Shown here: piece after piece, positions 1 through 26,954 of the stretch | How the letters are laid out: the number at the start of each line of letters is the position of its first letter | Numbering within the stretch: the stretch's first letter is position 1 | Notes under the pieces: generated by a model | The model's database searches: none | The model's input: only the letters and a program-made list of their open reading frames with translations | What the model was told of the DNA's origin: nothing | Position numbers and translations under genes: made by a program | Origin: a virus | Strand: one strand, 5' to 3' | DNA length: 26,954 nucleotides | IMG/VR virus record: IMGVR_UViG_3300029448_000145 | Location: 1 to 26,954 of that record

Positions 1-16
1 TCCTTATTTATTCGGA

Positions 17-469
17 TTAAGCAAATGGTGTAGCAACAGTTCCTGCAGAGTATACAAGTGCTCTTATTTGCCACTTCTTATTACTAATCGCAAGTAATTC
101 TACTTCTGCAGAAATACCAGTTGTTCCACCATTCATTGAAAATACGTCATCGTCTGTTTCATCAGGTGCAAAAACCTTACACTGTGCCGCTGTACCATCA
201 TTATCCAACATAAGAGCATATCCACTAAGTAGAGTGGTTGTCGCATCACAAGTAATCGTATGAGCATTACTTGTAACTGCACCAAAAACTACTTTGATTT
301 TATCTCCTACATTCGGGGCTGGAAGTACTACAGCACAACCATCAAGGTCAGTAACAAGATAGGCAAATCCTGCTTCTGCTGTAAATCCCGCTGTTTTAGC
401 TGAGAATTTCCAAGCTTCCGGTGATTGACCATACTTATTACTACTGACATTTAATACGTCACTTCTCAT
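17..469 (-). CDS. Small head-associated (decoration-like) protein, hypothetical
   Basis: A 150-residue protein encoded immediately after the major capsid gene, with only two bases between the capsid stop and this ATG. It is rich in Thr, Ala, Val and Gly, has no membrane segment, and looks like an all-beta protein (regular short hydrophobic strands separated by Gly/Asn/Asp turns, for example VGDKIKVVFGAV). Small beta proteins directly downstream of the capsid gene are often head decoration, stabilisation or fibre proteins, so a head role is inferred from position and composition. I do not recognise the family. Bases 1-16 read on the minus strand end in AAGGA, a ribosome-binding site suggesting that another gene starts just beyond the left edge. 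Confidence 0.6.
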   Translation of the reverse strand: MRSDVLNVSSNKYGQSPEAWKFSAKTAGFTAEAGFAYLVTDLDGCAVVLPAPNVGDKIKVVFGAVTSNAHTITCDATTTLLSGYALMLDNDGTAAQCKVFAPDETDDDVFSMNGGTTGISAEVELLAISNKKWQIRALVYSAGTVATPFA

Positions 470-471
470 AA

Positions 472-1797
472 TTAAGCTCCTTCAAAGTTAAACAATGCAT
501 GAGTTTCAGGAAGAGAAACTTCAAGACCTGCTTCTGTAAGAATCATGTCTTTACGTAAATCTTCATCTGAAGCTTGTACATTTGTTTGTATTGCTGTATC
601 TCTATTAATACCATTACCAACCAAAGGTCTGTATGAAACATGGTCAAGGTCAACTAATGCCATAAAGGTAGAAGCTAATCCTCTGAACAAAGGCTCTTTT
701 ACAAGAGCTATTTCACCATGAACAGTATCAATCTTCATTACTTTATGCCCAAAAGAACCTTGTGCTCTTTCAATCATATATTGAGCAGTTGTAGACTCCA
801 TTGACTTATCAATAAATCCACCGTCACCCATTTTGTTAAATAATGAGATTACAGGAAGAGAACACAAAGCAAGCTTTGATGAACTTCCACCACGAGCTGG
901 GTCAAATACCACTTCAAGGTCAGACAATAAATTGTCATAAGTTACCGAACCATCTGCAATAGACTTATGGTAAGCTTTACCTTCGTTATATGATAATTGA
1001 ACTGCATCTACTGGTGGAGTACCACCTTCAGCAATGATGTGACCAACAATACCTTCAGTATACTGAACACCGCCAACACTAGCACGTTGACCGAAAAGCA
1101 TACTTCTTTCAATGTCAATCTTGTGTTCACGAAGTTTTAGATTCCAAATGCGTTGCCACTCATCAGCGTATCCACGATATTGAGTTGCTCTAGCAGTATT
1201 AGACATTTCACAAGCTGTTTTAAAGATTTGGGTAAACCCATAATCATTATCAAGCTCTTGAGAAAATACGTCTGGAGCACCAGAACCTTCAGCAAATGCT
1301 GAACCAATAACTTGAACATTAACAGCTGTACTTGAACCATCAATACTTACTGCACTTGTAGAGTTTTCTCTAAGCCATCTAACTTTAATTTCAGTAGCTG
1401 AATTTACCGCTGTAACAACACAAGTTGCTGCATTAGTACCTTCACCCATACCTGAAATAGTAGATGAAACCATAAGAACCATACCTTTTATTACCCAAGG
1501 GGAAGAAGATATTGTCATTGTATCTTCTGTATCTTCAGCAATAGCACCTAAGTTACTAGATGTTGTAAAAGTCCTATCTGTCATAGCAATTTTGCTTCTA
1601 TCTTCTAGAAAACGAAACTGACTATCAGAGGTAGGAACTTTTCCTACTTTTGACAAGTATACAAAAAATGGAGACTCTTCAGGTGCTAATTCCGCAATTC
1701 TATCACTAAAGTCATATAGCCTACGTGATGGAATGGTTGAATCAATAACCGCACCGGGAGTACCAAATTTTACTTGTCCACTATTATAAGTAGCCAT
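472..1797 (-). CDS. Major capsid protein
   Basis: A 441-residue protein expected to form the icosahedral head shell. The call rests on position (portal, scaffold, this gene, small head protein), a size normal for HK97-fold capsid proteins, and a composition of alternating short strands and loops with few cysteines. The N-terminal part (about residues 20-75: RRLYDFSDRIAELAPEESPF, then SDSQFRFLEDRS) resembles the SU10/DUF5309 group of capsid proteins as I remember it; that family assignment is inference. The start is well supported: a minus-strand AGGAG lies a few bases upstream of the ATG. A 21-base gap separates it from the scaffold gene, consistent with one late operon. Confidence 0.85.
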   Translation of the reverse strand: MATYNSGQVKFGTPGAVIDSTIPSRRLYDFSDRIAELAPEESPFFVYLSKVGKVPTSDSQFRFLEDRSKIAMTDRTFTTSSNLGAIAEDTEDTMTISSSPWVIKGMVLMVSSTISGMGEGTNAATCVVTAVNSATEIKVRWLRENSTSAVSIDGSSTAVNVQVIGSAFAEGSGAPDVFSQELDNDYGFTQIFKTACEMSNTARATQYRGYADEWQRIWNLKLREHKIDIERSMLFGQRASVGGVQYTEGIVGHIIAEGGTPPVDAVQLSYNEGKAYHKSIADGSVTYDNLLSDLEVVFDPARGGSSSKLALCSLPVISLFNKMGDGGFIDKSMESTTAQYMIERAQGSFGHKVMKIDTVHGEIALVKEPLFRGLASTFMALVDLDHVSYRPLVGNGINRDTAIQTNVQASDEDLRKDMILTEAGLEVSLPETHALFNFEGA

Positions 1798-1818
1798 TAT
1801 TTACTCCTATTTTGTTAT

Positions 1819-2589
1819 TTATAAAACACTATTCCTACTCCCTGCATTCTTAACGGATTCCCACAATTTATCTGTTTCAGATTTATTCTGAACAGGTTGT
1901 CCTTGTAAGACTCCAGCACTGCGAGGAGTATCTTGGGCGGCTCTTACCGCATCCAAGGTATCAGTATTATTTTGACTAACCCCACTGACATCACGCCATA
2001 ACTTAACAAGATTACCTAAACCAACTTGCTCTTTTGGCTGAGTTGAAAATTGAAGAAACTCTTTAATGTCACCATCGGACATTTTATAGTTATTCCTCAA
2101 AGTATTAACAGTATTGTTCAAGTGCATTTCTGTTTGAACTTTTGCCTGTTGCTCTGCCATAGCTTTGCTGATTTTCTGTTCTGCTATTTTTTCCATATCG
2201 GATTGTACTAGCTTTCTAGAAGGGGTATCCTTCTTTGGGTCAAAAGCGTCCCAAGGGTTGAAATCGTCAACTTCAACAGCCGGTGATGATTGATTTCCAT
2301 CTGATGGATTTGAAATATTATCCTGCAATACCTTAACTAAATCAGGTCTCGTTTCTAGTAAATCAACTAAAGGTTCGTATTTTTTCAATTCTCCGAGTTC
2401 CGCTTGTGAGCGGTCATACATTGATTGAAATTTACGAGCCTCAGCATTTTCATCTAAAACCGGGTTTTCATTAGTTTCAGCAACAACCTCATTAGGAGAT
2501 TGTGCTACAGCAATATTATCCTCAAATGGGCTTTCATTACCTTGAGCTGTTTGTTCGACATTAGCCTCAATTTGTTCTAAAGTTTCCAT
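1819..2589 (-). CDS. Capsid scaffold protein
   Basis: A 256-residue, strongly hydrophilic protein between portal and capsid genes. The first 50 residues are acidic and low in complexity (many E, N, Q). A predicted helical, coiled-coil-prone section follows (about residues 50-80), then a Pro/Asp-rich linker with DDFNPWDAFDPKKD near residue 110, another long helix (MEKIAEQKISKAMAEQQAKV, about 132-151), and a basic C-terminal tail ending KLWESVKNAGSRNSVL. Scaffolds bind the inner capsid surface through a basic helical tail and leave the procapsid before or during DNA filling. Sequence identity between scaffolds is low, so the call depends mainly on gene order and composition. Confidence 0.75.
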   Translation of the reverse strand: METLEQIEANVEQTAQGNESPFEDNIAVAQSPNEVVAETNENPVLDENAEARKFQSMYDRSQAELGELKKYEPLVDLLETRPDLVKVLQDNISNPSDGNQSSPAVEVDDFNPWDAFDPKKDTPSRKLVQSDMEKIAEQKISKAMAEQQAKVQTEMHLNNTVNTLRNNYKMSDGDIKEFLQFSTQPKEQVGLGNLVKLWRDVSGVSQNNTDTLDAVRAAQDTPRSAGVLQGQPVQNKSETDKLWESVKNAGSRNSVL

Positions 2590-2612
2590 GTATATATCCT
2601 TTCAAGATGTCT

Positions 2613-4646
2613 CTATGTTTTTTGAGTAGAACTAGCTTTATTCGCTTCATTATTAAGACGATTAGCTAATTTCTCAACTTCGAGCTTCACCTCATTTTCT
2701 AATTTACTACGTTGTACTCTTCTGTCTGCTTTAGAATCTGATGAGACTTCACCGAGTCTAGTCTTGAATTTTTCAACTTCAACTCGTTTTCTGTCTTGCA
2801 CAGATTCTCTTTGGGCTGTTTGCAAGTCACCCTGCAAATTCTTAACCTGTCCTTGTAAGGACTGGATTTGTTGCATCATTTGTTCTTTTTCATTTGTTCT
2901 TCTCATGATGCCTTCTTTATCAAATATTTCTGGGTTTTTCTTTAACACTTCAATTTTATCAATAATTCCCATCTGAAATGCCTCTAAATATACACTAAGT
3001 TCTGCATATTTATTTGTAGGCATTGTAGAACCCGGTTCAATTCTTATATCGTGTTGTTCAATATTGTATTGTTCTTTCTTAATATCAACAATAGAATTTG
3101 AAACATCGTCATAAATATTTACCATAACTTCAGTCAAATCATTGTTTGGTTGGGCAAGACGAAACATTTTTTTAAAACCATAATGCCCTTTAGATAAATT
3201 ATATAAAACTTTACCAATTCTATTTATAGAAAATTCAATATCTCTTAATTTTGATTTTGGTCTTTCACTACCAAGTGCTATCATTCTTTCTGTACCACGA
3301 ACTGTTTCAGGAGCTTTGTCACTAAAACCGTGCATCATTTCAGGAAGTCCAAATATAAAATCTATATAAAACTCTGATTGCTGAATAAGTTTGTAAAACT
3401 CCCCAGCTAATGGAGACGGTTGTGGATAATGTGGTTCTCCTTGAGAAGAATCTATTTCAATTACAGCGTTTGGGTTTGCCCAATCTTGTTCTAACTGAGA
3501 TACATCATCAACGCTACCAAGAGGTACTAAAAGTTTTAATCCAGCAGAAGCTTGAGCATGAGACAATGCTAGAGACCATAATTTATTTAAAAGTCTTTGC
3601 ATTGGTTTTGCTCTAGATATATCTGATTTTGGATATGGTGTGCCAGTCCAAACATTTGGTAATGGAACAATAGGATAAATATCTGTATTTAATATTTGTT
3701 CATATAAAACAATTTCACCAACTGAAGCACAAACTTTTATTCTTGTTTGTTGAACAGGAGCAACTGTAAAAACGCCAGTTTCTATTAAATCAAGATTTTC
3801 TTGTGAAAATTTTAAAAACTCTTCTTCAGACATAATCATTTCTGAAGAATCTTGATTATTTATTACATAATAAAAATTAACTTTAACCTTATAAAATCTT
3901 TCTAAAATTTGATACTTTTTAACATCCATATAGTCTTTATCTTTTACATCAGCGGGTGTAAAAGCAACTACAGAATTTTTATTTTGAGATGCAGGATAAT
4001 CACTACCTTCAATATCATGGTATTCAGAAATATCATTAATAATTCCGGGGATAGTTTCTCCTGTTTCAGGGTCTTCGCTATCCCCTAATTGTGGGTAGAG
4101 GTTAATGATTTGTTCTTGGGTTAATACAGTAGACAATATAATTCCATCGGCATCATCGCACCAACGGTTTCTCGAAGAAGGAGAGACGTATACTCTAAAA
4201 GGGTCTAAGTATGTAAACTTCACGTCACCTCTACCAAAATCTGATTCGTTATCAACATAAGCATATAAATAACCCAATCCAGTTGTAGCGTAGTCATGTA
4301 TTGCCTGCTTCATTTGAGAATCACCATCAGATATTTGCCAAACATATCCTAATATAGTTCTCCAAACAGAAGCAACCTTAACATCGGAATCTTCCCTAGG
4401 GGTTATTGTAAATGCTGGAGGTCTTGATGTTAATACAGCTTTAAATTTTTCTATTGCAGCAGAAGTTCTATCCATTGGAACATCCGCTTGATTTTTTGAA
4501 GCTAATTCAGAAGACTCATCTTCTGTAAAATGATTACCTAAATAAAAATCAATATCTTCTCTGGCTTCAGTATCCCAATCTGAACGAGCATCTCTCCATT
4601 GCCTAAACAACTGGTCATTATATTCAGCTCTTTGGTCTTTCTCCAC
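2613..4646 (-). CDS. Portal protein
   Basis: A 677-residue portal, the dodecameric ring at the head vertex through which terminase packages DNA. The N-terminus (about residues 5-60: QLFRQWRDARSDWDTEARED, then DFYLGNHF and VPMDRTSAAIEKFKAVLTSR) is typical of the P22-like portal group, as is the middle region with FTYLDPFRVYVSPSSR. The last ~110 residues are a long charged coiled coil (barrel-like). The start codon is GTG and lies directly next to the TAA of the upstream gene, in the same reading frame. The N-terminal match makes this start credible, and a GAGG about ten bases upstream could serve as the ribosome-binding site. P22-type portals are of similar length (about 700 residues). Confidence 0.9.
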   Translation of the reverse strand: MEKDQRAEYNDQLFRQWRDARSDWDTEAREDIDFYLGNHFTEDESSELASKNQADVPMDRTSAAIEKFKAVLTSRPPAFTITPREDSDVKVASVWRTILGYVWQISDGDSQMKQAIHDYATTGLGYLYAYVDNESDFGRGDVKFTYLDPFRVYVSPSSRNRWCDDADGIILSTVLTQEQIINLYPQLGDSEDPETGETIPGIINDISEYHDIEGSDYPASQNKNSVVAFTPADVKDKDYMDVKKYQILERFYKVKVNFYYVINNQDSSEMIMSEEEFLKFSQENLDLIETGVFTVAPVQQTRIKVCASVGEIVLYEQILNTDIYPIVPLPNVWTGTPYPKSDISRAKPMQRLLNKLWSLALSHAQASAGLKLLVPLGSVDDVSQLEQDWANPNAVIEIDSSQGEPHYPQPSPLAGEFYKLIQQSEFYIDFIFGLPEMMHGFSDKAPETVRGTERMIALGSERPKSKLRDIEFSINRIGKVLYNLSKGHYGFKKMFRLAQPNNDLTEVMVNIYDDVSNSIVDIKKEQYNIEQHDIRIEPGSTMPTNKYAELSVYLEAFQMGIIDKIEVLKKNPEIFDKEGIMRRTNEKEQMMQQIQSLQGQVKNLQGDLQTAQRESVQDRKRVEVEKFKTRLGEVSSDSKADRRVQRSKLENEVKLEVEKLANRLNNEANKASSTQKT

Positions 4647-5930
4647 TTAGTTAATACCTCTTTGAATATCAGAGCTATCTCTTCCTTGCATAAGTTGACT
4701 ATTAAAAAACTCAAGTAAGTTTCTAACATTAGAAGAATCAGCAGGAGACATTCTTGGATTATTAAAATCATTATATAAAAAATTATCAGATTCTGGTTTT
4801 CTTTCGATAGACTCAACTTCACCTGAGCTAAGTAAAGAATCTAATTCAATTAAATTTATTAATTGCTTTAAATGTTCATTATAATCACCAAACTCACCCC
4901 ACTTCCCAGTAGCTACAGAATTAGTGTCTCTTTGGTCAAGAGGTATAAAAGAATTTCCAACAGCACCACCATCTTGTTTTCCTTTTACGTTCTTTAAATT
5001 AATATTAAAAGATTTTAGTAAATCTTTAGCTGCTTTCATTCTTTCTTTTTTTGGTAAACCTAAAACATCTTTAGTAGCTTCATTAATATTGTAGTATTTA
5101 GAATCAACCACATCTTTTAACTTTACATCTCCAGATGGTTTCATGTTTTTAATTAATTTATTTGTATATTTTTGTAAATAACCTTCATTGATTAAATCCA
5201 TTGCATTAAATGGTTTATTTAAAGTGTTTTCTAAAACTTTATAGTCTTTATAATCATATAAATTTCTTGATGGATTTTGCATTATTTTTCTATTAGGTGC
5301 TAATGTCATTTCTTTTGCTATTTTATCTAGGACTTTTTGCTTACCCTTATCAGGACTCATAGATGCGAATTTTTTAGCAAGTTCAGGTAGTTTACCAGTT
5401 ACTTTTTTTACACTACCAACTACACCAGAACCCGGCATAGCCATGTTCATTATCATTTCTATTAATTCTCTGTTTTCAGCATCAACTATATCAGCATCTA
5501 CCATTGAATAATTACTTTGAGGGTTTTCTTTTAAAGCTTGAGATATTTCAGATTGAGCAATAAGTGCATCCATAGCAGAGGTAGCAGTGTTATCACTAAC
5601 TGCACCGCCATCTTGATAACCAGCCATTTTCTTTTTATTTTTAACGCCTCCACCGTACATATATTTCATTACGTCACCACCACCCATGTAGTTACTAACG
5701 TCACCACCACCCATGTATTCATTAACAACTCCACCACCCATCATAGGTTGCATTTGTGCTAATGAAGCTTGTGTTATTAAAGCATCAATATTATTATGTG
5801 CTGAATTATCTGATACAGCGTTTAATTTTTCTAAAAATGGTTTTCCTAACATTTTAGCTGATTCCCTTTTAATTACAAACTCACCGGGAGTTAACATTGT
5901 TGGTACAGTATCGGTAGTAGTTCCCGGCAT
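4647..5930 (-). CDS. Glycine-rich repeat structural protein of unknown function
   Basis: A 427-residue protein between the endolysin and portal genes. It opens with VPTMLTPGEFVIKRESAKML, a motif I associate with phage virion proteins and the ends of tape-measure proteins. Residues ~65-115 contain a short repeat of the form Y-M-x-G-G-x-V (MMGGGVV, YMGGGDV twice, YMYGGGV, GYQDGGAV), and one more QDGGAV copy occurs near residue 320. Glycine-rich repeats like these are common in marine phage structural proteins. The rest is Lys-rich and helical. Its ATG overlaps the endolysin stop (TAATG), and its TAA touches the portal GTG in frame. A virion role is inferred from its place in the head operon; no enzymatic motif is visible. 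Confidence 0.6.
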   Translation of the reverse strand: MPGTTTDTVPTMLTPGEFVIKRESAKMLGKPFLEKLNAVSDNSAHNNIDALITQASLAQMQPMMGGGVVNEYMGGGDVSNYMGGGDVMKYMYGGGVKNKKKMAGYQDGGAVSDNTATSAMDALIAQSEISQALKENPQSNYSMVDADIVDAENRELIEMIMNMAMPGSGVVGSVKKVTGKLPELAKKFASMSPDKGKQKVLDKIAKEMTLAPNRKIMQNPSRNLYDYKDYKVLENTLNKPFNAMDLINEGYLQKYTNKLIKNMKPSGDVKLKDVVDSKYYNINEATKDVLGLPKKERMKAAKDLLKSFNINLKNVKGKQDGGAVGNSFIPLDQRDTNSVATGKWGEFGDYNEHLKQLINLIELDSLLSSGEVESIERKPESDNFLYNDFNNPRMSPADSSNVRNLLEFFNSQLMQGRDSSDIQRGIN

Positions 5931-6322
5931 TAGTCTCTTACCTCAAAATGGGGAAAATCGTCAAAACGGTTATCCATTACTTGAAAATCCATATCCCAGT
6001 CTCCGCCCCATCTTAAACGAATACCCATGCCCCTAGCAATCCCAAGAACAAAACCAGCGAATAAGGTTTGTCTTTCTCTATCTTCCCAATTAACAGGATA
6101 AGGGGTAACGTCAACGGCTTTAGAAGGACTAGAATTATGCCTACCATTAGGATACTTAACTTTTGTGCGACCTTCATCATATAATTTATTTTGCCTTTCT
6201 TTACTACGATGACCCTCTAATATAGAACAGTCAACGTACTTAATTACTTCATGAAAAACATCTTGGAGTCTCTTGTCGCAACTTGAAAGACGTTCTTTTG
6301 ATTTTTTAGAGTATCTAGGCAT
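5930..6322 (-). CDS. Endolysin, M15-family L-alanyl-D-glutamate/VanY-like peptidase
   Basis: A 130-residue peptidase expected to cut the peptide stems of peptidoglycan for lysis. The M15 zinc site is readable: a His in GRHNSS, an Asp in KAVDVTPYP spaced as in H-x6-D, and the final His in FPHFEVRD. EGHRSKERQNKLYDEGRT near residue 38 is also characteristic (compare phage T5 and A500-type endopeptidases). It has no signal peptide or cell-wall-binding domain, and its length is normal for single-domain enzymes. The ATG has no Shine-Dalgarno; instead a good promoter ends seven bases upstream, so the message may be leaderless. The stop overlaps the next start. No clear holin is visible beside it. 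Confidence 0.88.
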   Translation of the reverse strand: MPRYSKKSKERLSSCDKRLQDVFHEVIKYVDCSILEGHRSKERQNKLYDEGRTKVKYPNGRHNSSPSKAVDVTPYPVNWEDRERQTLFAGFVLGIARGMGIRLRWGGDWDMDFQVMDNRFDDFPHFEVRD

Positions 6323-6329
6323 TCATTGT

Positions 6330-6358
6330 ATTATACGAATAATCACATATCAAAACAA
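6330..6358 (-). promoter_or_regulatory. Promoter-like site in front of the endolysin gene
   Basis: Reading the minus strand, TTGTTT and TATAAT are separated by exactly 17 bases in the 43-base gap after the terminase stop. The first ATG that fits the endolysin frame lies seven bases beyond TATAAT, where transcription would begin, so a transcript from here would be essentially leaderless. This is a consensus match only; such sequences arise often in AT-rich DNA. Confidence 0.45.
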
Positions 6359-6365
6359 ATAATAT

Positions 6366-7973
6366 TTAAAGTTTTGAACCAGTAACCCAGTTATATGCTT
6401 TTTTAATTTTATAATAATTAAAATCTTCTTTTTTGTTTTCAATTTCACTTTTATCCATTTTTTCAGTTTTTGGAGGTCTAGCAAAATAATCAGCATAATA
6501 TAACCCATCCATTAAATCGTCGTTTCGTGGTTTAGGGTGTTCAAATAATTCATCGACTAATTCTGTCATATGTCTTTGTAGATATAGTTTTTTAGAGTTT
6601 ACTATTTGACCAAGTGCGGTTTCAAGTCTATCTTCTTTTTTAACTCTTGCTGGAGGTTTTACTCCTTTAAAAAGTCCCGGCATCAATCTTTTTTCAGTAG
6701 CAGACATTCTTGTTACCATATCCCGAACCATTTCTTGAGCAGCAACGGTTTCAATCGTAACTCTTCTGACGGGAGAATATTTTTTAGCATATTTTATAAT
6801 TTTAGCTGGAACGTCAAAAGTTGGTATACGTTCTCTAAAATAATCTAAAACATATCTGTTTTTATGGGCATCTATACCTATAACCATAATTACTTGAAAA
6901 TCAGATGTTTCCGTAGCAGTAGCCGCAAGGTCAACTCCAATATAAACATTAATTGGTATAGCATTTTCTCCCTCAATAATGTACGGCATATTGTTTTGTT
7001 TTTTAAATACACCATTGTAATATTGTATTCTATCAATTTTAAAAGCAGCGTTGGTAATATCTCGAGCATCATTCATATACTCTTGTGCAAACTTATTAAC
7101 TAGACCCGCTTCGATAAACTCACGTTTTTTAGATTCTAGTTTTTTATCTGAAAATTGTGCTTCCCACAATGGTTTACCATCTTCAATCGCTTTATAAAAA
7201 TTTACTTTCCAAGGATATTCACGACCATCTTCTTTTGCTTTTCTCCATCCATCATATGTCATTTGCAAATAAGAATCAAAATGAACAATCGTGCCACTAA
7301 GCCATATCCACCCCTCATTACCCGGTGTTTCTTCTAATGCTGGATATACCGTTGATACAATCCATTTTTTAATTTCAGCTCTACGTTCAGGAGTCTTTGT
7401 ATTTAATTCAGATTCAAAGTCATCAAGAACAATACCAGTATAACGAACATCAACTTCTGCACGACCCCTCAACCTCTGAGAAGTACCCTTTGCAATCATT
7501 CTGTCGCCTTTTGCAGTAACAATATCTTTTTCAGTCCATCTTTTACCAACTGAACCACCATCCATTGTTCCAAAATAATACTTTATCATTTTATTGTTTT
7601 CAAAATGACTCCGCAAGTATTTAAGGTGGTCTATTGCCTGACCTTGTTCTTCTGATACCCAAGCGATAAAATGCTGTTCATCTGTTTTAGAAAAACATAG
7701 TTTGTGCATAATAGCGGCTTTTGCCATTACAGACTTACCATGACCTCTTGGTATTATGTTACATATTCTAGCTCCCGGTTTAGTTGTAATCATTTCTTTA
7801 GCAATTTGGTAGTGGAAGGGGGCTGATTCAGATTTTTTTAAGAAATCATTTGGTAAAAAAACTCTGCCAAAGTAAATGAGGTTATTATATGAGTTTTTAA
7901 GAATTTCGTCCCTTTGTTTCATTTCATTGGGACTAGGTGTTATATTAAAATCTTTTTTAAATGGTACAGGCAT
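6366..7973 (-). CDS. Terminase large subunit
   Basis: A 535-residue packaging motor with ATPase and nuclease halves. Walker A is PRGHGKS at residues 75-81 and Walker B is GIVLDDFES near 180, followed by the coupling-type segment WLSGTIVHFDS. The RNase H-like nuclease has its acidic residues in YIGVDLAATATETSDFQVI (about 345), in VTIETVAAQ (about 405) and in NDDLMDGLYYADYFA (about 490). Length and motif order are complete, with no sign of breakage. The ATG overlaps the stop of the zinc-ribbon gene (TAATG). It works with the small subunit encoded two genes upstream and docks on the portal. Confidence 0.95.
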   Translation of the reverse strand: MPVPFKKDFNITPSPNEMKQRDEILKNSYNNLIYFGRVFLPNDFLKKSESAPFHYQIAKEMITTKPGARICNIIPRGHGKSVMAKAAIMHKLCFSKTDEQHFIAWVSEEQGQAIDHLKYLRSHFENNKMIKYYFGTMDGGSVGKRWTEKDIVTAKGDRMIAKGTSQRLRGRAEVDVRYTGIVLDDFESELNTKTPERRAEIKKWIVSTVYPALEETPGNEGWIWLSGTIVHFDSYLQMTYDGWRKAKEDGREYPWKVNFYKAIEDGKPLWEAQFSDKKLESKKREFIEAGLVNKFAQEYMNDARDITNAAFKIDRIQYYNGVFKKQNNMPYIIEGENAIPINVYIGVDLAATATETSDFQVIMVIGIDAHKNRYVLDYFRERIPTFDVPAKIIKYAKKYSPVRRVTIETVAAQEMVRDMVTRMSATEKRLMPGLFKGVKPPARVKKEDRLETALGQIVNSKKLYLQRHMTELVDELFEHPKPRNDDLMDGLYYADYFARPPKTEKMDKSEIENKKEDFNYYKIKKAYNWVTGSKL

Positions 7974-8233
7974 TATGCTTCGTAAAAATCACTACCATCA
8001 AAACTACCGAATTGAAGAAGGTTGTCTTTTAAATCAAATATGCTTTCACAAATATCACATATCCAACCACTTAATTTATCTTTGCAATCTATATATGGTA
8101 ACTTATTCATTACTCTATTTCCGATAACTTCACAGTCACAAGCCGGGCAATAATCTACACCAGATACTAACTCATATAATTCTTTTCGAGTAGTGAGTCT
8201 TACTGGTATATATATATTATGCTTTTTTTCCAT
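7973..8233 (-). CDS. Small zinc-ribbon protein between the terminase genes
   Basis: An 86-residue protein with two metal-binding knuckles, CPACDCE at about residues 28-34 and CDICES at about 59-64. Together they could hold one zinc ion as a zinc ribbon. Flanking sequence is mixed charge and there is no membrane segment. Its start overlaps the terminase small subunit by 17 bases and its stop overlaps the large-subunit ATG, so it is translated as part of the packaging cluster. A packaging accessory or DNA/protein-binding role is inferred from position only; I do not recognise the family. Confidence 0.7.
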   Translation of the reverse strand: MEKKHNIYIPVRLTTRKELYELVSGVDYCPACDCEVIGNRVMNKLPYIDCKDKLSGWICDICESIFDLKDNLLQFGSFDGSDFYEA

Positions 8234-8981
8234 TTAGTTTTGGAGGTTGCGGTTCTGGTAAAACTCCAGCTCTAAAAGCTTCTAACTTTTCTTGACTAAA
8301 TCCTGTAAATTCTTGTATTAATGAAACAGAGTCTACTTTCTTTTCCGTATTTAACATTCCTGATAACTTCATTAGTGTTTCAATGGCTCTCATTCTATCA
8401 GAATCTTTTGAACCCTCTGAGTCAACAATATCTTTTGTTTTTTCTAATAAGTAGGATTTTGTAATTCCAGTTTCATTTAATAACAATTCTATTTCTTTAT
8501 CTATCAACTGTCTAACCTTTTTACTTTTTAATAAAACTTTTGTTTTTTGCTTTGCATAATCTAAGCTTTTAGTATTCTCATGAGCTTTCATAAACGCATC
8601 AATCGGTCTCATACCACTAGCTATATACTTAGCAAATATACGTTTAGATACAGATAAATTGCCGTCTTTTATTTTGGCATACCAATTCTTCTTTCCAAAA
8701 CGCCATATATCCTGAACCGGCTCCCCTTCAATGTTTATTGTTCTTTTAATGTTAGCCATTCCCAATAAAGTCCTAATATATTCATCTTTTCTTTTTTTAC
8801 TTTTTATTTTACCTCTTTTAATAACTACGGTTACTTGCCCATCATCCGTTTTAATCCAGTCGCCCGTATTTGCACCTCTCCAGTCCGATTGTATTGTTTG
8901 GTTAGGGTTATGTCGCCTAAACTCTTTTTCGTCTTTATACAGCGTATAATCAACGCCTTTTATCTTTCTAGTGTAAGCCAT
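8217..8981 (-). CDS. Terminase small subunit
   Basis: A 254-residue protein expected to recognise phage DNA and regulate the large subunit. The middle (about residues 115-175) has the usual helical DNA-binding arrangement: RIFAKYIASGMRPIDAFMKA, then a second helix with KVLLKSKKVRQLIDKEIELL and GITKSYLLEKTKDIV. This is the pattern of Terminase_2-like small subunits (A-x-x-Y-x-x-G helix-turn-helix followed by L-x-x-x-x-V-R-x-x-I). The first 100 residues are an additional basic region. Its position two genes before the large subunit supports the call. The C-terminus is proline-rich and basic. Confidence 0.82.
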   Translation of the reverse strand: MAYTRKIKGVDYTLYKDEKEFRRHNPNQTIQSDWRGANTGDWIKTDDGQVTVVIKRGKIKSKKRKDEYIRTLLGMANIKRTINIEGEPVQDIWRFGKKNWYAKIKDGNLSVSKRIFAKYIASGMRPIDAFMKAHENTKSLDYAKQKTKVLLKSKKVRQLIDKEIELLLNETGITKSYLLEKTKDIVDSEGSKDSDRMRAIETLMKLSGMLNTEKKVDSVSLIQEFTGFSQEKLEAFRAGVLPEPQPPKLNGKKA

Positions 8982-8983
8982 GA

Positions 8984-9229
8984 TTAATTATAGTTGTTTA
9001 AAAACATATCATCTGAAAGTATTTCAAACTCTTTTATTGCCTTGACTCTAGATAATAGCTCGGCAATCTTACCATAAGTGGAGGAGGTAGGATTGATAAC
9101 ATCCAGTAATTGTATGTCATCACCAAGTTTTTTTATTTCATTTAAGTTTGTAAAAACATCAACATCATCATAAGAGTTGTTTAATGCTTTTTGAAAGCGA
9201 GTGTTTTTATAATCACGTTTTTCTTTCAT
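8984..9229 (-). CDS. Hypothetical protein, first gene of the late operon
   Basis: An 81-residue, charged and probably helical protein without recognisable motif, two bases upstream of the terminase small subunit start. The ATG has no visible Shine-Dalgarno and is preceded by AT-rich sequence, so translation may be weak or leaderless. As the first gene leaving the divergent control region in the minus direction it probably lies close to the late promoter. I do not recognise the family. Confidence 0.6.
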   Translation of the reverse strand: MKEKRDYKNTRFQKALNNSYDDVDVFTNLNEIKKLGDDIQLLDVINPTSSTYGKIAELLSRVKAIKEFEILSDDMFLNNYN

Positions 9230-9273
9230 AGTTTAATTTAGTAAAAATGTTGGTAAGAATAAAGATAATAAAG

Positions 9274-9294
9274 TTTTCCACATAGTTATCCACA
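9274..9294 (+). other. Pair of DnaA boxes, candidate replication origin
   Basis: TTTTCCACA (9274-9282) and TTATCCACA (9286-9294) lie three bases apart in the same orientation. The second is a perfect match to the bacterial DnaA box TTATNCACA; the first is a common variant. They sit in the divergent intergenic region directly beside a long AT-rich TAG array that could be the unwinding element. Function as an origin is inference. Confidence 0.6.
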
Positions 9295-9296
9295 AT

Positions 9297-9430
9297 ACTT
9301 AGTATAGCTAAGTAGTAGTATAGTATCTGTCAATAGTGAGTATAGTATTATAGTATAATAGTAGTATAGTATAGTAGTAGTATAGTATAGTATTAGTATA
9401 GTATAATATAGTAATATAGTATAGTATAGT
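9297..9430 (+). repeat. TAG/TATAG short tandem array
   Basis: About 130 bases built almost entirely from TAGTA and TATAG units, with runs of 5'-TAG trinucleotides (for example from 9309). It begins right after the DnaA boxes and ends at a short GC-rich patch (ACCCCGCCC). DnaA-trio unwinding motifs are also TAG-type trinucleotides, so this may be the melting zone of an origin. It could equally be a polymerase-slippage microsatellite. No reading frame of note crosses it. Confidence 0.75.
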
Positions 9431-9654
9431 ACCCCGCCCAAGCTAAATCTTAAAAAAATTGAAAAAAATTAAATTTGTATTCGTGTTCTTCTTATAATTT
9501 GCATGGGTACTCCCCCCTAGCCCGATTAGGTTGAAATACTTGAATTGAGAAATTCGTTTTTGATTGCAGGCTCGTTAAAATATGCAGGACAATAAAATAT
9601 AGCGGTCAAAAACAATCTCTATAAGTCTAACAATATCAACAGATAAAATTAATT

Positions 9655-9691
9655 TGGAACCAACAGTGCGATTTCACATATATATAGTAAC
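9655..9691 (+). promoter_or_regulatory. Degenerate copy of the TGGAAC-N15 promoter motif
   Basis: TGGAAC at 9655-9660, then 15 bases, then ACATATATATAGTA. The spacing and the AT-rich end match the four better copies downstream, where the last element is GCGT plus TATA-like sequence, but the GCGT is replaced by ACAT. It would transcribe the amidoligase operon and give a leader of about 130 bases. Confidence 0.4.
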
Positions 9692-9725
9692 AAACGGGAT
9701 ATACTTTTTATATCAGGAACTTGCT

Positions 9726-9790
9726 AATAGTATTAATGTGAATTACTCTACTGCTTCACGGTATCCAATCCGGATTCAATTAATACTATT
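9726..9790 (+). promoter_or_regulatory. Structured leader element before the amidoligase gene
   Basis: A perfect 12-base inverted repeat (AATAGTATTAAT at 9726-9737, ATTAATACTATT at 9779-9790) encloses a second hairpin (GTGAA 9738-9742 with TTCAC 9755-9759) and a third small one (ATCC 9763-9766 with GGAT 9772-9775). The 12-base stem and the GTGAA hairpin abut without a gap, so the fold is a three-way junction about 35 bases upstream of the start codon. It could be a riboswitch-like or protein-binding leader, or a DNA operator. The ribosome-binding site (AAGGA at 9811) lies outside the stem. Confidence 0.5.
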
Positions 9791-9824
9791 CTTTATTGAA
9801 TCTTAAATTAAAGGAATTTTAATA

Positions 9825-11129
9825 ATGAGCAATATATTAAATAGTTTAAAGAATATTAGTTCAGAAGGAATTAACAAACTTAAAGAGATAAGAAACACGC
9901 ATAATTGCGGGGTCTGTCATGAGTTAATTAATTCTAATACTGATACTAATGTTATGTATTCGGACAGTCTTCAAGGATGGTTTCATCATGAATGTTTAGA
10001 TACCTTACCTAGATGTAATTCTTGCGACAACGCAAGCTATCATTTAGAATCCGGTATTTGCTCTAGATGTATGAATAGCCAATCTATAAGAAATTATTCT
10101 TATAAACCGGCTCCATTATTTCATAGGGTTAATAACAAGAAAAAATCTGTTTTAATCTCTGAAAGTGGATATTCAAAACATGAGTTACCTATTCTGCATT
10201 TCGGTGTAGAAATTGAGGTAGATAGACATGAAGACTTTTACGAAGATGACTATGACGACAATATTATATTGACTGATAACAATTTCGCTTCTTTAGTTGG
10301 TATAATCGGACGTTCAATAAAAGGGAGTAATCTTTTTTATTCAAAGTCTGATAGTTCACTGACTGAACAAGGGGTTGAAGTTGTTTCACATCCTTTTAGT
10401 TGGAACTATTGGAAAACATTCGCTATAGATATTTATGACGGTTTATTTTCTACATTATTAGCAAGTGGCTATTATAGTGCAGAAACTAAAAAAGCCGGAA
10501 TGCATATACACGTCTCAAAGTCTGCAATAAATAAAACGCAACTACACAAACTTTTATGGTTTGTCTATGAGTGTCCTAATTTTATTAATATGATTGCGGG
10601 ACGTAGTAGTGATAAATGGGCTTCAACTAAATGGTCTAGTTTATTAGGTGTGACTGATTCAACTTTTGCATATAAAAGGAACAAGGTTGCTAGCATAGCT
10701 AATCAAAAAAGTTCTAATACTGCATCACGTTACACTGCTATAAACATGGAGCCATCTAATTCAATAGAGTTTAGAATCTTTAATGGTACATTAAATATTA
10801 TGACTCTATCAAAGGCTATTGAATTTATTCATTCTTTGCTTGCTTATTGTTCGCAAACGTCTTTTAAAGACATTGTAAACAGAAAAAGCGAAGTTGAACG
10901 AATAAAGGGATACCTTAAGTTTTTATCTAATAATCAAAGTAGATATTCAAATTTATGTATATTTTTAGATAGAGAGATGAATGAATTATCCAATGCTAAG
11001 AAAAAGCAATTATTCGGAAACGCAAAGGATAAAGTTAATAGGCAACTTGTTTTAGATGGTGGTTTCAGAAATTCTGAAAATAGAACTGCAACATCTTTTA
11101 ACCTAGATAGAAAAGGAATGATACTATAA
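9825..11129 (+). CDS. Amidoligase (glutamine-synthetase-like) with N-terminal zinc domain
   Basis: A 434-residue enzyme of the Amidoligase_2 type, predicted to use ATP to join a carboxylate to an amine. The catalytic domain starts near residue 120: HFGVEIEVD carries the paired metal-binding glutamates E129 and E131, KAGMHIHVSKS is the family's G-x-H-x-H motif, and SRYTAINMEPSNSIEFRIFN followed by GTLN is the arginine/E-F-R signature. The N-terminus is a LIM/RING-like zinc module with C28, C31, H54, C57, C64, C67, C79 and C82. A good AAGGA lies eight bases before the ATG. Its TAA overlaps the next ATG, coupling it to an amidotransferase that could supply ammonia. The substrate is unknown; a protein or peptide target is plausible given the zinc module. 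Confidence 0.85.
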   Translation: MSNILNSLKNISSEGINKLKEIRNTHNCGVCHELINSNTDTNVMYSDSLQGWFHHECLDTLPRCNSCDNASYHLESGICSRCMNSQSIRNYSYKPAPLFHRVNNKKKSVLISESGYSKHELPILHFGVEIEVDRHEDFYEDDYDDNIILTDNNFASLVGIIGRSIKGSNLFYSKSDSSLTEQGVEVVSHPFSWNYWKTFAIDIYDGLFSTLLASGYYSAETKKAGMHIHVSKSAINKTQLHKLLWFVYECPNFINMIAGRSSDKWASTKWSSLLGVTDSTFAYKRNKVASIANQKSSNTASRYTAINMEPSNSIEFRIFNGTLNIMTLSKAIEFIHSLLAYCSQTSFKDIVNRKSEVERIKGYLKFLSNNQSRYSNLCIFLDREMNELSNAKKKQLFGNAKDKVNRQLVLDGGFRNSENRTATSFNLDRKGMIL

Positions 11130-11878
11130 TGTGCATTGTAATACTAAAGAAGAAAAACGCTAAGATATCAAAGGAAAAACTAGCAGAATCATTTAAAAAT
11201 AATCCTGATGGGTCGGGTTACCTATTCGCTAAGAATGGAAATCTAACTATCAAAAAAGGGTTTTTTGTTTTTGATGATTTCTATAATAGTTATTCTAGAG
11301 ATATGGAGCAATTCAATAATCCGATATCAATTATTCATTTTAGAATAACGACACACGGATTAACGAATAAAACTAATTGCCATCCTCATATGATAAACGA
11401 TGAATTGGGTTTCGCTCACAATGGAATAATTGGATTTGTTGATGACCATAAGAAAAAATCTGATACTCTAGTTTTTAGAAACGATATTTTGAGAGGAATG
11501 CCTAATGGATTTATTTTTAATAATTCTATCATGGCATTAATCGAAGAATCCATCGGTAACTCTAAGCTAGTATTTTTAGATAAAAATGGAAATTGGAATA
11601 TTGCCAATGAATTTATGGGTCATTGGAATAAGAAAAATACCATATGGTACTCTAATAAATCCTATTGTGAAACGAAGAAATTTGTTACTCATTGGAATCG
11701 AGGCAATTACGTCTATCAAAACTACGAACCACTAAAAAAGAAGAATAATACGAAGAATATAGAACGAACTCAATGTAGGACTTGCTTCAGTGGACTTATG
11801 ACTCTTGGAGAGAGAAAATTAGGTCACTGTCAGCCATGTCAATTAGATGGAGTAGCGGGAAATCCTAAGAGGATATAA
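11129..11878 (+). CDS. Class II glutamine amidotransferase (Ntn hydrolase)
   Basis: A 249-residue protein beginning MCIVIL, so that removal of Met exposes Cys2 as the catalytic nucleophile, as in class II glutaminase domains. Family motifs follow: HFRITTHGLTN (about residues 71-81), CHPHMIN, and FAHNGIIGF (about 95), which hold the Arg, His and Asn-Gly used for glutamine binding and the oxyanion hole. The C-terminal 30 residues form a zinc knuckle pair (CRTC and CQPC), unusual for this fold and echoing the zinc module of the amidoligase. Start and preceding stop overlap as TAATG. It may release ammonia for the amidoligase, or act as an Ntn amidase that reverses its product. Confidence 0.85.
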   Translation: MCIVILKKKNAKISKEKLAESFKNNPDGSGYLFAKNGNLTIKKGFFVFDDFYNSYSRDMEQFNNPISIIHFRITTHGLTNKTNCHPHMINDELGFAHNGIIGFVDDHKKKSDTLVFRNDILRGMPNGFIFNNSIMALIEESIGNSKLVFLDKNGNWNIANEFMGHWNKKNTIWYSNKSYCETKKFVTHWNRGNYVYQNYEPLKKKNNTKNIERTQCRTCFSGLMTLGERKLGHCQPCQLDGVAGNPKRI

Positions 11879-11889
11879 TCAATAACAGG

Positions 11890-11912
11890 GGGGAGACTAG
11901 CAATCTCTCCCC
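11890..11912 (+). promoter_or_regulatory. Intercistronic hairpin
   Basis: GGGGAGA and TCTCCCC form a perfect seven-base stem with a nine-base loop in the 51-base gap between the amidotransferase and the small peptide gene. No U-run follows, so it is not a typical terminator; it could stabilise or process the mRNA so that the downstream peptide message is made in different amount. Confidence 0.55.
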
Positions 11913-11929
11913 ATAACTTAGAGGTTAAT

Positions 11930-12031
11930 ATGAATCCTAATTTTATAAGCACTATAAACCAACGAATCCAGAATAGAAAAAAAGTATGGTATAGGGGTCG
12001 TTTTGGTGATTTAGAATATAGATACGAATAA
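11930..12031 (+). CDS. 33-residue peptide ending in glutamate, amidoligase operon
   Basis: A small gene encoding MNPNFISTINQRIQNRKKVW followed by YRGRFGDLEYRYE. AGAGG lies a few bases before the ATG, and the gene fills the space between the amidotransferase hairpin and a strong terminator, so it looks like the third cistron of the operon. The peptide is basic and aromatic in its second half, has no membrane segment or signal, and ends in Glu. Because its neighbours are an amidoligase and an amidotransferase, it could be the substrate or a tag joined through its C-terminus, but that is inference. It could also be an ordinary small regulator, or not translated. Confidence 0.5.
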   Translation: MNPNFISTINQRIQNRKKVWYRGRFGDLEYRYE

Positions 12032-12052
12032 TATAAGGAGATAATAAAGAAG

Positions 12053-12084
12053 AGGAGGGTCTAGAGATAGGCTCTCCTTTTTTT
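12053..12084 (+). terminator. Rho-independent terminator of the amidoligase operon
   Basis: AGGAGGGTC (12053-12061) pairs with GGCTCTCCT (12070-12078) over nine positions, two of them G-U, with an eight-base loop. It is followed by seven T residues ending at 12084. Confidence 0.8.
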
Positions 12085-12251
12085 GTGTCCAAAATTATCA
12101 ATATATATAAAAATGTATGCACGCAGCTATTAAGCAGCCAGTTCTGGCGTTTCCAGTGCAGCCGCATTAAACAGGGGGTAACCGAGGAGAAACCTTACCT
12201 GTAACAGCAAAAAATGAAGCTGGAAACCCACTTTATAAACCACTTTCCAAC

Positions 12252-12287
12252 ATTATGTATAATACAGATAGTTCTATTATACATAAT
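12252..12287. repeat. Perfect inverted repeat of the TATTATACATAAT motif
   Basis: ATTATGTATAATA (12252-12264) and TATTATACATAAT (12275-12287) are exact reverse complements separated by ten bases. The same 13-mer recurs at 12597-12609, 15221-15233 and 18341-18353, with variants at 20243 and 20310. It looks like an operator for a phage or host regulator, or a hairpin in RNA. Confidence 0.6.
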
Positions 12288-12339
12288 ATCTAAAACTTAA
12301 AAATTAAGTACCTGTTTTTCAGTAAAAATGCTGGAAAAA

Positions 12340-12354
12340 TAAGCAAATTGCTTA
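12340..12354. repeat. 15-base palindrome TAAGCAA-A-TTGCTTA
   Basis: Two perfect seven-base arms around one central base, operator-sized, in the non-coding region before the iterons. Confidence 0.5.
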
Positions 12355-12625
12355 AAAATAGTTAGAATTATAACGATGTATATATATAAAATATATTGTA
12401 TGCACGCTGGTAAACGCTGGTAAGTTTTTTTAATATATATCTTATGCACGCAAGTAATAACGCACGCCCATTTTTATTATAATGTATGCAAGCAAGTAAT
12501 ATATGCAAGCAAGTAAGGCACTATATATATATTTCATGCAAGCGGGTAAATAGTATCCGATTTGAGCGGGTTTAAGGCTTGTTTGGGGCTATGTCTTATT
12601 ATACATAATCCTATTAAAGACGCAT

Positions 12626-12639
12626 TTAAGTATACTTAA
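12626..12639. promoter_or_regulatory. 14-base perfect palindrome, possible operator
   Basis: TTAAGTATACTTAA reads the same on both strands. It lies about 90 bases upstream of the first strong TGGAAC-N15-GCGT element and could bind a dimeric regulator of that promoter. Confidence 0.45.
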
Positions 12640-12715
12640 TTATATATATGCTGGTTACTTTTCCCACCAGCTTCCCCACCAGGAGCCATTTTTTATAAAC
12701 TTTTTTTAATTATTT

Positions 12716-12750
12716 TGGAACTTTTTAGAACTTCTTGCGTATATATAATA
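12716..12750 (+). promoter_or_regulatory. TGGAAC-N15-GCGT promoter motif, copy 1
   Basis: TGGAAC (12716-12721), 15 bases, GCGT (12737-12740), then TATA-like ATATATAATA. It lies 31 bases before the metzincin start. Three other copies have exactly the same spacing. Confidence 0.65.
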
Positions 12751-12771
12751 ACAAAACAAATAAGGAATAAA

Positions 12772-13203
12772 ATGTATAAAAACAAATTAAAAAACAAGAC
12801 GGCTTATGGTTCTAAGTTATTAAAAATGGATAACGATACCTACGCTTTAAGGCGTAGAGTAATAAACAGAATATATAAATATAATAATGAATTACAGAGA
12901 TTAGATTTGCCAAAACTACCAAGAATTGAAGTAAGAGTTGTAAGCAAGTGTACAGATTGCCCCGAAGGCTTGAGCGGTGTTGCAGGATATGCTTATTTGA
13001 ATAAAAGAATTATACATATTCCCGAAAATTCATTTAAATATAAGGGGGTATTATTTGACCAATTAATAATGCATGAAATATTACATTCAATAGGTTTTAA
13101 CCATAAGAAAAATTGTCCCGTAATGCATCCTTCAATGCACAAAGTAAATAGAATAAAATTAGAAAATACTTTTTACAATTATTTAAAAAATTATAATAAC
13201 TAG
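12772..13203 (+). CDS. Metzincin-like zinc metalloprotease
   Basis: A 143-residue protein with the complete metzincin zinc motif HEILHSIGFNH (residues 101-111, pattern HExxHxxGxxH) and a Met-turn-like VMHPS at 117-121. It has no signal peptide, so it would act inside the infected cell unless packaged; the N-terminus is strongly basic. I chose this ATG because AAGGA lies a few bases upstream and the promoter would be transcribed into any earlier start. CTDC at residues 60-63 is an extra Cys pair. It is the first gene after the iteron region, so early expression is likely. The target could be a host protein; this is inference. Confidence 0.75.
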   Translation: MYKNKLKNKTAYGSKLLKMDNDTYALRRRVINRIYKYNNELQRLDLPKLPRIEVRVVSKCTDCPEGLSGVAGYAYLNKRIIHIPENSFKYKGVLFDQLIMHEILHSIGFNHKKNCPVMHPSMHKVNRIKLENTFYNYLKNYNN

Positions 13204-13225
13204 ACAAAAACAAGGAGTAATTAAA

Positions 13226-13570
13226 ATGAATACATTAACATTTAAAGATAATGAATTAAGAGAGTATATAAACGATTCTATAAATGAATGGAAAGAAGAC
13301 GAAGATTATGAGAATATGAAGGAGGATTTTCATTTTCATTTATTTAATGAAGATTACTATATAATAGGCACGTACAAGGCTGAAAAATGGCTAGGTGATA
13401 ACGCTTTTAAGGTAATAGATTATATAAAAGAATATGAAAAAGATAATTTCGGGGAAGTAACTACAGATTTTTCAAGTCCCGAAGCGGTGGTAAATATGTT
13501 CGCTTATATTAGGGGCGAGGAATTACTCGCAGATAGAGAAGAAAATAAAACAACTTGGAGGGGTATATAA
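13226..13570 (+). CDS. Hypothetical acidic protein
   Basis: A 114-residue, strongly acidic protein (many Glu and Asp), preceded by AAGGAG and followed after one base by the next gene. Aromatic and His-rich FHFHLFNEDYYIIGTY lies near residue 35-50, then a helical part with WLGDNAFKVIDYIKEYEKD. It has no cysteine, membrane segment or catalytic motif that I can name. Small acidic early phage proteins frequently bind host enzymes or mimic DNA, but nothing here proves this. Confidence 0.7.
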   Translation: MNTLTFKDNELREYINDSINEWKEDEDYENMKEDFHFHLFNEDYYIIGTYKAEKWLGDNAFKVIDYIKEYEKDNFGEVTTDFSSPEAVVNMFAYIRGEELLADREENKTTWRGI

Positions 13571-13571
13571 A

Positions 13572-13730
13572 ATGAATTACAGATTATTTAATGTTAAAAT
13601 AGGTTTATACGAAAATCAAATAGTTAAATACGATTATCAATATTCAATGGATGCAGTAAAGGAAATACTAGAAGATAATCCAAGTATCTTTGTTGAAAAT
13701 GATGGTAGTTGGGTTTTTACAAAAGATTAA
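13572..13730 (+). CDS. Hypothetical 52-residue protein
   Basis: Starts one base after the preceding stop and is probably translated by coupling. The protein begins MNYRLFNVKIGLYENQIVKY and ends with a Trp-Val-Phe segment, with a helix in between (MDAVKEILED), a compact alpha/beta look. No motif is recognised. It is the last gene of the transcription unit started by promoter copy 1, because another promoter copy follows at 13747. Confidence 0.6.
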   Translation: MNYRLFNVKIGLYENQIVKYDYQYSMDAVKEILEDNPSIFVENDGSWVFTKD

Positions 13731-13746
13731 TAAAATAAAAATAATA

Positions 13747-13784
13747 TGGAACTTTTTTTGAAGTTCTGCGTTATAGAGATATAA
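13747..13784 (+). promoter_or_regulatory. TGGAAC-N15-GCGT promoter motif, copy 2
   Basis: TGGAAC (13747-13752), 15 bases, GCGT (13768-13771), TATAGAG. Within it GAACTT and AAGTTC form an inverted repeat. The motif is followed by AAGGAG and the ATG at 13810. Confidence 0.65.
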
Positions 13785-13809
13785 GCAAGTAAAAAACAAG
13801 GAGTAAAAC

Positions 13810-13995
13810 ATGACAAAAACGCAAATAAAAAAGGAATTTAAGAACGCAGGCGTACAAATTGGCGGAGGTGCTATGGATAGTATTGAGTATGAATTAGTAT
13901 GCTTTGTACGTAGGATGGCAAATAGATGTGCCGAAGGTAATGTAAAAAGACTTACACCCGAATTAATGTGGTGTGCTTTAGGGAGGGCTAAATAA
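13810..13995 (+). CDS. Small histone-fold-like protein (candidate)
   Basis: A 61-residue protein whose layout looks like a single histone fold: short helix (IKKEFKNAG, 6-14), a loop, a long central helix (AMDSIEYELVCFVRRMANRC, 21-40), then RLTPELMWCAL (47-57) as loop plus third helix. KNAG and the RxT-P-E start of the last helix resemble archaeal histones and TAF/NF-Y proteins; the central helix is about two residues shorter. It has its own promoter and a good AAGGAG. If correct it would bind DNA as a dimer, perhaps compacting phage DNA or remodelling host chromatin. A generic three-helix protein is the alternative. Its stop overlaps the next ATG (TAATG). Confidence 0.6.
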   Translation: MTKTQIKKEFKNAGVQIGGGAMDSIEYELVCFVRRMANRCAEGNVKRLTPELMWCALGRAK

Positions 13996-14162
13996 TGCTA
14001 AATAAGGTAAGTAAAAAAGAGTGTATGGATGCCATAGAGTATTTATTTACTATGGGTTATACATTAGAAATGACTAGTGATAAAAAATATTATACTGAAA
14101 TACTACTTAAAAAGGTAGCTAATGATTATAATATAGAACTTAAGGGTATAGATGATGAGTGA
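13995..14162 (+). CDS. Hypothetical 55-residue protein
   Basis: Start overlaps the previous stop (TAATG) and its own end overlaps the next start by eight bases, so it is embedded in a coupled series. It is a mostly helical, charged protein with one Cys; CMDAIEYLFTMGYTLEM is an amphipathic helix. No family is recognised. Confidence 0.6.
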   Translation: MLNKVSKKECMDAIEYLFTMGYTLEMTSDKKYYTEILLKKVANDYNIELKGIDDE

Positions 14163-14313
14163 TTTTAAATTAACTAAGGAAGAATTTTGCTACAACGATT
14201 TAAGAGATAGACTCATAGACCATGGAGAAAATGCTTTTATTCATTATGTAGAGAGGCAGTATAATAACTATAAAGAGGGGTATAAAAAAGAATCAAGGCG
14301 AGAATATGAATAA
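14155..14313 (+). CDS. Hypothetical 52-residue protein
   Basis: Begins inside the end of the preceding gene and ends inside the start of the next one, both by eight bases. The protein is charged and aromatic with a basic, Tyr-rich end (NNYKEGYKKESRREYE). No motif is recognised; its existence is supported by the tight chain of overlapping starts and stops. Confidence 0.55.
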   Translation: MSDFKLTKEEFCYNDLRDRLIDHGENAFIHYVERQYNNYKEGYKKESRREYE

Positions 14314-14497
14314 GAAAATAATATCTATGATGGAGGAACGCTTAGAAAAAGGTAAGCGAGAATATAACGAAGAGTTAGATGTTCATGATGGCAGAGATTG
14401 GGTAGAAGAGGCACTAGAAGAGGTTTTAGATGGTCTAGTCTACCTAACTGCCAAACTTTTACAAATTAAAGAAAGGGAAAAAAATGAGAAAATTTAA
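14306..14497 (+). CDS. MazG-like nucleotide pyrophosphohydrolase fragment-sized protein
   Basis: A 63-residue helical protein. MEERLEKGKREYNEELDVHD and RDWVEEALEEVLDGLVYLTA (about residues 30-49) match the helical E-E-x-x-D magnesium motif of small phage MazG/DUF550-type proteins (EExLDxxxYL). Full-length MazG domains are about 90-100 residues, so this is a minimal version and may need to dimerise or may have lost activity. Related enzymes hydrolyse nucleoside triphosphates or alarmones and help phages keep host metabolism active. Nearby genes give no further clue. Confidence 0.5.
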   Translation: MNKKIISMMEERLEKGKREYNEELDVHDGRDWVEEALEEVLDGLVYLTAKLLQIKEREKNEKI

Positions 14498-14654
14498 AAT
14501 AGCTATTGAAAATACTACCATAGAATTTTGGGAGGTAGAGGCTGAAAATATTAATGACGCTGAAGAGAATTACATGGGTGGAAAATGTGTAAGTACTAAG
14601 CCTAAACAAGATGAGTTTTTATGGTCTAAAGAAATAATAAGCGAGGAGGAATAA
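14484..14654 (+). CDS. Hypothetical 56-residue protein, DpnD/PcfM-like
   Basis: The start overlaps the preceding gene and follows a purine-rich GAAAGGGAAA stretch. MRKFKIAIENTTIEFWEVEA, then ENINDAEENY, has the beta-beta-alpha layout seen in DpnD/PcfM-type small proteins (short strands followed by an A-E-N-x-x-D-A-E helix). This is a weak match from memory, and the function of that family is not established. Its stop overlaps the next ATG. Confidence 0.5.
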   Translation: MRKFKIAIENTTIEFWEVEAENINDAEENYMGGKCVSTKPKQDEFLWSKEIISEEE

Positions 14655-14905
14655 TGATAAAATTATTAGGTAAACAAAAAGACTTAGAGCATAGCTATTA
14701 TTCTACATCTAAAGCTGATTACATAATCAAAGATTTAAATCAAAATGGATTTGAAGGTAAGTATATTTTAAGTGTTTTAGGTGGTACTATTATCTACCCA
14801 AACTATAAAGAAGCTGATGAAATAGTATCCGCTTGGGTAGGTGGAGGAACAATGCAAGAAGTAACAGAAAATAGTTGGGAGTATGTAGATGATAACAGAA
14901 AATGA
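14654..14905 (+). CDS. Hypothetical 83-residue protein
   Basis: AGGAGGAA lies before the ATG, which overlaps the previous stop. Alpha/beta in character: KADYIIKDLNQNGFEGKYIL then GGTIIYPNYKEADEIVSAWV, and a Gly-rich VGGGTMQEVTE turn. No catalytic motif or cysteine. Unknown function. Confidence 0.6.
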   Translation: MIKLLGKQKDLEHSYYSTSKADYIIKDLNQNGFEGKYILSVLGGTIIYPNYKEADEIVSAWVGGGTMQEVTENSWEYVDDNRK

Positions 14906-15068
14906 TATAATATTTGACCATTTATACGATGACTTTAAAAGGACAATGGATGGGGAAGGTAGTGTAAACTTAATAGCTTACATGGAAGAAAACGAAATTA
15001 ATCAAGAATTAATGATGCAGATTTGGGAGGCTTATATTTTAGAAGTAGAAAAAAGGAGTGATAAATGA
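14889..15068 (+). CDS. Hypothetical 59-residue protein
   Basis: Starts 17 bases inside the end of the preceding gene and ends overlapping the next start (ATGA type). Acidic N-terminal half, amphipathic helices, and a basic final tail (EVEKRSDK). No family recognised. Confidence 0.55.
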   Translation: MITENDIIFDHLYDDFKRTMDGEGSVNLIAYMEENEINQELMMQIWEAYILEVEKRSDK

Positions 15069-15217
15069 TGATTTACACAATTTTATCTTTAATAATAATG
15101 GTTCTTTTAATATGTATAGCTTATCTAAAAACTAAGCTAAATGTAACAGAGAATAATTTAAATAATTGGAAAGAATCCGCTCTTAAATTAAATAGTATTA
15201 TTAGAAATAATCAGTAA
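15065..15217 (+). CDS. Small membrane protein
   Basis: A 50-residue protein with one strongly hydrophobic segment at residues 3-20 (IYTILSLIIMVLLICIAY), followed by LKTKL and a charged helix rich in Asn. This is the shape of a single-pass inner-membrane protein with its C-terminus either inside or outside. Size and layout would also suit a small holin-like protein or inner-membrane spanin-type protein, but it is not next to the endolysin and no lipobox or partner is visible. AAGGAG lies just before the start. There are two adjacent ATG codons. Confidence 0.65.
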   Translation: MMIYTILSLIIMVLLICIAYLKTKLNVTENNLNNWKESALKLNSIIRNNQ

Positions 15218-15220
15218 TCC

Positions 15221-15233
15221 TATTATACATAAT
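15221..15233 (+). promoter_or_regulatory. TATTATACATAAT operator-like motif
   Basis: An exact copy of the 13-mer that recurs at 12275, 12597 and 18341, here ending in the start codon of the following nuclease gene. A bound protein would block both the promoter region and the start. The extension TATTATACATAATGTC is shared with the 18341 copy. Confidence 0.45.
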
Positions 15234-15639
15234 GTCTGAAACAATAAAATTAAGCAAAACTCGTAAAGGTTACATAGGGGAAAATATGGTAATAAAATTT
15301 CTATTAGAGAGGAATTTAAGGTTGTATATCCCCGCAGTAGATGATTTTGGTATAGACTTATTAGTAGAACAAAATAATAAATACACGACAATACAAGTAA
15401 AATATCATACTACAATGATGTCAGAATCTGCAATACAAGTTAGGGTAAGACCTACAAAAGCTGATTATATCGCCATACCTGTTAAAGCATATGGTCGAAT
15501 GCATATTATGTGGTATAAAAATACACGAAAGAACAGAAAATACACGATTGCGTTTCAGAAATATATACCAAAGAATAACCAAATAAAGAAGATTAATTTC
15601 TTTAAATCTTTTTTAGAATGTCCCTTCGATAAAAAATAA
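15232..15639 (+). CDS. PD-(D/E)XK endonuclease
   Basis: A 135-residue nuclease-like protein. The motif set of the PDDEXK_5 family is visible: GYIGENMVIKFLLERNL with E17, DDFGIDLLVEQNN with D42, and TIQVKYHT with Q55-x-K57. Length is typical for a stand-alone single domain. The C-terminal third is basic. It probably cuts or processes DNA; no partner methylase is near, so a restriction enzyme is unlikely. The ATG lies inside the operator-like motif and has no Shine-Dalgarno immediately upstream. Confidence 0.75.
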   Translation: MSETIKLSKTRKGYIGENMVIKFLLERNLRLYIPAVDDFGIDLLVEQNNKYTTIQVKYHTTMMSESAIQVRVRPTKADYIAIPVKAYGRMHIMWYKNTRKNRKYTIAFQKYIPKNNQIKKINFFKSFLECPFDKK

Positions 15640-15641
15640 TT

Positions 15642-15680
15642 TGGAACTTTTTTAAAACTTATGCGTTATAGAGTTAAACA
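15642..15680 (+). promoter_or_regulatory. TGGAAC-N15-GCGT promoter motif, copy 3
   Basis: TGGAAC (15642-15647), 15 bases, GCGT (15663-15666), then TATAGAG as in copy 2. The next gene begins at 15710, after AAAGGAAA. Confidence 0.65.
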
Positions 15681-15709
15681 ATAAAAGAAAAAGACTAAAA
15701 GGAAATAAA

Positions 15710-16177
15710 ATGATAAATAAACCTAAATATTACTTAGATAAGATGGCATCTAATACGGATGTCTTTACTGAAGAAACATCGGATAAAGCTGGATTTACAT
15801 TTACCGCATCTTCAGATGATTCATTTGGATTAAATAAAATGATTGAAGTAGGTGTGTATAAAGATTTTGAAGAAGAGTTTATACGATTAGAACATGAAAA
15901 AAGACAAGGTTCTTTTATGATAATTGGTAAAGATAATTGGGATAATGATAAAAAAGAAGGAGACCTATATGCTTTTGTATGCATGATGAAGAAAAAAGAT
16001 TCAGGAACTATGACATATATTTTTAAAGATTTTTGGAATAATAGAGAAAAAATTACAGACATTCTAACGATGCTTTCTAGGGGAATATATGTAAAAAGTA
16101 TAGATGGTATAGATATTGATGTTTTAAATAAAGCATTAGATATGAAGAAAAAAAATGGAACTTTTTTACCTAACTAG
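15710..16177 (+). CDS. Hypothetical protein with its own promoter
   Basis: A 155-residue protein, AAGGA upstream. Alpha/beta in appearance: GFTFTASSDDSFGLNKMIEV, GSFMIIGKDNWDND, and DLYAFVCMMKKKDSGTMTYI. The C-terminal part is helical (NNREKITDILTMLSRGIYVK). One Cys, no membrane segment, no catalytic motif that I can name. Its last ~20 bases overlap promoter copy 4. Confidence 0.65.
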   Translation: MINKPKYYLDKMASNTDVFTEETSDKAGFTFTASSDDSFGLNKMIEVGVYKDFEEEFIRLEHEKRQGSFMIIGKDNWDNDKKEGDLYAFVCMMKKKDSGTMTYIFKDFWNNREKITDILTMLSRGIYVKSIDGIDIDVLNKALDMKKKNGTFLPN

Positions 16178-16190
16178 CGTTGTATATATA
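16156..16190 (+). promoter_or_regulatory. TGGAAC-N15-GCGT promoter motif, copy 4
   Basis: TGGAAC (16156-16161), 15 bases, GCGT (16177-16180), then TGTATATATA. It overlaps the end of the preceding gene. The predicted start of transcription (about 16196) falls after the ATG at 16190, so it may serve a leaderless 43-residue gene from 16199 or the structured RNA further on. Confidence 0.6.
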
Positions 16191-16330
16191 TGAGTAGAAT
16201 GAGTTATATATCACAATTAATTACTGATGAAAACTATGAACAATTACAAATAGAAGTCGGTAAGAAATATGCAAAAAAGTTTATTAAAGCACATAATAAA
16301 ATATTAAAACGTAATGATAAAAGAATTTAA
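16190..16330 (+). CDS. Hypothetical 46-residue protein
   Basis: A basic peptide (MSRMSYISQLITDENYEQLQ then IEVGKKYAKKFIKAHNKILK and RNDKRI), helical, no cysteine. The first ATG lies in the promoter's TATA region; the third codon pair gives an alternative start at 16199, which would fit a leaderless transcript. No Shine-Dalgarno is present for either. No family recognised. Confidence 0.4.
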   Translation: MSRMSYISQLITDENYEQLQIEVGKKYAKKFIKAHNKILKRNDKRI

Positions 16331-16670
16331 ATATACTATAGCAAGGCAAAAGAAGAAGGCATTCAGCTTGGGTTATAGTTATACGTTGTTTGTTTTGTGC
16401 AACGTAATTGGGCACGTCATGTTAGGCAACCTTTGTAGTTCTTGTTCTACAAGGGTTGTCGCCCTTAATAAAAATATAGGTATTTTTTAATATGTTAATT
16501 AAATTGAATAGGATGTTAGCAGAGTTATTTTTTACACATTTGCTCATTTGTGTTATTCCTTCATACTTTGCTAATATCCTAAATAACTATAGAGAGAGTG
16601 GGATTATTTCCCTTGAAAATAGTAGCATGGACTCTGCTACGTCCTCCGTAATCTCACTCTCTGTATTTAG
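16331..16670 (+). ncRNA. Structured non-coding region with four or more strong hairpins
   Basis: No convincing gene here, but long stems occur in series: TACGTTG/CAACGTA at 16382-16388 and 16400-16406; a 12-base stem 16427-16438 with 16447-16458 (one G-U), closed by GGGC/GCCC at 16410 and 16461; a 16-base stem 16509-16524 with 16566-16581 (two G-U); and a 14-base stem 16593-16606 with 16649-16662 (one G-U) that encloses GTAGCA/TGCTAC at 16622 and 16635. All lie in the plus-strand transcript from promoter copy 4 and end just before the next ribosome-binding site. G-U pairs suggest selection on RNA. I do not recognise a known RNA family, and no tRNA fits. Confidence 0.55.
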
Positions 16671-16678
16671 GAGATAAA

Positions 16679-16909
16679 ATGTTTGCAACTTTAGATAATT
16701 TAGAAAAAGAACTACACCAAGAAATAAAAAAAGTAGAGAAAAAATGGGACGACGAGCCTAAAAAAGATTATTACTTTCATGAAATATGTGGTATAAATAA
16801 AGCTATTGATGTAGTAGAAAGATTTAAATCAAAAGAGTTACTTGAATTAGATAAGTGGGTAGAATCTTTTATAAAAAAAGAAAAAGAAGGGAATACTTTA
16901 AGTGATTGA
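16679..16909 (+). CDS. Hypothetical 76-residue helical protein
   Basis: TAGGAG lies eight bases before the ATG, directly after the last hairpin of the structured region. The protein is highly charged and mostly helical, coiled-coil-like at the N-terminus (LDNLEKELHQEIKKVEKKWD), and has one His-Cys pair (YYFHEICGINKA). It overlaps the Cas4-like gene by eight bases and so is probably co-translated. Unknown function. Confidence 0.6.
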   Translation: MFATLDNLEKELHQEIKKVEKKWDDEPKKDYYFHEICGINKAIDVVERFKSKELLELDKWVESFIKKEKEGNTLSD

Positions 16910-17636
16910 TATTAAAGATATATACGATAAGTATATAGCAGATAAAAATGAGTTAAATAGACAAAAGAGATATGTGGGTAAGGAGCAGTGGTTTCATGCA
17001 TCTTCATCTGGAATGTGTATGAGAAAACACTACTTTCAGCACGTTGCTAAAGTAAAACCTAACCCAATAGATGCTAATACAATGAGATTGTTTAGGATTG
17101 GAGATATGGTTCACGAAGATATACAAAATGCGTTAACTGAATATGCTCAATTAAATGGTTCTAAAATATATATTGAAACAGAAATAAGGTTACCCGAAGT
17201 AAATGTAAGGGGATTTTTAGATGTATTAATTGCCGATGATGGTGCTTTATATGATATAAAGACCTGTAACTCTAGAAAATGGAGTAAATTATTTGGATAT
17301 AAATACAAAGACCCGAATCCATCTATTAATTATCATCTTCAATTAGGTACTTATGCATGGTGGTATGAAAAGGAGCATAATACTAAATTAAAAAAATTAG
17401 CTTTATTTTATTATAATAAGGATACCTCTAGGGTTAGAGAATATCCTGTTGACTTAGCTTTTATAGAAGAAGCGAAAGTATATTGGAGAGACTTAAATAA
17501 TAAATTTAAAAAAGGTAACCCTCCTATCGAACTAGGTATTGCCCCGATGTATTCGTGGGAATGTAATATAAAGTATTGCAATTTTTACAGAGTTTGTGGT
17601 GGAGGTCTAAAAGGAGAAGGAGAAAGTACGTTATGA
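16902..17636 (+). CDS. Cas4-like PD-(D/E)XK exonuclease with iron-sulfur cysteines
   Basis: A 244-residue RecB/Cas4-family nuclease. C39 near the N-terminus and C221, C226 and C232 near the C-terminus have the one-plus-three arrangement that binds a 4Fe-4S cluster in Cas4 and AddB. The active site is H71 (GDMVHED), D107 (RGFLDVLI), D118-x-K120 (YDIKTC) and the Q-x3-Y motif at 147-151 (QLGTY). Related phage proteins degrade DNA ends or process recombination intermediates. No cas genes or CRISPR array lie nearby, so it acts alone or with the local recombination genes. It starts with GTG, overlapping the preceding gene, and ends overlapping the next ATG (ATGA). Confidence 0.88.
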   Translation: MIDIKDIYDKYIADKNELNRQKRYVGKEQWFHASSSGMCMRKHYFQHVAKVKPNPIDANTMRLFRIGDMVHEDIQNALTEYAQLNGSKIYIETEIRLPEVNVRGFLDVLIADDGALYDIKTCNSRKWSKLFGYKYKDPNPSINYHLQLGTYAWWYEKEHNTKLKKLALFYYNKDTSRVREYPVDLAFIEEAKVYWRDLNNKFKKGNPPIELGIAPMYSWECNIKYCNFYRVCGGGLKGEGESTL

Positions 17637-18037
17637 ACGATAACAAACAACCCGATTGGGACAAAATAACTGAAGGCAAGATAAGGCATGGTATTGCTGT
17701 AGAAGCTTTCAGTAAAGGCATGGAACTTAATGCTGACAATATGAAAACCATTGAAAAATGGGTTCAGTTTGTGATACATGGTTATGATGGTATCAAAAAC
17801 ATTGTTAAGGTTAGCAAAGATGATGATATGCCAAAGGGAGATGAAGAATTATTTCCTGAAGATAATGATATTGGTGATACTTTTGATGTTATAATCAGAA
17901 AAAATGCTGAATCTTTAAGAGCCTCTGACAAAGAAATAGTTCTAAAGGCATTAGAAGATGGGAAAATTACCCCTGAAAATCTTCAAGTAAGTTTAGATAG
18001 AATAAGTCAGATGATAGATGGGTATGGAGAATTATAA
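17633..18037 (+). CDS. Hypothetical protein downstream of the Cas4-like nuclease
   Basis: A 134-residue acidic protein. I chose the ATG at 17633 (overlapping the nuclease stop, with AAGGAGAA upstream) over upstream in-frame codons that would overlap the nuclease gene by 60 bases. It begins MNDNKQPDWDKITEGKIRHG, then a helix with VEAFSKGMELNADNMKTIEK, an acidic linker with DDDMPKGDEELFPEDND, and a final helical part. No recognised domain; adjacency suggests a partner in DNA processing. Confidence 0.6.
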   Translation: MNDNKQPDWDKITEGKIRHGIAVEAFSKGMELNADNMKTIEKWVQFVIHGYDGIKNIVKVSKDDDMPKGDEELFPEDNDIGDTFDVIIRKNAESLRASDKEIVLKALEDGKITPENLQVSLDRISQMIDGYGEL

Positions 18038-18467
18038 TGATATTATCCCCACAGGCAGATATAAGGCGACAATAGTTGATATTGAATGTAGTTCAAATGT
18101 CAGATTTGGCAACCATATATCTGATGTCTTTAAGCCTGTTTATTCTATAGATGATGATAAGTTTTTATCACTAAAGGGTAAGCAGGTTAAGGACAATGGT
18201 ATATTTGTGTATAAAAAAATGTCAGGATATAAGTTTGAACCAAAAAGAAATTGGGGATACTCTAAGTATTTAAAATTAATGGAGTTAACTAAAAGAAGAG
18301 ATAATGAATCAGGTATGATTGCACCATTAAATAAAAAAGATATTATACATAATGTCGTAAACATTGATGTTTTTGAAAAATCTTTTACTAATGACTTTAA
18401 TCAGTTTGTTAAATACAATGTTGCAAGAACTGTAGAATTAATAAGAAAAGGAGATATTCCGTTTTGA
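18018..18467 (+). CDS. Hypothetical protein, possibly single-strand-binding-like
   Basis: A 149-residue protein overlapping the previous gene by 20 bases; ATG codons at 18018 and 18024 are both possible. IIPTGRYKATIVDIECSSNV followed by FGNHISDVFKPVYSID resembles the beginning of small phage OB-fold or DUF669-like proteins (P-x-G-x-Y-x-A-x-I), which suits its place among recombination genes, but the match is loose. The second half is basic with KMSGYKFEPKRNWGYSKYLK. A TATTATACATAAT motif lies inside it at 18341. One Cys. Confidence 0.5.
   Translation: MGMENYNDIIPTGRYKATIVDIECSSNVRFGNHISDVFKPVYSIDDDKFLSLKGKQVKDNGIFVYKKMSGYKFEPKRNWGYSKYLKLMELTKRRDNESGMIAPLNKKDIIHNVVNIDVFEKSFTNDFNQFVKYNVARTVELIRKGDIPF
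18341..18353 (+). promoter_or_regulatory. TATTATACATAAT operator-like motif inside a gene
   Basis: An exact copy of the 13-mer within the coding part of the 149-residue gene, sharing TATTATACATAATGTC with the copy at 15221. Its place inside a gene would be unusual for a simple promoter and suggests a binding site with another role, or chance. Confidence 0.35.
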
Positions 18468-18730
18468 ATATTGATTACGAAAAAATAAATGCTAAGATAA
18501 ATTTTACTATGTCTGAAATTGATATATTAATTAACGCTTTGGTAAATATGTCTAATATTGATATATACAACCCAAGGGGATTATCTGATAAATATAAAAG
18601 ACCATATAATAAATTATTAGATGATTTATCAAAAATAAAAAGAGATTTAGGAGATAAATATCGTGATGAAGTTGCAGAAAACAATATTAACACTGAATCA
18701 ATAAACCCCGATTATAGTCGGGAATGTTAG
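18464..18730 (+). CDS. Hypothetical 88-residue protein with TTG start
   Basis: Starts with TTG overlapping the previous stop, AAAAGGAG upstream. Helical: FTMSEIDILINALVNMSNID, then NPRGLSDKYKRPYNKLLDDL and SKIKRDLGDKYRDEV. No cysteine until the last residue. The TTG start is chosen because the protein sequence fits the reading frame immediately and the next ATG would remove a third of it. No family recognised. Confidence 0.55.
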   Translation: MNIDYEKINAKINFTMSEIDILINALVNMSNIDIYNPRGLSDKYKRPYNKLLDDLSKIKRDLGDKYRDEVAENNINTESINPDYSREC

Positions 18731-18739
18731 GAGAGTAAT

Positions 18740-18898
18740 ATGAATAAAAAAGAAAATGGACTTCATATAAGAGAAGGATATAAAAAATATTCTTTAAGAG
18801 ATGGAGTGAATTTCTGGGCAAAATCTGATAAAGATGCAGAATTATACAGAAAAAAGATAAATGAAAAATTAGATAAATTAAAAAATCTAAATAAATAA
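18740..18898 (+). CDS. Hypothetical 52-residue protein
   Basis: AGGAGAG lies eight bases before the ATG. The protein, beginning MNKKENGLHIREGYKKYSLR, is very basic and helical at the C-terminus (AELYRKKINEKLDKLKNLNK), perhaps nucleic-acid-binding. No motif recognised. Confidence 0.55.
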   Translation: MNKKENGLHIREGYKKYSLRDGVNFWAKSDKDAELYRKKINEKLDKLKNLNK

Positions 18899-18963
18899 TG
18901 TTTAAAACTAAACAGAAATGGGCAGGTAATACCTATTTACTAACATATAATAAGGAGAATACA

Positions 18964-19077
18964 ATGAAAAAAGGTACAGTAAAAAGAATAAAAGTTAAAA
19001 AAGCTAAAACTGTTACTTTTATGGATAAAGTAATTAAAGGTACATATAATTTCTTTACATCACCTTGGGATAAGTGA
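18964..19077 (+). CDS. Hypothetical 37-residue basic peptide
   Basis: TAAGGAG stands seven bases before the ATG at 18964, a better start than the ATG at 18898 that would give 59 residues in the same frame. MKKGTVKRIKVKKAKTVTFM is a Lys-rich, alternating pattern; the rest reads DKVIKGTYNFFTSPWDK. Its stop overlaps the next start (TGATG). Probably nucleic-acid- or membrane-binding given its charge. Confidence 0.5.
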   Translation: MKKGTVKRIKVKKAKTVTFMDKVIKGTYNFFTSPWDK

Positions 19078-19319
19078 TGAATACATTTAAATATGAAGAA
19101 CTTGGTTTAAATAAAGTTGATACAAAAATATTAAAAGCATTTAAAAGGGGGAGTCTATCAAGAGATGATTTTCCTGAAATAACAAAAGAAGAATTTTTTA
19201 ATTCTTTAGAAAACATAAAACAAATGCTTTCGGGTTTATTTCCAAACTTAAAACACAAAAACCCTTTTGTATATAATAAAAAAACTAAAAAATATAACAG
19301 TTTATTTAAAGTTCTATGA
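19077..19319 (+). CDS. Hypothetical 80-residue protein
   Basis: The ATG overlaps the preceding TGA. Helical protein with LGLNKVDTKILKAFKRGSLS, RDDFPEITKEEFFNSLENIK and QMLSGLFPNLKHKNPFVYNK. One could see a small helix-turn-helix in residues 15-45, but no clear recognition helix. Its end overlaps the next ATG. Unknown. Confidence 0.55.
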   Translation: MNTFKYEELGLNKVDTKILKAFKRGSLSRDDFPEITKEEFFNSLENIKQMLSGLFPNLKHKNPFVYNKKTKKYNSLFKVL

Positions 19320-19525
19320 GTAAATCTAAAAGCATTTTTATTGTTACATCTAAAGGTATTTGTGTAAAGGTATATTTAGATTTAAATAATAATTATGTTA
19401 GGGGTATGCAAAAAGGGGCTATTCCATTCTTAAGAAAGATAGGGTGGGATATAGAAAAACTAGATAAAAGAAATCGTAAAAACTGGAAAGACTTAAAAAG
19501 GAAAAGGATATTTGGAAATGGCTAA
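19316..19525 (+). CDS. Hypothetical 69-residue protein
   Basis: Overlaps its neighbour by four bases (ATGA). SKSIFIVTSKGICVKVYLDL followed by a very basic helical tail (KLDKRNRKNWKDLKRKRIFG), suggesting nucleic-acid binding. Its end overlaps the resolvase-like gene. No family recognised. Confidence 0.55.
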   Translation: MSKSKSIFIVTSKGICVKVYLDLNNNYVRGMQKGAIPFLRKIGWDIEKLDKRNRKNWKDLKRKRIFGNG

Positions 19526-19859
19526 GAAAAAAGACCCGAAAAGAGTTAGGCAAGGCCGAAGAAATAGGCAACGTGGTGCTGAACTACAAAGATTTTCTGT
19601 TAAGCTGGCTAAAGAATATAACTTGGAAGCTTTCAATAGGGATAGGGGTGGTGCTCAACATGAGAAAGGAGACATAGAAATTGAAGGTAGATACTATGGT
19701 TGTAAACGTAGAACAAAGATAGCTAAATGGTGCAAACCTGAAAAAGAAGAAGATGGTGTTGTGATAAGAGAAGATTATGGTAAGGCATATATTGTTTTAG
19801 ATTATGAAAAATTTATTATGCTTTTATCTATGTTAAAAGAATTTAAAGATGACGTATAA
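19518..19859 (+). CDS. Holliday-junction-resolvase-like nuclease
   Basis: A 113-residue PD-(D/E)XK protein of the Hjc-like type found in phages. E22 (RQRGAELQRFSVKLAKE), D52 (KGDIEIEG) and K63 (YYGCKRRTK) fit the usual E, D and K; the acidic residue two before the lysine is Gly (G-C-K), a variant I recall in other phage members. The N-terminus is very basic, suiting DNA binding. It would resolve branched DNA before packaging. I preferred the ATG at 19518 over a TTG six bases earlier because of AAAGGATA spacing. It overlaps the next gene by 11 bases. Confidence 0.65.
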   Translation: MAKKKDPKRVRQGRRNRQRGAELQRFSVKLAKEYNLEAFNRDRGGAQHEKGDIEIEGRYYGCKRRTKIAKWCKPEKEEDGVVIREDYGKAYIVLDYEKFIMLLSMLKEFKDDV

Positions 19860-20238
19860 CCCCAACTTTGATTTAGATTTACAATTTGGTCTTATCTATG
19901 AAAGAAAACTAGAAAGACTATTACGAGAAAAAAGCAAGATAGAGATAAAAACTGAAAGAGATACTTGGGCGAAGACAGGTAATATAGCTATTGAAGTAAA
20001 TTTTAAAGGAAAGCCTTCGGGTTTAGCCGCAACTAAAGCTGATTGGTGGTTTCACATACTAACAATAGATGGGGAAATGGAAACTATGGTTTGTTTTCCT
20101 GTTAAAAAATTAAAAGATATTATTAGGGAACTTTTAAAGAAAGGATTAGTTAAAAGAGTAAAAGGTGGAGATAACAACGATTCAGAACTTTTATTGGTTC
20201 CTATTGATAAATTAATTTCAAAAGATTTTTTTAAATAA
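19849..20238 (+). CDS. Nuclease-like phage protein, possible PD-(D/E)XK fold
   Basis: A 129-residue protein overlapping the resolvase-like gene. E18 in LIYERKLERLL, then KIEIKTERDTWAKTGNIAIE with E32-x-K34, then FKGKPSGLAATKADWWFHI. The E-x-K strand and the GKPSG-x-x-x-T-x-ADWW block recur in a family of phage and bacterial nuclease-like proteins as I remember. With the neighbour it may form a two-subunit nuclease module, since the overlap suggests coupled translation. Its last 40 residues are basic. Activity is not shown. Confidence 0.55.
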   Translation: MTYNPNFDLDLQFGLIYERKLERLLREKSKIEIKTERDTWAKTGNIAIEVNFKGKPSGLAATKADWWFHILTIDGEMETMVCFPVKKLKDIIRELLKKGLVKRVKGGDNNDSELLLVPIDKLISKDFFK

Positions 20239-20242
20239 CAAT

Positions 20243-20324
20243 GGTGTTATGCATAATGCGAGGTTCAAATGTAACTGATTGGCAAATTAGTAAGAACAAT
20301 GAAATAGTTATTATGTATAACACC
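20243..20324 (+). promoter_or_regulatory. 15-base inverted repeat, variant of the TATTATACATAAT motif
   Basis: GGTGTTATGCATAAT (20243-20257) and ATTATGTATAACACC (20310-20324) are reverse complements with one mismatch (a G-U in RNA). They enclose 52 bases. The right arm ends 20 bases before the next start, which has TAAGGAG. They probably act as a paired operator or a long RNA hairpin controlling the following gene. Confidence 0.5.
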
Positions 20325-20344
20325 TAACAATAAGGAGAGTCATT

Positions 20345-20545
20345 ATGGCTTACGAAATGAAAGACAATAGCATGAGTTTATTGAAAAACGGTTTCAAAAA
20401 TGAAGGCGACAATAAACCTGACTATACAGGTAATGCTAAAGTTGGTGGAGTTGATATGAAAGCATCTATTTGGATAAATAAAACCAAAGATGGTAAAACT
20501 CAACTCAGGGGTAACTTTCAAAAGAAAGATGACAACCCATTTTAA
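20345..20545 (+). CDS. Small DUF736-like or single-strand-binding-like protein
   Basis: A 66-residue protein with strong TAAGGAG. NKPDYTGNAKVGGVDMKASI then WINKTKDGKTQLRGNFQKKD gives the short beta meander of DUF736-like and related small phage proteins (P-D-Y-x-G-x-x-x-x-x-G-x-x-x-x-x-x-W). It is acidic at its tail (KDDNPF), which recalls single-strand-binding protein tails ending in D-P-F. This makes a single-strand DNA role attractive but unproven. It has its own regulatory repeat and a downstream hairpin, so it is likely expressed separately and strongly. Confidence 0.5.
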   Translation: MAYEMKDNSMSLLKNGFKNEGDNKPDYTGNAKVGGVDMKASIWINKTKDGKTQLRGNFQKKDDNPF

Positions 20546-20573
20546 CTTAAATAAATCATATTTAGGTTAAATT

Positions 20574-20605
20574 GTAATAGGGGTTATTAATTTAGCCCCT
20601 ATTGC
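20574..20605 (+). terminator. Hairpin after the DUF736-like gene
   Basis: GTAATAGGGG (20574-20583) pairs with CCCCTATTGC (20596-20605) with one G-U pair and a 12-base loop. No U-run follows, so it may be an attenuator or mRNA stabiliser rather than a true terminator. Confidence 0.45.
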
Positions 20606-20679
20606 TAGATAATAAATAACTGAACATTAGTATTAAAAAATAATAAAACAGCCATATAAAGGAAATTAGAGGCACTTTT

Positions 20680-20997
20680 TTGAACAAAAAAATAAAAAAT
20701 AATAGTCGTAGGCATCAAAACCATTATAGCGATGAAATAATAGATATTTTAACTTCCGATAGTATATTGTCTGATGTAATGCTTGGAAAAGTATGTAGAG
20801 AAATGTCTTACAAGACTTCAGGTAGAAGAAATATAGATAGAAGTAGCGATACTTATTTAGTCTACTGCACATTATGTAATCAAGTGTGGGAAGACCATTA
20901 TAGGTATAAGCCTACTGTTTATCATGATAATGTACCAACGTATGGTAAAAAAAGAATTAAATGTAAAAAGTGTAAGGAGGAAAATAAAAATGGATAA
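20680..20997 (+). CDS. Zinc-finger-like protein with TTG start
   Basis: A 105-residue protein starting with TTG, with TTAGAGG a few bases before it. CTLC (about residue 68) and CKKC (about 95) at 20-30 residues spacing would hold one zinc. The N-terminus is rich in Asn, His and Arg. It overlaps the next gene by eight bases, so the two may be coupled; that next gene is replisome-organiser-like. Possible nucleic-acid binding; family unknown. Confidence 0.55.
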   Translation: MNKKIKNNSRRHQNHYSDEIIDILTSDSILSDVMLGKVCREMSYKTSGRRNIDRSSDTYLVYCTLCNQVWEDHYRYKPTVYHDNVPTYGKKRIKCKKCKEENKNG

Positions 20998-21523
20998 AAT
21001 AGATAGATTAGAAAAATCTGTTAATGAACTTCAAAATTTATGTAAGCAAATGGTTGAAACCATAACGATACAAACAGAGTTCATTACTTCTATAAATAAA
21101 GATGTAACAAAGTGGGTATCACCAAGAGACCCCGGAGATGAGAATGTAAAGAAAAAAGCTAAACCTATTGATAAATATAAAGCAAAGCCAAAAGATATAG
21201 ATATGGTTATAAAATATTTTCGTGAAAAAAATATTAATGATGCTAAGAGAAACGCTATTAAATTTTATAATCATTATGAAGCTGGCGGTTGGATGCGTGG
21301 AAAAACTAAAATTAAAAATTGGAAGATGTGTATTAGTAGTTGGGAGTTTAATGATTCTTTAAAACCTAATAAAGAATTATGGACAATGAATGATATGGGT
21401 TTTTATAGAGGATACTGTGAAAAATGTGGAGATTTTGGATTAGGAAAAAACTTATATGAATTAAAAACAATAGCAAGTTGTTGCGGTGTTAGCTATTTGC
21501 CAAGTAAACCTAAGAGTAATTAA
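20990..21523 (+). CDS. Replisome-organiser-like protein
   Basis: A 177-residue protein. I start at 20990 because AAGGAGGAA stands directly upstream; earlier in-frame codons lie inside the preceding gene. Residues 1-40 form a coiled coil (IDRLEKSVNELQNLCKQMVE). The middle (about 90-118: KFYNHYEAGGWMRGKTKIKN then WKMCISSWE) carries the F-x-x-Y-Y/H-x-x-x-G-W-x-x-G-K-x-x-I-K-x-W motif I associate with the C-terminal part of phage replication initiators and replisome organisers. Two cysteine pairs (CEKC, SCCG) could bind zinc. It may recruit the host helicase at the phage origin. Confidence is moderate. Confidence 0.6.
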   Translation: MDKIDRLEKSVNELQNLCKQMVETITIQTEFITSINKDVTKWVSPRDPGDENVKKKAKPIDKYKAKPKDIDMVIKYFREKNINDAKRNAIKFYNHYEAGGWMRGKTKIKNWKMCISSWEFNDSLKPNKELWTMNDMGFYRGYCEKCGDFGLGKNLYELKTIASCCGVSYLPSKPKSN

Positions 21524-21526
21524 AAT

Positions 21527-21874
21527 ATGTATAATGTTTTTGTATATGGAACTTTAAAAAAAGGTAATTCTAATCATCATTTCTTACAAAATAGTGAATT
21601 TTTAAGAGATGAGGTATTAAAAGACCATTCTATTTATGTTTCAAATGGATTTAATTTTCCGTTGTTACTAAAAGATAAAGGTGGTAAAGTTCATGGAGAA
21701 GTTTATAAAGTTGATGATAATACTTTAGCAACCTTGGATATGCTTGAAGGTGAAGGTCATTTATATAATCGTATTGATAACGATACATTAGGTTTTCAAT
21801 ATTATTTATTTAATGAACATAATCGTTGGGATATTGATAGAAAAAAAGATAAAATAAATAATGGAAAATGGTAA
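21527..21874 (+). CDS. Gamma-glutamylcyclotransferase-like (GGCT/AIG2) protein
   Basis: A 115-residue protein with VYGTLKKG (residues 6-13), the substrate-binding loop of the family, and LDMLEGEGHLYNR (70-82), whose Glu acts as general acid/base. Members remove 5-oxoproline from gamma-glutamyl amines or peptides. The domain appears complete but slightly short. It is the only metabolic-type enzyme besides the amidoligase and amidotransferase at 9825-11878, and could cleave gamma-glutamyl amides that the amidoligase makes; it lies about 10 kb downstream in the same direction. The start follows the previous stop by three bases, with no clear Shine-Dalgarno. Confidence 0.85.
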   Translation: MYNVFVYGTLKKGNSNHHFLQNSEFLRDEVLKDHSIYVSNGFNFPLLLKDKGGKVHGEVYKVDDNTLATLDMLEGEGHLYNRIDNDTLGFQYYLFNEHNRWDIDRKKDKINNGKW

Positions 21875-21880
21875 TTAATT

Positions 21881-22009
21881 ATGAAAGAATTAAAAGAAAT
21901 ACTTAATAGGATTTCAGAAGTTCAAAATGCAAATAATGTTGTTAGGGAAGAATTAGAGAAAAAAATAAAGAACGAACCTGCTAAAGAAAATAAAAAAAAG
22001 GAAGATTAA
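21881..22009 (+). CDS. Hypothetical 42-residue coiled-coil peptide
   Basis: Starts six bases after the GGCT stop. MKELKEILNRISEVQNANNV followed by VREELEKKIKNEP and a Lys-rich tail; heptad-like spacing of hydrophobics suggests a short coiled coil. Its stop codon lies within the bidirectional terminator that ends the early genes. No family recognised; possibly a coupled partner of the GGCT protein. Confidence 0.5.
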   Translation: MKELKEILNRISEVQNANNVVREELEKKIKNEPAKENKKKED

Positions 22010-22026
22010 GGATTTAATCTTTTTTT
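22002..22026. terminator. Bidirectional terminator between early and late genes
   Basis: AAGATTAA (22002-22009) and TTAATCTT (22014-22021) form a perfect stem with a four-base loop, followed on the plus strand by T residues (22020-22026) and on the minus strand by the complement of the A-tract at 21992-21999. The stop codons of both converging genes lie inside the stem. Confidence 0.8.
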
Positions 22027-25000
22027 ATATTTATTTTCAAGCCTTTCAAATATTGCATCAATTCCAATATCATCATAAAATAAAGATTCTTCAGGATAAG
22101 AACGATTCCATGCAAGAAGAGTTTTAGATGCGTCTTTATCTTTACCATCAATTAAATAATCTAAAATCCTACCCCTTACAATACCTCTTCTATATCTAAT
22201 ATAAGTTTCTTTTTGACCTTCTGTTTCAAATTTTTGAGCTAACCTTCTTGGAGTAGTACCAAACATAGGTGCAAAATATTTTAATGACCTTTGAGCACTT
22301 CCTACCCCAACACCATAATCTTCTATATCTTTATATATCTTTTGTAATGCTACTAAAAACTTATGTGAATCTTGTGCAATAGCTGGCTTAACTAAAAATT
22401 CTAAAGCACGAATCCTATCTTCATTAGCTACGACATCACTAATAAAACCCATAGCACCAACTGCTCCAGCTATATCAAAAAAGTCACTCCAAGTAAATTT
22501 AGACATATCTGTATTAACATCAGAGCCACTTGTACCTAGTGGAGTGCCCGGTGGTAATCCCGGTAGAAATAATCTTGTTTCATCAAATACTTCATCCTCT
22601 CCAGATAATATATTATTTAATTTTTTTCTAGCCCATATAACAAAAGAACCACCTAGAGCCCCACCAACTCCAAGTCTAAGTATTGGTAATACGTTACCAT
22701 ATTTTACATCCCTAACTACTTGTTCTCTTATCCAATTAGCTTGTTTATATCCAAATCTTTTAAATAAAATAAATGGTCTAATTCTAGGGTCATTAAATGA
22801 TAGCGGGTCATTAAGAACATTACGCTGTAATTGAGCATCCCTAGAAAAACGATACATAGATTCTAAATCTTGCCTTTTTGTAAGTTTTTTAACATTATCA
22901 GGTAAACCTAATTCTTTTAAATTCTCTTTAGCCCAGTTTCTTCTAGCAGTAATTTTACTATCTTTAGCCTTTATTAATCCTTTAACATATTCTCTACCAG
23001 CAGCTGCAGCTAAATATTGGTTAAATTTATTCATATGTTGAAATCCACTTATCTTTGTCATCGTATGTGCAGCTCTCCCAAAAAAACTACTAGAAGGTTC
23101 AAGTCCAGAGACCATTTGAAATACAGAAAGCTGACTTATTCCAGATGAACCAATTTGTTTTTTATAATTTTTATCTGTTGCAAGCTTATAAGCACCTTTA
23201 AATGTGTTCCAATACCCTGCTCTGACTGCTGTAGATATAAGAGTTTGTGTTATATTTGGAACAGTTGCATATCCAAGACCTATTTTTGTAGCAACTTCAA
23301 AATTAACTGCTTCTGACCAGAACTTACGCACAAAGGGGTCTTTAAAATTGCTTTCTGGTTGAACTTCTATCATATTTGTAAATGAGTCAACTACTTGTCT
23401 AAGTAGCCTACGTTCCTGTTCTAATAAATTAAATGCATTAGGGTTACTATCTTTAACAGATTCTCTTAATTTTTTTAATTCAGATAATCTATTTTCTATA
23501 ACTTTTTGTTCCTTACCCCACACTTCTACTTGTGAGATTCTTTTTGCTGCATCATTTACATACTTTGTTAAAACAAGTCTAGTATCCCATTCAAGTATTC
23601 TATTTTTTATTTCTTTAGGTAATTCTACTGTTCTTTCTCTTTCAATGTTCCCAGCAATAGCATATCTTTGTCCATATATTGTATCTCTAACTTGCTGAAA
23701 AGCTAAAGCTAAAGATTGAGCCTCATTAAGATTGCTTTGTTTTGATATATTATTTCCAATAGCCTCAAGTATTTGTTTCGTTTCAGCACTGACATCTTTA
23801 GAGTTAATAATGTCTTTCATCTTTCGCACAACCATATCACTCTGTGAAAGCCTAGTACCTTCTAAAGCAGGGTCTTTATTAATAAGTTTTGTTATATCAG
23901 TTCCTAAAATACCTATATATTCTTTTTTATATCTATGTGGAAAATAATTTTCCCTAAAACCAGAAATATCTAGACCTGCTTTTTCTGCTTTTTTAAATAT
24001 TCTATTCATTGTTTTTCTAACTTTAACAACATCTACATCTTGTTGATGTGGCTTGCCAGTCTTAGGATTTATTTCAGCAGAATCCATTCTTCTACCTAAA
24101 TCTTCAAAATAAGCTTTAGCTTTGCTTTCAGTTCTTAATGTTAATTCTCCATCAGGAGTTTGAACCTTATATCTACCAAACAATCTACCTATTGAGCCAC
24201 CACTATATATACCAGCATCCCTTAATTCTTGTATCCATTGACCAGAAAGAGTTATTCCACGAGCATCAATTTTATTAATTTCCATCATAGTTTGCTCACC
24301 AGCTTTAGTTCTAACTCTATTTTTTACCTGCATAAAAGGAATTACTTTACTAAATAAAACAGATTTTGGTATAAAAAACTCATCATATCCTTCTGATTTA
24401 TGTGAATCAAATATTTTTTTCTGCAACCTTTCTTTTCTCAAAAGGTCTAATAATTTAATTTGTTCAACATGACTTAACTGGCTATACCCAGTTTTATGTT
24501 TCTTGGGGTCAACTTTCTTACCAGTAATACCTTCAACACGATTTCTAAATTCAGAATCTGATATATTTAATTTTGTTTTACTACCAAATGTCTCTTGCCT
24601 TCTGGAATTTTCCATTTTATTCGTATCCATACCAGCTCTTTTTCTAGCAAAACCCTGTGATTTAAAATCTTTTTCTGTTATTACAACTTCTTTATCACTC
24701 TTTACAATTTCACCATCCTTGCCACGAGTAACCTCATTACCCTTAATAATATTTCCTTTTTTCTGACTGAAATCAAATGAAACATTTGTTAATTCATTAC
24801 CATCTTTTGATTTCCATATTTCTTCTGCTTTCTTTGTTTTAAATCTAGCTCTAGCCATTTCTGAAGTAGCTTCTTTTAAACCATATGTAGGGTTATCAAT
24901 GCCAGCTAATTTTTTAGCAGTTCTTGGTATAGCTCTAGCAGTAGTTAAACCGCCAATAACTCCAGCTGCATGAGCAAAATCTTTTAATTCGGGAACTCTT

Positions 25001-26013
25001 CCCTCCAATACTGGAGTAGCAACACCAAACTCTGCAGTTTCTAAAGCCTTAACTGCCGTTGTGTGTGCTATTTTTTGAATTTTAGTAACAGGTGTGCCTA
25101 ACTTTTTAGTTAAATATTGCCTCATACCAGCACCAGAACCAGCAGTAAACGCTCCAAGCCCTGTACCAATAACCGTGTCTTTAAGAGTTTGAATAGCACT
25201 TATATCACCAGTTTGCACCTCTTGATTTAACATAGACTGGATTCCGCTATACGCACCTAATCCACCTGCTCCACCTATAGCTTCTGACATTATTTTATTA
25301 GGCAATTTTTTAGCTCCAGCTTCAACTATTTCAGTAGCTAATTTTGTTGTAATTCCACCGCCAATACCTTTTTTAGAACTAGCATTAACTAATAATTGAC
25401 TTGCTTTTAACTTATTTTCGTTTACAATCTTCTCAACTGTTTCTCTTGCTAATTTTTCAGCACCTTCTTTACCAAGACCTTTTGTTGCATTCTTTCTAAT
25501 TAAACCTTGAATAGTTTTTTGAGCTGCTTTTTTATAACCCATATTAGCAATAGCACCTGCTCCAAACCCACCACCAGCTATAGTTGCTATATCTGTAATG
25601 GTTAAAAAAGATGTTACAGTAGAACCTATGTCTTCAAGAAAAGGGTAATCTTTTTCATCCTGAGCATAAGTACCTATATCAAAATAAGATTTACCAGTAG
25701 CTATTTGATAACCAAGTCCCTCTATACTATTATTATAACCATTTTTTACCCAATTAGGTAACCAATCACCGGGTATAAATCCATATAAATCTCTATCTAC
25801 TGATGACTCTGCTATTTTATCTTCTTCCATCTTTTTAGCTTCAGATAAATAATTAGCAGGTTGATTATCACCTACTTCATCTTGGTTATATAATTTATTT
25901 CCAGATTTCTCTATATTAGAAATTGAGTTTTGGTATGAGCTAGGGTCTTCTAAAACCCTATCTATTAAATCTGAGTAATAACTATATGGACTTAGTGTTT
26001 CCTCTGGTGGCAT
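22006..26013 (-). CDS. Large internal virion (DNA ejection) protein
   Basis: A 1335-residue protein, the largest in the window. Glycine/alanine-rich hydrophobic stretches occur near residues 130-165 (IATIAGGGFGAGAIANMGYK), 245-300 (IGGAGGLGAYSGIQS and VIGTGLGAFTAGSGAG), 348-364 and about 1160 (LRLGVGGALGGSFVIWARK), separated by long charged helices. FRENYFPHRYKKEY near residue 690 resembles a motif of very large phage virion proteins. This is the profile of T7 gp16-like ejection proteins that form a channel across the cell envelope, so that role is inferred; no lytic transglycosylase domain is evident. Its start is six bases after the preceding gene's stop, in one late operon. Confidence 0.6.
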   Translation of the reverse strand: MPPEETLSPYSYYSDLIDRVLEDPSSYQNSISNIEKSGNKLYNQDEVGDNQPANYLSEAKKMEEDKIAESSVDRDLYGFIPGDWLPNWVKNGYNNSIEGLGYQIATGKSYFDIGTYAQDEKDYPFLEDIGSTVTSFLTITDIATIAGGGFGAGAIANMGYKKAAQKTIQGLIRKNATKGLGKEGAEKLARETVEKIVNENKLKASQLLVNASSKKGIGGGITTKLATEIVEAGAKKLPNKIMSEAIGGAGGLGAYSGIQSMLNQEVQTGDISAIQTLKDTVIGTGLGAFTAGSGAGMRQYLTKKLGTPVTKIQKIAHTTAVKALETAEFGVATPVLEGRVPELKDFAHAAGVIGGLTTARAIPRTAKKLAGIDNPTYGLKEATSEMARARFKTKKAEEIWKSKDGNELTNVSFDFSQKKGNIIKGNEVTRGKDGEIVKSDKEVVITEKDFKSQGFARKRAGMDTNKMENSRRQETFGSKTKLNISDSEFRNRVEGITGKKVDPKKHKTGYSQLSHVEQIKLLDLLRKERLQKKIFDSHKSEGYDEFFIPKSVLFSKVIPFMQVKNRVRTKAGEQTMMEINKIDARGITLSGQWIQELRDAGIYSGGSIGRLFGRYKVQTPDGELTLRTESKAKAYFEDLGRRMDSAEINPKTGKPHQQDVDVVKVRKTMNRIFKKAEKAGLDISGFRENYFPHRYKKEYIGILGTDITKLINKDPALEGTRLSQSDMVVRKMKDIINSKDVSAETKQILEAIGNNISKQSNLNEAQSLALAFQQVRDTIYGQRYAIAGNIERERTVELPKEIKNRILEWDTRLVLTKYVNDAAKRISQVEVWGKEQKVIENRLSELKKLRESVKDSNPNAFNLLEQERRLLRQVVDSFTNMIEVQPESNFKDPFVRKFWSEAVNFEVATKIGLGYATVPNITQTLISTAVRAGYWNTFKGAYKLATDKNYKKQIGSSGISQLSVFQMVSGLEPSSSFFGRAAHTMTKISGFQHMNKFNQYLAAAAGREYVKGLIKAKDSKITARRNWAKENLKELGLPDNVKKLTKRQDLESMYRFSRDAQLQRNVLNDPLSFNDPRIRPFILFKRFGYKQANWIREQVVRDVKYGNVLPILRLGVGGALGGSFVIWARKKLNNILSGEDEVFDETRLFLPGLPPGTPLGTSGSDVNTDMSKFTWSDFFDIAGAVGAMGFISDVVANEDRIRALEFLVKPAIAQDSHKFLVALQKIYKDIEDYGVGVGSAQRSLKYFAPMFGTTPRRLAQKFETEGQKETYIRYRRGIVRGRILDYLIDGKDKDASKTLLAWNRSYPEESLFYDDIGIDAIFERLENKYKKRLNP

Positions 26014-26019
26014 AATACA

Positions 26020-26954
26020 TTAATTAATTCTTTGAACACTAGAAAAAGATGCTAATAAAGGATATAAATCTTTTCCAAATTTTTTATTAAGTCTTTTAAT
26101 GACTGAATCCTTATAACCCTTATCAGCAATAGAAATATCTCCACTTATAGGATTGATATATTTACCTATAGTATTTTTTATCCTATTTTCTATTTCTTTT
26201 ATTTCTTTAGAATCTTTTCTAAGATTAAACTTAAAAGTTGGGTTATCTTTACCTATATAATCTTTTGTTCTAGTTTTTAAAATGTTTAATTTTTCTAAAT
26301 CACCTTCTAAATTTTTAGTTAAATAACTAGCAACCTTTCTTTTTTCTTGAGCTACAACTTTATTATCTTTTCTTGAAGCATCTTTAAGTGGTTCAATATT
26401 ATATTTTGCCGCCTCCGCTTTATCCATTTCTTTTAATAAATTTTCTCTAGCAGATTTTATTTCCCCTTCTTTCCCAAATATATTATCTAAAATTTTAGCA
26501 GGGTCTACTTTATTTATACCTTCAATAGCTTCTTGATTAGCTGTTAAAGTTGGTATAGCTGTTGGCACAGTAATAGGTTCTTCAGTAATAGGTTCTTCAG
26601 TAATAGGTTCTTCAGTAATAGGTGGTTCTGTTACTTTTGGCTCAGTACCGGGTAGTGGTTCTATACCAACAATATTTTTACTTTCAGGAGGTACAACACC
26701 AACGATTTGTGGAGCTTTAGAATCTGCTTGTTTTTTAAGAATATCGGCAACACTTTCTACTCTAGAAAAAGACTCATCTCCCTCATCTCTATAATAATCT
26801 AATAAGGCATCCAAACCAGCCTCATCATCACGAAGTAATGGCTCAACTGAATCTAAAAATTTATTTCTCTCTTCAATAATTTTATTTCTATCGTCGTCAG
26901 TTGTATCAGCCAACCCAGAACTTTGAGCAGGGTCACCCGGAATAGGCTTGTCGG
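26020..26954 (-). CDS. Structural protein, partial at right edge
   Basis: At least 310 residues, hydrophilic and helical, running off the right edge: the reading frame is open from 26913 to 26954 (DKPIPGDPAQSSG precedes LADTTDDDRNK), so the TTG-initiated version of 297 residues is probably not the true start. Near residue 110 of that version are tandem EPITE units, then Pro/Thr-rich sequence, and C-terminal Lys-rich helices. It is directly upstream of the large internal virion protein (six-base gap), so a second internal virion or tail protein is likely. No family recognised. Confidence 0.65.
   Translation of the reverse strand, partial: DKPIPGDPAQSSGLADTTDDDRNKIIEERNKFLDSVEPLLRDDEAGLDALLDYYRDEGDESFSRVESVADILKKQADSKAPQIVGVVPPESKNIVGIEPLPGTEPKVTEPPITEEPITEEPITEEPITVPTAIPTLTANQEAIEGINKVDPAKILDNIFGKEGEIKSARENLLKEMDKAEAAKYNIEPLKDASRKDNKVVAQEKRKVASYLTKNLEGDLEKLNILKTRTKDYIGKDNPTFKFNLRKDSKEIKEIENRIKNTIGKYINPISGDISIADKGYKDSVIKRLNKKFGKDLYPLLASFSSVQRIN
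26572..26625. repeat. 15-base tandem repeat coding for EEPIT
   Basis: AATAGGTTCTTCAGT occurs three times in a row (26572, 26587, 26602) with a partial fourth copy. Read on the minus strand it encodes repeated E-E-P-I-T, forming a flexible acidic/proline linker in the partial structural protein. It is likely to vary in copy number between strains. Confidence 0.8.

Follow-up and report, generated by a model that had tools for sequence, protein, structure and literature searches.

A two-part element resembling ECF-sigma promoters ahead of the early genes in a family of uncultivated phages

What reads a short element that recurs on one strand of a phage, ahead of its early genes, and who supplies the reader? 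The question is raised by the window analysed here, a 26,954-base stretch of the 36,849-base virus record IMGVR_UViG_3300029448_000145. The sequence-only reading had described four copies of TGGAAC-N15-GCGT, and exactly four are found in the window, all on the plus strand and facing the early genes, as it had said, with none in the late direction (Table 1). One hundred dinucleotide shuffles of the window gave a mean of 0.01 copies and never four, and the TGGAACTTTTT-N10-GCGT form has no extra copy in the remainder of the record. All four copies carry the expected run of T after TGGAAC, AAC at -35 and CGT at -10. The degenerate fifth copy proposed at 9655 is also real: its position is kept in several close relatives, where the site before the amidoligase gene has either the same form as in the window or GGAAC with different -10 bases.

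Table 1. Copies of the element and neighbouring features in the window
Feature	Position	Strand	-35	-10	Spacer	Context
Copy 1	12716..12744	+	TGGAACTTTTT (12716-12726)	CGTATAT (12738-12744)	16	Upstream of ORF 12772-13203
Copy 2	13747..13776	+	TGGAACTTTTT	CGTTATAG	16	Upstream of ORF 13810-13995
Copy 3	15642..15671	+	TGGAACTTTTT	CGTTATAG	16	Directly after ORF 15232-15639, upstream of ORF 15710-16177
Copy 4	16156..16185	+	TGGAACTTTTT	CGTTGTAT	16	Overlaps 3' end of ORF 15710-16177
Degenerate copy, GGAAC-N16-CATATATA	9655..9685	+	GGAAC	CATATATA	16	Ahead of amidoligase operon
Part of sigma70-like site, TTGACAGATACTATA	9319..9333	-				Toward late genes
First gene after copy 1	12772..13203	+				Small protein with HEILHSIGFNH
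Core early genes	16679..17636	+				76-aa protein and PD-(D/E)XK nuclease
Core early gene, 149-aa protein	18018..18467	+				OB-fold, SSB-like model

The motif recurs in a large family of uncultivated phages, and its form across the family is that of a predicted two-part promoter: a -35 box TGGAACTTTTT, a free spacer and a -10 box (C/A)GTATAA, GGAAC and CGT being separated by 16 or 17 bases. In early gaps the spacing peaks at 16 (n=22) and 17 (n=3), and in divergent gaps the values are 16 (n=2) and 17 (n=6). The earlier description of exactly 15 bases followed by GCGT is true of the four window copies but is only their local form, because only 24 of 46 family sites have G in front of CGT and the GGAAC-to-CGT spacer can be 16 or 17. 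In the relatives, for which AAC served as the search key, the -10 begins with CGT in 33 of 49 early intergenic sites, with AGT in 13 and with TGT in two.

In 16 phages, whose sites are not independent because the records share ancestry, 49 of 50 intergenic [TG]GGAACTT sites point toward the early genes, "intergenic" being defined by a simple ORF caller and a trust filter, and 48 of these carry xGT at a spacing of exactly 16 or 17 bases; none of 26 minus-strand coding sites has CGT. Because of the caller and filter, some likely real sites are counted as coding (G000 16156, G014 11433, G015 15372). Sites inside the nuclease gene and a 143-aa gene of G006 probably reflect coding conservation and were excluded from the promoter count. 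Across 20 records, GGAACTT-N13..16-CGT gave 49 matches, on a single strand in each record, against six for the reversed pattern; four of the 20 had no match. The motif occurs in 39 of 139 early same-strand gaps and in none of 98 late gaps, and in 33 of the 39 early-gap sites the -10 lies 27-64 bases from the start codon. TGGAAC is the commonest 6-mer of early gaps (41 gaps against 4.9 expected, and four late), outranking the ribosome-binding site. A stricter pattern found 38 contigs in IMG/VR, 35 of which carry genes of this phage family; five of the 38 are records from which the gene set was defined, which leaves 30 new ones out of 33. The three others (L134, L137 and L161) have no family genes and one site each, and were taken as chance matches.

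Absence of the motif upstream of the same genes in close relatives had been named as what would speak against a promoter, and that comparison, made locus by locus after removing loci with identical upstream ends, instead found counterparts of copies 1-3. Copy 1 has one before the same next gene in three of five other loci (L016, L019, L039), copy 2 is matched in six of six by a site no more than 403 bases ahead of the same gene, and copy 3 in five of 11 by a site in the corresponding position behind the same ORF, including L016 (CGT), L039 and L019 (AGT). Site positions are kept across loci although the spacers differ. Copy 4, which overlaps a coding end and whose downstream ORF 16190-16330 has no relative in the comparison set, is the weakest promoter candidate of the four. 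The core early genes at 16679..17636 have a site at most 403 bases upstream in 27 of 32 other loci, often about 59 or 209 bases before the gene for the 76-aa protein. Early-strand clusters present in at least 12 of 16 records comprise a nuclease, an OB-fold protein, an SSB-like protein, a resolvase-like protein and small proteins of 76, 88 and 134 aa. The product of the first gene after copy 1 has a weak zinc metalloprotease match (Matrixin, E 0.0088, below the cut-off). No tRNA genes were found in the window or in the 36 stretches scanned.

Which class of promoter does this form resemble? The proposal of a shared early promoter element whose two halves are read by one protein or sigma factor gains support. 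The argument that the gap exceeds what a plain sigma-70 site allows does not survive: GGAAC and CGTATA lie at an ordinary -35/-10 distance, which is the spacing of the sigma70 family and exactly that of its ECF class, a class that the sequence-only reading had not named. The motif does not fit a plain sigma70 promoter (TTGACA/TATAAT), the -35 being TGGAAC. Sigma-54 was correctly dismissed: the motif resembles GG-N10-GC promoters in starting with TGG, but in none of the four copies does GC follow GG at a distance of ten bases. AAC at -35 and CGT at -10 are described as the hallmark of ECF promoters (PMC8103513). SigW promoters of Bacillus subtilis, given as TGAAACN16,17CGTA(T) (PMC2375139), share with the phage motif the two boxes, AAC at -35, CGTAT at -10 and the 16- or 17-base spacer; the phage motif differs in having TGGAAC rather than TGAAAC, and in its location in a phage. 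Promoters of EcfG and the alphaproteobacterial general stress response, given as GGAAC-N16-CGTT (PMC3892343), have an identical -35 and spacer. Copies 2-4 match GGAAC-N16/17-CGTT, whereas copy 1 and most relatives have CGTA; the phage family also departs from EcfG promoters in favouring CGTATA and in tolerating AGTATA.

We favour, as a reasonably probable reading, that the motif is an ECF-sigma-type promoter and that RNA polymerase carrying a host-supplied ECF sigma drives most early operons. The element, its strand preference, its spacing, its conservation and the absence of a recognisable sigma gene are observed; recognition by an ECF sigma, the host origin of that sigma and the early timing are all three inferred. 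Region 4 of the sigma would contact GGAAC(TTT) and region 2 CGTATA, with transcription starting about 10 bases beyond CGTATA. In this phage and its family, this polymerase would drive the separate early operons, accessory as well as replicative, while the late genes, and possibly also the earliest transcript, would come from ordinary sigma70-type promoters. That the sigma is probably borrowed from the host follows from the fact that none is evident in these phages: sigma70 region 2 (PF04542) matched in 0 of 53 records, Sigma70_r4_2 (PF08281) in 0 of 20 and TIGR02937 in 0 of 46. A missing gene is weak evidence in most records, because most are fragments; G001, G006 and G009 look complete because their first 20 bases repeat near their end. 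The 149-aa core protein was considered as a hidden sigma and rejected on its OB/SSB-like barrel model (pLDDT 78; best Foldseek E 0.0064). The model of the 134-aa core protein is helical and of low confidence (pLDDT 63). Profiles of both proteins gave no sigma match in the PDB, and members of the 134-aa family matched no sigma family in PHROGs.

The strongest rival, though an unlikely one, is that host sigma70 reads the -10 (GTATAAT) and that the usual -35 contact is replaced by binding to TGGAACTTT, either of an activator from phage or host or of a phage protein that remodels sigma region 4. The -10 base counts, made with duplicates removed (48 to 46 sites) and the single site without GT excluded, lend this some weight: 11 of 46 sites match TATAAT exactly, 33 are at most one base off at the right place, and 38 have A at -11. 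The AGT found in place of CGT in 13 of the 46 likewise counts against the ECF reading. The distance from TGGAAC to TATAAT, 18 bases, is one that sigma70 permits. Yet G precedes TATAAT in 48 of 49 sites chosen by the -35 alone, which sigma70 does not need, and T at -7, normally among the best-conserved sigma70 bases, is present in only 24 of 46. The same phages also have separate sigma70-like TTGACA sites, and no clear DNA-binding activator fold was seen among the core early proteins, of which some of the small ones were modelled. Less probable again is a very divergent phage-encoded sigma, in the style of phiEco32 or 7-11, that the profile libraries missed. That the IMG/VR scan found the motif confined to this family (35 of 38 contigs) would suit it, and there are precedents: phiEco32 and SU10 have an alternative sigma, annotated as ECF, with a GTATA-type -10, tAATGTATAtA, SU10 CDS32 being identical to phiEco32 gp36 (PMC4281155), and phage 7-11 also encodes its own sigma (PMC4331800). 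These phages, as described there, resemble the present family in having operons with a GTATA-type -10 of the alternative-sigma kind, but they carry the gene for their sigma, which serves middle and late genes through a short motif; the family here shows no sigma gene in the profile searches above, and its motif has a strong -35 and serves early genes. Those profile results count against a phage sigma, as do the other assignments among the widespread early clusters; the 134-aa protein is a possible, though unlikely, candidate.

An operator or RNA-level signal in place of a promoter is very improbable. It could account for the GAACTT/AAGTTC inverted repeat, which the sequence-only reading rightly saw in copy 2 and which is kept as GAACT/AGTTC in a near relative (L005), and the first site of G006 overlaps a large inverted repeat. 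But the repeat does not belong to the motif in general, because L019 and L039 lack it at the corresponding position, and the two fixed blocks, the free spacer, the promoter-like distance between them and the 27-64 bases to the start codon fit a promoter better. A structured RNA was also considered; no Rfam family matched. Chance or an alignment artefact, for which the only argument found is that the genome is rich in A+T, is refuted by the shuffles, the reversed-pattern control and the early versus late gap counts, and we give it practically no credence.

Phages normally use strong housekeeping promoters for their early genes, or encode a sigma factor or polymerase themselves. In the open-access literature we found no phage family whose early promoters are of ECF type but which lacks a sigma gene. 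It is a tentative extension of the host ECF sigma reading that, in a widespread marine family, a stress ECF sigma of the host has come to control most early and replication genes, the phages having none of their own, such that infection or host stress gates the programme and the choice of 16- or 17-base spacers and of CGT or AGT grades operon strength or timing. If so, phage infection would be tied to host stress signalling, and the host would have to be a bacterium in which an ECF sigma recognises GGAAC/CGTA.

No close cultured relative was found, and the terminase, searched against genome contigs both alone and in an alignment of 17 members, had no match either way. Against named phages the terminase, the capsid, the 677-aa late protein, the nuclease, the amidoligase and others gave distant matches or none. 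The early 129-aa protein at 19849 was given little weight because its cluster is present in 4 of 16 records; its best matches are pelagiphage and Puniceispirillum phage proteins (44-46%), which hints weakly at a host among the Alphaproteobacteria.

All four copies of TGGAAC-N15-GCGT that the sequence-only reading had taken for shared promoter elements are present at their plus-strand positions (see table), against 0.01 expected from shuffles. The remaining 9.9 kb of the full 36,849-base record (G000) hold no further copy of TGGAACTTTTT-N10-GCGT. In G000 many small early genes lie on the plus strand from ~9.8 to 22 kb, and late genes, among them terminase and capsid, both by distant match, lie on the minus strand, the labels early and late being inferred from gene content. 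A terminase search of IMG/VR gave at least 594 related stretches, of which 80 were retained; no close relative was found among cultured phages. Fifteen long relatives were read at full or near-full length, and in these the motif lies on the strand opposite terminase. GGAACTT-N13..16-CGT has 49 matches over 20 records, occurring in 16 of them and on a single strand within each, versus six for the reversed pattern. A stricter pattern, TTTGGAACTTTTT-N10-GCGTATAA, scanned across 2.9 million IMG/VR contigs, hit 38, and 35 of these have genes in common with the phage family (five are records that defined the gene set).

Coordinates of the motif copies and neighbouring features (window positions unless stated)
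Feature	Position	Strand	Observation
Copy 1	12716	+	counterpart at same gene-order place in 3/5 other loci; spacer letters differ
Copy 2	13747	+	counterpart in 6/6; spacer letters differ
Copy 3	15642	+	counterpart in 5/11; spacer letters differ
Copy 4	16156	+	
Degenerate copy	9655	+	several relatives match with GGAAC-N16-CATATATA or GGAAC variants
Divergent region	9300-9435		low-complexity TAGTATAG repeats adjoining sigma70-like TTGACAGATACTATA (-)
Leader, 9655 site to amidoligase gene	9680-9824		blocks such as AGGAACTTGC and GGTATCCAATCC kept in relatives
First early genes	9825-11878		Amidoligase_2 protein; another protein, weakly matching class-II glutamine amidotransferase
Iteron-like repeats	12400-12549	+	five ATGCAMGCNNGTAA, non-coding, shortly before copy 1
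129-aa early protein	19849-20238		phrog_13596
First early site, relative G006	L098 8870-8930		-10 is one arm of large inverted repeat CGTATAATAGTCAAA...TTTGACAATTATACG

With TGGAACTTT as the only criterion for gathering sites across all loci, CGT followed GGAAC after 16 bases in 32 of 113 non-redundant sites and after 17 in six, with at most four sites at any other offset. Across the 16 joined records, 50 [TG]GGAACTT sites are intergenic; 49 are oriented towards early genes, and GT is in register at 48 of the 49 (33 CGT, 13 AGT, 2 TGT). Called genes contain 76 such sites, with CGT in 0/26 on the minus strand and 12/50 on the plus strand; some of the latter 12 are likely true sites beneath over-called ORFs. 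TGGAAC is the top enriched 6-mer in early gaps (41 gaps versus 4.9 expected; four late gaps), and the motif, allowing either CGT or AGT, occurs in 39/139 early same-strand gaps of at least 40 bases, 8/21 divergent gaps (on the plus strand) and 0/98 late gaps. The consensus of the aligned -10 regions is (C/A)GTATAA. Of 32 other loci, 27 carry a site no more than 403 bases upstream of the core 76-aa gene, commonly near -59 or -209, and the first early site in other clades mostly has a 17-base spacer and full CGT.

According to a review, ECF sigma factors recognise AAC at -35 and CGT at -10 (PMC8103513); SigW reads TGAAACN16,17CGTA, extended to CGTAT (PMC2375139), and EcfG reads GGAAC-N16-CGTT (PMC3892343). 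The phage motif shares the boxes and both spacer lengths of these promoters, and for that resemblance is best called a putative ECF-type promoter. The earlier argument against sigma70, an excessive gap length, fails on geometry, since the two halves sit at -35 and -10. Reading of the -10 by sigma70, with its -35 contact replaced, is possible because 33 of the 46 -10 regions differ from TATAAT by no more than one base; but the G preceding TATAA is near-invariant and T at -7 is weak. Moreover, TTGACA-type sites exist separately in the divergent region: a plus-strand site ending TATATATT (15 distinct sequences, other clades) and the sigma70-like minus-strand TTGACAGATACTATA (window and close relatives).

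Six-frame searches, in which control genomes gave positive signal, found no sigma70 region 2 in 53 records, no Sigma70_r4_2 in 20 and no TIGR02937 in 46; in three searched records (G001, G006, G009) the first 20 bases recur near the end. Two core early proteins of at least 130 aa lack a named family: one is an SSB-like OB-fold and the other, of 134 aa, gives a poor helical model. A host factor is thus the likeliest reader of the ECF-type motif, unlike in phiEco32, whose own sigma, gp36, serves middle and late promoters (PMC4281155).

The ATGCAMGCNNGTAA stretch (0.14 repeats expected, at most one mismatch permitted) is a possible replication origin. The leader folds modestly (z -1.7) and matches no Rfam family; the 146-base G006 stretch with the inverted repeat folds far better than its shuffles (z -5.9). 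The Amidoligase_2 and glutamine amidotransferase-like pair is kept in 6 of 16 records. The phrog_13596 protein is 44-46% identical to Pelagibacter and Puniceispirillum phage proteins, matches that may point weakly to an alphaproteobacterial host.

Follow-up and report, generated by a model that had tools for sequence, protein, structure and literature searches.

A 61-residue phage protein with a predicted histone fold related to alpha3-type histones

Computational analysis of a 26,954-nt stretch of IMGVR_UViG_3300029448_000145 (here called the window), which belongs to a virus record of 36,849 bases in IMG/VR, revealed a real gene for a small protein, P0001, with a predicted histone fold, detectable homology to alpha3-type histones and a neighbourhood of recombination and replication genes. 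We consider P0001 to be, most likely, a stand-alone phage histone-fold homodimer related to the alpha3 histones, which would bind and bend DNA and act in the DNA metabolism of the phage.

Results and Discussion

The P0001 gene is under purifying selection

The open reading frame of P0001 extends from 13810 to 13995 on the plus strand, begins with ATG, is preceded by the ribosome-binding site AAGGAG (13798–13803, plus strand) and encodes the 61 residues MTKTQIKKEFKNAGVQIGGGAMDSIEYELVCFVRRMANRCAEGNVKRLTPELMWCALGRAK, with a net charge of +5 and a pI of 9.5. The original prediction of a 61-residue frame at this place was thus accurate in coordinates and length. Homologues with 89–97% identity are present in seven IMG/VR contigs (16 stretches were examined and seven confirmed; a repeat search returned the same seven). 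Among the eight P0001-type sequences (28 pairs), pS is 0.325, pN is 0.045 and dN/dS is 0.11. Since this value indicates purifying selection, we conclude that the frame is a real gene and not a chance reading frame.

The gene is preceded by a gap of 79 nt, but promoter-like sites in the region 13150–14200 are no more frequent than expected by chance (5 against 5.8), and the earlier proposal that the gene stands first in its own promoter unit is not supported. A short hairpin of 8 bp lies in the gap (13748–13767, plus strand; fold z −1.84); it does not score as a terminator, and a terminator scan of the region 13150–14200 found none. Further, an Rfam scan of the 5′ region gave no match at the gathering threshold. 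The element TATAAGCAAGTAAA is found at 13770–13800 of the window and also upstream of the homologues in L001, L003, L005 and L006, and an insert of approximately 80 nt, similar in L002, L003 and L006, is located immediately 5′ of the gene. In L005, a different insert with a strong stem (z −4.19) occupies this place.

Diverged relatives in related phages

Databases were searched with P0001 alone. No family matched in Pfam, PHROGs or NCBIfam, no PDB sequence was found with HMMER, and tblastn against phage records gave no meaningful match. A search of genome contigs for relatives yielded 53 stretches, none of which was confirmed, and BLASTP produced no alignment with the Leptospira histone. Profile comparisons of the single sequence were little stronger: hhalign was weak against only three histones (P 0.014) and reached 13.7% (P 0.002) against the alpha3-histone profile described below, while HMMER against the same 40-sequence profile gave 4.2 bits (single-test E 0.0038), which is suggestive only. 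The absent Pfam match is, however, no evidence against a histone, because L014 and L085, which are genuine alpha3 histones, likewise obtain no Pfam histone match, including PF00808. As far as sequence is concerned, the case for a histone fold depends on four diverged relatives, P0001 by itself being weak.

These relatives came from related phages, which were fetched via the exonuclease gene of the window. The 23 loci obtained, together with the window, contain 3846 ORFs. A P0001 profile run over these ORFs found four close members besides that of the window, plus a diverged member in L105 (E 7.7e-6), and the best match of the alpha3-histone profile (HMMER) over the same 3846 ORFs was this same L105 ORF (E 0.014). 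Further scans added members in L110 and L111 and then in L150 (E 5.5e-16 among 1413 ORFs), the last of which begins MLNKSKARKAFHNRGIQISSDTTKAIEPYARKLIEFAADNAANRGIKRVTINNLQDLI. The proteins of L105, L110, L111 and L150 are the diverged relatives (23–25% identical), and the L105 and L150 types have about 17 extra residues relative to P0001; the full-length L105 homologue has a net charge of −2 and a pI of 5.25, its core a charge of +3. The alignment of the resulting 12-member family comprises 61 columns without internal gaps, and K3, F10, N12, G14, Q16, I17, I25, K46, R47 and T49 are invariant in all 12 sequences.

A search with the degenerate pattern E-F-x-N-x-G-x-Q-I recovered only known family members and unrelated genes, and phage records searched by tblastn with the proteins of L111, L150 and L085 showed no match beyond chance. 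Matches of the L105, L111 and L150 proteins in PHROGs and Pfam were weak and scattered and were set aside.

Profile comparison links the family to alpha3-type histones

A Bdellovibrio-type histone query retrieved HBb (8fvx, 8cmp), HLp (9qt0) and HTkC (9f2c) from PDB. With the alignment of these three proteins, 76 loci were in turn found in genomes of bacteria and archaea and one in viral contigs. The 77 ORFs gave 93 segments, which were reduced to 40 sequences at <80% identity. The resulting profile contains 40 cellular alpha3-type histones of the FtF and bacterial-dimer types (HLp, HTkC, HBb). Two side observations concern such histones. L085 (IMGVR_UViG_3300009111_000005, 87 kb), a contig classed as viral, encodes at 4935–5168 on its plus strand an FtF-like alpha3 histone with an N-terminal tail, which is 44% identical to the query. 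Doublets with two alpha3 histone folds per chain (131–155 aa) were seen in L049, L050, L051, L053, L058, L084 and others; they occur in Bacteriovoracaceae and related bacterial genomes.

The profile search by which the histone-fold proposal could be checked did find homology. The 12-member family matched the 40 alpha3 histones in hhalign with 95.2% (P 2.5e-8, score 40.0, columns 3–53), and 93.3% (P 2.6e-7) was obtained when the window subfamily was removed and only the four diverged members were used. Taken by part, the window subfamily scored 16.7%, the L105 subfamily 78.9% and L150 alone 83.0%, and against four random halves of the alpha3 set the values were 93.5–95.0%. An earlier family of 11 members had given 93.5%, with a maximum score of 16.9 in 300 shuffles. 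Thus, judged from sequence profiles, homology of the family to known histones is detectable.

Weak single-sequence similarity is also what an unrelated three-helix protein resembling the fold would give, for instance a small helix-turn-helix protein or an adaptor. Two controls speak against this explanation. In a column-shuffle control (n=500) the mean score was 9.6 and the maximum 22.0, compared to 40.0 for the family, and the reversed family scored 10.9. As a control with real proteins, ORFs of the phage loci were grouped blindly into 127 families; compared to the histone profile, the present family came first with 40.2 and the next reached 17.6. In addition, a combined alignment of 30 cellular-type or L085 proteins with 11 phage sequences is near-gapless and matches the two groups loop for loop, with no gap inside alpha2.

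The kinship differs from the one first proposed, which pointed to archaeal histones of the HMfB type and to TAF and NF-Y proteins. Against nucleosomal histones, represented by a Thermococcales-centred profile, the phage family scored 0.3% in hhalign, and P0001 had no Pfam match. Since the alpha3 profile gave 95.2%, the family appears to be tied to the alpha3 type in particular, and a nucleosomal archaeal histone was dismissed as nearest relative on the basis of the Thermococcales profile. For scale, the alpha3 and the Thermococcales nucleosomal histones match each other with 93.8%, approximately the value of the phage family against alpha3.

The predicted structure is a histone fold

A first AlphaFold2 model, computed from the eight close sequences, had the right helix order but a pLDDT of 60.7. 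It matched no fold clearly, and only one of its nine best PDB matches was a histone. A second model was fed with P0001, the sequences closely homologous to it and the proteins of L105, L110, L111 and L150, without any cellular histone. This model has a mean pLDDT of 88.2 and a pTM of 0.59. It consists of helix alpha1 (residues 3–12, with K3, F10 and N12 invariant; 13816–13845), loop L1 (residues 13–18, with G14, Q16 and I17 invariant; 13846–13863), a long central helix alpha2 (residues 19–42, 24 residues; 13864–13935), loop L2 (residues 43–49, with K46, R47 and T49 invariant; 13936–13956) and helix alpha3 (residues 50–56; 13957–13977), all on the plus strand. Residues 51–60 have a mean pLDDT of 77, below the rest of the model. 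The layout read from the sequence originally, helix-loop-long helix-loop-helix, is therefore reproduced, and the central helix, which had been noted as short, is indeed short by the standard of nucleosomal histones.

The best PDB match in Foldseek was HLp (9qt0; probability 1.00, TM 0.73/0.79, 1.6 Å), and among the matches listed all 50 of 50 were histone-fold proteins or complexes containing them, with E-values of at least 0.05. VIA-align gave Z 6.2 for HTkC (1.4 Å, 53 residues), 6.2 for HLp and 5.7 for HBb. Moderate structural scores are common among small helical proteins, and a Z of about 6 is middling for a protein of this kind and not decisive alone. Nevertheless, the outcome that would have refuted the proposal, prediction of some different fold, was not seen, and the profile comparison and a model built without cellular histones agree independently. 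For this reason the histone-fold reading holds: we regard the fold as very likely, and an unrelated three-helix protein as very unlikely.

Residues of the putative dimer core and DNA contacts

In the gapless register, a residue number in HLp is the P0001 number plus 10. The dimer core of HLp is described as V16, I20, L35, L39, L42, L47 and F63, and its DNA contacts as A13, S14, K15, K21, T27 and G29, joined in simulation by K54 and R59; the same account has the tetramer need R49, N53 and R55 and defines the RD clamp as R55–D62 (PMC12701072). For HBb, the DNA contacts described are T8, S9, K10, K12, T23, S24, A25, K52, T53 and R57 (PMC11317129).

Measured against these descriptions, the HLp core residues V16, I20, L35, L39, L42 and F63 correspond to I6, F10, I25, L29, F32 and M53 in P0001, all of which are hydrophobic, and L47 corresponds to A37. 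The DNA patch of alpha1 reads K3, T4, Q5 in P0001 and K-S-K in the diverged members, further alpha1 lysines (K7, K11) are present in the window subfamily, and HBb K52 aligns with the invariant K46. The invariant residues K3, N12, G14, Q16, I17, K46, R47 and T49 sit in alpha1, L1 and L2, the parts of HLp and HBb described as touching DNA, while the L2 contact set given there is only partly retained in the family. The residue mapping in L2 and alpha3 is approximate, because hhalign confidence falls over the last ~10 columns and the structural superpositions are shifted by 2–4 residues against the gapless profile alignment in this part.

The RD clamp is absent. In place of the pair described for HLp (R55/D62) and HBb (R51/D58), P0001 has V45/L52 in the gapless register or R47/W54 in the RxT register, and neither places an acid at the clamp position. 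The FtF tetramer set, as described for HLp, is not retained either, columns 39, 43 and 45 being R/K/N, G/N/R and V/L/I across the family. An FtF tetramer was rejected for P0001 on these grounds, and because the tetramer residues are lost, a DNA-bending dimer like HBb is favoured. With respect to the two motifs once held to agree with archaeal histones, KNAG fits and stands at the end of alpha1, as in HMfB; R-x-T-P-E, whose agreement depends on the register, probably does not, as the gapless profile alignment puts R47 on the T, not the R, of RxT.

P0001 is likely to bind DNA as a dimer. Two copies would pair via their crossed central helices, and the homodimer would bind DNA without sequence preference, through the first, basic turn of alpha1 together with the paired loops L1 and L2. 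It would bend DNA in the manner of HBb and form neither FtF tetramers nor hypernucleosomes. A different and rather improbable reading is that the histone fold was kept for a function as protein–protein adaptor, e.g., as partner or regulator of the exonuclease, instead of DNA binding; histone folds in TAFs or SOS act as such adaptors. The missing RD clamp and the partial L2 contact set would suit this, as would a longer alpha3 with hydrophobic residues and a cysteine (M53, W54, C55, L57) and the net acidic L105 protein. On the other hand, the invariant residues are concentrated in alpha1, L1 and L2, several of them are basic or polar (K3, K46, R47, T49), and P0001 itself is positively charged.

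The gene lies in an early recombination cluster

On the plus strand of the window, a PD-(D/E)XK/Cas4-like exonuclease gene (16902–17636) belongs to the same early cluster as genes for a RusA-like Holliday-junction resolvase (19512–19859) and a protein like single-strand DNA-binding proteins (20345–20545, E 2.5e-5). Genes for terminase, portal and head proteins are located nearby on the minus strand, and the presence of an endolysin gene in the window (phrog_465, 3.9e-37) argues for a bacterial host. The window and the close relatives share the order phrog_10208 gene, histone-fold gene and run of small genes, with the histone-fold gene approximately 3–4 kb upstream of the exonuclease. The two genes overlap in L105, L110, L111 and L150, where the histone-fold ORF extends over the exonuclease start codon (ATGATTGATG). 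This translational overlap in four contigs is a further point for an adaptor; however, in the window the two genes are ~3 kb apart, and hence a fixed partnership is not evident.

Giant-virus histones, as described in PMC11390915, condense the genome in the capsid, and a histone fold in a DNA phage could be taken to suggest the same, i.e., that P0001 is packaged as virion chromatin. The gene, however, is part of the plus-strand recombination and replication cluster and not of the minus-strand head and packaging genes; virion packaging was rejected as first choice due to this position. Further, the histone-fold gene is present in only five of the 23 exonuclease loci, many of which have short, incomplete flanks, and is hence unlikely to be essential to packaging. 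A role in the capsid is thus highly improbable. In a second set of exonuclease loci, again often with short flanks, the gene was found in four of nine, three of them the L105, L110 and L111 contigs already known. It looks accessory in these phages.

The position in the early recombination cluster and the overlap with the exonuclease support an early role in DNA metabolism rather than one in the capsid. Expressed from this cluster, the P0001 dimer would coat phage DNA or shape it while it is replicated and recombined, and we hypothesize that the dimer works alongside the Cas4-like exonuclease, with which it is probably co-expressed.

Several other genes of the window deserve mention. A PDDEXK_5-family PD-(D/E)XK endonuclease is encoded within the early gene run (15232–15639, plus strand). 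An ORF at 12715–13203 (plus strand) without a match in Pfam or PHROGs contains the stretch HEILHSIGFNH, presumably a zinc-metalloprotease-like motif. An amidoligase gene (9825–11129, plus strand) adjoins a class-II glutamine amidotransferase-like gene (11129–11878, plus strand; weak match). Further along the plus strand, positions 21527–21874 encode a gamma-glutamyl cyclotransferase (GGACT). Together, these three may form a gamma-glutamyl modification set in the phage.

Relation to known histones

P0001 resembles the alpha3-type proteins HLp (9QT0), HTkC (9F2C) and HBb (8FVX, 9F0E) in profile over residues 3–53 and in fold (1.4–1.9 Å over 53–55 residues). A short alpha2 is found on both sides, and the hydrophobic dimer core and polar positions in alpha1, L1 and L2 are common to both as far as the descriptions of these proteins go. 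Alpha3 histones are defined by an alpha2 that is 4–5 residues shorter and an alpha3 of 3–4 residues (PMC11390915). By this description, the short alpha2 is present in P0001 (24 predicted residues, aligned without an internal gap), but the truncated alpha3 is not: P0001 has a predicted helix of seven residues (50–56) where alpha3 histones have one turn. The RxTxxxxD motif with the RD clamp of the FtF and bacterial dimer types is lacking as well, and P0001 is only 7–23% identical to single alpha3 histones. Since both the truncated alpha3 and RxTxxxxD fail, we call P0001 related to the alpha3 histones and not a member of them; the family is a variant outside the named categories. HMfB-type archaeal nucleosomal histones share the fold, but gave no sequence match by the Thermococcales-centred profile and have a longer alpha2.

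A phage gene for a single histone fold had been expected to be rare, which stands, but it is not without precedent. A category of "phage histones" has been described with a C-terminal tetramerization domain, without RxTxxxD and with predicted DNA bridging (Schwab et al., 2024; PMC11390915). According to this description, they are caudoviral, have a single histone fold and lack the RxTxxxD motif, all as in P0001, and the spacing of 39 between K10 and K49 recurs between K7 and K46 in P0001. They differ in their C-terminal helical tetramerization domain, whereas P0001 stops at residue 61, after the histone fold; this comparison (A0A2E7QIQ9) is one of description and lysine spacing only. Among predicted viral proteins in BFVD, the best structural matches are A0A516LUS5 (64 aa; TM 0.92/0.88, the top match), A0A516LIY4 (139 aa) and A0A516M1G1 (99 aa), each with a Foldseek probability of 1.00 and an identity of 17–24%. 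The latter two are longer than P0001, as the phage histones of Schwab et al. would be. The linker-histone-H1-like proteins reported in jumbo phages are, by their description, a different kind of protein (PMC12619734). A literature search, mostly at overview level, returned no other account of tailed-phage proteins with a histone fold.

Implications

Bacterial histones were recognised only recently, and the phage histones described so far form one predicted category, with no experiment in the literature covered. P0001, with 61 residues and with close and diverged relatives beside a recombination nuclease, offers a small, testable phage-histone system. As a tentative and somewhat doubtful extension, a reduced histone with neither RD clamp nor tetramerization device might chromatinise phage DNA in recombination-dependent replication, paired with the Cas4-like exonuclease, and further families of this kind might lie beyond what domain libraries can detect. 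The P0001 family shows that such proteins escape Pfam, PHROGs and NCBIfam, and it bears on the question whether phages act as source or as sink for prokaryotic histones.
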